Source: Labilibaculum euxinicum (GTDB taxonomy: Bacteria; Bacteroidota; Bacteroidia; Bacteroidales; Marinifilaceae). Taken from it: a stretch of DNA of 64,000 bases. The stretch covers positions 62,001 to 126,000 of the forward strand of contig NZ_WTCR01000014.1 of the NCBI RefSeq assembly GCF_009795715.1. The letters run 5' to 3'. Both the position numbers and the translations under genes were made by a program. Under the pieces are notes generated by a model that saw only the letters and a program-made list of their open reading frames with translations, was not told the DNA's origin and made no database searches. Each line of letters begins with the position of its first letter. The first letter of the stretch is position 1. Below are positions 1 through 64,000 of this stretch, piece by piece.

Positions 1-143
1 TGGTTGTTAATTTTCTTTTGGGCAGACTCTAACGACATATCGCCAACAGTAATTTTCCAATTATTTTTTTCCGAATGCTCTAATAAATATTGTATTAAGC
101 TGGTTGATGAAAGACCTGCGCCAATAATTAGAATATTTTTCAT
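1..143 (-). CDS. Saccharopine dehydrogenase-like NAD(P)-binding protein, N-terminal fragment
   Basis: The minus strand reads from an ATG at 143 and runs off the left edge after 47 codons. The product begins MKNILIIGAGLSSTSLIQYL, a Rossmann dinucleotide-binding start with the GxGxxS pattern typical of Bacteroidota saccharopine dehydrogenase family proteins. Later residues (ITVGDMSLESAQ) fit the second beta strand of such a fold. These enzymes handle lysine or related amino-acid intermediates in the cytoplasm. Only the N-terminus is visible, so the substrate cannot be judged. Confidence 0.6.
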   Translation of the reverse strand, partial: MKNILIIGAGLSSTSLIQYLLEHSEKNNWKITVGDMSLESAQKKINN

Positions 144-402
144 GTGAGTGTCGTTAGTTAGTGTGTTCTGCGTCTCATAAATTTATAATAAAGTGGCTAA
201 AAAACGATAAATAGTTGATTGTTTTTTATAAAGGGATTTTTGGAATGTGAATCCTAAATTTAAGATGCTAAATGGATTGTTACTTTCAAACGCCTGATTT
301 AAAGGTGTAGATTTTTTTTATATGTAAATTAAGAAAATGTCAGCACAAAAATTTATGAGATTTGTTATGATTTTTATTTTCTGATCTCTAAATCGGAATG
401 AT
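144..402. other. Intergenic region between divergent genes
   Basis: This stretch separates the divergent saccharopine dehydrogenase-like gene and mutS. No convincing ORF, RNA gene or repeat is visible. It must hold the promoter of the leftward gene, but no strong TAnnTTTG box is obvious for it. Confidence 0.5.
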
Positions 403-410
403 TATATTTG
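403..410 (+). promoter_or_regulatory. Predicted -7 box of the mutS promoter
   Basis: TATATTTG matches the Bacteroidota -7 consensus TAnnTTTG. It lies 46 nt before the mutS start, which gives a short leader. No perfect -33 TTG is seen at the usual distance; T-rich sequence at 373-380 is the best candidate. Confidence 0.5.
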
Positions 411-456
411 TTCGGGAAAGATAAAAAATTGCGTAACCTCTAAATATATTAACTCC

Positions 457-3072
457 TTGGTACAAGCTAGAAAAGCCGTTGAAACCCCATTAATGAAGCA
501 GTATTATCAGATGAAGGATAAACATCCTGATGCTATTTTGCTGTTTCGGGTTGGTGACTTTTACGAAACATTTTCTGATGATGCAATTCGCACTTCTGAA
601 ATTTTGGGCATTACCCTGACTAAGCGTGCTAACGGATCGGCATCCTATGTTGAGCTGGCGGGATTTCCACATCATTCTATAGATACTTATCTGCCTAAAT
701 TGGTTCGGGCAGGCATGCGTGTGGCTATATGTGAGCAATTGGAAGATCCGAAGAAAACCAAAACGTTGGTTAAACGTGGCATTGTTGAATTGGTAACTCC
801 AGGGGTATCCTATAATGACAACGTTTTGGAGCATCGGGAGAATAATTTTCTTGCATGTATTCATATGGAAAAAAATTCAGCCGGGATCGCATTTTTAGAT
901 GCCTCAACAGGTGAGTTTTTAACTGCCGAAGGAAGTTTTGAGTATATCGATAAATTATTGGGCAATTTTCAGCCAAAAGAGGTTTTGTATCAGAGAGGTA
1001 AAGAGAAAATCTTTCATGAATTATTTGGTGGTAAGTTTTATACTTTCACCATGGATGACTGGGTTTTTACCGAAAGTGCGGCTAAGGACAGGTTGCTTCG
1101 TCATTTTGAGACAAGTTCGTTGAAAGGCTTCGGCGTTCAGACTCTACGCAATGGAATCATTGCCTCGGGTGCCGTTTTGCATTATCTGGATATCACAAAA
1201 CACAGTCAGGCAGCTCATGTAACTCAGCTTTCGCGGATAGAGGAAGACAAATACGTGTGGCTGGATAAATTTACAGTTCGGAATTTAGAGCTGTTTGGAG
1301 CCTTAAACGATGGAGCAAGTACACTTTCGGGTGTAATGGATAAAACCTTATCGCCAATGGGAGCACGTCTTTTAAAAAGGTGGATTGCTCTTCCCTTAAA
1401 GGATTCGGCGAGTATTAATGATCGCCTGAGTGTTGTGAATCATTTTTTCGGGAATGAAAAGGTTTCTCATTCTATAGGGGATGAAATACAGCAAATCGGA
1501 GATTTGGAACGGATTATTTCCAAGGTTGCTGTGGGCAGAGTCAGTCCGCGGGAAATTGTTCAGCTAAAAAATGCCCTGATTGCCATTGAACCTATCCGAA
1601 ACTATTGTTTGAGTAGTGGTAATGATGGCTTACTAAAAATAGGGGATCAGTTAAATCCTTGTGCTTCGGTTCGGGAAAAGATTGAAAAGGAAATTCATGC
1701 TGATCCGCCAAACATGGTTAGCAAAGGCGGTGTAATTGCTGATGGGGTTTGTGAAGAACTGGATGATTTAAGGAAGATATCGTTCTCGGGTAAAGATTAT
1801 TTACTGCAAATGCAGATGCGTGAGATTGAAAGAACAGGTATTACCTCTCTTAAAATTGCGTTTAATAATGTGTTTGGATACTATATTGAGGTAAGAAATA
1901 CTCACAAAGACAAGGTTCCTGAAGAATGGATCAGAAAGCAAACTTTAGTTAGTGCTGAGCGCTACATTACTCAGGAATTAAAGGATTACGAAGAGAAAAT
2001 ATTGGGAGCCGAAGAAAAAATACTGGCTTTGGAAACCCGTTTGTATAACGAACTGGTTCTGGGTATTGCAGATTATATTTCTACCATTCAGTTAAACGCG
2101 GCCATGATAGCGCGATTGGATTGTTTGCTGTCTTTTGCGAAACTGGCAAAAGAGAACCATTACAATTGTCCGGGCATTAACGATTCTCAGGTAATTGATA
2201 TCAAGCAGGGAAGACATCCTGTTATTGAAAAGCAACTGCCAATCGACGAAAAATACATTGCCAATGATGTTTATCTGGACAATGAATCGCAACAGGTAAT
2301 TATTATTACAGGGCCAAATATGGCGGGTAAGTCGGCTTTGCTCCGACAAACTGCACTAATTGTTTTAATGGCGCAAATTGGGAGTTTTGTGCCGGCTAAG
2401 GAAGCAAATATTGGTTGTGTTGATAAGATTTTCACCCGTGTGGGTGCTTCGGATAACATTTCATTGGGTGAATCTACTTTTATGGTGGAAATGAATGAAG
2501 CTGCCAGTATTCTTAACAACCTTTCATCAAGGAGTTTGATTTTGTTTGATGAATTGGGACGGGGTACAAGCACTTATGACGGGATTTCTATCGCCTGGTC
2601 GATTGTGGAATACATTCACGAGAATAGTAACAGCAGAGCCAAAACATTATTTGCAACGCACTACCATGAGCTTAACGAGATGGAGAAATCATTCTCCCGA
2701 GTGAAGAATTTCAATGTTTCGGTGAAAGAAGTCAACAATAAGGTTATTTTCCTGAGAAAGTTAGTTTCCGGAGGATCCAATCACAGCTTTGGTATTCATG
2801 TGGCACGTATGGCCGGAATGCCCAAATCCGTTGTGAAACGAGCTGATGAAATATTACTTCAGCTGGAAGGAAAACAAAATGGAGAATCGCTCGCCAAACC
2901 TGTAGGTGAGATCGCTCAACAGCGGGAAGGTTATCAAATGAGCTTTTTTCAACTCGACGATCCGGTACTTCTGCAAATTAGAAACGAAATTTCGGATCTG
3001 GATATTAATAATCTGACACCAATTGAGGCTCTAAATAAGTTGAATGAGATAAAAAAGATATCCGGATTGTAA
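457..3072 (+). CDS. mutS: DNA mismatch repair ATPase MutS
   Basis: Full-length MutS (871 aa), which binds mismatches and recruits MutL. The N-terminal mismatch-binding domain carries the F-x-E wedge (F35-Y36-E37 in VGDFYETF). The lever and clamp domains follow. The C-terminal ABC ATPase has Walker [10 protein letters not shown] (618-626), Walker B LFDELGRG (D698, E699) and the ATHYHEL H-motif. The start is TTG at 457: there is no in-frame ATG before codon 13, an in-frame stop lies at 382, and [17 protein letters not shown] aligns with the usual MutS N-terminus, whereas the internal ATG at 493 would cut conserved residues. It is a single-gene unit. Confidence 0.97.
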
Positions 3073-3209
3073 AAAAAGATAAAAAATGTGAGTGTCCCAT
3101 ATACAAAGGCTTTTGATGTGTAGTGCCTGAATTTCAAGGAGTCAGATTCAGGATCCTTGTAATGTCTTTTATGATGATTGAAAAAAAATGAGTCAAAAGT
3201 TTTTTTTCC

Positions 3210-3240
3210 TTTGCAGAATCAAAAAATACGCATATATTTG
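3210..3240 (+). promoter_or_regulatory. Promoter of the tRNA-Gly/tRNA-Leu unit
   Basis: TTTG at 3210-3213, a 19-nt spacer and TATATTTG at 3233-3240 form a textbook Bacteroidota -33/-7 promoter. It sits 43 nt ahead of tRNA-Gly and probably drives both tRNAs. Confidence 0.8.
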
Positions 3241-3283
3241 CATCGCAATTGAGAGAACAACGGTTCATTTTTAAAAGCACAAT

Positions 3284-3356
3284 GCGAGAATAGCTCAGTT
3301 GGTAGAGCACAACCTTGCCAAGGTTGGGGTCGCGAGTTCGAGTCTCGTTTCTCGCT
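3284..3356 (+). tRNA. tRNA-Gly (GCC)
   Basis: Cloverleaf of 73 nt. The acceptor stem GCGAGAA pairs with TTCTCGC, the D arm contains GCTCAGTTGGTAGAGC, the anticodon loop is TTGCCAA (anticodon GCC), and the T arm is GCGAG-TTCGAGT-CTCGT. The discriminator base is T and no CCA is encoded. Confidence 0.95.
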
Positions 3357-3372
3357 CAAAATCCGAAAGGAT

Positions 3373-3456
3373 GCCCAGGTGGTGGAATTGGTAGACACGC
3401 TGGACTTAAAATCCAGTGGCTTCACGGCCGTGCGGGTTCAAGTCCCGCCCCGGGTA
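3373..3456 (+). tRNA. tRNA-Leu (TAA)
   Basis: A class II tRNA of 84 nt with a long variable arm (GGCTTCACGGCC region). The anticodon stem CTGGA/TCCAG encloses CTTAAAA, anticodon TAA. The T arm is GCGGG-TTCAAGT-CCCGC. The acceptor pairs GCCCAGG with CCCGGGT, leaving a G1:T72 wobble and an A5:C68 mismatch. It lies 16 nt after tRNA-Gly and is probably co-transcribed. Confidence 0.95.
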
Positions 3457-3460
3457 CAAG

Positions 3461-3502
3461 AACCCCCTGTAAACAGCAATGTTTACAGGGGGTTTGTTTT
3501 TT
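3461..3502 (+). terminator. Intrinsic terminator of the tRNA-Gly/Leu unit
   Basis: A perfect 15-bp inverted repeat (AACCCCCTGTAAACA with its complement) around a GCAA loop is followed by a T-rich tract. It begins 4 nt after tRNA-Leu. Confidence 0.92.
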
Positions 3503-3556
3503 GGGGGAACGAATGGGGGAATGCAGCGGTATTAAATTTGGATCAAGTCGAAATAA

Positions 3557-4744
3557 TTAGTGGATTGGTAAAACAAAGTAAAACTGAGATCCTTTTCCTT
3601 CTACTGATTCGACCCTTATTTTACCGCCAAGTATTTTGGCGTATTCTTTAACAATAGTTAAGCCTAAGCCAGCTCCTTCATAAATTATTTCTCTTCCATT
3701 ATCAATACGGTAAAAATGCTCAAAAATAAGTTCTTGGTTCTCCGAAGAAATACCAATACCTGTGTCTTTAATATAAAATTGAATCTCGTTCGTTTTGGTT
3801 TTAAAATTAAATCCAAATTCTACACTTCCCTGGTTTGTATATTTAATAGCATTTGAAATCAACTTACTAAGTATTACTGTTATTTTTTCTTTATCCGAGA
3901 AAATAATTATTTCTTTTGCCTTATGATTATTTTTATATGAAAATTCGATGCCTTTAGCATCAGCTTCAGGTTTATACAGAACATACATGTCCTCAATTAC
4001 ATTCTTAACATTAATATCTTCAATATAAATATCCAAACAATCAGCATCTAACTTTGACATTTGAATAAGCTCATCTATTGTATTTAACATTCTAATAGAA
4101 CTTTGCTGAATAGCATCAATATATCTCAGATGATCTTCTTTTGATAAAACAGAATCTTCAAGTATTTCTGAAAACCCAAGAATACTATTCATTGGTGTTC
4201 GGATTTCATGACTCATATTTGTTAAAAAAGACGATTTTAATTTGCTGGCCTCTTCAGCTTCTTGTGTAGCCTTAATTAAACTCATTTGGGTAAGTTTAAA
4301 ATTTGTAATATTATCAATATAACCATCGTACCTAATGATTTTTCCATTAACATCCCTTACAACACGAGCTCCTTCTTTTACATAAATAATATCACCGTCT
4401 TTTGTGTACCATTCAGATTGAAAATTAATTATTTCACCTTTTTCTTCCAGTATTTTCTTGAAAACTTCTCTCTTATTATTGTCTGCATAACATCCCTTTG
4501 ACAGGTTTTTTTTAACTAAATCTTCCAATGAGTCATACTTCAACATTTTTAAAATTGCTCGATTTGCATAGATGATTTGCCCTCCTGGTGTTGTTTGATA
4601 CAAACCCACCAATGAGTTTTTCACCAAATCCAAATAAAGACTATTATTTTCCCAGTTTCTATTTTTTAGAATCCGGGATACGGAAAAAATCTCACCCAAC
4701 GGTTTAGATAAGATCTTCTTAAGGGAGTTAAAAATCATTGCCAT
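3557..4744 (-). CDS. Cytoplasmic PAS-domain sensor histidine kinase
   Basis: A 395-aa protein with no signal peptide or membrane segment. A PAS domain spans about 35-150 (LVGLYQTTPGGQIIYANRAI, with a PAC-like stretch near 110-150). The dimerisation/phosphoacceptor domain has FLTNMSHEIRTP with the phospho-His at 179. The HATPase domain has an N box (LISNAIKYT), G1 DTGIGIS and G2 GAGLGL. No receiver domain is fused and no response regulator gene is next to it, so it looks like an orphan kinase. The signal is not readable from sequence. It converges on the tRNA unit. Confidence 0.93.
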   Translation of the reverse strand: MAMIFNSLKKILSKPLGEIFSVSRILKNRNWENNSLYLDLVKNSLVGLYQTTPGGQIIYANRAILKMLKYDSLEDLVKKNLSKGCYADNNKREVFKKILEEKGEIINFQSEWYTKDGDIIYVKEGARVVRDVNGKIIRYDGYIDNITNFKLTQMSLIKATQEAEEASKLKSSFLTNMSHEIRTPMNSILGFSEILEDSVLSKEDHLRYIDAIQQSSIRMLNTIDELIQMSKLDADCLDIYIEDINVKNVIEDMYVLYKPEADAKGIEFSYKNNHKAKEIIIFSDKEKITVILSKLISNAIKYTNQGSVEFGFNFKTKTNEIQFYIKDTGIGISSENQELIFEHFYRIDNGREIIYEGAGLGLTIVKEYAKILGGKIRVESVEGKGSQFYFVLPIH

Positions 4745-5005
4745 AATCTAATTTACAAATAAATTCTTATTTATCAAGTTGATTTTCATTGCTGTAAAAT
4801 AAGTATGTTATCGTAAAATAATTTTTATATGGTGTAGTTTTTAACTAATCTGTAGAAATCTATGTGATGCTTTTTATTTTATCTCAATATTCAACTAAGA
4901 ATATAAGGAGATCGACAATTTCTATTCTCCAATTCCGTTTTAGGTAATTTAACTATACTATATTCCATCCCATAGTATCAGTCTGTTTAGGGCAGTGTGT
5001 TCAGT
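4745..5005. other. Intergenic region ahead of the histidine kinase
   Basis: AT-rich upstream region of the leftward kinase gene. I see no repeat, RNA gene or clear promoter box in it. Confidence 0.4.
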
Positions 5006-5119
5006 TTAATTGCAATAGTTTTTGATATAGGTAGTTTTTCCTCCGAATTGATTACAGCCATTAGGATAATAAGTCGTAATTAATACCCAGACTATTAAAA
5101 ATATTGTTCCTCCGACCAT
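5006..5119 (-). CDS. Candidate 37-aa small membrane protein
   Basis: A short minus-strand ORF from ATG (complement of 5117-5119) to TAA. The product starts MVGGTIFLIVWVLITTYYPN, a hydrophobic helix of about 15 residues, and continues into a polar tail with two cysteines and several Tyr and Lys residues. An in-frame stop lies one codon before the ATG, so the start is forced. It sits between the antiporter operon and the histidine kinase in the same orientation. I do not recognise a family. It could be a real small membrane protein or chance. Confidence 0.35.
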   Translation of the reverse strand: MVGGTIFLIVWVLITTYYPNGCNQFGGKTTYIKNYCN

Positions 5120-5199
5120 ATTTTATTTTTAATTGCGCCCAATTCCTAAATAAACACCATGAAATTCATTTTTATTTTTTCTGCTCAAGAGGTATTTAC

Positions 5200-6465
5200 T
5201 TATTTTACATCATCAATGCTTGGTGCTTTCCATTTTACGCTTTCTACTTTTCTGTCTAAGGCTATATTTATGGCCATTGTGTTTCGGTACTTGTCGTAAA
5301 TCATTGCGAAAGTCATAATTAAACTGGTTCCAATGATTACACAAAGCAATATTCCCGGCTCAAAATCTTCAATTTGTGCTTCGGAAGGTATGCTGTAAAA
5401 TAAAAGTACGGTGATTAAGCCACGAGGAGCTACAAATAATTGCGGCAGTATATCTTTTCCTGCAAAAATGCGCAGAATAACGTATCGTATCGTATAAATT
5501 GAAATCAAAATCAGAAAGCTTACTATTGTTACGTTTAAACTCAGTAAGGAAGAAATGGCAATCGAAAGTCCGAAAATTACAAAGAAAAAGGTTCGTACAA
5601 CAAAGGCTGTTTCTGCTGTGATTGTATGCAACTCATTGTAGATATGATGTGCTTTTTCGAAATCAATTAATTTTGAGAGTTTTCCTTTGAAAAAAAGTTT
5701 CATGTTCGCAATCACTAATCCAAATATCAGGATAATAATAAGCGAAGAAAGGTGCATTTTTTTGCCCAGTGCATATAGTAGTAACAGTACGGCTATCAGT
5801 AAAAAGAGTTTTACCTTGCTTTTTATGCGTTGAAAAATTAAAATAATTGCATAACTGGCTATCAGGGAGATAATGATGGTGAGCAGAATGTTTCCTGCAA
5901 AACCTGTTACTCCGCTATCTTCGGCGGGATTTAATTTTCCGGTTAAAAAATAGAACATCATAATGCCCATTATATCCGAAAAAGTACTTTCGTAGATATG
6001 AAATTCTTTTTTGCCTGCATTTAAACCTGATACGCTTGGTATGATAATGGCACTGGATAGTATGGACAATGGGGTTGCGTAAAGCCAGGCCGATTCCATG
6101 GTCATTCCGGGAATGAAATTGTAGAGAATCAATACAACGGCCCAAGTTGACAAAATAAGGCCGGTTAAGGCAACAGTAAATGATTTTAGGATGGGAACTA
6201 ATTTCTCTCTTTTCAGTTCCAGTTCAAGAGCCGCTTCCAGCACAATCATAATTAATCCAACAATTCCCAAAACTTCAAGAATAGGAAAGAAATTTAATGC
6301 TTCTGCATTGAAATATTTTAAAATATATTGCAACCCAACCCCCAGTACGATGAGCATCAGTACTGCAGGGATATTTGTTTTTCTGGACAATCCATTGAAT
6401 AAAAAAGATAAAATGATGATTATGGATACTTCAATAATCAAATTATAGGATGAAATGATTTCCAT
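5200..6465 (-). CDS. CPA-type cation/proton antiporter
   Basis: A 421-aa integral membrane protein with about a dozen hydrophobic segments and a short hydrophilic C-tail. The N-terminus (LSFLFNGLSRKTNIPAVLML) and the mid-region motif ESTFSDIMG are typical of monovalent cation:proton antiporters (Na+/H+ exchanger fold). It would exchange Na+ or K+ for H+ across the inner membrane. It is last in a three-gene operon, 5 nt after the MscS-like gene, so it probably acts in ionic or osmotic balance. The transported ion cannot be read from sequence. Confidence 0.88.
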   Translation of the reverse strand: MEIISSYNLIIEVSIIIILSFLFNGLSRKTNIPAVLMLIVLGVGLQYILKYFNAEALNFFPILEVLGIVGLIMIVLEAALELELKREKLVPILKSFTVALTGLILSTWAVVLILYNFIPGMTMESAWLYATPLSILSSAIIIPSVSGLNAGKKEFHIYESTFSDIMGIMMFYFLTGKLNPAEDSGVTGFAGNILLTIIISLIASYAIILIFQRIKSKVKLFLLIAVLLLLYALGKKMHLSSLIIILIFGLVIANMKLFFKGKLSKLIDFEKAHHIYNELHTITAETAFVVRTFFFVIFGLSIAISSLLSLNVTIVSFLILISIYTIRYVILRIFAGKDILPQLFVAPRGLITVLLFYSIPSEAQIEDFEPGILLCVIIGTSLIMTFAMIYDKYRNTMAINIALDRKVESVKWKAPSIDDVK

Positions 6466-6470
6466 AGTTG

Positions 6471-7184
6471 TTACTTAAAATTGTTTGTTACACTTGTTTC
6501 AATCTGTATTTCATGTAAAAAGGCAGTTAAATCTTCTGTGGCAGCACCATTTTCGAGTGTGTACTGAAATTTAAATACCTGAGGAATTTCACTGTTCTTT
6601 ATGGTAGGTTTTTGTCCGAAATCTAAAATTGGATTGTCAAAAATCAGATTTAAAACCTGTTCTTTTGTTAATTGTGTACGCAGGTAAAGTGTTTGTCGTA
6701 ATTTGGTATTCACATTTGAGTAGATCGCAAATCCTAAATTTTCAATTTCGGTGTAATTAATAAATCGTTCTCCATATTCGGCATTAATGATTAATCCGAA
6801 GGATTGCAGACTCTTAACTTCTCCCTTAAAATCCCCAATTGTGATAAATGCGTCTTTGCTCACCAGAGGGTTTGCCCTGAAAAAAATTCCGCTCACAAAG
6901 TTTTTGATATAGTAGAAACCAAAAAGACTTATAAAAACCAACAGAATACTGTGTGTAATGTAATTGATAGATATAAAATCGAGTAGTAAAAAGGATATTG
7001 CAATAGGTTTGTAAAACAACATGCCTTTTTTTAAAAAGCTTATTATTTTTTTGTTGGTTACGTTTTTTTTAGCAAATCGCTCTCCAATGTATGTTAGCAG
7101 CTTTAGTATCCAATAACAGACTGCCAGCAGTACAAGCAGGCCTAGTAAACCGCTCCAGGTGTATAATGTTTCGATATTTTCCAT
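6471..7184 (-). CDS. MscS-like mechanosensitive channel domain protein
   Basis: A 237-aa protein with three or four N-terminal hydrophobic segments (about 10-32, 55-75, 78-100). A short MscS-like beta domain follows: NFVSGIFFRANPLVSKDAF, then ITIGDFKGEVKSLQSFGLII, the signature of the pore-lining helix end and beta domain. The C-terminal part is reduced compared with full MscS. It would gate ions or solutes in the inner membrane. Its ATG abuts the stop of the upstream ATPase gene with no gap, so translation is likely coupled. Confidence 0.78.
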   Translation of the reverse strand: MENIETLYTWSGLLGLLVLLAVCYWILKLLTYIGERFAKKNVTNKKIISFLKKGMLFYKPIAISFLLLDFISINYITHSILLVFISLFGFYYIKNFVSGIFFRANPLVSKDAFITIGDFKGEVKSLQSFGLIINAEYGERFINYTEIENLGFAIYSNVNTKLRQTLYLRTQLTKEQVLNLIFDNPILDFGQKPTIKNSEIPQVFKFQYTLENGAATEDLTAFLHEIQIETSVTNNFK

Positions 7185-9569
7185 TTAGTTGAGTGTTCCT
7201 CTGTATTTTAGAATTTCGCGAATATTGTGGTACAATACTTGGTTTAAAACAAGATTTCCCTCTGTGTTTCGAAGAAATACTTTGGTGTTTGTTAAACGTT
7301 TTAATCCTGATTTATAGGAGATGCTGTATCGATTGCCCAAAAGGTTTTTCAATACAATTTCGTTAATGTGTTTGTATAATAATACATATTTAAGAATAAT
7401 AATTTCTTCGGGAGTGAAAAAGTCTTCAAAATCATACTCCTTTTCTTCAAAAATTACTTTATGATCATCCGCAGTAGTAATTGCATAGGTCCATGCCTGC
7501 AATACTTCACCCATATTATTGTCGTAATTTTTACACAACTTTTGTACGTAAAGCTCCAGTTGTTTATTGAGTAGGGGAAGTCCTTTTTCCGTCACTAAAC
7601 TTCGGTGCGAGGCACCATGCCGCAATAATATGGCTTTGTGTATTTCGTCAGTTTTTGCTTTGTTAACATCAATAACAGAGCTGAACGAATTGGAAAAAGG
7701 AAGTCTTTTATCCAAATGAGACTGCATGGCATTTGAAGTAGTCATGATAACGAAAACCTGATCGGATTCCGATTCTACGAATTCTATGGCGGCTCGTACA
7801 TTATCCAATAAACTGTGATTTTTGTCTCTCCAAAGTTCCAGATTATCAATTACCAATAAAGGATGGAAATTATAGGTGTGTTTCTTAATATGCTGAAGAG
7901 CCTCTGCAAGGTTTTTGGTGGTTGTAAATTTTCTTCCTTCAACGGAAATAGTACTGTCAATTTCGAGAAAAATACTTTGTTTGTCAAAATGATCTTTCGC
8001 CGCACTTTCAATAAAAGTAGATTTCCCGCTTAAACTATTTCCTACAACAAGTACCGCTTTGTTGTGTCCTTTTTTCCATAGACTTAAGGTTTCCTGTAGT
8101 TTTTGTTTTTCGGTTTCGCGCGGAACGAAAAATAAATCTCCAATAAAATTCTTATTTAAAAAAAGAGTATCGTAATGAACGTTAGATGCTTTAAATGTTC
8201 TGTATTCAATGCATTTTGACGATGCCTCTAATTTCATAAACGGATTATCAGCGGTACTGATTTCGTATGTTCTGCTAAAAAAGGAAAGGATATTTTTAAA
8301 TTTTTTTTCTACTTCAAGTAAGAATTTGTTTTTTGAAGATGTGAGTTGAGTTATTGATGATTGCAAAGAAACTCTTAGAAAATCTTCTGTTTGATAAATA
8401 TTTGAGACTAAGAATTCGGCACTAAATTTTTCTTGTACCAAACCAATTATCTTCCTCTGCAAATTTTCATTTGTATTGGCCGAGCGCAGTAAGTTTTGTA
8501 TGCTTTGAACCTGAGAAGGCAGTGTTTCAAGTGTGTTGTTGTTTTTTAGTAAAGTTAAACTGCTCTTTAAATTTATTAAACTGTGTTTATAAAAAGCAAG
8601 CAGATTTGTCCTGTTTTGCCACAGCTCGATCATATCGGGAAGCAGCATATAGTTCAGCCACTTTTTAGCCGATTTATTAAAGTCTATTTTTTTAATGAGT
8701 AATAAACCATCTTCACTTGCAACAGGAATGCTGTTTTCTTCGAGCGAAGCAATTTTTAATTCAATATCAAAGGCATAGGTTTCTTGTTCTGTATTTGTTA
8801 CCTCTAAATCATCCAGAATATCTTCAATTAGTGAAATGGTGTCTGCAGTTTTAACAATTTCATCCAAATTCTGAACAGAATCCAACACTTTACTTATGGT
8901 TTGTTTAGAATTTTCAAGTTCACTGATAAGCGTTGTGCAAATGTTTTGGGTATGATTTTTAATATCTTTAAAAACAAGAATGATATTGGATAAAGTATGA
9001 GTTGATTTCTCAATTTCTTTGGCTTGATTTTGCACCGTTAGAAATTGATTTTTGTAAACTTCCCATGGATTTTGCTGGTGTTTGGTTTTGGAAATATGTT
9101 TCTTTCTTTTTTTATCGGTTTGTTGAGCCGGATTTAGTTCTGCGCTAATTTTCTGAGCAAAGGAGTTGATTGCTTTTTCTAAAATTGCTTTGGATTCTTT
9201 TAAGTGATGCTGAACAGTCTGATCATCGACCAGAGATTCTTGTTTTTTATTTTTTGAAATTTGAAGCTGTAACAATACATCTCGATGTATCAGCATCGTA
9301 TTTTTAAACGACTCCGGCAAAAGATAATTCAGAATATATATTTTTTTAAAATCCGGATTTTTATCGGTTTGTGCTTTGTTGTATTCCTGATCACCAATAG
9401 AAATAAAGAAATTGCTTACTTCTATAAATTCTTTTAGAATAAGCAGAGAAAGGCCTTCTGTTGTCAGGCTTTGTTCCAATAGGTTCAGATAGTCCTCTAA
9501 ATGTTTATTTAAAACCTCTAAAACGCTCAGGTTTTTGGTTGTTATATCTTTCTCTTTATCAGACTTCAT
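7185..9569 (-). CDS. Large coiled-coil AAA/STAND-type ATPase
   Basis: A 794-aa protein without a signal peptide. Residues 1-450 are Lys/Glu/Gln-rich and helical, probably coiled coil. The ATPase domain has Walker A GNSLSGKST (510-518), a Walker B-like stretch LLVIDNLELW with Asn after the Asp, and a sensor-like strand VFVIMTTSN. The C-terminal 150 residues resemble a winged-helix-like tail. It is the first gene of the operon with the MscS-like channel and the antiporter. A role in sensing or assembling the two membrane partners is inference. The exact family is not recognised. Confidence 0.75.
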   Translation of the reverse strand: MKSDKEKDITTKNLSVLEVLNKHLEDYLNLLEQSLTTEGLSLLILKEFIEVSNFFISIGDQEYNKAQTDKNPDFKKIYILNYLLPESFKNTMLIHRDVLLQLQISKNKKQESLVDDQTVQHHLKESKAILEKAINSFAQKISAELNPAQQTDKKRKKHISKTKHQQNPWEVYKNQFLTVQNQAKEIEKSTHTLSNIILVFKDIKNHTQNICTTLISELENSKQTISKVLDSVQNLDEIVKTADTISLIEDILDDLEVTNTEQETYAFDIELKIASLEENSIPVASEDGLLLIKKIDFNKSAKKWLNYMLLPDMIELWQNRTNLLAFYKHSLINLKSSLTLLKNNNTLETLPSQVQSIQNLLRSANTNENLQRKIIGLVQEKFSAEFLVSNIYQTEDFLRVSLQSSITQLTSSKNKFLLEVEKKFKNILSFFSRTYEISTADNPFMKLEASSKCIEYRTFKASNVHYDTLFLNKNFIGDLFFVPRETEKQKLQETLSLWKKGHNKAVLVVGNSLSGKSTFIESAAKDHFDKQSIFLEIDSTISVEGRKFTTTKNLAEALQHIKKHTYNFHPLLVIDNLELWRDKNHSLLDNVRAAIEFVESESDQVFVIMTTSNAMQSHLDKRLPFSNSFSSVIDVNKAKTDEIHKAILLRHGASHRSLVTEKGLPLLNKQLELYVQKLCKNYDNNMGEVLQAWTYAITTADDHKVIFEEKEYDFEDFFTPEEIIILKYVLLYKHINEIVLKNLLGNRYSISYKSGLKRLTNTKVFLRNTEGNLVLNQVLYHNIREILKYRGTLN

Positions 9570-9591
9570 GTGTTTTAAATCTTTATTAATT

Positions 9592-9695
9592 CATAGCAAA
9601 CCCTATGCAATATAAGAATTCCAAGTTCAGGATTTTTAAAATTAAAAATACTTTTTATGATGATTTAATAAATAAGCTGAAAGAGAGAGTTATCA
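9592..9695 (-). repeat. Duplicated upstream regulatory element, copy 1
   Basis: About 100 bp ahead of the ATPase operon matches the sequence ahead of the GH3 gene (12068-12170). The best conserved core, read on the minus strand, is GAACTTGGAATTCTTATATT followed by GCATAGGGTTTGC. The core ends in an inverted repeat CATAG-N6-CTATG. TTGG with a TA-N3-TTTG box 16 nt later could be the promoter itself. Confidence 0.7.
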
Positions 9696-9837
9696 AATCA
9701 ACGATACTGTCAAAATGAGATTTTGATTAAATTAACCGGGAGTATAAGGAGTCTTAAATAGGTGTATTTCCCATTTAGAAGACTAGTTTCTTGTATTATT
9801 TTATGAAATGTTTTGTGTATAAAACCAGTACCTGTAT

Positions 9838-11997
9838 TTATTTTATTGTGAATGTGTGTTCCAGAACTGTTTCGGCTGCATTTTTTGCGATGAGTATTTT
9901 ATAATCTCCTTTGTACAGCAGCCATTGTTCATGTTGTAAATCCCATTTTTTGAGGTCATTAATATCAATGCTCAGGCTTATTGTTTTTGAGGTATTTGCC
10001 TGTAAAGAGACTCTCTTAAAGTTTTTTAGTTCTTTAATTGGCATTCGCTCCATTTTAGGGAATTCAACATACACTTGAACAACATCATCCGCATCCCAAT
10101 TTCCCGTGTTTATCACATCAATTTGAAGCGATATCTGCTCATTCTTTTTGTATTGGTTAGAAGGTTTTTGAGCCCAGCGATAATTAAAATGAGTATAGCT
10201 TAACCCAAATCCAAAAGGATAAGCTACCTCACCGTTAAAATAACGATAGGTTCTGTTTTTCATACTGTAATCGGTGAATGGAGGCACATCATCGATAGAT
10301 TTATAGAAGGTCAGAGGTAATTTTCCCGATGGGGAGATATCTCCGTAAATAATATTTGCTAATGCGTTGCCGCCTTGCTCTCCCGGATACCATGAAAGGA
10401 TGATTGCATCTGCATATGGTTCTACTGCCTGAACATCAACAGCACTCCCACTTGTTAAAACAACAACAATTGGTTTGTTATGAGATTTTCTCATTTTTTT
10501 CAGATAAACCAGATGGGAGTAAGGAATGCTTAAATCAGCTTTGTCTCCGCTGTTTTTAGATAGAAAAGCATCACCGTCTTCACCTTCAAACAAGGGAGTA
10601 AGTCCAAGAACGAGTATCGTGGCATCAGAATTTTCTGCTGCCCAAATTCCACCAAAGCGGGTGGTATCTGCATAACTGCAACCAAAATCATATTGTACTG
10701 CTGTTTCCGGTCCCGCTTTTTTTGCAATACCTTCGGCAAAGGTTACCATATTGCCCGACATGCCATGGTAGTTGCCAACCAAAGTACTGATGTTAGCAGC
10801 GTTTTCACCGGCTACCATTATGGAGCCAATTTTATCTTTACTTAAAGGCAAAACACCATTGTTTTTAAGAAGTACCATGCTCTTTTCTGCAGCCTTAAGT
10901 GCCAGCTGTGTGTGATAGGAATTGTTTATACTATCCAGACCAAAATTTGCATAGGGCGAATTCCCGGGATCATCATATAAACCCAATTTAAGTTGAGTGA
11001 TGATTGTAGGATAAATTGATTTATCAATGTCAGCTTTGCTGATTAATCCTTTTTTTATTGCTTCAAGTGCATCGTCTTGAAGTAAGTTGGAGCAGTCCAT
11101 ATTCACTCCTTTTTTAATTGCTTCTGCTGCTACTTCAACGCTGGTAGGAATGCTTTTATGTCGCAGCCAAATATCTTCCAATGCCCAGCAATCTGTAGTT
11201 ATTTGCCCTTTAAAGCCCCATTCTTTTGTAAGTATATTTTCCAGAAGTTTTTCGCTTGTGCAGCAAGGCTCGTCATTCAAGCGGTTATATCCGCACATAA
11301 TGCCTGAAACACCATTGTCCACCAAAGTTTTAAATGCCGGAAGGTAGGTTTCTCTTAAATCTTTTTCGTCTACAATTGCATTAAATGTATGCCTGATTGC
11401 TTCAGGACCACTATGCGCAGCAAAATGTTTGGCGCAGGCAGCAATTTTATAATGATCCGAATCATCGCCCTGCAGGCCTTTCACAAAAGCGGTTCCCATT
11501 TTTCCTGTTAAAAAGGGATCTTCACCGTATGTTTCCTGACCTCTTCCCCATCTGGGATCGCGGAAAATATTGATGTTTGGAGTCCAAAAATTGACTCCTA
11601 AATACTGCAATCGTCTGTTTTTGGCTGTAGCCAGATTATACTTGGCACGAGCTTCGGTAGAAATAGCATCAGCAACAGATTGAGCCAGTAATGGATCAAA
11701 AGTCGCAGCTAAACCAATCGCCTGAGGAAAAACGGTTGCTTCTCCAGCTCTCGCAACTCCGTGTAATCCCTCGTTCCACCAATTGTAAGCAGGTATTTGC
11801 AGGCGTTCAACGGCTGGAGAGTTGAAACCGAGTAAAGATATTTTTTCCTCCAGAGTAAGTTTGTTTATCAAGTCATTGGCTCTTTCTTCGATGGAAAAAG
11901 AGCAATCTCTAAATTTTTCGTTTTGTGCCCATGTATTGTAAGGAATAATTAGGAAGTACAGGGTAAATAGTATGATGGGTTTTTTATATGAATACAT
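9838..11997 (-). CDS. Secreted glycoside hydrolase family 3 (beta-glucosidase/xylosidase type)
   Basis: A 719-aa protein with a signal peptide (cleavage near NTWAQ, about 25). The GH3 N-terminal TIM barrel runs from NKLTLEEKISLL through YNWWNEGLHGVAR, FRDPRWGRGQETYGEDP and CAKHFAAHSGPE. The nucleophile region is ITTDCWALED with Asp269. The alpha/beta sandwich domain and a C-terminal fibronectin type III-like domain follow (GFGLSYTHF). Family enzymes remove non-reducing beta-linked glucose or xylose; WWNE and RHTFN favour the beta-xylosidase-like clade, which is an inference. It is monocistronic with its own copy of the duplicated upstream element. Confidence 0.93.
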   Translation of the reverse strand: MYSYKKPIILFTLYFLIIPYNTWAQNEKFRDCSFSIEERANDLINKLTLEEKISLLGFNSPAVERLQIPAYNWWNEGLHGVARAGEATVFPQAIGLAATFDPLLAQSVADAISTEARAKYNLATAKNRRLQYLGVNFWTPNINIFRDPRWGRGQETYGEDPFLTGKMGTAFVKGLQGDDSDHYKIAACAKHFAAHSGPEAIRHTFNAIVDEKDLRETYLPAFKTLVDNGVSGIMCGYNRLNDEPCCTSEKLLENILTKEWGFKGQITTDCWALEDIWLRHKSIPTSVEVAAEAIKKGVNMDCSNLLQDDALEAIKKGLISKADIDKSIYPTIITQLKLGLYDDPGNSPYANFGLDSINNSYHTQLALKAAEKSMVLLKNNGVLPLSKDKIGSIMVAGENAANISTLVGNYHGMSGNMVTFAEGIAKKAGPETAVQYDFGCSYADTTRFGGIWAAENSDATILVLGLTPLFEGEDGDAFLSKNSGDKADLSIPYSHLVYLKKMRKSHNKPIVVVLTSGSAVDVQAVEPYADAIILSWYPGEQGGNALANIIYGDISPSGKLPLTFYKSIDDVPPFTDYSMKNRTYRYFNGEVAYPFGFGLSYTHFNYRWAQKPSNQYKKNEQISLQIDVINTGNWDADDVVQVYVEFPKMERMPIKELKNFKRVSLQANTSKTISLSIDINDLKKWDLQHEQWLLYKGDYKILIAKNAAETVLEHTFTIK

Positions 11998-12067
11998 AAT
12001 ACTTAAATTTTAATTGTTTAGGCACTGTTACTAATGGACATTTCATGCGTTTCAAATCGTTATTATT

Positions 12068-12170
12068 CATGGCAAACGCTATGCAATATAAGAATTCCAA
12101 GTTCGGTTTTTAAATTTTTTTAATACTTTTTATGATGACTTTCAAATGGAAAGAATGAAAGAGTTATCGT
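12068..12170 (-). repeat. Duplicated upstream regulatory element, copy 2
   Basis: The partner of 9592-9695, located ahead of the GH3 gene. The block from TATGCAATATAAGAATTCCA through AGTTC on the plus strand is identical between copies, and TACTTTTTATGATGA plus GAGTTATC further out are shared. The inverted repeat at its end is slightly altered (CATAG/CCATG). Confidence 0.7.
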
Positions 12171-12295
12171 ATTGATAGCATTTTAGAGATAAGATCAAAA
12201 ATGAAATTAACATTATTTTAGTGATTGATATCTAGGCTGTATTTGAATAGACAGGCATTTATTATTACTTTTCGGTTGAATAAAAATTTTTCCCG

Positions 12296-13720
12296 ATGTT
12301 CCGAAATATATCATTCCTTATTTTTTTTGTTTTTAATCTAAGTGTGAATGCACAAAAGGTAGACTTACTGTATTTTACAGATGCTCACCAAATTTTTCCG
12401 GTAGATGATGTTGACGGAGGACGAGGTGGTGTTGCCCGCTTAAAAACTATTGTTGATGAGGTACGAACGGTTAATCCAAACACTTTGGTAATTCATGGAG
12501 GTGATTTGTGTGGTGGTGTTCTGTTTGGAGGAATGTACAGAGGCGAACCAATGATTGAAGCTTTTAATGAGATTCCCGTTGATATCTGCAATTTCGGACA
12601 GCATGAATTTGATTTTGGTGCACAACATACCATTCAGCTTTTATCCAAATCCAAATCGCAGTGGTTTAGTTCCAATCTTAAAAACAGAGATGGTGGTGTG
12701 TTTGGGAATTTACCTGCTTTTTTAGTGAAAAAGATTGGCGGTTTACGAATTGGATTTATTGGCCTGACCGATGCTATGAATACAAGTATTCATGATGATT
12801 TGGTGGTTCAGGAAAATTTATTTGTTTCTGTTTCTAAGCTTCAGCCTGAAATGGGGAATGTTGATTTTTTGGTACTCATAACCCAAACAGATTTGGAAAC
12901 CAATCGGAAATTGTTGGAGCAGTTTCCTGAAATTGATTTGATTTTAACTGAGGAGCAGTTTGAGCACGAAAGCAATATTTTTTACAAAGGCAGTGTTCCG
13001 ATTGTTGCTACTGCCGGAAACATGAGTTCAGTTGCTAAATTGAGCCTGGAAAAGAATAAAAAACCGTTCGTTGAAATTATTCCTTTAACTAGTGATGTGA
13101 CTTCCGAGAAGTATATGAGAGATATGGAGCTGTATTACAAAAAGGATATGGAATTGCAGTTGTCCGAAAAGATTGGTCGGTTAGAAGTTCCTCTTCGTTT
13201 TAAAGATGGGATTACCGGCGAAAGCCTTGCCGGAAATTTAATTGCTGATGCATTTAGGGAATGGCACAGTTCCAATGTGGGAATTATTAATGGTGGTGGA
13301 ATAAGAGCTGATGTACCTGTGGGAGATTTTACTTTAAAATCTGTTCGCTCGCTGCTGCCTTTTGGAAATAGAATTTGTCAAATACTGATTAAAGGGAAGG
13401 TGTTGAAACAGTTTTTAAAAGAGAATGCTGCAGATAAAAATGGTCAGTTGCTTCAGGTTTCAGGAATTAGTTACAAATATTCACCGGCCGATAATGAGAT
13501 AATTGTTGAGAGGGACGGGAAAGAGTTGGATGATGAGGAATTATTGACGGTTTCATTGAACAATTACAGTTTGGGTAAATTAACCGGAGAGTTTGAAGTT
13601 TTGGTTGATGAATTGAATCCCAAGGCAATTGAGGATTTTGAAGTGCTAAAAGCATATTGTAAAAAATTAAAGCTTGTAAAACCGGTTTTGGAAGGACGGA
13701 TTGTGCTATTGGGAGAGTAA
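12296..13720 (+). CDS. 5'-nucleotidase/UshA-like periplasmic metallophosphatase, metal site altered
   Basis: A 474-aa protein with a signal peptide ending near VNAQ. The calcineurin-like domain has FTDAHQ (D-x-H), HGGDLCGG (GD) and GQHEFDFG, where the usual GNHE Asn is Gln. The expected GHTH motif is replaced by LTEEQFEHE. The 5'-nucleotidase C-terminal domain is intact (NGGGIRADVP, LLPFGNRI, LLQVSGISY). Family members hydrolyse nucleotides or UDP-sugars in the periplasm. The substituted ligands suggest a changed or lost phosphatase activity. It is divergent from the GH3 gene. Confidence 0.85.
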   Translation: MFRNISFLIFFVFNLSVNAQKVDLLYFTDAHQIFPVDDVDGGRGGVARLKTIVDEVRTVNPNTLVIHGGDLCGGVLFGGMYRGEPMIEAFNEIPVDICNFGQHEFDFGAQHTIQLLSKSKSQWFSSNLKNRDGGVFGNLPAFLVKKIGGLRIGFIGLTDAMNTSIHDDLVVQENLFVSVSKLQPEMGNVDFLVLITQTDLETNRKLLEQFPEIDLILTEEQFEHESNIFYKGSVPIVATAGNMSSVAKLSLEKNKKPFVEIIPLTSDVTSEKYMRDMELYYKKDMELQLSEKIGRLEVPLRFKDGITGESLAGNLIADAFREWHSSNVGIINGGGIRADVPVGDFTLKSVRSLLPFGNRICQILIKGKVLKQFLKENAADKNGQLLQVSGISYKYSPADNEIIVERDGKELDDEELLTVSLNNYSLGKLTGEFEVLVDELNPKAIEDFEVLKAYCKKLKLVKPVLEGRIVLLGE

Positions 13721-13725
13721 AAATA

Positions 13726-13759
13726 TACCGAAAGAATCACATATATAATTCAATCGGTA
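13726..13759. other. Imperfect inverted repeat between convergent genes
   Basis: TACCGA at 13726 is complementary to TCGGTA at 13754, with further pairing of AAT/ATT inside. It lies between two convergent stops and may act as a weak terminator, but it lacks a poly-T tract. Confidence 0.3.
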
Positions 13760-13770
13760 CATTTGATTAA

Positions 13771-16011
13771 TTACATCAAACTAATTGCCAGAGTCAGATA
13801 AAAACTACGCCCGGGAGCATAAATTGCCTTGTTGCTGCCTTTTACCGACCTGTTTAAATGCTCGTAGTAAGCTTCGTCAAAAAGATTTCTTACACCACCA
13901 ATTAATTTGATTTTATCGGAAAAATCGTAAGATGCTTTAATATCAGCTATAGTAAAAGCAGGTGTTTTGCTTTCGCCGTAATTATTTGATATTCTATTTT
14001 GCTTTAAAGCATGTCGGATCATTATTTCCGGATGAAACTTATTCCTGCAAAAGGAAGCTCCCAATGCATATCTGATATCAAGAGGAGGAATTTCAGGCAA
14101 GGGCTGATTGAAATCCATATTCTTTCCATAAGTATAGGCAACATTTACCTTGTGATAAATGGAAGATGTGATTTTCTGATACCAGGAAAATTCAAAGCCA
14201 CGCATAACTGCTTTATCGATGTTGTAATATTGTTTTACACCGGGAGCAGTGGCTAGTCTCGGCGATAAATCAGGTCTGATTTCTGCACTGATGTAATCTC
14301 TTAACATGGATGCAAAAAGGGTGATGTCCAATTCTGATTGATCAGTTTTCCAGGTAAAATTATAGTCTAACTGGTAGTTTACCTCCGATTTCAGCTTTGC
14401 GTTTCCAATTCTTTCGTACGGGTCAACATCAACTGCTAAATAGTTGATGAAGCGTTCGGTTAAGCTTCCGCTGCGTTCGGCTCTTCCCAGCCACAATCCC
14501 ATTCTAATCTGTTTCGAGAAATCGTGAGTGGCACCAAAACTTGCCGAAACATTTAGTTTGTCAGATGGATTTTTTGAGTTGGCATTTATAAATTCAGTGG
14601 TTATTTCTCTACTCTTGGCACTGTTGTGTTCCAAACGGGTAGAGGCAACAAAATAGACCTCTTGCAATGCAAAATGATATTCTCCAAACAATGAAAATTT
14701 GGAAATTTTACTGTCCTGCCAAAGATTATCGAAGAAGGTTGTCCCGCTTTTCGGCCCCATCAGCATTTCGCGGGTACGAGTTCCCTCTGCTTCTTCCGCT
14801 TTGTAGTCGATACCGGAAAAAAGAGAACTGTTCTTAAACTGAAACCTTGCCTCCGATCGGCCACCATAGTTTTTGGTTTTTGCCAAAGTGATTGCATTCA
14901 CCGTTCTCGGATTCAAATCTTTTGTCAGGTTGTCCATGCTGTGATCAACAAAAGAGCCGTAAAATGAAGTGGATAAAGAGCTAAAGTTCGAGTTCTTAAA
15001 GTTGATTTTGTGAGAAAGATTTAGCAACCAGGTATCATCTTCCCGCAAATCCATATTCAGAGCAGGAAAATCTACATCCTTGGCAAAGTTGTTATTTGCC
15101 GACAGCTTGATGCTCTGAGAACCGGATAATTTAAAGACGCTGCTCATTCCAATGTTGCGCCGGTTAAATCCGGAAGGTGTTTTGTTGCCGTTTCCATCTT
15201 CGTAATCATCACCTTCGCTGTAGGCTCCGTAAATGCCAAAGTTATAGAATTTCCCTTTTGCTCCGGCCATGGCTTCTGTGCGGAAGATATTTCCGTTGCT
15301 TTCGTAACTGCCGCTTGCCCTGCCAAATGCTTTTGTGGTTTCGCTAAAACTTGCAGGTGCTGATTTAAAATGAATACTGCCGCCAAAAGCATTTCCATAT
15401 CGCAGTGAATGCGGGCCTTTTACAATTTCTACCCGATCGACCATGCTCATCGGAATTTGACTTGCGGGAGGATCCATTCGGTTTGGACAAGCAGCAGTTG
15501 CGCTCATCCCATTGTCCATAACCAGGTTTAACTGATCGTATTTAAAGCCGCGAAGAACAGGATCGAAACCATAACTTCCGCTTTTTCGGATGCCTCCAAT
15601 CATGGCACTCTGACTCAAAAAATCACCTGCGTCGTGCGATAGTTTATCGCTGATGCGGACTTTCATGATATCACTTTTAGCAGAGCTGTTTGCTCTTGCA
15701 ATTACAGTTGTTGGCAGCAAAGAAATGTATGATTGGGTGAGAGTTAATACTCCGTTTTTAATTGCTTCCTGCAGTCTGTCGCCTGATATTTCAAGTTTGC
15801 CGTAGTTTACATGAGAAATATGAAGCATTTCTTCAGGGATAAATTTGATTGAAATATCTCCGCTAAGGGAGCTCGTGCCTTTTTGGTTTTGGTATAGGTA
15901 ATGGGCATACTGGATTGGCTCTCCGGTTTCAGTATCTTTCAGTATTATAGTTTGTTGTGAATGCGCTTGTATCCCAATGAATAGGAGACAAATGATTAGA
16001 ATATTTTTCAT
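13771..16011 (-). CDS. TonB-dependent outer-membrane receptor, OprC/NosA-like copper type
   Basis: A 746-aa protein with a signal peptide (cleavage near AHSQ). A short carboxypeptidase-like N-domain (20-90) is followed by a plug (about 110-230, VEIVKGPHSLRYGNAFGGSI) and a beta barrel ending in an aromatic-rich strand. The plug contains C175-P-N-R-M179 within ACPNRMDPP, and the barrel contains H357-S-M359. This reproduces the CxxxM and HxM copper ligands known from OprC, with nearly the same spacing. It probably imports copper. It lies downstream of a small Cys-rich protein gene in the same orientation. Confidence 0.92.
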   Translation of the reverse strand: MKNILIICLLFIGIQAHSQQTIILKDTETGEPIQYAHYLYQNQKGTSSLSGDISIKFIPEEMLHISHVNYGKLEISGDRLQEAIKNGVLTLTQSYISLLPTTVIARANSSAKSDIMKVRISDKLSHDAGDFLSQSAMIGGIRKSGSYGFDPVLRGFKYDQLNLVMDNGMSATAACPNRMDPPASQIPMSMVDRVEIVKGPHSLRYGNAFGGSIHFKSAPASFSETTKAFGRASGSYESNGNIFRTEAMAGAKGKFYNFGIYGAYSEGDDYEDGNGNKTPSGFNRRNIGMSSVFKLSGSQSIKLSANNNFAKDVDFPALNMDLREDDTWLLNLSHKINFKNSNFSSLSTSFYGSFVDHSMDNLTKDLNPRTVNAITLAKTKNYGGRSEARFQFKNSSLFSGIDYKAEEAEGTRTREMLMGPKSGTTFFDNLWQDSKISKFSLFGEYHFALQEVYFVASTRLEHNSAKSREITTEFINANSKNPSDKLNVSASFGATHDFSKQIRMGLWLGRAERSGSLTERFINYLAVDVDPYERIGNAKLKSEVNYQLDYNFTWKTDQSELDITLFASMLRDYISAEIRPDLSPRLATAPGVKQYYNIDKAVMRGFEFSWYQKITSSIYHKVNVAYTYGKNMDFNQPLPEIPPLDIRYALGASFCRNKFHPEIMIRHALKQNRISNNYGESKTPAFTIADIKASYDFSDKIKLIGGVRNLFDEAYYEHLNRSVKGSNKAIYAPGRSFYLTLAISLM

Positions 16012-16101
16012 TCCTGAGTGTTTTAAGTAATGGAATTACTTGACATGATTAGCCCGCTTTGATCGTGTAAAACCAATGCAAGCCTCCCAATAAAGTAAGA
16101 T

Positions 16102-16533
16102 TTACAGTGAATTATCAATTTGTGATTGATAATAATTAATTGGCCAAAATTTGATTCTTGGAGGATGAAAAATATCAAAGGAATGTTGAGTGGGATGCAA
16201 TGGCTCTATGTAAGCTAATTGTTTTGCAGAAGCAAGAACTGCGGGTTCATTCTTGAGTATACTTATGCTTTGAATGAATAATTGATATTCTTTTTCGGTG
16301 ATCTGTTTATCCTTCGAAGACTCTTCCTTTTCGTGTTCCTGAATTTGTTTTTTTAGATGACATTTTCCGTTACACTTCATTTCAGGTTTGTCTTTATTGG
16401 TGCAGATTGACGCAAAAAAATCCTGATTTATTTTGAAGTTCACAGTGATTAATACCACTTCAAAACTTTGAAATGAGAAAGTTAAAAGGAGTAGGTAGGC
16501 AAAGATTCTATTCAGGAACATAAATAAAGACAA
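16102..16533 (-). CDS. Small Cys/Lys-rich membrane or periplasmic protein upstream of the copper receptor
   Basis: A 143-aa protein with a hydrophobic N-terminal segment (about 5-33) followed by CTNKDKPEMKCNGKCHLKKQ. This cluster of three Cys plus Met and His could bind metal. The rest is charged, with a His/Pro-rich tail (HPTQHSFDIFHPP). Its stop lies 90 nt before the TonB receptor, so the two are probably co-transcribed. No family is recognised. Metal delivery or sensing for the receptor is an inference from the motif and context. Confidence 0.7.
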   Translation of the reverse strand: MSLFMFLNRIFAYLLLLTFSFQSFEVVLITVNFKINQDFFASICTNKDKPEMKCNGKCHLKKQIQEHEKEESSKDKQITEKEYQLFIQSISILKNEPAVLASAKQLAYIEPLHPTQHSFDIFHPPRIKFWPINYYQSQIDNSL

Positions 16534-16661
16534 TTGTGTATTAAATATACAAAGCTTTATGTAATATGTAGTTGTTATGGATAGAAAATCAGAGAAGAAG
16601 TAATAATATACCTAAACAAAAAGATATCTTATGGGAGAGTTCTGGAAGCCGAAAATTAAAA

Positions 16662-16698
16662 AAGCTCATCTGTGGTTCAGATGAGCTTCTTTATTTTC
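16662..16698 (-). terminator. Intrinsic terminator of the selD-yedF operon
   Basis: AAGCTCATCTG (16662-16672) and its exact complement (16678-16688) flank a 5-nt loop. On the minus strand the hairpin is followed by TTTTTTAATTTT. It lies just after the yedF stop. Confidence 0.8.
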
Positions 16699-16711
16699 TT
16701 TTGAAATCCGT

Positions 16712-17053
16712 TTATAGATTGATTACCTTATCGGCATCAGCCTGAAGGGTGATAATATCAGGCATACTTCCAACGGTTCCTACTTTTATTTGATCAGATA
16801 AATTAAAATAATCCAAACAGGTTTTGCAGGCAAGAAGCTGTACTCCTTTTTTGTTTAGATTTTGTAAAGATTCCAAAGCAGGAGAGTTTTCACAAATTAA
16901 TTTTACTCCTGCGTTGTAAAAAACAATGATTTTAGGTGTTCGCCCATCAGCATCCAGAAGTTTAAAATAGTTGGTAATTAGTTTCAAACCCAATTCTTCG
17001 CTGCCGGTTCCCATTCCGTTCTGAGTAACCTGAATTAATGTATTTCGCTGCAT
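16712..17053 (-). CDS. yedF: DsrE-family YedF-like sulfurtransferase-like protein
   Basis: A 113-aa single-domain protein of the DsrE/DsrF fold. Features are IQVTQNGMGTGSEELGLKL at the N-terminus and LLACKTCLDYFNL with the conserved Cys pair region. It corresponds to the C-terminal domain of YedF, which accompanies selD in selenium metabolism; the N-terminal TusA-like domain is absent. It starts 6 nt after selD. A role in selenium or sulfur handling is known by association, not by biochemistry. Confidence 0.85.
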   Translation of the reverse strand: MQRNTLIQVTQNGMGTGSEELGLKLITNYFKLLDADGRTPKIIVFYNAGVKLICENSPALESLQNLNKKGVQLLACKTCLDYFNLSDQIKVGTVGSMPDIITLQADADKVINL

Positions 17054-17059
17054 ATTATT

Positions 17060-18100
17060 TTATTTAACGCTGATATAAGGTTCATCTGTATTTGTACGCT
17101 CAATCATTTTCCCAATCGGATTTAGATCAAAGCCTTCGCTTTTGGCCAGAGCAACAAACTCGTTGATGTGATTATCGTCTACTGCTACCAAAAGTCCGCC
17201 GCTTGTCTGCGGATCGCAAAGCAGTGATTTCTGATCTTCGCTAATCGCTCCAATTAAATGTCCGTACGAAGCCCAGTTTCTTCTGGTTCCGCCAGGAGTA
17301 CATCCTTGTTTAATTAATTCTTCTACACCCTCAATTTTTGGAACGGCAGTATAATCAATTTCAGCATTTACATTACTGCCTTCGCAGATTTCACCCAAAT
17401 GACCCAATAAACCAAAACCGGTAACATCAGTCATCGATTTGATATAGGTTTGCTCACCAAAAACGATTCCAGCCTTATTTAGAGTGCACATTAAATCAAC
17501 AACAATTTTATTGTTTTCGTGTGCTATTAATTTCTTTTTTTCGGCAGTGGTTAGTACTCCAATACCCAATGGTTTTGTAAGGAAAAGCGTGCAGTTTGGA
17601 GTTGCAGTGTTGTTTTTCTTTACCCGATCGGCAGCAACAAGTCCGTTTACCGAAAGACCAAAAACAGGATCGCCTATATCGATGGAATGACCGCCGGCCA
17701 ATTGAATTCCAGCATCAGCGCAAACATCCCGTGCACCTTCCACTACTTTTTGAGCAATATCAGTAGATAATTTTTCCAAAGGCCAGGCCAAAATTGCCAA
17801 AGCCATAATTGGTTTTCCGCCCATGGCGTAGATATCACTGATGGCATTTGTTGCTGCAATTCGACCAAAATCGTATGGATCATCAACAATAGGAGTGAAG
17901 AAATCGGTAGTGCTGATTAAAGCTTGTCCATTTCCCAAATCGTAAACCGCAGCATCATCCTTTGTATCGTTACCCACCAACATTTTTGGATTGGGAATGG
18001 CAGGAGTACTGCTTTTTAGAATGCACTCCAGATCTTTAGGAGATATTTTACAACCACAGCCTGCTCCAGGACTAAATTGGGTTAATTTTTTTGTTTCCAT
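17060..18100 (-). CDS. selD: Selenide, water dikinase (selenophosphate synthetase)
   Basis: A 346-aa protein that makes selenophosphate from selenide and ATP. The N-terminal active-site loop is [11 protein letters not shown]15 and K18 correspond to Cys17 and Lys20 of the E. coli enzyme; the codon is an ordinary Cys codon, not TGA. Later motifs include [42 protein letters not shown] and DPQTSGGLL, all typical of the PurM/SelD fold. It forms an operon with yedF. No selA, selB or tRNA-Sec is in the window, so its product could serve tRNA selenation or selenoproteins encoded elsewhere. Confidence 0.96.
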
Positions 18101-18126
18101 ATTGTTTTTGAATCTAATAAACGGTG

Positions 18127-18134
18127 CAAAGATA
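18127..18134 (-). promoter_or_regulatory. Predicted -7 box of the selD promoter
   Basis: Read on the minus strand this is TATCTTTG, matching TAnnTTTG, 27 nt ahead of the selD start. No clear -33 box is seen. Confidence 0.4.
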
Positions 18135-18355
18135 TTACTTTTTATGCTTCATTATTGGTAAACAAGATGCTTTATTGTTAGAATGTGGTATATTTTGAAA
18201 ATGTAGTATTTGTGTTTAGATGAGGTGGTATTGAGTGGACAGAAAAAATCTAACCACAGAGAATACGGAGGTTTAAAGAGTTTTCCTAATTGGATTTCTT
18301 CCTGATCAATTAATAATTGTTAATTTTGGTTTTGTCTCAATATAAAATTAGAAAC

Positions 18356-19138
18356 TTGATAACGATTAAAAATAGTTTAAAATCTTTTTCAATAGCTATT
18401 CTGGCATTTTTTCTTTCGGCTTGTTCTGCTCCATGTAATTTGCAGAAGGAGAAAAAATCATTTGATCAGATTTCCAAAACTAAATGTGAGACGTTTACCT
18501 GCATTTCTGAGGTTGATTCGACACTTCAGTCTGACTTGGAGACGCAGGGGAAACGGATGTTTCAAATTTATTTAATTCGTCATGCAAAGCCCAATGTGAA
18601 AAAGAATTGGTTTTATTCGGCTGATGAGGCTAAACAGTATGTACTTGATTACAATTCTGTACCAATTATTCCTTTCGATTCTTCGTTAGTGGCAGTCAAT
18701 TTACGGCCTAATCATATTATTTATTGCTCCAGTTTACCTCGTGCGCAGGAAACGGCATTAAAAATTTTTGGAGATAAATTTCCGGTCGTTTCTGATTCTA
18801 TATTTCGGGAATTTGAAATCAGAATGATATCGGCGAGTAGCTTTTTGAAAATGCCATTGGGAATTTGGCAGGCTTTTAGTCGGGGCAGTTGGATGCTGGG
18901 TTTTAATCATCGGGGCATCGAGAGCCATAAAGAAGCAAAACTTCGGGCCAGACAAGCATCTGAAAATTTAATTAAAGTTGCTTATGATGAGGAAACCGCC
19001 GTTTTAGTTGCCCATGGCATGCTGAATGGTGCAATTGCCAAAGAATTGGAGAAGAAAGGATGGAAGCTGATTCAAAAGCAAGGGCATGTTAATCTTGGTG
19101 CTACCATCCTTGTTAAAACTGTTGATATAAATGATTAG
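18356..19138 (+). CDS. Histidine-phosphatase-superfamily lipoprotein
   Basis: About 260 aa. The best start is TTG at 18356, giving a lipoprotein signal (AILAFFLSAC with the lipid-accepting Cys). The reading frame is open to 18317 with only TTG codons, but a TAATTTTG -7 box at 18321-18328 overlaps that part. The phosphatase domain begins at IYLIRHAKPN (catalytic RH), then YCSSLPRAQETA and VLVAHGMLNG with the second active-site His. Members dephosphorylate small molecules or phospho-lipid/sugar substrates; here it would act in the periplasm. Substrate unknown. Confidence 0.82.
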   Translation: MITIKNSLKSFSIAILAFFLSACSAPCNLQKEKKSFDQISKTKCETFTCISEVDSTLQSDLETQGKRMFQIYLIRHAKPNVKKNWFYSADEAKQYVLDYNSVPIIPFDSSLVAVNLRPNHIIYCSSLPRAQETALKIFGDKFPVVSDSIFREFEIRMISASSFLKMPLGIWQAFSRGSWMLGFNHRGIESHKEAKLRARQASENLIKVAYDEETAVLVAHGMLNGAIAKELEKKGWKLIQKQGHVNLGATILVKTVDIND

Positions 19139-19183
19139 ATGAGGTTTGAGTAAATATGCCTGCTTTGATGACTGATCACTGAA

Positions 19184-19825
19184 TTACTTTTTCCTGATCA
19201 TCATTAATCCGTGACGTATGGGAAGAATCAGGTTCTCGACTCTGGAATCTTCCTGAATAAAATGATTGAAATTTATTATACCCTGAGTTTGTTTGTCGTT
19301 GTTTTCGATTTCTTCTACAACTTTTCCATCCCATAAAACATCATCGGCCAAAATAAAACCGCCTTTATTTAGCTTCGGAAATACAGCCTCAAAATATTCG
19401 ATGTATTGTCGTTTATCGGCATCAATAAAAATGAGATCGAAATTTTCTTCCAGCTTTGGAATCATCTCAAGTGCATCTCCAATATGAAATTGAATACGAT
19501 TTTCAAATCCCGATCGCTTAATGTATTTACGGGTAAATTGTTCCAGTTCGTCGTTGCAGTCAATGGTGTGAATGATACAATCTTCACTGGTTCCCATAGC
19601 CATGCTTATTGCCGAATATCCTGTATAGGTTCCAATCTCTAAAATGCGCAGTGGTTGAATCATCTGGCAAGTCATCTTTAAGAATTTTCCCTGAAGATGC
19701 CCCGACAGCATTCTTGGGCGCAACATTTTAACGTGAGTTTCACGGGTAAGATCCTTCAATACCAAATCTTCTGCTTCAGTATGCTTCAGTATATAATCTT
19801 CAAGTTCTTTATTAACTTCTATCAT
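19184..19825 (-). CDS. SAM-dependent O-methyltransferase (family 3, TrmR/catechol-type)
   Basis: A 213-aa cytoplasmic Rossmann methyltransferase. The SAM-binding motif I is ILEIGTYTGYSAI, motif II region HTIDCNDE, and FDLIFIDADKRQYIEYFE holds the metal-binding Asp; ILADDVLWDG is the next metal-site loop. Family members methylate catechols or tRNA uridine (TrmR). The Bacteroidota homologues are uncharacterised. It starts 2 nt after the M16 peptidase stop, so the two form an operon. Confidence 0.9.
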   Translation of the reverse strand: MIEVNKELEDYILKHTEAEDLVLKDLTRETHVKMLRPRMLSGHLQGKFLKMTCQMIQPLRILEIGTYTGYSAISMAMGTSEDCIIHTIDCNDELEQFTRKYIKRSGFENRIQFHIGDALEMIPKLEENFDLIFIDADKRQYIEYFEAVFPKLNKGGFILADDVLWDGKVVEEIENNDKQTQGIINFNHFIQEDSRVENLILPIRHGLMMIRKK

Positions 19826-19827
19826 GC

Positions 19828-21048
19828 TTATTTGTACATCAAAGTGGTTAATAGATCTTTATTTAGAATTTCGTTGGCAACTTCAAGCAATTCATCCGCT
19901 GTAATGCTCTCCACCTTTTGATACAATTCCTCCAATGAGTCAATTCGATTGTATAATAAAAAGCTTTTCGCAATGTTGAGCATTAGGTTTTCATTGTTTT
20001 CCGAAGAAATAGCAATCTGACCAATCATCTGATTTTTAGCTCGTTTTAATTGTCCGGAGCCAAGTTTATGAGTGCAAAGTAAGTCCATCTCTTTGTTGAT
20101 TAAACTAAGACACTTATCCAAATTGCCTTTGTCGGTACCAAAGTAGATGCTGAAAACACCTGTATCTGCATAAGGCGTGTAATTTGCTTCAATATTATAG
20201 GCCAATCCGTGTCGTTCCCGAAGGGTTAAATTCAAACGTGAATTCATGCCCGGGCCACCTAAAATATTGGTGAGTAACGATAAGGAAATTCGTTTTTCAT
20301 CATTTAAGTCGTAGGCTATATTTCCAATCACACAATGTCTCTGATAAGTTTTCTTTATCATGGTTTGTGTGCGGGCTTCATACGAATTTGGCTTTTTTCT
20401 CTTGGTCGTGCGAATATTCTCAGGTATATGCCCAAAGTATTTCTCTACCATTTTTACCAATTTGCTGAATTTAATGTTCCCCACCGAACTTATTACCATT
20501 TGATCTGTGTGGTAATTGTTCTTAATGAAATTCAATATATCATCACGTTTGAACTTTTTAACATGTTTTGGAGTTCCCAAAATATTCCGGCCAATCGGAT
20601 CATTTTTGAAAATTAGTTCCTCAAAATCATCAAAGATCAATTCCGAAGGAGAATCCTTATACGAATTGATTTCATCCAGAATAACTTCTTTTTCTTTCTC
20701 TAATTCCTTTTCAGGGAAAACAGAATTGAAAGTGATATCGCTGATTAGTTCTAAAGCTCTTTTGTAGTCTTTGTCCAGAAAAGTAGTGTAAATACAGGTT
20801 TCCTCCTTGGTTGTGTATGCGTTTAATTCTCCGCCTACATCTTCCATTCTACTAAGAATATGGTATGCTTTCCGTTTAGTTGTACCTTTAAACACAACAT
20901 GCTCTATGTAGTGAGCAATTCCCCATTCCTCCTCTTTTTCATCACGAGAACCGGTATTTAAAATAATTCCGCAGTGTGCAACATTTGCGTTCACGGCATG
21001 GTGAATTAGTCGTATACCATTTGATAATGTGTGAGTTTCGAATACCAT
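19828..21048 (-). CDS. M16-family zinc metallopeptidase
   Basis: A 406-aa pitrilysin-type peptidase. The inverted zinc motif is H46-Y-I-E49-H50 in GIAHYIEHVVFKGT, and the distal Glu lies in KEVILDEIN. The C-terminal half contains GGPGMNSRLNLTLRERHGLAY, the R/Y pair used for substrate binding. No signal peptide, so it is probably cytoplasmic. These peptidases degrade peptides or process precursors. A -7-like TACCTTTG (minus strand, 21068-21075) lies upstream. First gene of an operon with the O-methyltransferase. Confidence 0.92.
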   Translation of the reverse strand: MVFETHTLSNGIRLIHHAVNANVAHCGIILNTGSRDEKEEEWGIAHYIEHVVFKGTTKRKAYHILSRMEDVGGELNAYTTKEETCIYTTFLDKDYKRALELISDITFNSVFPEKELEKEKEVILDEINSYKDSPSELIFDDFEELIFKNDPIGRNILGTPKHVKKFKRDDILNFIKNNYHTDQMVISSVGNIKFSKLVKMVEKYFGHIPENIRTTKRKKPNSYEARTQTMIKKTYQRHCVIGNIAYDLNDEKRISLSLLTNILGGPGMNSRLNLTLRERHGLAYNIEANYTPYADTGVFSIYFGTDKGNLDKCLSLINKEMDLLCTHKLGSGQLKRAKNQMIGQIAISSENNENLMLNIAKSFLLYNRIDSLEELYQKVESITADELLEVANEILNKDLLTTLMYK

Positions 21049-21125
21049 ATATTTTTTTATTAGGTCGCAAAGGTAATAAGAAGTTTAGATTCCTTTAAAA
21101 TTCCTCTCTAATTTTATTGATTTTA

Positions 21126-21156
21126 TTTGGTGATTTTATTTTTTTGCGTACTTTTG
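21126..21156 (+). promoter_or_regulatory. Promoter of the tandem tRNA-Phe genes
   Basis: TTTG (21126-21129), a 19-nt spacer and TACTTTTG (21149-21156) match the Bacteroidota -33/-7 consensus, 18 nt before the first tRNA-Phe. Confidence 0.82.
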
Positions 21157-21174
21157 CATCGCTCAAGTAAAGAG

Positions 21175-21247
21175 GGTACCATAGCTCAGTTGGTAGAGCA
21201 ATGGACTGAAAATCCATGTGTCCCTGGTTCGATTCCAGGTGGTACCA
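21175..21247 (+). tRNA. tRNA-Phe (GAA), copy 1
   Basis: 73 nt. The acceptor GGTACCA pairs with TGGTACC, the anticodon stem ATGGA/TCCAT holds CTGAAAA (anticodon GAA), and the T arm is CCTGG-TTCGATT-CCAGG. Discriminator A, no encoded CCA beyond genomic sequence. Confidence 0.96.
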
Positions 21248-21275
21248 CATCCTTTTTCTTTGAGTACACCAATAG

Positions 21276-21348
21276 GGTACCATAGCTCAGTTGGTAGAGC
21301 AATGGACTGAAAATCCATGTGTCCCTGGTTCGATTCCAGGTGGTACCA
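21276..21348 (+). tRNA. tRNA-Phe (GAA), copy 2
   Basis: Identical in all 73 nt to copy 1 and separated from it by a 28-nt spacer. A strong terminator follows. Confidence 0.96.
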
Positions 21349-21350
21349 CG

Positions 21351-21387
21351 AAAAGAGAGAAAAACATTGCGTTTTTCTCTCTTTTTT
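21351..21387 (+). terminator. Terminator after tRNA-Phe copy 2
   Basis: AAAAGAGAGAAAAAC and its exact complement flank the loop ATTGC and end in a T run. An almost identical terminator follows tRNA-Phe copy 3. Confidence 0.88.
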
Positions 21388-21696
21388 GATTTACTCAAAA
21401 TAGGTTGTGTCGGTATCAGTTTCTATCATAAGGAGCTGTCTGTTAGTGGTTCGTGTGTTTGTGGTGTTGGGTTGTTATGAGCTATTTGAAATCATAATTT
21501 GAGCAGGTTATCTGTTCCAATTAGAGTCCATCGTTAAATATAATCATTATAAAATAGAGTAGAGGTGATGATTTATTGAATTTGAATTGTACTTTACAAC
21601 TCTCTTTTTTGTTAAAAAGAAGTAAATGTATTACCTTGATTAAACGCCTAATATTTGTTTTGATCTAGTTTTTTGAACCTTTAATAATATTAAACT
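21388..21696. other. Intergenic region after the tRNA-Phe pair
   Basis: About 310 nt without a convincing gene. It contains TG-rich sequence near 21440-21480 and becomes AT-rich toward the small ORF at 21697. A T-run plus TTG at 21605-21611 may be part of a promoter. No integrase or recognisable repeat is seen. Confidence 0.4.
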
Positions 21697-21990
21697 ATGT
21701 GCCATATAATTGAATCGGAATATGTGTTAATTCATGAATTAATGAAAAAGCAAAGATGTACTATTGAAGATTTAATTATAAGTAAAAAGAAAATTGAGTC
21801 TTCAATCGAAGGTGTTTTTGTTGATGTGTCCAGAAGATCTGTTGAAACTTCTGTAATGTGTTATTCAGATTATTTTTCAATCGAAGAAGATGATGTAATT
21901 GTTCAAACACGTTCATTTGAAAAATTATTAAAATTAACAGAGAGTCGAATTAAGTTTTCTTTAAGAGAGAAACTAAATAAAGTATTTTAG
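21697..21990 (+). CDS. Small protein of unknown function paired with an HD phosphohydrolase
   Basis: A 97-aa soluble, charged protein (MCHIIESEYVLIHELMKKQR at the start; Ser/Arg/Glu-rich middle; basic C-terminal helix). No family recognised. Its stop lies 2 nt before the TTG start of the HD gene, so they form a translationally linked pair. Codon use is AT-rich like its partner. It could be a regulator or partner of the HD enzyme; this is inference from arrangement only. Confidence 0.65.
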   Translation: MCHIIESEYVLIHELMKKQRCTIEDLIISKKKIESSIEGVFVDVSRRSVETSVMCYSDYFSIEEDDVIVQTRSFEKLLKLTESRIKFSLREKLNKVF

Positions 21991-21992
21991 GT

Positions 21993-23390
21993 TTGGAGTT
22001 TAAAATTGTTCGGGACCCGATTTATGGGTATATAAAAATACCTTCTGAGTATCTTATTAATTTTGTCGATACTAGGATTTTTCAACGATTGCGACGAGTT
22101 GAACAAACAAGTATGAGATCGTTGTATCCTTCTGCTCATCATGATAGATTTGTTCATTCTTTAGGTGTTTATCATTTGGGAACATTAGCTTTCCGAAATA
22201 TCAAAATTAATTCTACGAAATATTTAAATGATATTTTAAAAGATGAAGAATGGGATTTAATTCAATCTTCATTTGAAATTGCATGTTTGATGCATGATTG
22301 TGGACATTCTCCCTTTTCTCATACTTTTGAACATTATTATGTTTTGAATAGAGGTGAGGAAATTGATGATCGACTTAGAGTTAACTTTCAAGAAGATGAG
22401 GATTTTAGTAGAGATTATAAGCGATCTTCTCCTGCTGCTCACGAAAAAATTAGTTGTTTAGTTCTGTTAGAAAAATATCGTGAATCTATATTGAAATGTG
22501 GAGGGAATCCATTTTTAGTTGGAAGAATGATTATGGGTTGCACTTATCGTAACAATCCTAGTATTTTGTGTAAGGTTCACAATAAATTTATTAATCTTTT
22601 AAATGGAACAGCTCTGGATGTTGATAGCTTAGACTATATTCAAAGGGATTCATGGGCTTCAGGGGTGAATAATGTTAGTATTGATTACGATAGACTTTTG
22701 GGCTCTTTAGTGATTAAGTTAGACAAAGTTGGAGATCCAATAGTTGGATTTAAAAAACATGCAATTAGTGTATTAGAAAATATAAGTTTGGGTAGGAATT
22801 TTTTATATAAGTGGATTTATTCACATCATAAGGTTTTGTACGACCAGTATTTATTGACAAATTCTGTTGACTTAATTGATAAGGAAACTAATAATGAATT
22901 TTGTAGGGAACTTTTTTCAATAGATAATTTCTATGAACCTAAGAGTTATAATGGAACACATCTTTTTTTACCAACTGATGATGATGTCTTTTATTGTTTA
23001 AAGAAGTTTCATAAAGATGGGTCGGTTATTGATGAGTATTTATCAAGATCATATAAATATAAGGCTTTATGGAAAACTCAAATTGAATTTGATAATATTT
23101 TTGAAGGTTTATCTTCAGAAGATTTGATGGAAATTGAGACTCAATTAAATCTTAAAGAATTGGATTCGTTTCTGGGAGAAAATTCAAATATTTGTATTTC
23201 GGCTAAACCTAAACTTAAAGGATTTAAACAGAATCATTATTTTATATTTATTGATGGATCAACAATTGATGCTTCAAAATTGGTAAATGTAAAAGATGAA
23301 CAAAATAGATTTTTTTATTTATATGTAAGTCAAGATTGTTTAGGTCGAAAGAAAGAAATAATTCAAAAGATATTATCTTTTAAAAATTAG
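21993..23390 (+). CDS. HD-domain dNTPase/SAMHD1-like phosphohydrolase
   Basis: A 465-aa protein. Its HD metal site has H55 (RFVHSLGVYHLG), H101-D102 (CLMHDCGHSPFSHTFEH) and D211 in LDVDSLDYIQRD, the layout of SAMHD1 and dGTPase relatives. The N-terminal IVRDPIYGYI is also typical. Such enzymes remove triphosphate from dNTPs and some are antiphage. The start is TTG at 21993: a stop lies in frame at 21978 and no ATG precedes DPIYGYI. The gene is more AT-rich than its neighbours and lies between tRNA-Phe copies, which suggests acquisition. Confidence 0.87.
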   Translation: MEFKIVRDPIYGYIKIPSEYLINFVDTRIFQRLRRVEQTSMRSLYPSAHHDRFVHSLGVYHLGTLAFRNIKINSTKYLNDILKDEEWDLIQSSFEIACLMHDCGHSPFSHTFEHYYVLNRGEEIDDRLRVNFQEDEDFSRDYKRSSPAAHEKISCLVLLEKYRESILKCGGNPFLVGRMIMGCTYRNNPSILCKVHNKFINLLNGTALDVDSLDYIQRDSWASGVNNVSIDYDRLLGSLVIKLDKVGDPIVGFKKHAISVLENISLGRNFLYKWIYSHHKVLYDQYLLTNSVDLIDKETNNEFCRELFSIDNFYEPKSYNGTHLFLPTDDDVFYCLKKFHKDGSVIDEYLSRSYKYKALWKTQIEFDNIFEGLSSEDLMEIETQLNLKELDSFLGENSNICISAKPKLKGFKQNHYFIFIDGSTIDASKLVNVKDEQNRFFYLYVSQDCLGRKKEIIQKILSFKN

Positions 23391-23419
23391 ATTATTCTAT
23401 TAAAAAGTGCTTAAGTGTG

Positions 23420-24715
23420 CTAATTCGCATCAATCAGCTCTTCCAATCCTTTTTTCTTGAATTCCCGTTCGTTTGTTGATAAAGCTTTTGCAGCAGTTAT
23501 AACTGGGAATTTCTCATTCTTAATATATTCCAGTGCAACATGCAGATTTGATTCATCAATATCCCCAAAGTCATGAGTTAAATCATCTGATATTTCATAA
23601 TTAACAGGAATGCCATCAAAATAGCCGCCTTCATCAGCGGCATTGGTAATTGAAAAGCTAATAGGGACAATTGCCAGGTTTAAGGCTTTCTCCTCAAATA
23701 CGTACATGCCAACTGGTTTCCCGTGAGTTTTACTTCCAATAAGAATTACGTTTTCAGCCCCCATGTAAGCTTCTGGTTTTAATCCATTAATTACCATTTC
23801 GCTTGCAGAAGCAGTGTTTGAAGTTGTAATTACGAAAACTCTGTTGAAAGCATGGGCCGGAGCCTGTGATGTAAATGCTTCGGTGAAATTTTCATTCGTT
23901 TTTGAGCTGTTGTGAAATACTTTTGAGTACACTTCACCAGTGTATGCATTGCCTGTAATTAATGAAGCCAACTGATTTGATATGTAGGTGCTGCCACCGC
24001 CATTGTAGCGCAGGTCCAAAACCAATTCAGTTGCATTTTGCTCTTTAAAATAGGTAAAGGCTTCGTTCAATTCATCTTCCGATTTGCCTAAAAAGCTGTC
24101 AAATGCCAGATAGGCAACTTGAGTTCCGTCATAAGGAATAACTTTTCTTTTTAATACTGTATTTTGATCAAGTACCTTTTGAGAAGCGGTGATTTCTTTT
24201 TGCTCGCCGGCATTATTTTCAAAAATGAAGGTTCCGCTCGATTTGTCAAGTTCATTTAATATTTGTTCTTCACTTAGGTTTGAAATTGCCAATTGGTTAA
24301 TGTTGATCAGTTTCCATCCGCGTGTAACTCCTTCTGCAGCCAAAGGTGATTCATCAAATATAAGTTTTACTCTTAAATCATTATAGCTGTCAAATTTGAA
24401 GGATAAACCATAACCTGTGTAGGTGCCATTCTCAAAATATGCTAATAATTCATCAAGGTTGGCTATATAGCTCCATCGATCTTGATCAGCAAGCAATGCT
24501 TCAAAATAGTCGTTTGCCGATGAGTAATTGGCTGAACTAATATCCGGTAAATCTTCATTCCACAAATACCACTCCTGCATCGTTTTATCAATGATTTCGT
24601 AAGCCGATTTATCATTGCCCGATCGTGGCAATATATTATTGTCATCACTACACGATAGAAATAAGGATGCCAGAATTACTACAAGTGAATATTTATTGAG
24701 AATTGAGAATTTCAT
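23420..24715 (-). CDS. S41-family C-terminal processing peptidase, lipoprotein
   Basis: A 431-aa protein. The N-terminal signal ends in a lipobox (ASLFLSCS, Cys about 22). A helical segment (40-85) and a degenerate PDZ-like region (YTGYGLSFKF, SPLAAEGVTRGWKL) precede the S41 domain: LDLRYNGGGS, then TSNTASASEMVINGL with the catalytic Ser and GSKTHGKPVG with the catalytic Lys. It would act in the periplasm or on the outer membrane and cleave protein C-termini. Monocistronic, convergent with the HD gene. Confidence 0.92.
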   Translation of the reverse strand: MKFSILNKYSLVVILASLFLSCSDDNNILPRSGNDKSAYEIIDKTMQEWYLWNEDLPDISSANYSSANDYFEALLADQDRWSYIANLDELLAYFENGTYTGYGLSFKFDSYNDLRVKLIFDESPLAAEGVTRGWKLININQLAISNLSEEQILNELDKSSGTFIFENNAGEQKEITASQKVLDQNTVLKRKVIPYDGTQVAYLAFDSFLGKSEDELNEAFTYFKEQNATELVLDLRYNGGGSTYISNQLASLITGNAYTGEVYSKVFHNSSKTNENFTEAFTSQAPAHAFNRVFVITTSNTASASEMVINGLKPEAYMGAENVILIGSKTHGKPVGMYVFEEKALNLAIVPISFSITNAADEGGYFDGIPVNYEISDDLTHDFGDIDESNLHVALEYIKNEKFPVITAAKALSTNEREFKKKGLEELIDAN

Positions 24716-25030
24716 GTGATTATAATTTTAAATTTTTGCCGTATGGTTCCGAAAGTTTTCGGGATTGCCAAACTGGACTAATTATTCCTATGTATTAATT
24801 TTATCTTGACAATTAATCAGCTCGATATTGTAATTTATTGAAAAAACAAGACAATTTAAGTTTAACAAAAACCATACCTAAGGTTTCTTTAACGGGTAAA
24901 ATCGTCATCTATTGTTTAATTTTCAGCAAAACAATCTATAGAATCAATCTAAATAACATTGTGAAAAAATTGATACTTAATCATATTGACATTTTATATC
25001 TGCTATTTATACTCGATGTGGCCTGCTTTG
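24716..25030. other. Intergenic region ahead of tRNA-Phe copy 3
   Basis: No convincing gene. A palindrome-like block CCGAAAGTTTTCGGG at about 24750-24763 resembles the palindrome inserted in the tRNA remnant at 25638-25655. An ORF opening at 24838 runs into the tRNA and is not credible. Confidence 0.45.
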
Positions 25031-25031
25031 T

Positions 25032-25061
25032 TTTGCGAAGTACAAATTTTCTTTACATTTG
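25032..25061 (+). promoter_or_regulatory. Promoter of tRNA-Phe copy 3
   Basis: TTTTG ending at 25035, an 18-nt spacer and TACATTTG at 25054-25061, 16 nt before the tRNA. Confidence 0.78.
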
Positions 25062-25077
25062 TAACACCAAAATAAAG

Positions 25078-25150
25078 GGTACCATAGCTCAGTTGGTAGA
25101 GCAATGGACTGAAAATCCATGTGTCCCTGGTTCGATTCCAGGTGGTACCA
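25078..25150 (+). tRNA. tRNA-Phe (GAA), copy 3
   Basis: Identical to copies 1 and 2, with its own promoter and terminator, 3.7 kb downstream of copy 2. Confidence 0.96.
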
Positions 25151-25151
25151 C

Positions 25152-25189
25152 AAAAAGAGAGAAAAACATAGCGTTTTTCTCTCTTTTTG
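25152..25189 (+). terminator. Terminator after tRNA-Phe copy 3
   Basis: AAAAAGAGAGAAAAAC and its complement around ATA/GC loop bases, ending in TTTTTG. It differs by about two bases from the terminator after copy 2, so tRNA and terminator were duplicated together. Confidence 0.88.
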
Positions 25190-25278
25190 TTTATATTGAA
25201 TTTTAGGAAAATGAAACTGATCCGGATCAAGTCGAAAAGTTTTGGGGACGTGGTTAAATTTTGTCCTCTTTTGGTTTT

Positions 25279-25566
25279 ATGAAGATTGAAGTTTACATAC
25301 TGCAAAGTGTTGCCGGAAATTGCTATTACATTGGTTACACAAAAGATTTAACAAATCGATTGTATCTTCATGATGAAGGTACATTTGAAAATTCTTTCAC
25401 ATCAAATTACAAAGATTGGCAGTTGTTTTATCGGTTAGAGTGTGAATCTATAGCTCAAGCTAGGAGAATTGAGAAACATATCAAAAAAATGAAAAGTAAG
25501 AAGTATGTTGAAAACCTACTGCTTTATAAGAATATTGCTATTCGATTGTTAGAAAAATACAAGTAG
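25279..25566 (+). CDS. GIY-YIG endonuclease-domain protein
   Basis: A 95-aa single-domain protein. VYILQS and YYIGYTKDLTNRLYLH form the GIY-YIG core with the catalytic Arg, and RRIEKHIKKMKSKKYVENL carries the Glu. Such UPF0213/YhbQ-like proteins are predicted structure-selective nucleases. The ATG at 25279 is preferred to the TTG at 25261 because the fold begins at MKIEVYIL. It lies between an intact tRNA-Phe and a broken copy of its 3' end, an arrangement that suggests mobility. Confidence 0.85.
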   Translation: MKIEVYILQSVAGNCYYIGYTKDLTNRLYLHDEGTFENSFTSNYKDWQLFYRLECESIAQARRIEKHIKKMKSKKYVENLLLYKNIAIRLLEKYK

Positions 25567-25624
25567 TACCTGTTGTTTGTCCCAAATGTTTTTGGAGCCG
25601 GGAGATACAATGAAAAGAGAGAAA

Positions 25625-25669
25625 TGTATCTGGTTCGCCCCGAAAGCTTTCGGGGCCAGGTGGTACCAC
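25625..25669 (+). pseudogene. Truncated tRNA-Phe 3' end with an inserted palindrome
   Basis: TGTATCTGGTTCG and CCAGGTGGTACCACGA match the T arm and acceptor 3' strand of the three tRNA-Phe genes (TGTCCCTGGTTCG, CCAGGTGGTACCA). The T-loop bases ATT are replaced by CCCCGAAAGCTTTCGGGG. The 5' half of the tRNA is missing, so it cannot be functional. Confidence 0.75.
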
Positions 25670-25670
25670 G

Positions 25671-25702
25671 AAAAAAGCCGATCATATGATTGGCTTTTTT
25701 TA
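25671..25702 (+). terminator. Terminator after the tRNA-Phe remnant
   Basis: AAAAAAGCC and GGCTTTTTT flank the self-complementary ATCATATGAT. It probably once served the tRNA whose 3' end remains. Confidence 0.8.
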
Positions 25703-25827
25703 TGCTTTTGAATGTGGAAATCCATTTGAAATGTTAAAGTTTGAATAAATTACAAAAAACAAACGTTTTCGATCTAAAATAAAGAAATTCAAGTCTCTAA
25801 CTAATTTTTTTATTTGAATTAATACGA

Positions 25828-25835
25828 TATTTTTG
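25828..25835 (+). promoter_or_regulatory. Predicted -7 box of the gpmI promoter
   Basis: TATTTTTG matches TAnnTTTG and lies 50 nt before the gpmI start. The -33 box is unclear. Confidence 0.45.
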
Positions 25836-25884
25836 TAACACTTAGACCAAGTAATAAAGAATTTAAGATATAAAATACTTCAAA

Positions 25885-27414
25885 ATGACAAATAGTAAAA
25901 AAGCTTTATTGATGATCCTTGACGGATGGGGGATCGGTGATAAATCAAAATCAGATGTAATTTCTTCAGTAGCTACTCCATACATGGATAGTCTGTTGGC
26001 AAAATATCCTAACTCACAATTGCAGGCTGCAGGTAGGTTTGTAGGCCTGCCTGACGGACAAATGGGAAACTCAGAAGTTGGACATTTAAATATTGGTGCG
26101 GGTCGTGTTGTTTATCAGGATTTGGTTAAAATAAACATGGCGGTAGAGCAGGACACCCTTAAAGAAAATGAGCAGGTTGTTAAAGCTTTTACTCATGCCA
26201 AAACGAATGATAAAAAAGTTCATTTAATTGGATTGATAGGCAATGGTGGTGTTCATTCATTAAGTGCCCATGCAATTGCTCTTTGCGATGCAGCTCAGGC
26301 TTTCGGATTGAAAGATGTGTTTGTTCATGGATTAACCGATGGACGTGATACAGATCCTAAATCAGGATTAGGATTCGTAAAAGAATTTGTTGAAGCAATT
26401 GAAACTAAAGGATCAGCAAAATTTGCATCTCTTATTGGACGTTACTACGGAATGGATAGAGACAGCAACTGGGAACGTGTTAAGCTTGCTTACGATTTAT
26501 ATACAAAAGGAGAAGGAGAATCAGCTTCCAACGTTGTTACTGCAATGGAAAAATCGTATGCAGAAGGCGTAACAGATGAATTTATCAAGCCAATTGTAAT
26601 GGTTGATGAGTCAGGAGCCCCTCTTGCTATTATTGAAAAAGGTGATGTAGTTATCTGTTTTAATTTCCGTACTGATCGCTTGCGTCAAATGACAACTGTG
26701 TTCACTCAGGAAGACAAGCGTGAGTTCGGAATGCATACCATGGATGTAGAATGGTATACCATGACTTGTTACAATTCTAACTTTAAGGGAGTAAATGTAA
26801 TCTACGATAAAGATAACGTTCAAAATACAATGGGTGAGGTTGTATCTAAAGCTGGCAAAAAACAAATTCGTATTGCTGAAACTGAAAAGTATGCTCACGT
26901 AACTTTCTTTTTCTCGGGTGGCAGAGAAGCTGAATTCGAAGGTGAAAAAAGATTAATGGTTCCATCTCCAAAAGTGGCAACTTACGATTTACAACCAGAA
27001 ATGTCTGCACCGGCTGTTGCCGATATGATTACTGCTGAATTGAATGCTCAATCGGCTGATTTTGTTTGTTTGAACTTTGCTAATGGTGATATGGTTGGAC
27101 ACACAGGAGTTTATGAAGCAATCTCAAAAGCAGTTCAGGCTGTTGATAAATGTGTTGAGCAAGTTGTTGAGGCAGCAAAAGCAAATGGATATGATGTAAT
27201 TATTATTGCAGATCATGGAAATGCTGATTTTGCTGTAAATGCCGATGGTTCTCCAAATACTGCTCACTCCTTAAATCCTGTTCCCTGCATTTGGGTGACT
27301 GAAAATTCCAAAGGAATTGAGAATGGTATTCTTGCCGATGTTGCTCCAACTTTATTGGATATTATGGGGATTGAGAAACCTGAGGATATGACCGGTAAAT
27401 CTTTGATAAAATAG
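25885..27414 (+). CDS. gpmI: 2,3-bisphosphoglycerate-independent phosphoglycerate mutase
   Basis: A 509-aa cytoplasmic glycolytic enzyme interconverting 3- and 2-phosphoglycerate. The N-terminal metal motif is [10 protein letters not shown], the catalytic serine is S63 in [23 protein letters not shown] and [12 protein letters not shown] are present, and the C-terminal phosphatase metal site is [10 protein letters not shown] with TAHSLNPVP. Length is normal. It is a single gene with its own terminator. Confidence 0.97.
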
Positions 27415-27440
27415 AAGATTGTAACTGAAAATATAAGTTT

Positions 27441-27477
27441 CCGTATTATCTTTGCCGATAATACGGATTTTTTTTTA
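27441..27477 (+). terminator. Terminator after gpmI
   Basis: CCGTATTATC and GATAATACGG flank TTTGCC and are followed by nine T residues. Confidence 0.92.
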
Positions 27478-27513
27478 AATCCACGAAAGTAGAAATTGTA
27501 AAAGGATAGCATT

Positions 27514-28095
27514 GTGTTACAGATAGGAAAAACCATAGTAAGTTTAGACGTGATTGAAAAGAAATTCATTTGTGACATTTCAAAATGTTGCGGGGCTTGC
27601 TGTGTAGAGGGAGATTCGGGAGCACCGTTAGAGGAAGAAGAGAAGCTGATTATTGAGGAGATTTATCCTGTTATAGAAGAGTATCTTACCGAAAAAGGCA
27701 TTGAAGAAATTGAAAAACAAGGTAAGACTGTAATCGATTCGGATGGTGATTTGGTAACACCTATCATTAACAATAAAGAATGTGTTTATACTGTTTTTGA
27801 AAATGGATCGGCACAATGTGGTATCGAAAAAGCTTTTTTCGATGGTAAAATAAACTTTCGCAAACCAATTTCATGTCAGTTATACCCGATTCGAATTCAG
27901 AAATATGAAGAGTTTGATGCGGTGAATTATAACAAATGGGATATTTGCAAACCTGCCAGAGAATTGGGATTTAAAAATGGAACTCCGGTTTATGTTTTCT
28001 TAAAAGAACCATTAATCAGAAAATATGGTGAAGAATGGTATAAAGAGCTTCGGTATGCGGCTGAACACATTGATGAAATCATGAAAAAAATGTAG
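27514..28095 (+). CDS. DUF3109 / YkgJ-like cysteine-cluster protein
   Basis: A 193-aa protein with CDISKCCGACCVEGDSGAP near the N-terminus, further Cys at ECVY, QCGIEKAF, SCQLYPIR and DICKPA. This spread of Cys suggests an Fe-S or zinc site, as in the DUF3109 family. The start is GTG at 27514, since the family begins with a short IQIGxTIVSLDV stretch that matches here. Function is unknown. It lies between gpmI and a dipeptidase with its own flanking terminators. Confidence 0.85.
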   Translation: MLQIGKTIVSLDVIEKKFICDISKCCGACCVEGDSGAPLEEEEKLIIEEIYPVIEEYLTEKGIEEIEKQGKTVIDSDGDLVTPIINNKECVYTVFENGSAQCGIEKAFFDGKINFRKPISCQLYPIRIQKYEEFDAVNYNKWDICKPARELGFKNGTPVYVFLKEPLIRKYGEEWYKELRYAAEHIDEIMKKM

Positions 28096-28145
28096 ATGAC
28101 AAAGTACCAAGTGTAAGAGTAAAAACATCACGAAATTATATTGTA

Positions 28146-28177
28146 AACAGTAGCCGTTTGGTTGCTGTTTTTTTTAT
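28146..28177 (+). terminator. Terminator after the DUF3109 gene
   Basis: AACAGTAGCC pairs with GGTTGCTGTT (two G:T pairs) around GTTT, followed by eight T residues. Confidence 0.75.
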
Positions 28178-28321
28178 GCTTTTATGTCTGTTTATTTGAT
28201 TTGTGATTTGATGGGTGTTGACATATAGAGGTTGCAAATCTCTATTAGATGAAGACTGAAAGCTAATTTCTATTTACTATATTTACGTTTCAAATTACTT
28301 AAATCCAATAAACACACTATT

Positions 28322-29692
28322 ATGGATAACATTAAAGAATATATTGAAGAGAACAAAGAGAGATTTTTAGAGGAATTGTTTGGACTGATTCGAATTCCAT
28401 CGATTAGCTCGATTGAAGCAAATAAACCAGAGATGTATAAAGCTGCCGAATACTGGAAGCAGTTAATGCTGAATGCGGGTGCTGATAAGGCGGTGGTAAT
28501 GGAGACAGAGGGAAATCCTGTTACTTATGGCGAAAAGATTATTGATCCAAAATTGCCGACAGTTATGGTTTACGGACATATGGATGTAATGCCGGTTGAT
28601 CCAATTAATTTGTGGGATACTGATCCTTTTGAGCCGGTAATTAAAGATGGTAAAATTTGGGCCCGTGGTGCTGATGATGATAAAGGTCAGGCATTTATGC
28701 ATGCAAAGGCTTTCGAATATATGGTGAAAAATAATTGTCTTCCTTGTAATGTGAAGTTCATGATTGAAGGGGAAGAAGAAGTAGGATCACCTAATCTGCC
28801 TAAATTTTGTGAAGAGCACAAAGAAATGTTGCAGGCAGATGTGATTTTAGTTTCTGATACCGGAATGATTGCTCCGGATATACCATCTATTACAACAGGA
28901 TTACGTGGATTGATGTATTGGGAAGTTGAAGTGACCGGTCCTAATCGCGATCTTCATTCAGGATTGTTTGGTGGTGCTGTAGCAAACCCAATTAATGTAT
29001 TGGCTAAAATGATTACTCAGATGGTAGATGATAATGGACATATTACCATTCCTGGATTTTACGATGATGTAATTGAAGTTACTAAGGAAGAAAGAGCAAT
29101 GATGGCTGAAGCTCCTTTCGATGTTGAGGAGTACAAAAAAGCAATCGACGTAAAAGAGTTAGCTGGTGAGAAAGGTTATACTCCTTCTGAACATACAGGA
29201 ATTCGCCCTTCGTTTGATGTTTGTGGTATTTGGGGTGGATATATTGGCGAAGGTGCTAAAACAGTTCTTCCTTCAAAAGCATATGCAAAAATTTCAACCC
29301 GTTTGGTTCCGAATCAAAACTGGGAAAAAATTTCAGTTCTATTTAAAGAGCATTTCGAAGCAATTGCTCCGGATTGTGTAAAGGTAGTTGTTACTCCGCT
29401 GCATGGTGGACAAGGATATGTTTGTCCCATAGATTTCCCGGCTTATATTGCGGCAGATAAAGCGTATACCGAAGTTTATGGAAAACGCCCTGTACCTGTT
29501 CGCAGTGGTGGAAGTATACCAATTATTTCTTCTTTCGAAGAGATTTTAGGAATTAAATCTGTACTCATGGGATTTGGATTGGAAAGTGATGCGATTCACT
29601 CACCAAATGAGAATTTCCCTTTGGAACAATTCTTCAATGGAATCAATACAATTCCATTATTTTATAAGTATTTTGCCGAATTGAAGAAGTAA
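28322..29692 (+). CDS. M20-family metallodipeptidase
   Basis: A 456-aa zinc dipeptidase without a signal peptide. Metal ligands are visible in VYGHMDVMP (His, Asp), ARGADDDKGQ (Asp), MIEGEEEVGS (catalytic and ligand Glu) and near the C-terminus ESDAIHSPNE (His). The dimerisation lid domain lies at about 190-310. Relatives hydrolyse dipeptides in the cytoplasm. Its position 300 nt ahead of the peptidoglycan locus regulator may be coincidental; substrate unknown. Confidence 0.94.
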   Translation: MDNIKEYIEENKERFLEELFGLIRIPSISSIEANKPEMYKAAEYWKQLMLNAGADKAVVMETEGNPVTYGEKIIDPKLPTVMVYGHMDVMPVDPINLWDTDPFEPVIKDGKIWARGADDDKGQAFMHAKAFEYMVKNNCLPCNVKFMIEGEEEVGSPNLPKFCEEHKEMLQADVILVSDTGMIAPDIPSITTGLRGLMYWEVEVTGPNRDLHSGLFGGAVANPINVLAKMITQMVDDNGHITIPGFYDDVIEVTKEERAMMAEAPFDVEEYKKAIDVKELAGEKGYTPSEHTGIRPSFDVCGIWGGYIGEGAKTVLPSKAYAKISTRLVPNQNWEKISVLFKEHFEAIAPDCVKVVVTPLHGGQGYVCPIDFPAYIAADKAYTEVYGKRPVPVRSGGSIPIISSFEEILGIKSVLMGFGLESDAIHSPNENFPLEQFFNGINTIPLFYKYFAELKK

Positions 29693-29717
29693 TAATTTGT
29701 AATTCAAATATAAGTTG

Positions 29718-29752
29718 GAAAGGGTATTCTTGTGCAGAGTACCCTTTTTTTT
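29718..29752 (+). terminator. Terminator after the M20 dipeptidase
   Basis: AAAGGGTA and TACCCTTT flank a loop of about 13 nt; eight T residues follow. Confidence 0.8.
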
Positions 29753-29938
29753 ACAAATATATGTTTTGGTATGATCAGTTTAAAGATTGATTGGGATTTG
29801 TCTTAATTCCTGATTTTTCGGGGCTATAATTATTATTTTATTTCATTGATACTTCGGAATCGTTTAAAATAAAGCTTAAACCTTGAAAATCGGTATTTTT
29901 CTGGTTATGTTTGTATTTGGGTTTAATTGCATGGTTTT

Positions 29939-29971
29939 TTGATGGAATACAGACTAATTGCTGTATATTTC
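29939..29971 (+). promoter_or_regulatory. Predicted promoter of the FadR-type regulator
   Basis: TTG at 29939-29941 and TATATTTC at 29964-29971 (one mismatch to TAnnTTTG) with a 22-nt spacer, 38 nt before the ATG. The remaining sequence from 29753 shows no other feature. Confidence 0.45.
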
Positions 29972-30008
29972 GTAACAGATCATACAAGTTGAAGTAAATT
30001 TGCAGTTC

Positions 30009-30728
30009 ATGGATGAAATTTTTGAAAAAATAGGATCAGCTCAAACTCTTAGTCAGAAGATTGAGCGCCGAATAGAAGAGGCTATTCGCCAGAAGAAATT
30101 GCTGGTGGGAGCTAAACTTCCTTCGGAGCGGGAATTATGCGAGATGTTTGCAGTTAGTCGGACTGCATTACGCGAAGCTTTGCGTAGACTTAGCGCACGG
30201 GGCTTAATTGAGATCAAAAAGGGTAGTGGCATGTATGTTAGTGAATTGAAGATCAAAGATGCCATTGATTCTTTGAATTTGTATTATGATTTAAGTTTTG
30301 ATAGTAACCTGATCCCTCAGATTATTGAAGTACGGCGCGTTTTTGAACCGGAAATTGCCCGGATGGCAGCAAATAACCGAAGGGATAAGGATTTGGACTT
30401 ATTGCTTAAGAATATTTCGGATTTGGAAGATTGTGATCCGGATAATACCCAAATGGAAGCAGATATCATCAATAAATTTCATTTGAATGTTGCTAAGGCC
30501 TCCTGCAATCCGATTGTGATTATTACTATGGAGCCAATCTATTCTCTTTTGCCACGCATGCGAAATTTGATTTATGCCAATGTGGATGGAGAGAAAGATT
30601 TTACAATTAAAGCTCATCGTACCATTTATGAAGCTATTCGGGATAAGGATGCTGATAAAGCTTTTGAAGCAATGGTTGGACAGATAAACAGAACCCTTGA
30701 GATCTACACACAGTATTTGAAAAAGTAA
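30009..30728 (+). CDS. GntR/FadR-family transcriptional regulator
   Basis: A 239-aa regulator. The winged helix spans about 10-75: KLPSERELCEMFAVSRTALR is the classic GntR recognition region, followed by the wing GLIEIKKGSGMYV. The all-helical FCD effector domain fills 85-239 with EVRRVFEPEIARMAA and HLNVAKAS/HRTIYEAI, where the metal-binding His/Asp of FCD domains fall. It lies convergent to murQ and its kinase. Three operator-like repeats with FadR-type half-sites lie ahead of peptidoglycan-locus promoters, so it is the likely local regulator. Start ATG 30009 rather than TTG 30000. Confidence 0.93.
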   Translation: MDEIFEKIGSAQTLSQKIERRIEEAIRQKKLLVGAKLPSERELCEMFAVSRTALREALRRLSARGLIEIKKGSGMYVSELKIKDAIDSLNLYYDLSFDSNLIPQIIEVRRVFEPEIARMAANNRRDKDLDLLLKNISDLEDCDPDNTQMEADIINKFHLNVAKASCNPIVIITMEPIYSLLPRMRNLIYANVDGEKDFTIKAHRTIYEAIRDKDADKAFEAMVGQINRTLEIYTQYLKK

Positions 30729-30744
30729 GAACTGTATTTTCAAT

Positions 30745-30784
30745 AAAAAACGGAGATTGATGATTCAATCTCCGTTTTTTTTAT
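30745..30784. terminator. Bidirectional terminator between regulator and murQ
   Basis: ACGGAGATTGA and its exact complement around TGA, with A-run and T-run on either side, so it can stop transcripts from both convergent genes. Confidence 0.92.
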
Positions 30785-30800
30785 CGTTTTAAAACAATAT

Positions 30801-31631
30801 TTATTTGTAAGCCTCAATGGCCTTTTTTACTGAACCATGTTTTAACAGTAAGCTTTTAGCAACTTCTTTTTCAAGTTTTAATTCTTCCATAATCATTTTG
30901 GTTCCTCGTTCAACCAACTTTTTGTTGGTTAACTGCATGTTTACCATTCTATTGCCCTGAACTCTTCCCAATTTAATCATTAAGCTGGTGGTGATCATGT
31001 TTAGAATCATTTTTTGAGCAGTTCCGGCTTTTAATCTGGTACTTCCGGTAACAAATTCGGGGCCAACAATTGCTTCAATCACAATTTCAGCTTCTTTGGA
31101 AACTGGCGCCTCAGGATTACAAGTAATACATGCGGTAAGCAGACTATTTTCGCGGGCTTTTTTTATGCCGCCTATTACATAAGGTGTTGTGCCTGAAGCG
31201 GCAATTCCTAATACCGTATCATTTTGATTAAAACCATGTTCCTGTATTTCTTCCCAGGCTTTGTTCCAATCATCTTCGGCCGATTCAACGGCATTTCGTA
31301 AGGCCTTTTCTCCTCCTGCAATCAATCCAATTACAATATTATCCGGAACTCCAAAAGTTGGCGGTAATTCCGAAGCATCCAATACGCCAAGTCGGCCACT
31401 TGTGCCAGCTCCAATATAAAATAATCTACCTCCGGCTTTAACACGGTCAACAAGTAGGGAAACAAATTTCTCGATTTCTGGAATCGCGCGATTTACTGCT
31501 AAATGAACTTGTCCGTCTTCCTGATTAATTCCAATAAGTAGTTCATTAACCGACATCTTTTCCAAATTAGAAAAGTTAGAAGGTGATTCTGTTATTTTGT
31601 TTGAAGTTTTCTGGTTACCTGCTTTATTCAT
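30801..31631 (-). CDS. murQ: N-acetylmuramic acid 6-phosphate etherase
   Basis: A 276-aa SIS-fold enzyme that cleaves the lactyl ether of MurNAc-6-P to give GlcNAc-6-P and lactate. Motifs are ITESPSNFSNLEKMSV, IGAGTSGRLGVLDASELPPTFG (phosphosugar site and catalytic Glu), IAASGTTPYVIGG, and GPEFVTGSTRLKAGTAQKM. The ATG at 31631 is chosen over a TTG at 31652 that would overlap the kinase stop. It follows the kinase gene by 10 nt. It acts in the cytoplasm as the second step of MurNAc use. Confidence 0.96.
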   Translation of the reverse strand: MNKAGNQKTSNKITESPSNFSNLEKMSVNELLIGINQEDGQVHLAVNRAIPEIEKFVSLLVDRVKAGGRLFYIGAGTSGRLGVLDASELPPTFGVPDNIVIGLIAGGEKALRNAVESAEDDWNKAWEEIQEHGFNQNDTVLGIAASGTTPYVIGGIKKARENSLLTACITCNPEAPVSKEAEIVIEAIVGPEFVTGSTRLKAGTAQKMILNMITTSLMIKLGRVQGNRMVNMQLTNKKLVERGTKMIMEELKLEKEVAKSLLLKHGSVKKAIEAYK

Positions 31632-31641
31632 TATTTTGTTT

Positions 31642-32472
31642 TTATTTACCAAGATGGTACTGAATCAATCCTTCCAATGGGCTTTGCTCAATTTTTCCAA
31701 GATGTAAACCGATCTTGGCTGCGACCATTTCCAATTCTTTTTTAAAGTAGTATGCAATACTTCCTATAAAATGAATTGGCAGGCTGATGTGATTGTTGTA
31801 TTGTTTTATATTTCTTTCGAAAAATTCCCCGAAGCTCTTCTTTACAAGCTCCGATATATATGGTGATTGAATGTTTTCAGAAAGAAAGACTGTAAATTGA
31901 GCAAGAAAACGGCTGGGCGCTTCCTCTTTGTATACTTTGTTTATAATATCTGCATATTCCAAATTGTATTTCTGATAGAATGCACTTTTTATTTCAACAG
32001 GAGCAATATTTTTAAGAATATCAGCCAGCAATTTTTTACCCATAACAGCTCCGCTGCCTTCGTCACCCAATATGTATCCCAAGGGAGGAACGTTGTGTTC
32101 AATGTTTTCCCCATCATATAAGCAGGAATTAGATCCTGTTCCAATGATGCACGCTATGCCTTTTTCTCTTCTGCAAACCGATCGGGCTGCAGCTAAAACA
32201 TCGCTGTTAATTTCGCAATTTGCATCAGGAAAAATTTGTAGTAAGGAATCTTTAATGATTTTCTTCTTCTCATCAACAGCACAACCGGCGCCGTAAAAAA
32301 AGATTTGGGTAACCGAACCAAAATCATCAAGTGAGCTAATTATTTTAATTATCGAACTCGTATTTTGATGGTATGGGTTAATTCCCAAAGTCTGTTGGCG
32401 TTTAGTTACGCCTTTACTTCCGAGAAGAACCCAGTCGGTTTTGGTTGATCCGCTCTCTGCAATTAATATCAT
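31642..32472 (-). CDS. murK: BadF/BadG-type MurNAc/GlcNAc kinase
   Basis: A 276-aa ASKHA-fold sugar kinase. LIAESGSTKTDW is the phosphate-1 loop, FYGAGC and CIIGTGSNSCLYDG are phosphate-2 and adenosine regions, and LGYILGDEGSGAVMG is the sugar-binding motif of N-acetylhexosamine kinases. It is the first gene of the operon with murQ, the same pairing as murK-murQ in Tannerella, so MurNAc is the likely substrate, possibly with GlcNAc. An operator-like repeat lies 15 nt upstream of its start. Confidence 0.88.
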   Translation of the reverse strand: MILIAESGSTKTDWVLLGSKGVTKRQQTLGINPYHQNTSSIIKIISSLDDFGSVTQIFFYGAGCAVDEKKKIIKDSLLQIFPDANCEINSDVLAAARSVCRREKGIACIIGTGSNSCLYDGENIEHNVPPLGYILGDEGSGAVMGKKLLADILKNIAPVEIKSAFYQKYNLEYADIINKVYKEEAPSRFLAQFTVFLSENIQSPYISELVKKSFGEFFERNIKQYNNHISLPIHFIGSIAYYFKKELEMVAAKIGLHLGKIEQSPLEGLIQYHLGK

Positions 32473-32484
32473 GATTTTATTTTT

Positions 32485-32500
32485 ATAACATGTATGATGA
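32485..32500 (-). promoter_or_regulatory. Operator-like site 1 (kinase/murQ)
   Basis: ATAACATGTATGATGA. It shares AACATGTATGA with sites 2 and 3. It lies in the 5' leader of the leftward kinase operon and fits a FadR-type TGT-N3-A half-site layout. Confidence 0.6.
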
Positions 32501-32620
32501 ATGTTAATTTAAAATGAATTTACAAATAATTAAATTAATATTGAATTTGTATTTTTCCATTTTCATTCCTTCTACATTGCTTAATATCCTTATCGTACGG
32601 GTGAATTTATTTTCACGTTA

Positions 32621-32628
32621 CAAATATA
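32621..32628 (-). promoter_or_regulatory. Predicted -7 box for the kinase/murQ operon
   Basis: On the minus strand this reads TATATTTG, a perfect TAnnTTTG. It would give a leader of about 140 nt that includes operator-like site 1. Confidence 0.5.
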
Positions 32629-32658
32629 TAAAAATTAAACATTTGTAAAAAGTATTAT

Positions 32659-32676
32659 ATAACATGTATGACCAAT
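32659..32676 (+). promoter_or_regulatory. Operator-like site 2 (nagB fusion)
   Basis: ATAACATGTATGACCAAT lies 66 nt before the nagB fusion gene. TGT-ATG-ACCA closely resembles the TGGT-N3-ACCA operators of the FadR family. Confidence 0.65.
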
Positions 32677-32741
32677 TTTGGAAAATATAATTTTCTGTTC
32701 TATTTTTGATCCGAAAGTAATTTAAATCAGGAGATAGCAAA

Positions 32742-34724
32742 ATGGAGAATCAGATACTGCAATTTAGGGAAGAGCTTGATGAAGCCAAGTTGTATTACCA
32801 ACCTTCAGATGAGTTCGACAGAACAGTGAAAACCCGGTATGAGAAAATGCCGGCAGATATTTTTTCAACTGCTGAAAAGGCAGCCAAGTGGGTTGCAGGT
32901 GAAATTGCAAATGAAATTAAGCAAAAACAAAAGCTTGGCGAAATGTGTGTTGTAGGATTAGCTACCGGTGCAACGCCATTGGGAGTGTATTCCGAACTGA
33001 TTCGTTTGCACAAAGAAGAAGGCTTGTCATTTCTGAATGTGGTTACTTTTAATTTGGATGAGTATTATCCGATGTTGAAATTAAGCGCGCAAAGCTATAA
33101 TCATTACATGAACGACGTTTTATTTAATCATATCGATATTCCTAAAAATCAAATTCATGTACCAAATGGTGAGGTAAGCAAGGTCACAATTACCGGATAC
33201 TGCAATGAGTATGAAAGACTGATTGATTCTTTTGGGGGATTGGATTTGCAAATACTTGGAATTGGTCGTACAGGGCACATTGGGTTTAATGAACCAGGTT
33301 CGCAACTGGATTCGATAACCCGATTGATTATGCTTGACTCTTTGACCAGACGAGATGCTGCCAAAGATTTTAATGGCTTAAATAATGTACCTAAGGCGGC
33401 TATAACAATGGGTGTTGGAACCATATTTAAAGCCAAAAGGGTTATTTTAATGGCTTGGGGCGAAGGAAAAGCGGCGATTGTAAAAAAAGCATTGGAAGAA
33501 AGTCAGTGTGATGCAGTTCCAGCCAGCTATTTGCAACGGCATACTGATGTGAAATTTGTATTGGATGTGCCGGCTGCAAGTGAATTGTCAAGGGTAAAGA
33601 ATCCTTGGCTGGTTGGGAGTATTGAATGGGATCGTTATTGGATTCGGAAAGCGGCAGTTTGGTTGTGTAATAAATTACAAAAACCAATTTTAAAACTGAC
33701 TAATCGTGATTATAATGATAATGGATTGAGTGAGTTACTTGCTTTGTATGGCTCGGCTTACGAGGTAAATATTAAGGTGTTTAATGATTTGCAGCACACC
33801 ATAACCGGTTGGCCTGGAGGAAAGCCAAATGCTGATGATTCTCATCGTCCGGAGAGAGCAGAACCGGCAAGTAAAAGAGTTTTGGTTTTTAGTCCGCACC
33901 CTGATGATGATGTAATTTCGATGGGAGGAACTTTGAAACGATTGGTGGATCAAAACCATGAAGTTCATGTTGCATACCAAACTTCAGGAAATATTGCGGT
34001 TGCCGATGATGAGGCGGTGAGATATCTTTCTTTTGTAAAAAGTTTTTCGAGAACTCATGATACAAACGAGGGCAATCTTCAGTGTGTGATTGAAGACATT
34101 CAAAAATTTCTTTTGGAAAATAAAAAGCCGGGAGGAATGGATACAGCTGAAGTGCGCAATATGAAAGCCTTAATCAGGAGAGGAGAGGCAAAAGCTGCCT
34201 GCCGTTTTGTAGGTATTCGATCTAAGAACCTTCATTTTTTGGATCTTCCTTTTTATGAAACGGGTACGGTTAAGAAAAATCCGTTGGGGAAAGAAGATGT
34301 TCGTATTCTTGTGAATTTGCTTCGAAAAATAAAGCCGCATCAGATATTTGCTGCAGGGGATTGGTCTGATCCTCATGGAACGCACCGGGTATGTTGGGAA
34401 GGAATTTACCAGGCATTAAAAATAGTGAAAGATGAAGAGTGGATGAAGGATTGCTATATATGGTTATACCGTGGAGCTTGGCAGGAGTGGGATTTGGACG
34501 AAATCCAAATGGCTGTTCCGGTTAGTCCTGAAGAATTACAACATAAACGGAATGCAATATTACGACATCAATCGCAAATGGAAAGTGCTCCCTTTATGGG
34601 GAATGATTCCCGCTTATTCTGGCAAAGATCAGAAGAAAGAAATAGGGCTACAGCCGATTTATTTAACAAATTGGGCTTGGCAGAATACGAGGCAATTGAA
34701 GCTTTTGTCAGGTTTATTGTTTAG
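32742..34724 (+). CDS. NagB-like domain fused to a PIG-L/LmbE deacetylase
   Basis: A 660-aa cytoplasmic fusion. Residues 1-300 form a glucosamine-6-phosphate deaminase-like domain (GLATGATPLGVYSEL, NLDEYYPM with D106, GIGRTGHIGFNEPGS with H179 and E184). Residues 380-660 form a PIG-L deacetylase (SPHPDDD with H386/D388/D389, and DPHGTHR). The second domain could remove the acetyl group from GlcNAc-6-P in place of NagA, feeding the first, which would yield fructose 6-P. The NagB base Asp141 position is Thr177, so deamination may be altered. An operator-like site lies upstream. Confidence 0.9.
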   Translation: MENQILQFREELDEAKLYYQPSDEFDRTVKTRYEKMPADIFSTAEKAAKWVAGEIANEIKQKQKLGEMCVVGLATGATPLGVYSELIRLHKEEGLSFLNVVTFNLDEYYPMLKLSAQSYNHYMNDVLFNHIDIPKNQIHVPNGEVSKVTITGYCNEYERLIDSFGGLDLQILGIGRTGHIGFNEPGSQLDSITRLIMLDSLTRRDAAKDFNGLNNVPKAAITMGVGTIFKAKRVILMAWGEGKAAIVKKALEESQCDAVPASYLQRHTDVKFVLDVPAASELSRVKNPWLVGSIEWDRYWIRKAAVWLCNKLQKPILKLTNRDYNDNGLSELLALYGSAYEVNIKVFNDLQHTITGWPGGKPNADDSHRPERAEPASKRVLVFSPHPDDDVISMGGTLKRLVDQNHEVHVAYQTSGNIAVADDEAVRYLSFVKSFSRTHDTNEGNLQCVIEDIQKFLLENKKPGGMDTAEVRNMKALIRRGEAKAACRFVGIRSKNLHFLDLPFYETGTVKKNPLGKEDVRILVNLLRKIKPHQIFAAGDWSDPHGTHRVCWEGIYQALKIVKDEEWMKDCYIWLYRGAWQEWDLDEIQMAVPVSPEELQHKRNAILRHQSQMESAPFMGNDSRLFWQRSEERNRATADLFNKLGLAEYEAIEAFVRFIV

Positions 34725-34740
34725 ATTTATCTGAGAATTT

Positions 34741-34773
34741 CCGAATTCGACAGCTTGAATTCGGGCTTCTCTT
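34741..34773 (+). terminator. Hairpin after the nagB fusion
   Basis: CCGAATTC and GAATTCGG flank GACAGCTT, followed by a pyrimidine-rich GCTTCTCTTT. It may be a weak or partial terminator between two co-oriented genes. Confidence 0.5.
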
Positions 34774-34800
34774 TAACTGGTTCATTTTAACTGAAAAACA

Positions 34801-37800
34801 ATGATTTCCATGTCTGGATTTTTTATAAATATCCGTTTTCTTAGAATGCTTTGTGTAATCTCTGTATTGTTGTTCTCAAATTTTAATTTGATAGCTGCTA
34901 AGAAATCGGACCGACTAACTCGAAAAGCCGATAAAGCGGCACAATTTTTTGTTGAGCAAGCTTCCAAAGATTTTGTTTTCACATTTAAGTACGATAGTTT
35001 ACAAATAGATTCAGAGCAAGAAGAAATTACATTGTATATGAATCCGGTGTTTTCGTATGTTCCGTTTCGTCCGGAGTCTGTACAGATATATAAGAAAGAT
35101 TTCAAGGAAGATTTGGGTCGGAGATTTAAAAACTATTCCATCCGAATGGAAAGTATGGGACAGGAAATAAGTGATTTAATCCCTAATTTCTATCGGAATG
35201 GAATTGTTGAGGCGGATACAAATCGTTTGAATAAGAATCATGAAGTAACGCAAGCTTTGGTGCGAAGAGTAAACACAGGGAACGATGCAAAACTTGGATT
35301 GGAAAATAAACACATTGCTTTGTGGCATTCTCATGGATGGTACTATGAAAACACGCTGGACAGATGGGAATGGCAGCGGGCAAGAGTGTACACAACAGTG
35401 GAAGATTTGTGGACCATGGAGTTTGTAGTACCATATATTGCTCCTATGCTCGAAAAGGCTGGTGCTAATGTATTGTTTCCTCGCGAAAGAGATGTTCAGA
35501 AAAATGAAGTGATAGTAGATGCTGATTGGTCATCGGAAGGATCGGAATATCTTGCAGATGATTCCGTTTGGGAATTGAATTCTCAAGCGGGTTTCGCAAA
35601 CAAATATCCCTTTTATATTGAAGGAGAAAATCCATTTGAACTGGGAAGCAGCTATCAGACTGAGGCAGGTACTGACGTATCCGCTAAAGTGCAGTACATT
35701 CCTTGTTTTCCTGAAAAAGGAGAATATGCAGTGTCTGTTTCCTATTCTGATGATGAGGATAATGTGAATGATGCGCACTATACCGTGTATCATGCAGGAG
35801 GTAAAACTGAATTTTTGGTGAATCAAAGCATGGGTGGTAAAACCTGGATTTATTTGGGGACTTTTCTTTTTGATAAAGGGAGGAATCCCGAAAAGGGAAT
35901 GGTTGAACTGACTAACGAAAGTAAGGAGCCTGGAAAATGGATTTCGGCTGATGCAATACGATTTGGCGGAGGAATGGGAAACATTGCCCGTGGGAATCCT
36001 GAAGAATTGGATGAATTGAAAAAGCAAAGAACAGAGCTTGGTTTTAAATTGGACTCCTGTGTTTGGCAAAAATATACGAGTAATCGGCCAAGATATCAGG
36101 AGGCTGCACGTTACTATCTTCAGTATGCAGGCATGCCCGATTCGTTGGTGTACAGCATCAATAAAGATTACGAAGCAGATTACAGCAATCGGGGAAAAGA
36201 TGCGGCCAAGTTTCGGAAAAAGGAAATTGGCAAAACCGATTACAAGGATGATTACATGAGTCGCGGAGAGTGGGTGGATTATTTGATTGGAAGTCCGGCG
36301 GGTCCAACAAAAAATCCAACGGTAAAGGGATTAAGGATACCTGTTGATATGGCTCTGGCATTTCATACCGATGCCGGTTTTACGCCAAATGATTCCATTA
36401 TTGGAAGTTTGGCTATTTACTCTACAACAAGAGATGAGGATTATTTTCCAAACGGACAATCGAAATGGGCAAGTCGCGATTTAACGGATATTATTCAGTC
36501 GCAGGTTGTGCAGGATATTCGCAAAAAGTATGAACCTAAATGGACGCGCAGGGGGATGTGGAACAAGCAATACTCAGAAGCGTACCGTCCAAAAGTTCCT
36601 ACCATGTTGTCTGAATTGTTATCGCACCATAATTTTGCAGATATGTATCAGGGAATGGATCCGAAGTTTAAATTCGATATCAGCAGAGCTTATTACAAAG
36701 GGATTTTAAAGTTTCTGTCATCTCAGGATGGAAGGGATTATGTGGTGCAGCCTTTGCCGGTTGATCATTTTCAAATCAGGGAAACTGAAAAAGGAATTGT
36801 TCTTTCATGGAAACCAGTAATAGACCAATTGGAGCCTAAGGCAGTTTCTGAATCATACAAAGTTTACACAAGAATTGAAGATGGTGGGTTTGATAACGGA
36901 ATAGTTGTCCCCAATTCAGAATACATTATTACGAATTGCAAACCGGGTGTGATTTACAGTTTTAAGGTAACTGCTTTGAATAATGGCGGAGAAAGTTTTG
37001 ATTCGGAAATATTAGCCTATTGCAAATCAGGAAATGGAAAAAAGCCTGTTTTAATTGTAAATGGATTTGATCGTATTTCGGCTCCTCAGGGATTTGATGA
37101 TGGGAAGTTTGCCGGTTTCGTAGGTTCGGAAGATGAGGGTGTCGCATACAAAAGAAATATTGCCTATGTAGGTGATCAGTACGATTTCGATCGAAAATCG
37201 CAATGGTTGGATGATGATGCATCGGGCCATGGAAGCTCATATGCCGATCAGGAAGAACGAATCATTCCGGGTAATAGTTTCGATTATCCGTTTGTGCACG
37301 GACAAGCAGTTCGGGATAATGGTTTTGGGTTTGTGTCGATGAGTGATGAGGCCTTTGAGGAATTGAATTGGGCGGCGCAGGATTATTCTGTGTTGGATTT
37401 AATTTTTGGAGAGGAAAAAACGACCAAAAGAATTTACGGCAAAGAGAATAAAGATTTTACAATTTACACGCCTGAAATGAGAGAGGCGATTCGTAAGTAT
37501 CTAAAAGGGAATAATGCAAAATTAATTATTTCCGGAGCTTATGTGGGAACAGATTTGGAATTGTGTGGCGATACTTTGGCAAAATCTTTTGCGGAGGATG
37601 AATTGCATTATCAGTTCAGAACCAATCATGCAAGCAAATTGGGCAACGTATCGCATACAAACGAAGTGAGAAATAATTTTAAAGGAGAATATCAATTCGA
37701 AACAGGATATTCCCCCGATATATATAAGGTTGAAGCACCCGATGCGATTGAACCTAAAGGGGAAGATGCAAAGGTTCTTCTTCGTTATTCAGGAAATAAT

Positions 37801-37929
37801 AAAAGTGCCGGTGTAGTGTATGATGGAAACTATCAATCTGTAATTTTAGGATTTCCATTTGAAACACTGGAAACGAAAGAGTATCGCATTGAATTGATGA
37901 AACAGATGTTTCAATTTTTTAATCAGTAA
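34801..37929 (+). CDS. Secreted zinc amidase (Amidase_3-like) with embedded golvesin-like domain
   Basis: A 1042-aa protein with an N-terminal signal (cleavage near LIAA, about 34). Zinc amidase motifs are split: HIALWHSHGWYYE (H176/H178), then FHTDAGF (H522) and TMLSELLSHHNFADM (E605). Between the first two lies a golvesin/xanthan-lyase-like beta domain (about 240-400, AKVQYIPCFPEKGEYAVSV). A fibronectin III-like domain follows (about 655-740). The last 300 residues are unassigned. It likely cleaves N-acetylmuramoyl-L-alanine bonds in the periplasm or outside. Context in the locus supports peptidoglycan as substrate. Confidence 0.82.
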   Translation: MISMSGFFINIRFLRMLCVISVLLFSNFNLIAAKKSDRLTRKADKAAQFFVEQASKDFVFTFKYDSLQIDSEQEEITLYMNPVFSYVPFRPESVQIYKKDFKEDLGRRFKNYSIRMESMGQEISDLIPNFYRNGIVEADTNRLNKNHEVTQALVRRVNTGNDAKLGLENKHIALWHSHGWYYENTLDRWEWQRARVYTTVEDLWTMEFVVPYIAPMLEKAGANVLFPRERDVQKNEVIVDADWSSEGSEYLADDSVWELNSQAGFANKYPFYIEGENPFELGSSYQTEAGTDVSAKVQYIPCFPEKGEYAVSVSYSDDEDNVNDAHYTVYHAGGKTEFLVNQSMGGKTWIYLGTFLFDKGRNPEKGMVELTNESKEPGKWISADAIRFGGGMGNIARGNPEELDELKKQRTELGFKLDSCVWQKYTSNRPRYQEAARYYLQYAGMPDSLVYSINKDYEADYSNRGKDAAKFRKKEIGKTDYKDDYMSRGEWVDYLIGSPAGPTKNPTVKGLRIPVDMALAFHTDAGFTPNDSIIGSLAIYSTTRDEDYFPNGQSKWASRDLTDIIQSQVVQDIRKKYEPKWTRRGMWNKQYSEAYRPKVPTMLSELLSHHNFADMYQGMDPKFKFDISRAYYKGILKFLSSQDGRDYVVQPLPVDHFQIRETEKGIVLSWKPVIDQLEPKAVSESYKVYTRIEDGGFDNGIVVPNSEYIITNCKPGVIYSFKVTALNNGGESFDSEILAYCKSGNGKKPVLIVNGFDRISAPQGFDDGKFAGFVGSEDEGVAYKRNIAYVGDQYDFDRKSQWLDDDASGHGSSYADQEERIIPGNSFDYPFVHGQAVRDNGFGFVSMSDEAFEELNWAAQDYSVLDLIFGEEKTTKRIYGKENKDFTIYTPEMREAIRKYLKGNNAKLIISGAYVGTDLELCGDTLAKSFAEDELHYQFRTNHASKLGNVSHTNEVRNNFKGEYQFETGYSPDIYKVEAPDAIEPKGEDAKVLLRYSGNNKSAGVVYDGNYQSVILGFPFETLETKEYRIELMKQMFQFFNQ

Positions 37930-37956
37930 GAAAATAATAAAAACACAATAATTACT

Positions 37957-39426
37957 ATGAACGAAAAGGTGACATGTTTTATTCCTTTTGGAACAAAGGA
38001 AGAGACCGAAATAACAATCAATGAGCTGATAAAATCAGATTTGACAGCTGCGATTTATGTGGTAGGCGGAGATGCAGAACTAGATGCTGAAGGTGTTACT
38101 GTTTTAACATCGGAAACCTTATCGCACGGAAAAACGATTCATGCAATTGCTGAGAAAACAGATTCTGAATATGTTTTCATCTATACAAAAACAAGTGCCT
38201 TAACTTTGGGTCAATTGGCTTTGGATCGGTTTATGAAAGTAGCCAAGGATACAAATAGTGGTTTGGTGTATTCAAATTATCGTGCCATTAAAGATGGTGT
38301 GGTTGAAAATTGTCCGGTAATCGATTATCAGGAAGGAAGTTTGAGAGATGATTTTAATTTTGGATCGGTTCTTTTTTACGATGCGAAAGTGTTAAAAGAA
38401 GCCGTGAAAGATGTTGATACTTCTTTTCGTCATGCAGGATTGTATGAATTGCGTTTGGCAATGGCTGCCCGTTCTGAATTCATGAGAATTCCGGAAATAT
38501 TGTACACCGAAGAAGAAATGGATACAAGAAAATCGGGAGAGAAAATTTTTGATTACGTTGATCCTAAGAATCGTGCCGTACAAATTGAAATGGAGATTGC
38601 CTGCACCGAGCATCTGAAGAGAATCGGAGCTTTTTTAGCGCCAAAATTTGACGATGTTGCCTTTGATGAAGGTAATTTTAAAGTGGAAGCTTCTGTTGTG
38701 ATTCCGGTTCGTGATCGTGTAAAAACCATCGAGGATGCGATTAAATCGGTATTGGCTCAAAAGGCGGATGTGGCTTTCAATTTGATTGTTGTTGACAATT
38801 ATTCTACAGATGGAACGACTGAAATTATTCAGAAATATGCTGCTGTGGACAATCGGATCATTCACATTATTCCGGAACGAAAAGATTTGGGAATCGGCGG
38901 TTGCTGGAATGAGGCAGTAGCTCACGAGTCTTGCGGTAAATTTGCCATTCAGTTGGATAGTGATGATTTATATGCCGATGAAACCACTGTGCAGAAAGTT
39001 GTAGATGCATTTTACAGTCAAAACTGTGCTATGGTTGTAGGAACTTATCAGATGGTAAATTTTGCATTGGAAGAAATTCCTCCGGGAATTATTGATCACA
39101 AAGAGTGGACTCCGGAAAACGGAAGAAACAATGCGCTTCGTATTAATGGATTGGGAGCTCCCCGTGCATTCTATACTCCGGTATTGCGAAGGAATCCAAT
39201 TCCAAATGTAAATTACGGTGAGGATTATGCTTTAGGATTAGCAATTTCGCGTAATTATCAGATTGGTAGAATTTACGATCCAATTTATTTGTGTCGTCGG
39301 TGGGATGATAATTCGGATGCATCTTTGGATATTGAAAAAATGAATACTCACAATACGTACAAAGATCGTATTCGTACCATCGAATTGAAGGCTAGAAAAC
39401 TGTTGTGTAAAAAATACATGATTTAG
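37957..39426 (+). CDS. Tandem family 2 glycosyltransferase
   Basis: A 489-aa soluble protein with two GT-A-like halves. The N-terminal half (1-225, VTCFIPFGTKEETEITINEL) keeps the fold but shows no DxD. The C-terminal half (235-489) has ASVVIPVRDRVKTIEDAI, VVDNYSTDGT, QLDSDDLYAD with the DxD, and GEDYALGLA. No signal peptide or membrane segment, so it works in the cytoplasm. Its acceptor and donor are unknown. A transferase inside a catabolic locus is unexpected. It follows the amidase gene by 27 nt. Confidence 0.85.
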   Translation: MNEKVTCFIPFGTKEETEITINELIKSDLTAAIYVVGGDAELDAEGVTVLTSETLSHGKTIHAIAEKTDSEYVFIYTKTSALTLGQLALDRFMKVAKDTNSGLVYSNYRAIKDGVVENCPVIDYQEGSLRDDFNFGSVLFYDAKVLKEAVKDVDTSFRHAGLYELRLAMAARSEFMRIPEILYTEEEMDTRKSGEKIFDYVDPKNRAVQIEMEIACTEHLKRIGAFLAPKFDDVAFDEGNFKVEASVVIPVRDRVKTIEDAIKSVLAQKADVAFNLIVVDNYSTDGTTEIIQKYAAVDNRIIHIIPERKDLGIGGCWNEAVAHESCGKFAIQLDSDDLYADETTVQKVVDAFYSQNCAMVVGTYQMVNFALEEIPPGIIDHKEWTPENGRNNALRINGLGAPRAFYTPVLRRNPIPNVNYGEDYALGLAISRNYQIGRIYDPIYLCRRWDDNSDASLDIEKMNTHNTYKDRIRTIELKARKLLCKKYMI

Positions 39427-39511
39427 ACTCTGTGTAACTAGTGATCTCTGTGGTAAAAAAAGTCTAACCACTGAGAGCACAGAGTTACACAGAGAAAAAA
39501 AGGAATACAGG
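39419..39511. repeat. Intergenic inverted repeat, unit 1
   Basis: CTCTGTGTAACT (39428-39439) is complementary to AGTTACACAGAG (39483-39494), with inner arms CTGTGGT/ACCACTG. The whole block, with flanks GATTTAGACTCTGTG and GGAATACAGG, recurs at 39586. Such CTCTGTG/CACAGAG palindromes also leave fragments at 18252 and near 48979. Confidence 0.75.
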
Positions 39512-39585
39512 GGTGATTTGCAAAATGTTAATTTGGTGTAATTTGATCGTGCCAATAGTTTGTTAAATCTTTGTAAATACCTACG

Positions 39586-39679
39586 ATTTAGACTCTGTGA
39601 ACCTCAGTGTTCTCCGTGGTAAAAAAATAGTTTAATCATAAAAAGCAGGGAGATTCACAGAGAAAAAAGGAATACAGGT
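39586..39679. repeat. Intergenic inverted repeat, unit 2
   Basis: A diverged copy of the unit at 39419 about 167 nt away, sharing GATTTAGACTCTGTG, CCGTGGTAAAAAAA and AGAAAAAAGGAATACAGG. Outer arms CTCTGTGA/TCACAGAG still pair. Confidence 0.75.
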
Positions 39680-39716
39680 ATTATTTTAGTGAGAAACCTG
39701 ATAAAAAATAAGAAGT

Positions 39717-40595
39717 ATGAAGCAATTTTTTCAAATTTTAGTGGTATTGCTTATTTCTCTAAGCTCTTGTCAAGGAAAAAAAATCCAACAAGAGGTAAAG
39801 GACTCTGTTCAATTAAAAGATTCAATTGATCAGGAAATCTTTAATTCCATTCGGAAAATAGCAGGATCGATGTCGATTGATTCATTACCATTGGATAATC
39901 GGGTAATTGAAGTGGCAAAAATGTTTGTGCAAACACCTTATGTTGGCGGTACTTTGGATGGGAGTGAGAAAGAACAGTTGGTCGTTAATTTCCGGGAGTT
40001 GGATTGTACTACTTATCTGGAGAATGTGGTGGCCTTATCAAAAGTACTATCCAACGATTCGCTTACAACTGATGATTTTTTGAAAGAACTTGAAAATCTG
40101 CGTTACCGAAATGGCAAACTGACTGATTATTCTTCGCGTCTGCATTATTTCTCCGATTGGATTTATGAAAATGAAAAGAAGGGAATCGTAAAAAATATTA
40201 CAGCTGAAATTGGTGGTGAAAAGTACAACAAAACAATCAATTTTATGAGTACGCATGTCGGTTCTTATCCTGTTTTAAAAGCCGATTCTTCATTGGTAGA
40301 AGAGATCCGGAAGACCGAAAATGAAATCAATAAAAGAGAATTGTTCTATATACCGGAAGCAAAAATACAACAGCTTGAGGATAAAATTCATAATGGAGAT
40401 TTAATTGCTATTACTACTAAAATAGAAGGACTGGATATATCTCATGTGGGAATTGCTATTCATGTGAATAACCGATTGCACCTGATGCACGCTTCCAGCA
40501 AAGCTAAAAAAGTGGTGATTTCAGATATTCCTTTGGCAGAAATGCTCATGCAAAGTAAATATCAATCGGGGATTATGGTGGCCAGGTTGCAGTAA
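39717..40595 (+). CDS. DUF1460 N-acetylmuramoyl-L-alanine amidase-like lipoprotein
   Basis: A 292-aa protein with a lipoprotein signal (LISLSSCQG, Cys about 19). The DUF1460 fold, an NlpC/P60 relative, has VQTPYVGGTLD, the catalytic Cys in FRELDCTTYLENVVAL and the His in LDISHVGIAIH. Characterised Bacteroides relatives have been described as N-acetylmuramoyl-L-alanine amidases, so it probably separates MurNAc from stem peptides at the membrane. It lies after the intergenic repeats and ahead of the DUF4922 gene. Confidence 0.85.
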   Translation: MKQFFQILVVLLISLSSCQGKKIQQEVKDSVQLKDSIDQEIFNSIRKIAGSMSIDSLPLDNRVIEVAKMFVQTPYVGGTLDGSEKEQLVVNFRELDCTTYLENVVALSKVLSNDSLTTDDFLKELENLRYRNGKLTDYSSRLHYFSDWIYENEKKGIVKNITAEIGGEKYNKTINFMSTHVGSYPVLKADSSLVEEIRKTENEINKRELFYIPEAKIQQLEDKIHNGDLIAITTKIEGLDISHVGIAIHVNNRLHLMHASSKAKKVVISDIPLAEMLMQSKYQSGIMVARLQ

Positions 40596-40692
40596 ACTAT
40601 AACTCTGACAGAGTCGGAGACCGGTAAGCGTTAAATGATTTAATTTAACAAACAGACTAAAGGAATATATTTTGTCAAGATATTGGGAAACA

Positions 40693-41700
40693 ATGAATGT
40701 AAACAGCATAAATAAATTAGAGAATTTATTGGAGGAGAAATCTTCCACACAGATATTAGGTGATTTTCTGAACGATCAGCTTAGAAATTGGCCTTTGGCA
40801 ACAGGAAATTACAAGGGATTGGAAAAAGTTGAAGAGAAAGAATTTCAATTCGATGGATATAAGATAAAAGTTCAGTTCAATCCTGAAAGAATCAGATCAT
40901 CAGCCGCGAAAGTAGATCAAAAGAGTATTGAAAATCGTGCTTGTTTTTTGTGCCTCGATAAACTTCCCAAAGAACAAGGTGGTATCGCTCAAGGCGATGA
41001 TTTTGTGATTTTGGTAAATCCGTTTCCAATTATCCCACAACATTTTACCATTCCAAAAATCGATCATGTCGATCAGAGTTTTGAAGAGAATGTTTCAGGA
41101 ATGTTGTCTTTGGCTAAAAATATGCAAGGATATACTTTGTTTTATAACGGGCCAAAGTGCGGTGCTTCAGCTCCCGATCATATGCATTTTCAGGCAGGGA
41201 ACAAAGATTTTATGCCAGTAGAAACAGAGTATGCAGTTTTGAAAAATTTGCAATCGGAGCTTTTGAGCGATTCGAATCAATTTGAGATGCGTGCTTTTCC
41301 GAATTATCTTAGGAAAATGATTTCCATAGAGTCGGAAAATGAAAAAGAAATGATGAAGGCTGTTTCTGTTTTTTATCAGGCTTTTTCGGCGATGCAACCG
41401 GAAGAAAAAGAGCCAATGCTCAATGCAATTTGTTCTTTTTCCGATGGCAAATATAGTATGCATTTGTTCCCACGAAAACTACATCGTCCATCGCAATATT
41501 TTGCTGAAGGTGATCAGCAATTGCTGATAAGCCCTGCATCAGTCGATTTTGGCGGTGTATTTATTACTCCCCGGCGGGAGGATTTTGAGAAAATCACATC
41601 GGAGGATATCGTAGATATCTTCAAACAAGTAAGTGTTGACGATGAGTTTTTCGGAACTCTTTGCAAGAAGTTAAGAGCTAAATTAGGAATCTCACTTTAA
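40693..41700 (+). CDS. DUF4922 HIT-like nucleotidyltransferase/phosphorylase-type protein
   Basis: A 335-aa cytoplasmic protein. CFLCLDKLP is a CxxC-type site; VNPFPIIPQHFTIPK and APDHMHFQAG (H163-x-H165-x-Q167) give the HIT/GalT-type HxHxQ active site. Such enzymes transfer or phosphorolyse nucleotidyl groups. The C-terminal DUF4922 half ends with DFGGVFITPRREDFE. Substrate unknown; a nucleotide-sugar link with the upstream glycosyltransferase is inference. The ATG at 40693 is preferred to TTG 40672. Confidence 0.8.
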   Translation: MNVNSINKLENLLEEKSSTQILGDFLNDQLRNWPLATGNYKGLEKVEEKEFQFDGYKIKVQFNPERIRSSAAKVDQKSIENRACFLCLDKLPKEQGGIAQGDDFVILVNPFPIIPQHFTIPKIDHVDQSFEENVSGMLSLAKNMQGYTLFYNGPKCGASAPDHMHFQAGNKDFMPVETEYAVLKNLQSELLSDSNQFEMRAFPNYLRKMISIESENEKEMMKAVSVFYQAFSAMQPEEKEPMLNAICSFSDGKYSMHLFPRKLHRPSQYFAEGDQQLLISPASVDFGGVFITPRREDFEKITSEDIVDIFKQVSVDDEFFGTLCKKLRAKLGISL

Positions 41701-41769
41701 GGAGAAAAGAAATTGTATACTCCCGTAAAAGACACGGTTTTTTCTCGAGAGAAACTAAAATGTAGATCT

Positions 41770-41956
41770 TGGGACTGAAAATGTAACAAAAGGGAGTATG
41801 AATGTAGGTCGAGGAACTGTGAATGTAACAGGAAGTAATTCAAATGTAAGTCGAGGGAATGCAATTGTAGCACGAAGTAATTTAAATGTAAGTTGAGGGA
41901 CTGTGAATGTAACAGGAAGTAACGCAAATGTAAGCCGAAGGAATGCAATTGTAAAA
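41770..41956. repeat. Minisatellite of about 43-bp units with TTACATT boxes
   Basis: Alternating half-units of about 20-22 bp, such as GGGACTGTGAATGTAACAG and GAAGTAATTCAAATGTAAG, recur nine times with drift. Paired half-units give an approximately 43-bp higher-order repeat present about four times. It fills most of the gap between the DUF4922 and GNAT genes. A minus-strand ORF of 83 codons through it is only the repeat read as His/Leu-rich protein. Confidence 0.85.
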
Positions 41957-41997
41957 AAGCCTTTACTTCAAATTAACCCTAAGTAATTAAAAGAAAC

Positions 41998-42912
41998 ATG
42001 TCCAATACCATACGACAATATCACGACAACGATTTTGATGAAGTTTTGACTCTTTGTCAAAATACTCACAAGTTCGATTCTTTTACCAAAGAATTACTTC
42101 ACGAGAAAATCTACGAAGATCCTTTTTTTAATCCTGAAATTATTTGGGTTACCACGGAAGGAAATGCTATTGTTGGATTTTTGATGGGAACCTGCCGAAT
42201 GGATATTCGGGGAGTGAATTATGGCTACGTAAAACTAATGGCAGTGCAGGAATCTCATCGAAGAAAGGGAATTGCCCGAAGCATGTATGAGTTGCTCGAA
42301 AAAGAGTTGCGTTCGCGAAAGGTTGATGTGATGCGTTTGGGTGATGTTCCAATGAATTATTTTATGCCGGGTATCGATCCCCGGTACACACCTGCACTCT
42401 GTTTTGCTATGCGAATGGGATTCAATCGATTTATGGATACTTCCAATCTTGTAGTCGATTTATCTGACCGGGAATGGTCTGATGAAAAGAAAATAATGGC
42501 TTTAAAATCTGAGAATATTGAAATTTCACGTGCAACAAAAGAAGACAAGGATGAATTGATGGATTTTGTGGCTGAAGAATGGAAGCTATGGCAATATGAA
42601 TTGGAGATGGCCTGCAAATCGAATCCGATTGCCATTCATATTGCAAAGATGAATGGAAAAATAAAAGCATTCTCGGCACACAGCGCAAATAATAAAGGCT
42701 TGCCATGGTTTGGCCCAATGGGAACACATCCCGATTTATGCGGAAAAGGAATAGGAAAAGTGTTGCTGTATAGCTGCCTGGAAGATTTGAAAAATATAGG
42801 CTTCAAAACAGCAATAATTCCATGGGTAGGACCAATCGATTTTTATTCTCATCATGCAGGAGCTGTGGTCGAAAGAGTATTTTGGCGATATGAGAAAAAA
42901 CTGACTGAATAA
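41998..42912 (+). CDS. Double GNAT-domain acetyltransferase
   Basis: A 304-aa protein with two GNAT domains. The first (1-150) has the acetyl-CoA loop ESHRRKGIARSMYELLEKE; the second (165-304) has HPDLCGKGIGKVLLYSCLE. It would N-acetylate an amine in the cytoplasm. Substrate unknown; an amino sugar or peptide fragment would fit the locus, which is inference. Confidence 0.87.
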   Translation: MSNTIRQYHDNDFDEVLTLCQNTHKFDSFTKELLHEKIYEDPFFNPEIIWVTTEGNAIVGFLMGTCRMDIRGVNYGYVKLMAVQESHRRKGIARSMYELLEKELRSRKVDVMRLGDVPMNYFMPGIDPRYTPALCFAMRMGFNRFMDTSNLVVDLSDREWSDEKKIMALKSENIEISRATKEDKDELMDFVAEEWKLWQYELEMACKSNPIAIHIAKMNGKIKAFSAHSANNKGLPWFGPMGTHPDLCGKGIGKVLLYSCLEDLKNIGFKTAIIPWVGPIDFYSHHAGAVVERVFWRYEKKLTE

Positions 42913-43023
42913 ATTGATAAGAAATAAGATGGGAAAGATGAGATAATAAAAGTTGAGTTCCGGATAGCTTGGAGCTGTAAATAATCTATTGTCTGGGATC
43001 TAATATCTAAAACCTATTAAAAA

Positions 43024-44349
43024 ATGAACGAACCACAATTACGGGTAGGCATCATGTACGAGCCTAAAATTTCATTTATATTAAATGGAATTTACATCCT
43101 CCAGCAAAATGGAAAAGAATATACAGGAAAGCAAGATGCCTGCTATATTAATGATAAAATAGCTTTTGATGGTCTTGTAGATGAAGAACTGGTTTTTTAT
43201 CCTAAATATTACGAAGAAGCATCTTTCGATTTGTCTGATGTGACAATTGGGATTAAATTCCATTGGGAACGAAAAGAAAATCAACGATTTAAAGGGGCTT
43301 TGCAATTTATTTGCGAGGATGAAAAATTGACTGCCATCAATGTTCTTTCTTTAGAGGATTATTTGGTAAGTGTTATTTCATCTGAAATGAGTGCTACCAG
43401 CAGTATAGAATTGTTGAAAGCTCATGCAATTATTTCCCGTTCCTGGCTAATTGCGCAGGTGATAAAAGGAGCTGAATTGCAAAAAACAGAAACTAATTAT
43501 CAGAGTATAGTTGAAACCGATGAGCAATATATTCGTTGGTACGATCGCGAAGATCATGTGAATTTTGATGTTTGTGCCGATGATCATTGTCAGCGTTATC
43601 AAGGCATTACCAAACAATCTACCCAATTGGTAGTTGATGCAATTAATGCAACCCGTGGATTGGTACTTACCAGTGAGGGGGAAGTCTGCGATGCCCGTTT
43701 CTCGAAATGTTGCGGTGGCGTTGCAGAGACGTTTGAAAATGTATGGGAACCTAAAAATCATAAATACCTGCAGGCTGTTATCGATAATCCGAAAGTTCCT
43801 GCTGGATACGATATGAATCTGGGAAATGAAGCCGCCGCGGTCAAATGGATCCGTACTTCACCTGAAGCATTTTGCAATACCACCAATAAGGAAATTTTGT
43901 CGCAGGTTTTGAATGATTACGATCAGGAAACCATGGATTTTTATCGTTGGAAGGTGGAATATACACAAGATGTAATTTCAGAATTAATAGCACGTAAAAC
44001 GGGTAAAGATTTTGGACAAATTCTGGATTTAATTCCTGTTGAACGAGGTGAGTCAGGTCGTTTAATCAAGTTGAAAATTGTTGGTTCAAAACGAAGTTTG
44101 GTGATCGGAAAAGAATTGGAAATCAGAAAAGTACTATCCGAATCACATTTATACAGTTCTGAATTTGTAGTTGACAAAGAAGGAGAAGAGAATGGAGTTC
44201 CGGCTAAATTTATTTTGATTGGTGCCGGCTGGGGACATGGGGTTGGTCTTTGTCAGATTGGAGCTGCGGTGATGGGTGCCAAAGGATACAAATACGATGA
44301 AATTTTGCTGCATTATTTCCGTGGAGCAGAATTGGAAAAAAGATATTAA
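43024..44349 (+). CDS. SpoIID/LytB-domain protein
   Basis: A 441-aa protein. LEDYLVSVISSEMSATSSIE and LKAHAIISRSWL are the SpoIID signature with the catalytic Glu, followed by SKCCGGVAETFENVWE and, at the end, GAGWGHGVGLCQIGAAVMGAKGY. SpoIID is a lytic transglycosylase acting on denuded glycan. No signal peptide is visible, so it may work on imported muropeptides or be exported by another route. It is larger than the core domain, with an N-terminal 100-residue beta-rich region. Confidence 0.88.
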   Translation: MNEPQLRVGIMYEPKISFILNGIYILQQNGKEYTGKQDACYINDKIAFDGLVDEELVFYPKYYEEASFDLSDVTIGIKFHWERKENQRFKGALQFICEDEKLTAINVLSLEDYLVSVISSEMSATSSIELLKAHAIISRSWLIAQVIKGAELQKTETNYQSIVETDEQYIRWYDREDHVNFDVCADDHCQRYQGITKQSTQLVVDAINATRGLVLTSEGEVCDARFSKCCGGVAETFENVWEPKNHKYLQAVIDNPKVPAGYDMNLGNEAAAVKWIRTSPEAFCNTTNKEILSQVLNDYDQETMDFYRWKVEYTQDVISELIARKTGKDFGQILDLIPVERGESGRLIKLKIVGSKRSLVIGKELEIRKVLSESHLYSSEFVVDKEGEENGVPAKFILIGAGWGHGVGLCQIGAAVMGAKGYKYDEILLHYFRGAELEKRY

Positions 44350-44544
44350 TTATAGATGTGAGATTTAAAATGTGAGAAAAAGTGAGGTATTCTTTTTTTT
44401 GAATGCTGTAAATAGCCTCATATCTAACATCTCAAATCTAAGAAAAATAAGATACGTGAATCGGTATTTTTTGAAGCTGTAAATAATCTCAGTTCCCAAA
44501 TCTCACTTCTCATATCTCAGTTCTCAAATCTAAACAAAGAAAGA

Positions 44545-45852
44545 ATGTCAAAAACAAAAAACCGCTCACCATGGGCGTGGATTCCATCTCTTTATTTTGC
44601 AGAAGGTATTCCTTACGTTGTGGTGATGACCGTTGCTGTAATCATGTACAAAAAGCTGGGAATTTCTAATACAGATATTGCTTTGTATACTTCCTGGTTG
44701 TATTTGCCTTGGATGATTAAGCCTTTTTGGAGTCCGATTGTGGATATTGTAAAAAGTAAACGCTGGTGGATTGTTAGTATGCAATTGTTGATTGGCGCAG
44801 GTCTGGCTGGGGTAGCGTTTACGGTTCCTACAACATTCTTTTTTCAGTCAACATTGGCCTTTTTCTGGTTGTTGGCTTTTAGTTCGGCAACTCACGATAT
44901 TGCTGCCGATGGTTTTTACATGTATGGAATGGACTCCAATAAGCAGGCATATTTTATTGGAATACGAAGTACATTTTATCGCCTGGCGATGATTACCGGA
45001 CAAGGACTTTTAATTATTCTGGCAGGATATTTTGAAACAACAAAACTGTTCGGGAATAGTGAAAATAACATTCCGCTGGCATGGTCGCTGACCTTTTATA
45101 TTTTGGCAGTCGGATTTTTGTTGTTTTGTGTTTATCACAAGTTTGCACTTCCGCATCCACAAGAAGATGAAGACCGGGAAGTGAAAAGTTTTTCTACAGT
45201 GTTCTCTGATTTTGGAGAGACCTTTGTTACTTTCTTCTTGAAAAAGGATATCTGGAAAATCGTAGGATTGCTTTTGGTGTATCGTTTGGGGGAATCTCAG
45301 TTGGTAAAAATGGCATCTCCTTTTCTTCTCGATCCTAAAGAGGTTGGCGGCTTGGGTTTAACAACCAGTGATGTAGGATTGGTTTATGGAACCATAGGAA
45401 TTATTTTCTTGACTTTAGGTGGTTTATTGGGTGGATTTTTAGCTTCTAAAAATGGGTTGAAACATTGGCTGTGGCCAATGGTTATCGCTATTAACTTACC
45501 AAATCTGGTATATGTTTATCTTTCTTACGCATTGCCCGAATCTTTCTTTTTGATTTGTGTTTCGGTGGCAGTTGAGCAATTTGGCTACGGCTTTGGTTTT
45601 ACAGCTTACATGCTTTATCAGATTTATGTATCTGAAGGAAAACACAAAACAGCTCACTTTGCATTTTGTACAGGTTTAATGGCTGCGGGAATGATGTTTC
45701 CAGGAATGATTTCCGGTTGGCTGCAGGAGTTGTTGGGTTATCAGCACTTCTTTATTTGGGTGATGATTTGTACCATTCCAAGTTTTATTATGGTGAAAGT
45801 GATTGATATAGATCCAAAATTTGGTATTAAAACAGGAAACAATGAAAAATAG
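44545..45852 (+). CDS. AmpG-like MFS permease
   Basis: A 435-aa inner-membrane protein with about 12 membrane spans. WAWIPSLYFAEGIPYVVV, LPWMIKPFWSPIVD and SSATHDIAADGFYMYGM match the AmpG branch of the major facilitator superfamily, which imports anhydro-muropeptides. The cytoplasmic loop (205-225) and the second half (VEQFGYGFGFTAYMLY) also fit. Its place among peptidoglycan enzymes supports muropeptide or amino-sugar import. Its end overlaps the GDSL gene by 11 nt. Confidence 0.88.
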   Translation: MSKTKNRSPWAWIPSLYFAEGIPYVVVMTVAVIMYKKLGISNTDIALYTSWLYLPWMIKPFWSPIVDIVKSKRWWIVSMQLLIGAGLAGVAFTVPTTFFFQSTLAFFWLLAFSSATHDIAADGFYMYGMDSNKQAYFIGIRSTFYRLAMITGQGLLIILAGYFETTKLFGNSENNIPLAWSLTFYILAVGFLLFCVYHKFALPHPQEDEDREVKSFSTVFSDFGETFVTFFLKKDIWKIVGLLLVYRLGESQLVKMASPFLLDPKEVGGLGLTTSDVGLVYGTIGIIFLTLGGLLGGFLASKNGLKHWLWPMVIAINLPNLVYVYLSYALPESFFLICVSVAVEQFGYGFGFTAYMLYQIYVSEGKHKTAHFAFCTGLMAAGMMFPGMISGWLQELLGYQHFFIWVMICTIPSFIMVKVIDIDPKFGIKTGNNEK

Positions 45853-46372
45853 AATTGCTTTTTTAGGAGATAGTTTAACCGAGGGAGGATGCTGGGAAGA
45901 ATACTTTCCTGCTTATGAAATCTCCAATTTTGGAATATCCGGAGAGCGGTCTGATGAAATCCTATTTCGATTGGATGAGGTTTTGTTCAAGAAGCCTAAA
46001 AAGATTTTTTTGATGATGGGGATTAACGATCTGGGTGAAGGTTTAAGTTCTGAAAAGATTCTTACGAATTATCAAAAAATATTTTCAATAATGAAGGAGC
46101 ATAAGGACATTGAATTGATCGTTCAAAGTCTTTTGCCTACTAATGATACGATGTTTAAGAGTGCCAATTTTGATGGAATGAAAATTCTGGAGGTCAATTA
46201 TCATTTAAGAGATTTGTGTGATAAAGAGAAGATAGCTTTCGTGGATTTGTACACGGCTTTTTCAACCTATAAATCCCAACTGATAAAAGATTATACCAAT
46301 GATGGTTTGCATTTGAATGAAGCAGGTTACAGAATATGGCAGAATTGTTTGCAATCTGAAAATCTCATTTAA
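45842..46372 (+). CDS. SGNH/GDSL-family hydrolase
   Basis: A 176-aa cytoplasmic esterase-type protein. Block I is FLGDSLTEGG (Ser11), block II FGISGERSDE, block III GINDLGEG and block V DGLHLNEAG with Asp and His of the triad. In this setting it may remove O-acetyl or other ester groups from amino sugars, which is inference. The ATG at 45842 lies inside the end of the permease gene in another frame, so translation is coupled. Confidence 0.9.
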   Translation: MKNRIAFLGDSLTEGGCWEEYFPAYEISNFGISGERSDEILFRLDEVLFKKPKKIFLMMGINDLGEGLSSEKILTNYQKIFSIMKEHKDIELIVQSLLPTNDTMFKSANFDGMKILEVNYHLRDLCDKEKIAFVDLYTAFSTYKSQLIKDYTNDGLHLNEAGYRIWQNCLQSENLI

Positions 46373-46474
46373 AAATCTTAAAAAGATGAAACGAGCCATG
46401 AGAAGACTTTTCTCACATACGAGAATGACTAAGTTGGCGAGTTCCATGTGGTAATAAAAAACAAATTCAGACTC

Positions 46475-47584
46475 ATGAAAAAAACGGAACGTTTAATGGC
46501 TTTGGATGCCTTTCGGGGATTAACCATTGCTGCCATGATTACTGTAAATACTCCTGGGAGTTGGGGACATGTTTATGCTCCATTGCTGCATTCCAAGTGG
46601 CATGGCTGTACACCAACCGATTTGGTATTTCCTTTCTTTCTATTTGCCGTTGGTGTTGCCATGTGGTTTGCTTTCGGAAAATTTGATCATAAATTAAGTC
46701 CCGAAGCAGGCAGGAAGATTCTGAAGCGGACTGTAATCATTTTTGGGATCGGTTTGTTGTTAAATGCGTTTCCATTTGTTCAGGTTGAATGGGAAAATTT
46801 CCGGATAATGGGTGTTTTGCAGCGGATTGCCTTGGCCTATGGAATAGGTAGTTTGCTTTGTTTGTCGCTGAATAAGCTTCGTTTGGTATTTGTTGCATTG
46901 GCTATTCTTCTGGCATACTGGGGATTGATTTTTTTCCTTGGCGGTGATGATCCGTATAGTTTAGAAGGAAATCCCACAATGGCTTTCGATGCCATGATTC
47001 TTGGAGCGAACCATATGTACAAAGGGTTTGGCGTAACTTTTGATCCGGAAGGATTGTTTAGCACTCTTCCTGCAATTGCTACAGTAATCCTCGGATATCT
47101 TTCAGGATTTTTAATTGAGTCAACCGAGCGTAAAAAATTGGTTGCGAAGTTATTGATGTTTGGTTCCTTAGGTGTGATTGCTGGTTTAATTTGGAACTTG
47201 GGATTCCCTATTAATAAACCAATCTGGTCTAGTTCTTATGTGATTTATACAGCAGGCTTGGCACTTTTGGTTTTAGCTGTAATGATTTACCTGATCGATA
47301 TTTTGGAGTACAAAAAATGGGCTCATCCTTTTTTGGTTTTCGGAATGAATCCTTTGTTTATTTATGTTCTTTCAGGAGTTTGGGTAAGAGTGATTATTTA
47401 TCTGGTTCATTTTTCAGATCAGGCAGGAAATTCAACAACCGGATATGTCTGGTTGTATAAAAATGCATTTGCATCCTGGGCAGGAGATATGAATGGATCT
47501 TTGTTTTTTGCTCTGGCACATATCGTTGTCTATTGGCTCATCGTGCTGTTTCTCTATCGTCGGAAAATTTTTATTAAAATATAA
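46475..47584 (+). CDS. NagX-like (COG4299) multi-span membrane protein
   Basis: A 369-aa inner-membrane protein with about 10 spans. LDAFRGLTIAAMITVN and HSKWHGCTPTDLVFPFFLFAV are the signature of the heparan-alpha-glucosaminide N-acetyltransferase-like family (NagX, DUF5009). Family members are found in GlcNAc and MurNAc clusters. It could acetylate amino sugars across the membrane or act as a sugar transporter; sequence alone does not decide. ATG 46475 gives the proper N-terminus, rather than GTG 46448. Confidence 0.85.
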   Translation: MKKTERLMALDAFRGLTIAAMITVNTPGSWGHVYAPLLHSKWHGCTPTDLVFPFFLFAVGVAMWFAFGKFDHKLSPEAGRKILKRTVIIFGIGLLLNAFPFVQVEWENFRIMGVLQRIALAYGIGSLLCLSLNKLRLVFVALAILLAYWGLIFFLGGDDPYSLEGNPTMAFDAMILGANHMYKGFGVTFDPEGLFSTLPAIATVILGYLSGFLIESTERKKLVAKLLMFGSLGVIAGLIWNLGFPINKPIWSSSYVIYTAGLALLVLAVMIYLIDILEYKKWAHPFLVFGMNPLFIYVLSGVWVRVIIYLVHFSDQAGNSTTGYVWLYKNAFASWAGDMNGSLFFALAHIVVYWLIVLFLYRRKIFIKI

Positions 47585-47585
47585 A

Positions 47586-47620
47586 AGAAAAGCTTCGGAT
47601 TTAATCCGAAGCTTTTTTTG
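47586..47620. terminator. Bidirectional terminator between nagX-like and thrE-like genes
   Basis: AAAGCTTCGGATT and AATCCGAAGCTTT flank a very small loop, with A and T runs on the sides. The last codons and stop of the leftward ThrE-like gene lie within the hairpin. Confidence 0.9.
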
Positions 47621-48125
47621 AGTCAAATAATTTATTTAGAAATTTGTTTGGTTTAGTTTCTTTTATTGATTTGTTTCGACTGAGTAACATGGGAGCCGAA
47701 ACGCCCAGCGAAAGTGCCGATAATACAAAAAAGGCTTTCAATCCATTATCAACAGTTTCTTGTAACAACTGCAGAAAAACAGCATGATCATTTTCTCCTG
47801 TTAAATGGATAATTCCCAGCATCATTCGGTAAGTAAATGCACCGGGAACCATTGGTATAACCGCAGGAATAGCAAATACAAAGGGAGGCGAATGTCTTAA
47901 GTGAGCACCCCGGATGCTTAAAAAACCAATTAGTAAAGCGCCCATAAGCGAGCTGAGAATGATATTTACTCCCAGCTTTAGGCAGATTAGTTTTACTGTT
48001 CCGCCCAAAGCACCCATGATGAATATTACCCATAATGTACGGGGAGGAACATTAAAGAGTATTGCAAAACCACAAGCAGCAAACCCCAGCCAAATCCATG
48101 TTTCAAAAAATACAATCCACTCCAT
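47601..48125 (-). CDS. ThrE-like threonine/serine exporter, small subunit
   Basis: A 174-aa membrane protein with about five hydrophobic segments (ETWIWLGFAACGFAILFNVP start; FAIPAVIPMVPGAFTYRMMLG motif). This is the C-terminal half (ThrE_2/DUF3815) of the ThrE amino-acid exporter, encoded separately in many bacteria. It starts 3 nt after the large subunit. Together they would export threonine or serine. Confidence 0.87.
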   Translation of the reverse strand: MEWIVFFETWIWLGFAACGFAILFNVPPRTLWVIFIMGALGGTVKLICLKLGVNIILSSLMGALLIGFLSIRGAHLRHSPPFVFAIPAVIPMVPGAFTYRMMLGIIHLTGENDHAVFLQLLQETVDNGLKAFFVLSALSLGVSAPMLLSRNKSIKETKPNKFLNKLFDSKKASD

Positions 48126-48128
48126 ATT

Positions 48129-48899
48129 CTAAATGTTATAAATAAGAATCGCTCCCAGTAAACCCAAAGCAATCGAAAAAGCGATAATTAATCCATTAAG
48201 TCCTCTTACCACTCCGTTTATAATATTTCCATCCAAAAGATCCAGCAGGGAATTAATTAATGGAATTCCAGGAATCAGATATAAAACAGAGGTTGCAAAA
48301 GCATATTCCGGATTGCTGCTAATGTGCAGATTAACTGCAGCTCCTGAAATCATAGCTGATACAAAAGCGGCCAGGAAAATACATAAATAAGGATTAAATT
48401 CTCTTTTTGTGACTTCCTGTCTTACAAATAAGCCAACAAAGGTTGCCACGAAAGCAATTAGCATTTCGATAGCTTCACCACCAAAAATGCGGCAGAATGA
48501 GGCGCCTGCCAAAGCTACCATTAGCAGTGTTACGATCCGGGGATAATGAGGTACAGATTTTAATCGGTCTATTTCATGACGAACCATTTCCAAATCCCAT
48601 TTTTCCTCTATAATGTGCCAGCTCATTCTGCTGAGTCCGCTAACAATTTTGAAATTGACACGATGAGCCGATGTCTGCATCAGCCGGCTAAAGAACTGAT
48701 CAGACTCTTCGTTGTTGATGGTTAACATTAATGCGCGATGGGTAATTAATAATTCTGCATGGTATCCAAAGGCCGAAGCAATACGCATTACGGTAACCCG
48801 AATTCTAAATGTATTTGCTCCGGTCTCCATAAGTAAGGCTCCTACTTCGAGCAGAATTTTACACAGCTCGTTAATCTTTTCTTTTTCGGATAAAACCAT
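48129..48899 (-). CDS. ThrE-like threonine/serine exporter, large subunit
   Basis: A 256-aa protein. The N-terminal cytoplasmic part (LLMETGANTFRIRVTVMRIA and HRALMLTIN) belongs to the DUF1212/ThrE family; five hydrophobic segments follow with VLYLIPGIPLINSLLDLLDGN, the exporter motif. It forms a two-gene operon with the small subunit. The link with the surrounding peptidoglycan genes is positional only. Confidence 0.88.
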   Translation of the reverse strand: MVLSEKEKINELCKILLEVGALLMETGANTFRIRVTVMRIASAFGYHAELLITHRALMLTINNEESDQFFSRLMQTSAHRVNFKIVSGLSRMSWHIIEEKWDLEMVRHEIDRLKSVPHYPRIVTLLMVALAGASFCRIFGGEAIEMLIAFVATFVGLFVRQEVTKREFNPYLCIFLAAFVSAMISGAAVNLHISSNPEYAFATSVLYLIPGIPLINSLLDLLDGNIINGVVRGLNGLIIAFSIALGLLGAILIYNI

Positions 48900-49179
48900 A
48901 TTTTTTTATTGTTTTGAAATGATATTAACCTGATTGTTGAATACTTCAAATGAGTTTTTTGTAAACCGATCTATTTGTTACTCTGTGGTCCTATGTTTAA
49001 CAGCAAAAAAATGTTTCTTAATTTGTTGTTGTACAAAGTTGTTTAACGGAAAGGTTTTGTTTTGAAGTAGATTTTATTTTCTCTAAAATAAAGAATATAT
49101 CAGGCAAAAGTAATCATTTTTACAATTTCACATTCTGATGCAATGATAAATTATGATTCTAATTTTCATTTTATTGCGA
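48900..49179. other. Intergenic region between leftward genes
   Basis: 280 nt with the promoter region of the exporter pair and the downstream end of the DUF1343 gene. ACTCTGTGGTCC near 48979 is a decayed piece of the CTCTGTG repeat family. Nothing else is seen. Confidence 0.4.
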
Positions 49180-50454
49180 TCAATTATACAGCCAGTATTT
49201 TTTTGATTTTTCCAAAAATGATTCTCTGGGCGCAAACCAAAGTTCTTCGATGTCACTTACCAGAAAGTTTTCGGTAAATCTCATTCTTATTTCCTTACTT
49301 CCAGATACTTTGTCGAACATACTTAAGCGTGATGCTTCGCACATTTCAAATGGATTTTTATTCGGATACAATTTGTGGCATTCCTGCATCACATAAAATT
49401 GAATGAGTGAGATTGGTGCTTGCTGAATGTCCGTAAAATGCAATTGAACCCCATGAAGCATAAGGCCTTTCCCGACTGAATAGTATGGTTTATAGTGTAC
49501 TGGTCGAAAAAGAACACCCGAAATTTGCAGATTATTTAAACTTTCAGCTAAATCGTCAGCATTGATCCATTCGGCAGCAAATAATTTGAATGGCTGAGTA
49601 TAACCGACACCAATCGAAATGGTATACAATTCTCCAAGTATGCCCGAAGCTGCATAGTAAATTGCACTTGCTGAGTTTGGGATATGCGGAGATGTTGGTA
49701 CCCAAGGCAAGCCGGTTTCCTGAAAAGTCATGTTTCGTTTCCATCCTTCCATTTTCACAACATGTAATTTACATTTTTTACCATCCTTCAGTAAGCCTTC
49801 TTCATTCAAATAACCAGCCAGTTCGCCACAAGTTAGTCCGTATACATAAGGTATTGGGAACTGACTCACAAAAGATATTTGTTTAGGTTCAACCAAGCAA
49901 CCTTCTATTTTATTTCCTCCAAAAGGATTTGGGCGATCCAATACGATAAATTCTACATTGTTTTCGGCACAAGCCTCCATTAATAATCCCATACTGCTGA
50001 TGTATGTGTAGGAACGGACGCCAATATCCTGAATGTCGTATACAATAGCATCCAAATCTTTTAGCATTTTAGCATTTGGTTTTTGTTGCCTGCCATACAG
50101 CGAATAGACTTGAATACCTGTTTTTTTGTCGGTGTAGGTTTCTACTTTCTCACCGGCAGCATGATCTCCCCGTATTCCATGTTCAGGGCTGAATAGAACT
50201 TTAACATCTACATCATTGCAGGCATGAAGCAGATCGATAGTCGATTCTAAATAATGATTTACTCCAGTAGGGTTGGTGATAATTCCAATCTTTTTTCCGG
50301 TAAGAAAAGAGTAATTGGTTTTTTGTAGTACATCTATGCCTGTTTCCACTTTTTGGGCAAGGATAGATGTTTGGAAAAATAATATTTGAATGCAGATTAA
50401 AAGAAGGGAATATGGTAATCCTCTGTAAATACGCAATGTGTTGTTGTTAACCAT
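49180..50454 (-). CDS. DUF1343 exo-beta-N-acetylmuramidase (NamZ-like, GH171)
   Basis: A 424-aa protein with a signal peptide (cleavage near SILAQ, about 33). TNPTGVNHYLESTIDLLHA, LFSPEHGIRGDHAAGEKV, IVYDIQDIGVRSYTYISSM and VLDRPNPFGG are family signatures. Bacillus NamZ of this family removes terminal MurNAc from peptidoglycan chains. Here it would free MurNAc in the periplasm for uptake and phosphorylation. It is divergent from the transglutaminase-SusCD operon, with an operator-like site between them. Confidence 0.9.
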   Translation of the reverse strand: MVNNNTLRIYRGLPYSLLLICIQILFFQTSILAQKVETGIDVLQKTNYSFLTGKKIGIITNPTGVNHYLESTIDLLHACNDVDVKVLFSPEHGIRGDHAAGEKVETYTDKKTGIQVYSLYGRQQKPNAKMLKDLDAIVYDIQDIGVRSYTYISSMGLLMEACAENNVEFIVLDRPNPFGGNKIEGCLVEPKQISFVSQFPIPYVYGLTCGELAGYLNEEGLLKDGKKCKLHVVKMEGWKRNMTFQETGLPWVPTSPHIPNSASAIYYAASGILGELYTISIGVGYTQPFKLFAAEWINADDLAESLNNLQISGVLFRPVHYKPYYSVGKGLMLHGVQLHFTDIQQAPISLIQFYVMQECHKLYPNKNPFEMCEASRLSMFDKVSGSKEIRMRFTENFLVSDIEELWFAPRESFLEKSKKYWLYN

Positions 50455-50530
50455 GATGACTGTTTTTTAAGTTTTTGCAATTTAGATACTTGTTTTTTTT
50501 AATTTTTCATTGCAAAACTAATAAATTTTA

Positions 50531-50538
50531 TATTTTTG
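50531..50538 (+). promoter_or_regulatory. Predicted -7 box of the transglutaminase-SusCD operon
   Basis: TATTTTTG matches TAnnTTTG, directly followed by operator-like site 3 and 34 nt before the first ATG. Confidence 0.6.
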
Positions 50539-50554
50539 TAACATGTATGACAAC
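50538..50554 (+). promoter_or_regulatory. Operator-like site 3 (namZ/SusCD divergent promoter)
   Basis: GTAACATGTATGACAAC, sharing TAACATGTATGA with the sites at 32485 and 32659. It overlaps the expected transcription start just after the -7 box, the position of a repressor site. Confidence 0.68.
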
Positions 50555-50571
50555 TTAATAAGTTTTGTGAA

Positions 50572-52005
50572 ATGAATAACTCTTTAAGTCATTATTTTTT
50601 TCTTGCTTTTTGCTTCCTGTTTATTGGCTGTAATGTGTCTAATAAAGGTAAAGCAAATTTAGCCTTTTTAATTGATACAGGTGAGTTCACAATCGCTGGT
50701 CAAATTATTGGGGAGAAACTTTTGGATGGTAACTTGAACGAAAAGCAAAAAAATGATCTTTTGTTTCAAAAGGACATGATGTCGCGCATCGAGAGAGAGT
50801 ATGCTTTGACTGAAGCGGATGTACTTGAAAAACTGATGCCTTACTTTTCTGATTCTACGACAATTTACATGGCAAAATGGGAAAAGGAAAAATCGCTTGA
50901 ATACAGACTGATTAACGGACAGAAACGTTTTTTTAAAAATGCTGTTCCTAATTTATTCCGTTTGAACGAATTTGCGAAAAACAGAGAAGAAAAAATAAGT
51001 GAAAAAACGATAGATTCTTTAAAGAGTTTTTGTGCGTCTCACACCTCACAGTTAATTTCCGAAAGTACTGAAAATGGGGAGTTGGTGAATCCTGTAGAAT
51101 GCACAATGACATATACAATAAGTGTGAAAGCTGGTGCTGTTCCAGCAGGTGAGATTATTCGTTGCTGGATGCCTTATCCTAAAGAATCAAATTCCAGACA
51201 AACAAATGTTGATTTATTGAGCATGTTTCCAGAAAAATACATTGTGGCTCCGGATTCATTTGCGCAAAGAAGTATTTACTGCGAGCAGCTTGCAGAGGCA
51301 GGTGTGGAAACGAAATTTTCTGTGAAATTCAGAACGAAAACGTATGCGCAAATATATGATCCTGCTAAGATGAATTGTGTAGTATATGATACTGCATCGG
51401 TTTTGTATCAGAAAAATACAAGCGAACGACCACCGCAAATCATTTTTTCTGATCGGATTAAAAATTTAGCTGATGAAATTTGTGGAAACGAGACAAAGGC
51501 ATTGAAACAAGTGAGTTTGTTGTATGATTGGATCAATTCAAATATTCCATGGGCAAGTGCATTAGAATATTCCATAGTGCCAAACATTCCAGAATATGTG
51601 TTGGAAAATAAGCATGGCGATTGTGGAATGCAAACACTCCTTTTTATGACGATGGCTCGTTATCGTGGAATTCCGGTAAAGTGGCAAAGTGGCTGGATGC
51701 TGCATCCTGGCGAAGTAAATCTTCACGATTGGTGCGAAGTGTATTATGAGGGAATTGGATGGGTTCCATTGGATCAGTCATTTGGTTTGCAGGAAAGTAA
51801 AAATGATAAAGTGCGAAATTTTTACAAAACAAGTATTGATTCTTATCGGTTGATTGTGAATGAAGATTTCTCGCAGGATTTGTTTCCCTCCAAAATCTGG
51901 CCAAGAAGCGAGCCTGTAGATTTTCAAAGAGGAGAACTGGAATGGAAAGGTGGAAACCTTTATTTTAGTGATTGGACATATAAAATGGAAGTAACATATA
52001 ATTAG
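50572..52005 (+). CDS. Transglutaminase-like lipoprotein
   Basis: A 477-aa protein with a lipobox (FLFIGCNVSN, Cys about 20). The transglutaminase core carries the triad C351 (HGDCGMQTLLF), H385 (LHDWCEVYY) and D401 (PLDQSFG). The N-terminal 170 residues are helical and unassigned, followed by a beta-rich domain (180-290). Such proteins act as cysteine peptidases on peptides. In a peptidoglycan operon it may cut stem peptides. It is first in a five- or six-gene operon; the next gene starts 1 nt after its stop. Confidence 0.85.
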   Translation: MNNSLSHYFFLAFCFLFIGCNVSNKGKANLAFLIDTGEFTIAGQIIGEKLLDGNLNEKQKNDLLFQKDMMSRIEREYALTEADVLEKLMPYFSDSTTIYMAKWEKEKSLEYRLINGQKRFFKNAVPNLFRLNEFAKNREEKISEKTIDSLKSFCASHTSQLISESTENGELVNPVECTMTYTISVKAGAVPAGEIIRCWMPYPKESNSRQTNVDLLSMFPEKYIVAPDSFAQRSIYCEQLAEAGVETKFSVKFRTKTYAQIYDPAKMNCVVYDTASVLYQKNTSERPPQIIFSDRIKNLADEICGNETKALKQVSLLYDWINSNIPWASALEYSIVPNIPEYVLENKHGDCGMQTLLFMTMARYRGIPVKWQSGWMLHPGEVNLHDWCEVYYEGIGWVPLDQSFGLQESKNDKVRNFYKTSIDSYRLIVNEDFSQDLFPSKIWPRSEPVDFQRGELEWKGGNLYFSDWTYKMEVTYN

Positions 52006-52006
52006 G

Positions 52007-53482
52007 ATGAGTAAAAAAGGATTTATAGGCTTGTTGATGATGTTGGTTGCATTGGGCTCAATGGCGAAAAAAAAATCGCCTGAAAGAGAGATGCGTGCAG
52101 TTTGGGTAGCAACAGTCGATAATATTGACTGGCCATCGAAAGCAGGCCTTTCTGTTGAGGAGCAAAAGAAAGAAATGACAACTCTTTTGGATCAACACAA
52201 AAAGAATGGAATGAATACAATTGTATTTCAGATACGGCCAGCAACTGATGCTTTTTATCAATCACCATACGAACCTTGGTCGCAATGGTTGAGTGGGGAG
52301 CAGGGAATTGCACCTGATCCATTTTACGATCCGCTTCAATTTGCTGTTGAAGAGTGTCATAAAAGAGCAATGGAACTTCATGCCTGGATGAATCCGTACA
52401 GAGCCGTTTTTCTTTATCAGGAAACAGAAACAGATCCTGAACACATAACGAATCAGCATCCTGAATGGTTCTTAACTTACGGAAAGCACAGGTATTTTAA
52501 TCCGGGATTGCAGGAAACCAGAGATTATGTGTCCAAAATTGTTGGTGATGTTGTTCGTCGATATGATATTGACGCCATCCATTTTGATGATTATTTCTAT
52601 CCATACAAAATAGCTGGAGAACCATTTCCAGATTCCTTAAGCTTCGCTCAAAATGGAGGTGAATTTTATCCGAACCGAATTGATGATTGGCGAAGAGATA
52701 ATGTGAATCGTGTGATTAAGCAAATTAATGACACTATCAAATCGATTAAGCCGTGGATGCCTTTTGGGATTTCTCCTTTTGGAGTTTGGCGCAATAAGGA
52801 TAAGGATAAATCCGGATCGAGAACTAAAGCTGGTCAAACCAATTATGATGATTTATATGCTGATGTTTTGTTGTGGTTAAAAAACGAGTGGATTGATTAT
52901 GTAACACCTCAAATTTATTGGCACATTGGAAAAAAGGTAGCCGATTATAGAAAAATAGCAAAATGGTGGAGAAGAAATTCTTATGGCAAGCCTTGCTATA
53001 TAGGGCAGGGTGTTTACCGTTTGGACTCTATTTCCACAGCAAAGGCATGGCGCAGTGCAGATCAAATCATCCGACAGATAAAACTGAATCGTCGTTTGAA
53101 AGGATTGAACGGCAGTATGTTTTTTTGTTCAAAGAATTTCACCGAAAACCGATTAGGAATTAATGAAGCCCTGCAAACAGAGGTGTATCGGAGTCCTGCC
53201 CTTAATTTGGAAAACAGCAACTATCAAGCAACCAGATTGAAAGCACCAAAATTACAAATGAAGGAAGGTGTGCTGACTTGGAATGCTGTTGAAGGAGCTA
53301 TTTACTATGTAGTGTATCAATCATCTGGAAAATCCGTTAAAAATGATAAAGTATTTTGTATTACAACTTTATTGGAGTCAGGAATATCAAAACAAGAAGA
53401 GAAGATGTTTTACTCGGTTAAATCAGTTGACAGAGGCCATTTTGAAAGTGTTGCCAGCAATTGGATAAGAGTGGGGAAATAA
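52007..53482 (+). CDS. GH10-like glycosyl hydrolase (GHL10/DUF187)
   Basis: A 491-aa secreted protein with a signal segment (about 5-20). MRAVWVATVDNIDWPSKAGL, NTIVFQIRPATDAFYQS, HAWMNPYRA, VVRRYDIDAIHFDDYFYP and VTPQIYWHIG are the signatures of the GHL10 TIM barrel; a fibronectin-like C-terminal domain spans 405-491. Related E. coli DigH cleaves denuded peptidoglycan glycan, so a glycan hydrolase role fits the operon. Confidence 0.9.
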   Translation: MSKKGFIGLLMMLVALGSMAKKKSPEREMRAVWVATVDNIDWPSKAGLSVEEQKKEMTTLLDQHKKNGMNTIVFQIRPATDAFYQSPYEPWSQWLSGEQGIAPDPFYDPLQFAVEECHKRAMELHAWMNPYRAVFLYQETETDPEHITNQHPEWFLTYGKHRYFNPGLQETRDYVSKIVGDVVRRYDIDAIHFDDYFYPYKIAGEPFPDSLSFAQNGGEFYPNRIDDWRRDNVNRVIKQINDTIKSIKPWMPFGISPFGVWRNKDKDKSGSRTKAGQTNYDDLYADVLLWLKNEWIDYVTPQIYWHIGKKVADYRKIAKWWRRNSYGKPCYIGQGVYRLDSISTAKAWRSADQIIRQIKLNRRLKGLNGSMFFCSKNFTENRLGINEALQTEVYRSPALNLENSNYQATRLKAPKLQMKEGVLTWNAVEGAIYYVVYQSSGKSVKNDKVFCITTLLESGISKQEEKMFYSVKSVDRGHFESVASNWIRVGK

Positions 53483-53535
53483 ACTGATGGTTGCAGATCG
53501 AATTAAAATATGTTTACTTGTAAGGTAAGTGTGTG

Positions 53536-53556
53536 TTTTTAAACATGTTGAACCAT
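53536..53556 (+). promoter_or_regulatory. Weak operator-like site ahead of the NlpC/P60 gene
   Basis: AAACATGTTGAACCA resembles the AACATGTATGACCAA sites and fits TGT-N3-ACC, but several positions differ. Confidence 0.3.
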
Positions 53557-53622
53557 TATTGGAAATCAACAGATGTGTTTAAATTTGGAATCATGTAAGA
53601 TGTAATACCAATTAAAATTAAA

Positions 53623-54798
53623 ATGAGAAATAAAGTTTGGTTAGTGATTATTTTTATTGGTTTTGCTTGTAGTAACGATTCAAAATTGTTGCAGCAGGCA
53701 AACCAAATTTCTCATGCTGTAAAGTTGCAGATTGCACCGGATAGTAGAGAAGCAATTTTTAATCCTGCTTTTTCTATCAATAAGGATAATGGATTAGTTG
53801 TTAGTGGAGAAACATCTCTGTCGGACGCAAAGTTAGCTTTGTTCTCAGCTCTGGAAGCCTTGGAAGTTCATTTGGTAGATAGCTTGGTTGTACTTCCTGA
53901 GAAAAAATTAGGGGATAAAACTTGGGGAGTAATCAACTTAAGTGTTGTGAACTTAAGAGCTTACCCAAAGCATTCGGCAGAGCTTGTTTCGCAATCAATA
54001 ATGGGCACGCCGGTCAGGCTTTTAAAAGAAGATAATGGCTGGTATCAAATACAGACTCCGGACAAATATATTGCCTGGGTTGATGGAGCTGCAATTGCTC
54101 AAAAAACAGAGTCTGAAATGAAGGCCTGGAGGAATTCAACAAGAATAATTTTTATTCCGGATTTTGAAGTCGTAAAAGATCCTGGACAAAATGAAGTAGT
54201 TACCGATTTAGTTGCAGGAGCAATTCTGGAAGTTGAGAAAGAAAATCAGAACAGTTATGATCTGAGCTTACCCGATGGAAGAAAAATTCAAGTAGAAAAA
54301 TCAAATTGTGAGTTGCTTTCTGATTGGAAAACAAGGAAGTTGAAAGATGCATCCATTCTAACCAAAACAGCAAAACAATTTCTTGGCCGCCCTTATTTGT
54401 GGGGTGGAACTTCAGTAAAGGGAGTTGATTGCAGTGGATTTGTCAAATCAGTTTATTTCATAAACGGGATCATTTTAGCTCGTGATGCTTCATTGCAGTT
54501 TCTTCATGGAGATACCATTTCTCCTGGGCAGGGGTTTTTAAAATTGGCAGAAGGAGATTTGATTTTTTTTGGAAGAGCTAAGACTGATGAGAAACCAATG
54601 AAGGTTACTCATGTTGGAATGTATATGAGGAATGGAGAATATATTCATTCTTCAGGCAGGGTTCGGATTAATAGTTTTGAGCCTGAAGCCGAAAATTATA
54701 ACAATTACAGGTCGATTACCTGGCTGGGTGGACGACGGGTTTTAAGTAGAATTGGAGAGCCTGGAATTTGCAGGGTATCCGATCATCCATGGTATTAA
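53623..54798 (+). CDS. YkfC-like NlpC/P60 gamma-D-glutamyl-diamino-acid endopeptidase
   Basis: A 391-aa lipoprotein (IIFIGFACSND, Cys about 17). Two SH3b-like domains span about 95-240 (VINLSVVNLRAYPKHSAELV; EKENQNSYDL). The NlpC/P60 domain has C270 (GVDCSGFVKSVY), H330 (VTHVGMYM) and H342 (EYIHSSGR). The preceding RPYLWGGTSVKG matches YkfC, which trims L-Ala-gamma-D-Glu from stem peptides. This fits the epimerase gene that follows 11 nt later. Confidence 0.93.
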   Translation: MRNKVWLVIIFIGFACSNDSKLLQQANQISHAVKLQIAPDSREAIFNPAFSINKDNGLVVSGETSLSDAKLALFSALEALEVHLVDSLVVLPEKKLGDKTWGVINLSVVNLRAYPKHSAELVSQSIMGTPVRLLKEDNGWYQIQTPDKYIAWVDGAAIAQKTESEMKAWRNSTRIIFIPDFEVVKDPGQNEVVTDLVAGAILEVEKENQNSYDLSLPDGRKIQVEKSNCELLSDWKTRKLKDASILTKTAKQFLGRPYLWGGTSVKGVDCSGFVKSVYFINGIILARDASLQFLHGDTISPGQGFLKLAEGDLIFFGRAKTDEKPMKVTHVGMYMRNGEYIHSSGRVRINSFEPEAENYNNYRSITWLGGRRVLSRIGEPGICRVSDHPWY

Positions 54799-54809
54799 GA
54801 GTAAAGGAA

Positions 54810-55949
54810 ATGGCAATAGACAGAAGAAAATTTTTAGGAAACACCGGCTTGTTAGCTGGAGCTGCATTTTTACTTCCGGCAATGAATTCTTGCGGAGGGA
54901 CAGGAGCAGGTAAATCAAAACGTTCAGGAAAAGGATTGAAACTTAGTTTCGAACCTTATGAGTTGCAGCTGAAACATGTATTTACCATTGCATCTTTTTC
55001 CAGAACAACCACCCCGGTTATGCTTACGAAAATTGAGTGGGATGGAATTGTTGGTTATGGCGAAGCTTCCATGCCTCCTTATTTGGGAGAATCCCACGAA
55101 ACAGCCGCCAAATTTTTAAGCAGTTTAAATTTGAGACAGTTCTCTGATCCGTTTCGGTTGAATGAAATATTAAGCTATGTAGATGCTGTTGCTGAAGGAA
55201 ATTGTGCGGCAAAGGCGTCAATTGATATCGCTTTGCATGATCTGATCGGGAAATTATTGGAAAAACCATGGTTTAAAATCTGGGGGTACAATCAGGAAAA
55301 CACTCCGCTGACCACATTTACCATTGGGATGGATAAACCTGATGTGGTAATTGAAAAAGTGAAAGAAGCTTCTCCTTATAAAATGTTAAAAGTGAAAATT
55401 GGGAAGGGGACCGATGAGGAGATGATTAATACAATTCGAAAAATTACAGATGTGCCTTTGTGTGTTGATGTGAATCAGGGTTGGAAAGACAAACAAGAGG
55501 CTTTAGATAAAATTCATTGGTTAAAAGAACAAGGAGTTGTTTTTGTTGAGCAGCCAATGGACAAGCACAATTTTGATGATATGGCTTGGCTGACTCAGCA
55601 CAGTCCCTTGCCTACAATTGCAGATGAAGCCATTCAGCGATTGGACGATGTGGCAAAATTACATGGAGTTTATTCCGGGATCAATATCAAATTGATGAAG
55701 TGTACCGGAATGCGCGAAGCTCATAAAATGATGAATGTGGCCCGTTCATTGGAAATGAAAGTGATGATTGGATGCATGACGGAAACGTCTTGTGGTGTTA
55801 GTGCGGCAGCCCAACTGTCGCCTATGGTTGATTGGGCTGATTTGGATGGAAACTTATTAATATCAAATGATCCTTTTAAAGGAATTGAGATTGTCGGCGG
55901 GAAAGTAATCTTACCGGACCGTCCGGGAATTGGAGTCATAAAAATATAA
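54810..55949 (+). CDS. Tat-exported L-Ala-D/L-Glu dipeptide epimerase
   Basis: A 379-aa enolase-superfamily enzyme. The N-terminus (IDRRKFLGNTGLLAGAAF) is a twin-arginine signal followed by a lipobox-like MNSC, so it is probably an exported lipoprotein. The enzyme part shows KVKIG (Lys pair), CVDVNQGW, FVEQPM and IADEAIQ (three metal ligands), and NIKLMKCTG with the second catalytic Lys. It epimerises L-Ala-D-Glu released by YkfC-type peptidases. ATG 54810 is preferred because it starts the Tat signal; TTG 54768 would overlap the upstream gene. Confidence 0.92.
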   Translation: MAIDRRKFLGNTGLLAGAAFLLPAMNSCGGTGAGKSKRSGKGLKLSFEPYELQLKHVFTIASFSRTTTPVMLTKIEWDGIVGYGEASMPPYLGESHETAAKFLSSLNLRQFSDPFRLNEILSYVDAVAEGNCAAKASIDIALHDLIGKLLEKPWFKIWGYNQENTPLTTFTIGMDKPDVVIEKVKEASPYKMLKVKIGKGTDEEMINTIRKITDVPLCVDVNQGWKDKQEALDKIHWLKEQGVVFVEQPMDKHNFDDMAWLTQHSPLPTIADEAIQRLDDVAKLHGVYSGINIKLMKCTGMREAHKMMNVARSLEMKVMIGCMTETSCGVSAAAQLSPMVDWADLDGNLLISNDPFKGIEIVGGKVILPDRPGIGVIKI

Positions 55950-55989
55950 GTAATTTTTAATTATTTCTTGCTAATCTAAATTAAACACT

Positions 55990-58900
55990 ATGAGAAAAAT
56001 TGCATGCTTTACGTTAATCATGCTTCTTGGCTGGCAGGTATCCTGGGCACAGGATTTGCTGGTTAAAGGTGTGGTTACCGGTGCAGAAGACGGGTTAACT
56101 ATCCCGGGCGTTTCGGTTGTAGTAAAAGGTACAACCAACGGAACAACTACCGATTTTGATGGAAAATATGAAATCAAAGTGGGAGCGGATGCCATTTTGG
56201 TATTCTCTTACATTGGAATGAAACCATTTGAGACCGCAGTTGGTACTCAAGCAGAATTGAATGTGGTGCTTCAAGCCGATAATTTCGCAATGGACGAAGT
56301 TGTGGTTGTTGGTTATGGCGTTCAAAAGAAAAGTGATATTACGGGTTCTGTAGCTAGTATAAGTACTAAGGATTTGGAAGATCAGCCAGTTTCAAACGGA
56401 GCCGCTCTTCTTCAAGGACGTGCTGCCGGAGTTATGGTAACGCAAACTTCCGGTGCTCCTGGCGCAGGTTTATCAGTACGGGTTCGTGGTACAGGAACTG
56501 TGAATAATTCTTCTCCTCTTTATGTAGTGGATGGAATCTTTCTGGATGATATTTCTAGTTTAAATCCAAGTGATTTCAAGAGTCTTGAGGTTTTGAAAGA
56601 TGCATCAGCAACTGCTATTTATGGTTCAAGAGGTGCAAACGGTGTTGTTTTAATTACAACCAAAACTGGTAATACCAAGGATGTGAAAGTTCAAATGGAA
56701 TTAATGACCGGGCTTCAAAGTGTATGGAATAATCCTGATTTAATGAATACAACAGATTGGTTGGCTACTTACAATACAGCTCAAACAAATGCTGCAGCTT
56801 TTACAGGTTCTAGTGCTTACAAGCCATTAACCCTTCAATCTCCATCTGACAATACAGGAAAAACTACGGATTGGTTCGATGAGGTTACTCGCGTTGGAAA
56901 AATTTATAAAACGAATGTTACCTTATCAAAAGGTGATGAATCTTCAAATACTCTATTCAGTGCAGGGTATTTTAAAAATGAAGGTGTTGTTTTAAATTCT
57001 AAATACGAACGAGTTAATGCTCGTTTGAATAACAATTACAATATTGGTTCAAGAATTAAAGCAGGTATTAATCTTTCATTGTCTCACACCAATACAGATC
57101 AGGTAAACGGAAATGCTATTAATGGTATTTTAACTCTTGCTCAAAGAATGGATCCTATTACTCCGGTTTATCAGGAATCTGGGGAATATGCTTCCACACC
57201 GTATTCCGATTTGGCGAATCCGGTTGCTATTTTAAACAGAGATGTTCGTGAAAAATCAGCTCTTTTGGTTTTGGCGAACTCATACCTGCAGGTTGAACCA
57301 ATCAAGAATTTGTTCATCAGGTCATCTGTAAGTTTAAATGTTTCCAGATCTAAAGAGAAGACTTATTTACCTTCGTATGATTATGGTAATGAAAAGAATA
57401 TTACCAACAGTTTATCAAAAACTACCCGTGAATTTAATGGATTTTTAAGTGAGAATACAATTTCTTACAATATAAATATTGAAGATCACAATATTAGTTT
57501 GTTAGCTGGTTTTACTGCAGAGAAAAACAAATCTGAGTATTTAGGAGCTTCAAGAAATAATATTCCAAACGATAATGAGGAGTTGCAGTATATTTCGGCT
57601 TCCACTGATTTGGAGAGTACTAATGCTTCGAATTCAGGTGTAGATACAAGAATGTATTCCTATTTAGGTAGAGTGAATTACAATTATGCAGACACCTATT
57701 TCTTAACTGCATCTTTTCGTCGTGATGGATCTTCTGTTTTTGGGCCTGATAAACGATTTGGTAATTTCCCTTCAATGTCTTTAGGATGGAAATTGAGAAA
57801 TGAAAAATTCATGGATTTTTTACCAGAAAATGTGGTGAACAGAATAAAAGTAAGAGCTGGTTGGGGACGTGTTGGTAATGCTAAAATTGATCCATATTCA
57901 TTTGCTTCTACAGTTCAAAGTAAAGATGCTTTGTTGGAGTACAGCTATGTTTTTGGTGATAAAGAACAAGCAGGAGCGGCCTCTGTAAAAATGGCCAATT
58001 TAAAAGTGCAGTGGGAAACGGTAGAATCTACAAATTTCGGACTGGATCTGGCATTTTTTAATGATCAATTAACTTTTTCTGCTGATTATTTTAAAAAGGA
58101 AACTAAAGATATGTTGGTGCAGGTTCCAATACCTCAGTATGCTGGTTACGATGGAAGTCCATATGTTAATGCAGGTACTGTTGAGAATAAAGGTTTTGAA
58201 TTAAATCTTGGCTACAGAGGTAAAATTGGAAATGATTTGAAATACTCAGTTAATGTAAATGCTTCTCATGTAGATAATGAAGTAACCAGTCTTGGTGGCG
58301 GGGTTCCTATTTGGAGTGGTAATGTGAGTTTGGTAGGCAATGTTACTAGAACGGCTGAAGGATCTCCTATCGGAGCATTCTATGGTTATCAGGTTGATGG
58401 AGTTTTTCAAACAGATGCTGAAGTTGCATCAAGTGCTCAGTCGGCAGAGCCTATTGGCGCAGGTGATTTTAGATTTAAAGACCAGTGGACCGATAAAGAC
58501 AATGATGGTGTAATGGAGGCTCCTGATGGAGTTATCAATGGTGATGATCGTGTTCAGATTGGTGATCCAAATCCAGATTTATTCTATGGTGTGAATATTG
58601 ATTTGTCATACAAAGGTTTTGACTTATCTATGTTTTTCCAAGGGGTAACGGGTAATGATATATTTAATGGGTTTAAATATTACAATTACGCGGATATCAA
58701 AAGATTTGGATTGGCATCTGATTACAAGAATCATTGGACTGCTCAGAACAAATCGAATGAAATGTTTGGATTAAACGCTTCTACTGTTGAGAAAAATTTG
58801 AGAGCTTCAGATTTTTATGTGGAAGATGGTTCGTATTTGCGCTTAAAAAACATTCAATTGGGTTATACTTTTAAAGATCTTACTCCTTGGATGTCAAATC

Positions 58901-59070
58901 TACGTGTTTATTTTTCTGGTCAGAATGTATTTACAATTACAAATTACTCTGGTTTGGATCCTGAAATTGGGGCGGCTAGTTCTACTAGTCCTTCATTAAC
59001 TCAAGGTATTGATTATGGAACTTATCCGCAAGCTAGAATTTTTTCAATAGGAGCTAATTTAACTTTCTAA
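55990..59070 (+). CDS. SusC/RagA-family TonB-dependent outer-membrane transporter
   Basis: A 1026-aa protein with a signal peptide (cleavage after SWAQ, 21). A carboxypeptidase D-like domain (22-105), the DEVVVVGYGVQKKSDITGSV box, a plug (about 115-220, VEVLKDASATAIYGSRGANG pattern) and a long barrel ending NLTF follow. With SusD it imports oligomers across the outer membrane. The operon suggests peptidoglycan fragments as cargo, which is inference. It follows the epimerase gene by 40 nt. Confidence 0.95.
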   Translation: MRKIACFTLIMLLGWQVSWAQDLLVKGVVTGAEDGLTIPGVSVVVKGTTNGTTTDFDGKYEIKVGADAILVFSYIGMKPFETAVGTQAELNVVLQADNFAMDEVVVVGYGVQKKSDITGSVASISTKDLEDQPVSNGAALLQGRAAGVMVTQTSGAPGAGLSVRVRGTGTVNNSSPLYVVDGIFLDDISSLNPSDFKSLEVLKDASATAIYGSRGANGVVLITTKTGNTKDVKVQMELMTGLQSVWNNPDLMNTTDWLATYNTAQTNAAAFTGSSAYKPLTLQSPSDNTGKTTDWFDEVTRVGKIYKTNVTLSKGDESSNTLFSAGYFKNEGVVLNSKYERVNARLNNNYNIGSRIKAGINLSLSHTNTDQVNGNAINGILTLAQRMDPITPVYQESGEYASTPYSDLANPVAILNRDVREKSALLVLANSYLQVEPIKNLFIRSSVSLNVSRSKEKTYLPSYDYGNEKNITNSLSKTTREFNGFLSENTISYNINIEDHNISLLAGFTAEKNKSEYLGASRNNIPNDNEELQYISASTDLESTNASNSGVDTRMYSYLGRVNYNYADTYFLTASFRRDGSSVFGPDKRFGNFPSMSLGWKLRNEKFMDFLPENVVNRIKVRAGWGRVGNAKIDPYSFASTVQSKDALLEYSYVFGDKEQAGAASVKMANLKVQWETVESTNFGLDLAFFNDQLTFSADYFKKETKDMLVQVPIPQYAGYDGSPYVNAGTVENKGFELNLGYRGKIGNDLKYSVNVNASHVDNEVTSLGGGVPIWSGNVSLVGNVTRTAEGSPIGAFYGYQVDGVFQTDAEVASSAQSAEPIGAGDFRFKDQWTDKDNDGVMEAPDGVINGDDRVQIGDPNPDLFYGVNIDLSYKGFDLSMFFQGVTGNDIFNGFKYYNYADIKRFGLASDYKNHWTAQNKSNEMFGLNASTVEKNLRASDFYVEDGSYLRLKNIQLGYTFKDLTPWMSNLRVYFSGQNVFTITNYSGLDPEIGAASSTSPSLTQGIDYGTYPQARIFSIGANLTF

Positions 59071-59076
59071 CAGTTG

Positions 59077-60699
59077 ATGAAAATGAAGAAAATAAGAAAT
59101 ATAATATTAGCGGGGCTTTTGATATTTTCATTAGGAGCCTGTGATAAAGACTATTTGGATACCGTTAAAATCGGGGAACAAACTTCCGGTAGTTTTTATT
59201 CGAACGATGCGGAGCTTGTAAAGGCGGCCAATGCATGTTATGCTCCAATGTGGGAGTATCATTACAATTGGGGAAGAACCTCATTAAATAATTCTACTAC
59301 CGATGATGCAGTGGATAGAGAAGATTTGGCATTGCGTCAATTTACTTACGATGCCACGGCATTCCTATTCACTTATAATTACCGGTACAATTACCGTGGA
59401 ATTTTAATTGCAAATCAGCTGTTGGCGAATGTAGAAGGAAAAGACATTCCTGGAGTAACCGATAAGTCACTACAGGATCGTGTTGTTGGTGAAGCAAAAT
59501 TTATGCGAGCATATTATTACTACGATTTGGTAAAGAATTATGGTGGTGTGCCGTTGATTACAGTTCCGTTATTGGGTGATGATTTGAATAAAACACGTGC
59601 TACTTCAGCTGAAGTTTATGCGCAAATCGAAGCTGATTTAAAAGATGCAGTTGCTACTCTTCCTTTGAAATCCGTATACGTTGCTTCAGGGGAACTGGGT
59701 AGAGCTACAAAGGGTGCTGCCTTAGGTCTGTTAGTGAAAGTTTCTGTTTCACAGGCAAGTCCGGGATATGCATCTCAGGATTTTTATAATGAGAACAAAT
59801 GGGATGAAGCAAAAACCTACGCAGAACAATTGTTTGCTTTAGATGTTTACGATCTGTATCAAGGTGATTATCATGATTTATTTTCGGAGGCAGAAGAGAA
59901 TAACGAAGAATCTATTTTCGAAGTTCAGTTTTACGATTCTCCGCTTGATGATGGTGCATATACCAACAATGGTAACTTTACTACTTTCTTAAATATGCCA
60001 TGGTTGGGAGCTGCTGATCCTTATGGTAGATATCAGGCAACTTACGATTTGTATCTTGAGTTTGAAAATGGTGATCCAAGACGTGATGCATCACTAATCA
60101 ATTCTCTTCAGTATGCCGATCAGTGGATTTTGGAAGGTGAAACTCCAGGTGTAGTTGCTGAAGATTTAACAGGTTTTAGTAATTATAAACACTACCTGTC
60201 TAAGCAAGAATATTTGAATCTGGGTAATTTCAGAAACTCACCGATTAATGAAAGAATTATCCGTTTATCAGATATTTATTTATTGTATGCAGAGGCTTGC
60301 TATCATACAAATGATGAGGGAACTGCTAGAACCTACCTAAATAAAGTACGTGAGCGTGCTCGTCAAGGGAATGCTTCTATTTTGGCTAATGTTACAGCAT
60401 CGGGAACAGCTTTGCTGGATGCTATATATCACGAGCGTCGTGTTGAACTTTGTGGTGAAGGTCATAGATTGCACGATTTGATTAGAACAGGAAGATTAGA
60501 GCAAGAGCTTAAAGTAGATGGTTACAAAGTTAAAGCAACTATTACTCGCGATGGTGCCGGGGGATATATAGTGGCTGATTCTGGTGAACCAATTTTTAAG
60601 GCAACAAATTTAACAATGCCAAAAAATATTTTCTTCCCTCTTCCACAAAGTGAAGTGGATAATACAGGAGGACTTGTAGGACAAAATCCTGGATACTAA
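59077..60699 (+). CDS. SusD/RagB-family surface glycan- or peptide-binding lipoprotein
   Basis: A 540-aa lipoprotein (IFSLGACDKDYLD, Cys about 21). SusD architecture is clear: NQLLANVEG, RAYYYYDLVKNYGGVPLIT, the TPR-like helical part, and the C-terminal YHERRVELCGEGHRLHDLIRTG. It forms the lid over SusC. ATG 59077 is 6 nt after the SusC stop. Last gene of the operon; a terminator follows. Confidence 0.95.
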   Translation: MKMKKIRNIILAGLLIFSLGACDKDYLDTVKIGEQTSGSFYSNDAELVKAANACYAPMWEYHYNWGRTSLNNSTTDDAVDREDLALRQFTYDATAFLFTYNYRYNYRGILIANQLLANVEGKDIPGVTDKSLQDRVVGEAKFMRAYYYYDLVKNYGGVPLITVPLLGDDLNKTRATSAEVYAQIEADLKDAVATLPLKSVYVASGELGRATKGAALGLLVKVSVSQASPGYASQDFYNENKWDEAKTYAEQLFALDVYDLYQGDYHDLFSEAEENNEESIFEVQFYDSPLDDGAYTNNGNFTTFLNMPWLGAADPYGRYQATYDLYLEFENGDPRRDASLINSLQYADQWILEGETPGVVAEDLTGFSNYKHYLSKQEYLNLGNFRNSPINERIIRLSDIYLLYAEACYHTNDEGTARTYLNKVRERARQGNASILANVTASGTALLDAIYHERRVELCGEGHRLHDLIRTGRLEQELKVDGYKVKATITRDGAGGYIVADSGEPIFKATNLTMPKNIFFPLPQSEVDNTGGLVGQNPGY

Positions 60700-60724
60700 T
60701 TCAGGTACTATGTAGTAGTAGTGT

Positions 60725-60757
60725 AACAGGGATTCTTCGGGATCCCTGTTTTTTTGT
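60725..60757 (+). terminator. Terminator after SusD
   Basis: AACAGGGAT and ATCCCTGTT flank a TCTTCGGG-type loop and are followed by seven T residues. It closes the namZ-side rightward operon. Confidence 0.9.
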
Positions 60758-60880
60758 ATGTAAAAGCTTCGTTAATTTTTTACTATCTTCATAAGATGCC
60801 ATCACAGTTCGTATTCGAACACTTGCTGTGTTAATTGCGGACAGTTAACTCTTTTTCATTTTTTAGAATTCTGGTTTAGT

Positions 60881-60909
60881 TTTTGATTTAAAGAGATATA
60901 GTAATTTTG
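60881..60909 (+). promoter_or_regulatory. Predicted promoter of the phosphatase/kinase-like pair
   Basis: TTTTG (60881-60885), a 16-nt spacer and TAATTTTG (60902-60909), 31 nt before the start codon. Confidence 0.5.
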
Positions 60910-60940
60910 GTATTTGATTTGAATAAGAAAAACAGATGAT

Positions 60941-62146
60941 ATGTATCGAAGGGTTAAGTTTTATAAATATGTGATTGTATTATTTCTGGCCATAATTAAT
61001 TTATGGTCATTCAATGTGGAAGCACAAGAAAAGAAGAATGAATTAGGCTCAGGTGCATTTTCATCTTACGATAAGGTTTTTAATGGAAATATTCAGGATC
61101 TTAATTTGGCAGACTACTCTGATGGTCCGCATTTTTTCTGGCTCGACGATAAAACTGTGAAGTCGTGGTATATCAATCATAAAAAAGAAGGAAATATCAT
61201 TGATATCCGGGAGAAGAAAATAAAGATAAAAGGCGATTCAGTAGTAGTTAAAGGACAGAAAGGTGATAAGAATAAGTATTGGCTTCGAAAGGGAAAGTAT
61301 CCGGTTCAAAGTGCTGAATACTCGGGGGTGACAAAGTTGTTGGCAATTGGAGATGTGCATGGAGAATATGATGCACTGGTGGAATTATTGCTGAATATTG
61401 GAGTAATTAATAAGGATTTGGATTGGAATTGGGGAGATGGACATCTGGTTTTTGTTGGAGATATTTTTGACCGGGGAGATAAAGTAACTGAAAGTCTGTA
61501 TTTAATTAAGAAATTACAAAGACAGGCAAATGAAAATAAAGGGAAACTGCATTTATTGCTTGGGAATCATGAAATAATGGTTTTAATGAACGATTCTCGT
61601 TACGTTGCTCCAAAGTATAAGAATATGTGCCAAAGGTTAATGTTTAATTACCCGCGTTTTTTTAAGGCAGATACAGAATTGGGGAAGTGGCTGCGATCAT
61701 TAAATTCTGTAGTTAAAATTAATGATTTACTATTTGTTCATGGTGGCTTGTCTCCTGATTTAGTTGATAGAGGACTTAGCTTGGAGCAAATAAACAATGA
61801 TATTCGGAAAAGTATAAGTGCAGATAATAAGATGACACATGAGAAGTTGATGAGATCCATATATTTCCCTGAAAACCCTTTGTGGTATAGAGGTTATCTG
61901 ATGAAATCAAGAAGTTATTCAATTATTACTAATGAGGAGTTAACTAAGGTGCTTACTTATTATAATGTAAATAGAATTTTTATCGGGCATACAGAGGTTG
62001 AATCTATTCATTTTTTGCATGAAGGTAGAGTCGTAGCAATAAATGTTCCAATGGGATATTCTGAAATTGAACCCCAGGTAGTGTTAATTGAAGATGGAAA
62101 ATATTATCGTTGTTTTTCAGATGGAAGAAGAGAGTTAATTGAATAA
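60941..62146 (+). CDS. Secreted PPP-type metallophosphatase
   Basis: A 401-aa protein with a signal peptide (cleavage near VEAQ, about 29). The PPP phosphatase core has LLAIGDVHGEYDALVELL, VFVGDIFDRGDKV, LLLGNHEIMV, FVHGGLSPDL and FIGHTEVESI, a complete metal site like Shewanella-like protein phosphatases. It would act on phospho-substrates in the periplasm. Its stop overlaps the next gene's start (TAATG), so the pair is translationally coupled. Confidence 0.9.
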   Translation: MYRRVKFYKYVIVLFLAIINLWSFNVEAQEKKNELGSGAFSSYDKVFNGNIQDLNLADYSDGPHFFWLDDKTVKSWYINHKKEGNIIDIREKKIKIKGDSVVVKGQKGDKNKYWLRKGKYPVQSAEYSGVTKLLAIGDVHGEYDALVELLLNIGVINKDLDWNWGDGHLVFVGDIFDRGDKVTESLYLIKKLQRQANENKGKLHLLLGNHEIMVLMNDSRYVAPKYKNMCQRLMFNYPRFFKADTELGKWLRSLNSVVKINDLLFVHGGLSPDLVDRGLSLEQINNDIRKSISADNKMTHEKLMRSIYFPENPLWYRGYLMKSRSYSIITNEELTKVLTYYNVNRIFIGHTEVESIHFLHEGRVVAINVPMGYSEIEPQVVLIEDGKYYRCFSDGRRELIE

Positions 62147-63282
62147 TGTTTTTACAAAAAAATGCAATGAGTAGACTGTCGAATGCAATTAGGCTGGAAA
62201 ATAATAACAAGAAAGATTTTTTCACAAAAGCTTTCTTAATCTTATTGATATTCCTTTATTCGATTCCAGTCAGTGCTGTTTCCAGAAAGGATAGAGACAG
62301 CTTGTTGCAATTGCCATTGTTTAAAAACGAAAAACTCCTTGAGTTCGAATTAAAAACTAATTTGTCAATTTTGATAAATGATATTGGAGAGGACAGGAGG
62401 TATCATAAATGCGAATTGCGGTTAATTGAGAATGAGAAACAACCGGAAAGTAAGATAGACGTTGAAGTAATGACCCGGGGAAATTTCCGAAGGCGAAAAC
62501 AAAACTGCGATTTCCCGCCATTACGATTTAAACTGCCTTCAGAAAAGTTGACAGGAACCGAGTTCGAAGGGCAAAGCAAGTTAAAATACGTAAGTCATTG
62601 CCAGTCTTATCAGGATGGATTCGAACAGAATACCATTAAAGAATATCTGATCTACAAGATGTATAATCTTATTGACGAACACAGTTATAGGGTTCGTTTG
62701 TCTCAAATTTCATTTATTGATAGTCTTACTAATGATACCATTCAAAAGTTTGGTTTTTTTCTGGAAGATAAAAATGATCTTGCTACCCGAAACGGAAAAA
62801 TAATACTGCATTATAAAAATTTAAAGCAATACAATATTCTTCGAAAGAATATGGTAATGCTGTCTTTGTTTCAGTTGATGATTGGAAATTCAGACTGGGA
62901 TATTTGCCGGTTGCACAATATTGAGATTTTGTCGGTGGATGAACAGAGCATTCCTGTTGCAGTACCTTTCGATTTTGATTGGTCGGGAATAATCAATCAG
63001 ACTTATTTTACTTTGGATCCTCAAATAGCTCCCGATGCAAAGTATAAAAGAATATACAAAGGTTACAGATGGAGTGATGAGGAATTGAATGCCGCTTTCA
63101 CAGATTTTAATGAACTGAAAGAAGCGTTTTTGGAATTGATTTCACGATGTGAATATTTAAATGAAGAGAATAGGCATAGGGTAATAGAGTATATCCTGAA
63201 ATTTTATGAATTGATAGGTTCAAAAAAGGATGTAAGGGACGTTATTCGGAAAAATGCTCCTAAAATTCCATTGGTCAGATAA
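62146..63282 (+). CDS. CotH-like kinase-fold protein
   Basis: A 378-aa protein with a hydrophobic segment at about 28-46 (FLILLIFLYSIPVSAV) that may be a signal. TRGNFRRRKQNCDFPPLRF, MIGNSDWDICRLHN and VPFDFDWSG resemble the nucleotide- and metal-binding motifs of CotH/HipA-like atypical kinases. The family assignment is by motif, so it remains tentative. Coupling to a phosphatase suggests opposing activities. ATG 62146 overlaps the upstream stop; ATG 62167 is an alternative. Confidence 0.6.
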   Translation: MFLQKNAMSRLSNAIRLENNNKKDFFTKAFLILLIFLYSIPVSAVSRKDRDSLLQLPLFKNEKLLEFELKTNLSILINDIGEDRRYHKCELRLIENEKQPESKIDVEVMTRGNFRRRKQNCDFPPLRFKLPSEKLTGTEFEGQSKLKYVSHCQSYQDGFEQNTIKEYLIYKMYNLIDEHSYRVRLSQISFIDSLTNDTIQKFGFFLEDKNDLATRNGKIILHYKNLKQYNILRKNMVMLSLFQLMIGNSDWDICRLHNIEILSVDEQSIPVAVPFDFDWSGIINQTYFTLDPQIAPDAKYKRIYKGYRWSDEELNAAFTDFNELKEAFLELISRCEYLNEENRHRVIEYILKFYELIGSKKDVRDVIRKNAPKIPLVR

Positions 63283-63322
63283 AAAGCAGTTTTTTTTTGA
63301 AAAAAACTAAAATTTTCAGCGC

Positions 63323-63369
63323 AAACGATAAAAATAAGGGTGTTTGATCCTGTTTTTATCGTTTTTTTG
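63323..63369 (+). terminator. Terminator after the kinase-like gene
   Basis: AAACGATAAAAA and TTTTTATCGTTT flank a loop of about 19 nt; a T run follows. Confidence 0.85.
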
Positions 63370-63440
63370 TTTCGTTGAGCTTATTTTTTTGGAAGTAGAA
63401 TTGTGAAATCGAATTATTTTATTCACATTTGTATCACTGC

Positions 63441-63497
63441 AAAGGGGGGTGTTGAGTAAAAATTAAATATTTTTTTGCTGAGTACCCCTTTTTTTTC
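63441..63497 (+). terminator. Hairpin with T-run in the glnN leader (possible attenuator)
   Basis: AAAGGGG (63441) pairs with CCCCTTT, inner A and T runs can pair, and eight T residues follow. It lies 41 nt before glnN and after a likely promoter (TTG, then CACATTTG at 63424-63431), so it may control readthrough into glnN. Confidence 0.55.
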
Positions 63498-63537
63498 AAT
63501 ACGGATTAAGATATCAATAACTAAAATTTTTTCATTT

Positions 63538-64000
63538 ATGACCACAATTAGATTTAAAGCGTTAGGGGAGTTACTTAAAAGAGAACCTAAAGCAGTTCAT
63601 TTTCCTTCAAATAAGGTAACTGATTATTATGGGGAATTAGTTTTTAATGTAGAATCTATGAGAAAGTATCTTTCTAAAGAGGCTTTCCGTGCAGTAATGA
63701 CTGCAAATCAAAAAGGTTTGTCTGTAGATCGAAAAATGGCAGATGGTATTGCTGCTGGTATGAAAGCATGGTCTATTGAAAAAGGAGCAACTCATTACAC
63801 TCACTGGTTTCAGCCATTAACAGACGGAACTGCTGAAAAACACGACGGTTTTATCGATTATGGTGATGGTGGTCATATGATTGAAAACTTTTCCGGAAGT
63901 TTATTGGCTCAGCAGGAACCGGATGCATCTTCATTCCCTTCAGGAGGTATCCGTCAAACATTTGAGGCCCGTGGTTATACTGCTTGGGATGTATCATCTC
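63538..64000 (+). CDS. glnN: Glutamine synthetase type III, N-terminal part
   Basis: The frame starts at ATG 63538 and runs off the right edge after 154 codons. [80 protein letters not shown] and [19 protein letters not shown] are hallmarks of the GSIII N-terminus found in Bacteroidota. The enzyme makes glutamine from glutamate and ammonia. The catalytic core lies beyond the window. Confidence 0.95.

Follow-up and report, generated by a model that had tools for sequence, protein, structure and literature searches.

The window analysed here is a stretch of 64,000 nucleotides from contig NZ_WTCR01000014.1 of Labilibaculum euxinicum, and it carries a gene in which a NagB-type deaminase fold is joined to a PIG-L-type deacetylase fold. 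The questions raised by this locus are which reactions the two halves carry out, and whether the deaminase half is active with threonine at the position of Asp141 in Escherichia coli NagB.

Architecture of the fusion protein

The open reading frame at 32742–34724 (plus strand) begins with ATG and encodes a 660 aa protein composed of a NagB-fold half joined to a PIG-L/LmbE half. It matches the NCBIfam family NF002557 (PRK02122, "glucosamine-6-phosphate deaminase-like protein"), which has the same two halves, over its full length, with 1044.8 bits against a cut-off of 384 and an alignment running from residue 16 to 658 of the protein and from position 9 to 650 of the 653-position profile. The window protein is an ordinary member of this family, and nothing was found that sets it apart. 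The NagB half (residues 41–283; 32862–33590, plus strand) passes the cut-off of the nagB equivalog TIGR00502 (254 bits against 236.9) and is matched by Pfam Glucosamine_iso at residues 43–267 (69.4 bits, cut-off 27). The active-site set D72, H143 and E148 of E. coli NagB is present as D106 (codon at 33057–33059, plus strand), H179 and E184, the latter two lying with Thr177 in the loop RTGHIGFNEP (residues 176–185; 33267–33296, plus strand).

The core of the PIG-L half covers residues 378–558 (33873–34415, plus strand), with a Pfam PIG-L (PF02585) match at residues 381–558 (73.1 bits, cut-off 28.2) and a predicted fold that continues to residue 660. The HXD1D2 plus H motif that marks the LmbE/PIG-L site (PMC4101496) is found as H386-P-D388-D389 and H548. 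By this motif, H386 and D389 of HPDD (33897–33908, plus strand) and H548 of HGTH (H545 to H548; 34374–34385, plus strand) would be the metal ligands, and D388 the general base. The spacer from D389 to H548 is 158 residues long, slightly beyond the range of 97–148 reported for LmbE/PIG-L proteins in PMC4101496, where it is described as variable. No signal peptide was seen by eye in the 660 aa sequence.

The structure of the window protein was predicted with AlphaFold2 with the help of 46 named homologues. The modelled fusion (mean pLDDT 84.5, pTM 0.77) has a NagB half that superposes on B. subtilis NagB 2BKV over 242 residues (Z 37.4, rmsd 1.0), with 6-phosphogluconolactonases also among its fold relatives, and a PIG-L half that matches BshB and diacetylchitobiose deacetylases with Z of 19–21 (Foldseek was also run). 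The archaeal diacetylchitobiose deacetylases (3WL4, 8BGN) and BshB (6P2T, 2IXD) have the LmbE fold and the HXDD plus H site in common with the window protein, but they lack a NagB half, act on other substrates and have a shorter spacer. The closest solved protein overall is the monomeric GlcN-6-P deaminase NagB of B. subtilis (2BKV/2BKX; 198.4 bits), which is a single domain without a PIG-L half.

The residue at position 141

In NagB, Asp72 is the base of enolisation, while Asp141, His143 and Glu148 serve ring opening. Translated E. coli K-12 NagB reads GNDGHIAFNEPA, with D72, D141, H143 and E148, and the window protein reads LGIGRTGHIGFNEPG, in which D106 corresponds to D72, T177 to D141, H179 to H143 and E184 to E148. 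The open reading frame, the Pfam matches and the alignments bear out the original prediction of a fusion with Thr177 at the Asp141 site and the other three residues kept; its description of Asp141 as the base is doubtful, as that role is assigned to Asp72. The available text of PMC4281351 lists Asp141, together with Glu148, among the residues that bind the allosteric activator.

The same position was read in 161 distinct fusions, pooled from a class sample of 197 genomes, an order sample of 198 genomes of the window's order, and 80 named loci, with paralogues included and three duplicate pairs merged. Asp occurs in none of them: the residue is Thr in 97, Asn in 27, Val in 12, Ser in 9, Ala in 4, Glu in 3, Leu in 3, Gly in 2, and Met, Arg and Gln in one each, and it is missing once. 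All three of D72, H143 and E148 are retained by 126 of these fusions, 34 lack one or more of them, and one has no NagB half. Most of the 126 intact fusions have Thr (94), the others Asn (27) or Ser (5). B. subtilis NagB likewise lacks the Asp, having Asn in the alignment where the window protein has Thr, and it is an active enzyme with a KM of 0.13 mM (Table 3 of PMC9812318).

Because the intact fusions carry only Thr, Asn or Ser, and the active B. subtilis enzyme carries Asn, Thr177 is probably harmless, being a signature of the NF002557 family and no lesion. On the same evidence, the idea that loss of a catalytic Asp means a dead enzyme was rejected, and the earlier suggestion that the change from Asp to Thr signals different chemistry found no support. 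The loop change gives no ground to expect a new reaction, and since D106, H179 and E184 are kept, ordinary deamination is the likelier outcome; the deaminase half of the window protein is very likely active. It is highly improbable that this half catalyses a different reaction on GlcN-6-P or a similar phosphate, for example an isomerisation that releases no ammonia: the lack of Asp141 throughout the fusions and the presence of 6-phosphogluconolactonases among the fold relatives would fit such a change, but the closest solved active deaminase also does without the Asp, and the NagB half scores above the nagB equivalog cut-off.

Separate NagB proteins were counted as open reading frames with the loop pattern in the Bacteroidota loci, leaving out E. 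coli and two pieces of fusions at contig ends. Position 141 is Asp in 17 of these 21, Thr in 3 and Asn in 1. In three loci (L031, L034 and L044, from genomes G117, G011 and G190), the immediate neighbour of an intact fusion is a stand-alone NagB of the Thr type, which shows that this type of domain also occurs by itself.

Genome content, neighbouring genes and the substrate of the PIG-L half

The L. euxinicum genome (5.06 Mb in 39 contigs, completeness 100) was searched for a separate nagA and a canonical nagB that could account for the flux, and neither was found above its cut-off. The best partial match to NagA (TIGR00221, cut-off 225.65) reached 23.3 bits, TIGR00502 at E ≤ 1e-30 matched only the fusion, and relatives of agaS and YdjC (chbG) were not detected at E ≤ 0.001. 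The only Pfam PIG-L match in the genome is the fusion, and Glucosamine_iso detects the fusion and one weak second locus. These results support the NagA-independent route that had been proposed from the window sequence.

Divergently upstream of the fusion gene stand a kinase gene and murQ. MurQ, the N-acetylmuramic acid 6-phosphate etherase (30801–31652, minus strand), was identified by TIGR00274 (313.9 bits, cut-off 302). The kinase (31642–32472, minus strand) is of the BadF type and of the MurK/K1058 kind: in a phmmer search against solved chains it matched 1zxo (267.5 bits) and 1zbs (252.9 bits), both uncharacterised, and the Tannerella forsythia MurK and K1058 chains (233–237 bits; chain identities from PMC10465942), whereas it matched no Pfam family and reached just 29.3 bits with NF046058, against a cut-off of 370. 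T. forsythia MurK produces MurNAc-6-P, which MurQ then converts to GlcNAc-6-P (PMC5790795). MurNAc is a poor substrate of K1058, and the authors of that work question whether it is the natural one (PMC10465942). Because the window kinase is as close to K1058 as to MurK, the name MurK for it leans on its place beside MurQ. On the other side, 76 bp downstream of the fusion, lies a gene for a Golvesin_C/fn3 protein with a sub-threshold Amidase_3 match (34801–37929, plus strand), followed by a family 2 glycosyltransferase gene (37957–39426, plus strand).

The weak second locus in the host's own genome (C38; L005:8536-10914, minus strand) encodes a diverged 792 aa NagB-fold protein that falls below the relevant cut-offs (NF002557, 190.2 bits; TIGR00502, 79.1 bits against 236.9). 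Its loop reads GPDGHIAFNTRG and shows the reciprocal change, with Asp141 and His143 kept and Glu148 lost, and there is an HHDD motif in its C-terminal part. The gene adjoins a NahK-like kinase, an MFS transporter and a phosphohexomutase-like gene, relatives of it occur in genomes G089 and G118, and its product may be another maker or user of GlcN-6-P.

The reading that we favour, and consider probable, is that the fusion is a bifunctional enzyme whose PIG-L half would convert GlcNAc-6-P to GlcN-6-P and whose NagB half would convert GlcN-6-P to fructose-6-P, replacing NagA and NagB in this organism. The net reaction proposed is that of the E. coli NagA-NagB pathway, except that an LmbE-type half and a deaminase with Thr in place of Asp141 are combined in one chain; NagA itself has a fold different from that of the LmbE-type deacetylases. 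Many bacteria divide these two steps between separate NagA and NagB enzymes. Such an enzyme would act in the cytoplasm in the salvage of amino sugars and peptidoglycan, with the adjacent MurK/K1058-type kinase and MurQ, and perhaps other sugar kinases, supplying GlcNAc-6-P. The PIG-L half would remove the acetyl group with one metal ion bound by H386, D389 and H548 and with D388 as base, and GlcN-6-P would be handed over to the NagB half, where D106, H179 and E184 would yield fructose-6-P and ammonia, Thr177 replacing Asp141 without loss of function. GlcNAc-6-P is the likely substrate of the PIG-L half, although this is less sure than the activity of the deaminase half.

The neighbours of related fusions bear on this choice of substrate. 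The 80 named loci are the best 80 of at least 584 confirmed stretches, and their neighbour families were named from representatives that were read or from similarity to genes at hand, with MurQ recognised through the window MurQ; Pfam, run on one representative each, confirmed GH20, GH3, GH18, AnmK, the APH-type kinase, GHL10 and DeoR, and HGSNAT weakly. Among these best 80 of at least 584, an amino-sugar neighbour lies within 5 kb in 33 and none was counted in 47. The neighbours comprise GH20 (10 loci), GH3 (9), MurQ (7), NagP-like MFS transporters (6), NahK-like kinases (5), GH18 (5), AnmK (4) and HGSNAT-like proteins (4), and putative SusC neighbours occur in 26 of the loci, with putative SusD also labelled. 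Of the ten GH20 cases, seven come from Flavobacterium and mostly share one layout, so that they are not independent. The seven MurQ cases correspond to a p of about 1e-9, taking one gene per 5 Mb; seven of the best 80 also means that a fusion standing always beside MurQ could be dismissed.

It is possible, although unlikely, that the NagB half is an active deaminase while the PIG-L half deacetylates something other than GlcNAc-6-P, namely free GlcNAc, diacetylchitobiose, MurNAc-6-P or a cell-wall fragment, with a kinase then making GlcN-6-P. Such a substrate would be in keeping with the GH20, GH18 and NahK-like genes just described and with the relatives of the PIG-L half, whose best solved sequence matches are the archaeal diacetylchitobiose deacetylases (3wl4, 37.3 bits); by fold, these enzymes and BshB match it equally well. 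Its fusion to an enzyme of GlcN-6-P and the neighbouring MurQ point instead to a 6-phosphate, and, of the 23 order-sample genomes whose fused NagB half is dead or missing, 22 encode a canonical NagB, so that the product still seems to be channelled to GlcN-6-P.

No biochemical study of the NF002557 family was found in the open-access literature, and the available text of PMC5127042 reports one deletion without phenotype and one failed expression for a likely member. This is Fjoh_4557, the "nagB" of the F. johnsoniae ChiUL, whose deletion, in a point against the bifunctional reading, had no effect on growth on chitin (PMC5127042; PMC7426924), a result that the authors tentatively credit to three further nagB-like genes, and whose product could not be expressed in E. 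coli (PMC5127042). In F. johnsoniae CI04 (L088), SusC, SusD, a fusion, GH20 and GH18 genes lie in a row, which suggests that Fjoh_4557 is a fusion of the NF002557 type. If the bifunctional reading is true, it corrects the plain annotation "glucosamine-6-phosphate deaminase" used in the published model of the chitin locus (PMC5127042). PMC5583593 treats the non-orthologous NagB1 and NagB2, and the term PIG-L does not occur in its available text.

It also counts against the favoured reading that the fusion and nagA do not exclude one another. In the order sample, 46 genomes have the fusion and 40 of these have no nagA above the cut-off, while six have it, and one more (G248) has a partial nagA match at a contig end. 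Among genomes of this sample with canonical nagB, nagA is found in 5 of 17 without the fusion and 5 of 25 with it (p 0.71); because nagA is equally rare in both groups, its absence alone proves nothing. In the class sample, with the fusion above cut-off in 31 of 197 genomes and nagA in 16 at E ≤ 1e-40 (15 above cut-off), nagA at E ≤ 1e-40 accompanies the fusion in 14 of 31 genomes and occurs in 2 of the 166 others (p 3e-11), so that 14 of the 16 genomes with nagA also carry the fusion; the gene immediately upstream of the fusion in B. fragilis is a nagA scoring 265.5 bits, above the cut-off. Mutual exclusion was accordingly rejected as a candidate. For the 40 order-sample fusion genomes without nagA above the cut-off, the step from GlcNAc-6-P to GlcN-6-P is without a named enzyme, a gap that the fused LmbE deacetylase, if the proposal is true, would fill. 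MurQ occurs in 183 of the 197 class genomes and therefore does not require the fusion; nagA, the fusion and other nagB matches are all uncommon in that sample.

State of the NagB half in relatives

A separate nagB of 393–441 bits, here called canonical, is present in 25 of the 46 fusion genomes of the order sample and absent from 21. D72, H143 and E148 of the fusion are intact in 20 of the 21 genomes without canonical nagB versus 3 of the 25 with it (Fisher p 1.2e-8; order sample). In the other 22 of these 25, the NagB half is degenerate or gone, and the PIG-L site is kept in all 22. For a branch of relatives, this supports the earlier suggestion that the protein's chief activity may reside in the PIG-L half. 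The one genome with a degenerate NagB half and no canonical nagB is the 1.2 Mb genome G278. In the locus L178 (G295), a 405-codon open frame contains only the linker and the PIG-L half, the NagB half is missing, and canonical nagB is present in the genome. The notion that any additional NagB frees the fused half was rejected: three loci keep an intact fusion beside a stand-alone Thr-type NagB, as described above, and two of the 21 genomes (G302 and G379) combine intact fusions with separate NagB-like genes that score lower, at 144–166 bits.

On a quick tree of the C-terminal halves, computed without bootstrap and carrying long-branch warnings for L170, L174 and L177, the degenerate state requires four changes, three of them forced by starred branches, compared with a mean of 15.7 after shuffling. 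Of the 23 degenerate rows, 20 fall in a single clade, and L177, flagged as a long branch, is one of the separate losses of the NagB half. An independent-pairs test was not significant, as of four pairs on average 2.2 went the same way, none the other way, and 1.8 were undecided. The contrast with respect to nagB is consistent, yet its independent support is small, comprising about four independent losses.

Across 17 rows of the main degenerate clade, the NagB half has evolved more quickly than the PIG-L half, with mean identities of 0.489 and 0.693, respectively; the two halves hardly differ among 19 intact rows (0.589 and 0.598). The ratio of dN between the NagB and PIG-L halves is 1.09–3.41 in five degenerate pairs and 1.04–1.59 in five intact pairs. 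Two degenerate pairs were measurable in both halves, and dN/dS of their NagB halves is 0.023 (L168/L169) and 0.081 (L033/L163); dS is saturated in the other three of the five. These values mean that the degenerate half is still constrained, and they leave the idea of drifting junk unsupported.

That degenerate NagB halves exist in 34 of the 161 fusions, and that both measurable pairs are under purifying selection, makes it conceivable that in the window protein too Thr177 has inactivated the half, which would then act as a sensor of sugar phosphates or as a scaffold for the PIG-L deacetylase. This is nevertheless quite improbable. The degenerate relatives lack at least one of D72, H143 and E148, and nearly all those in the order sample have canonical nagB, whereas the window protein keeps all three residues in a genome without canonical nagB above the cut-off, and its Thr is the commonest residue among intact fusions. 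The best reading of these sequences is that the PIG-L half represents a constant function, while the NagB half turns into a pseudo-enzyme where a canonical NagB exists. More tentatively, and with rather less confidence than for the window protein itself, the NF002557 family may be a GlcNAc-6-P deacetylase/GlcN-6-P deaminase taking the place of NagA and NagB across many Bacteroidota, in which gain of a canonical NagB would have left the NagB half as a selectively maintained pseudo-enzyme, perhaps a sensor controlling the deacetylase, with gut Bacteroides carrying this form. We take BT_0258 of B. thetaiotaomicron to be an NF002557-type fusion. BT0258-59 appear in an iron-response table as glucosamine-6-phosphate deaminase and aminohydrolase (PMC10434189). 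The combination of canonical nagB with loss of the fused active site provides a natural experiment for studying enzyme redundancy and how pseudo-enzymes arise.

In two Hymenobacter loci (L118:9910-11250 and L125:9920-11917), the fusion gene is overlapped by long open frames read on the opposite strand or in a different frame, which is probably an effect of high G+C. The PIG-L metal site is kept in 158 of the 159 fusions in which the region is present, with H545N in three, and two more fusions run off a contig end. The sole exception, L174 (G203), has lost H386, D388 and H548 and kept the NagB residues; in this single case, both nagA and canonical nagB are present in the genome.
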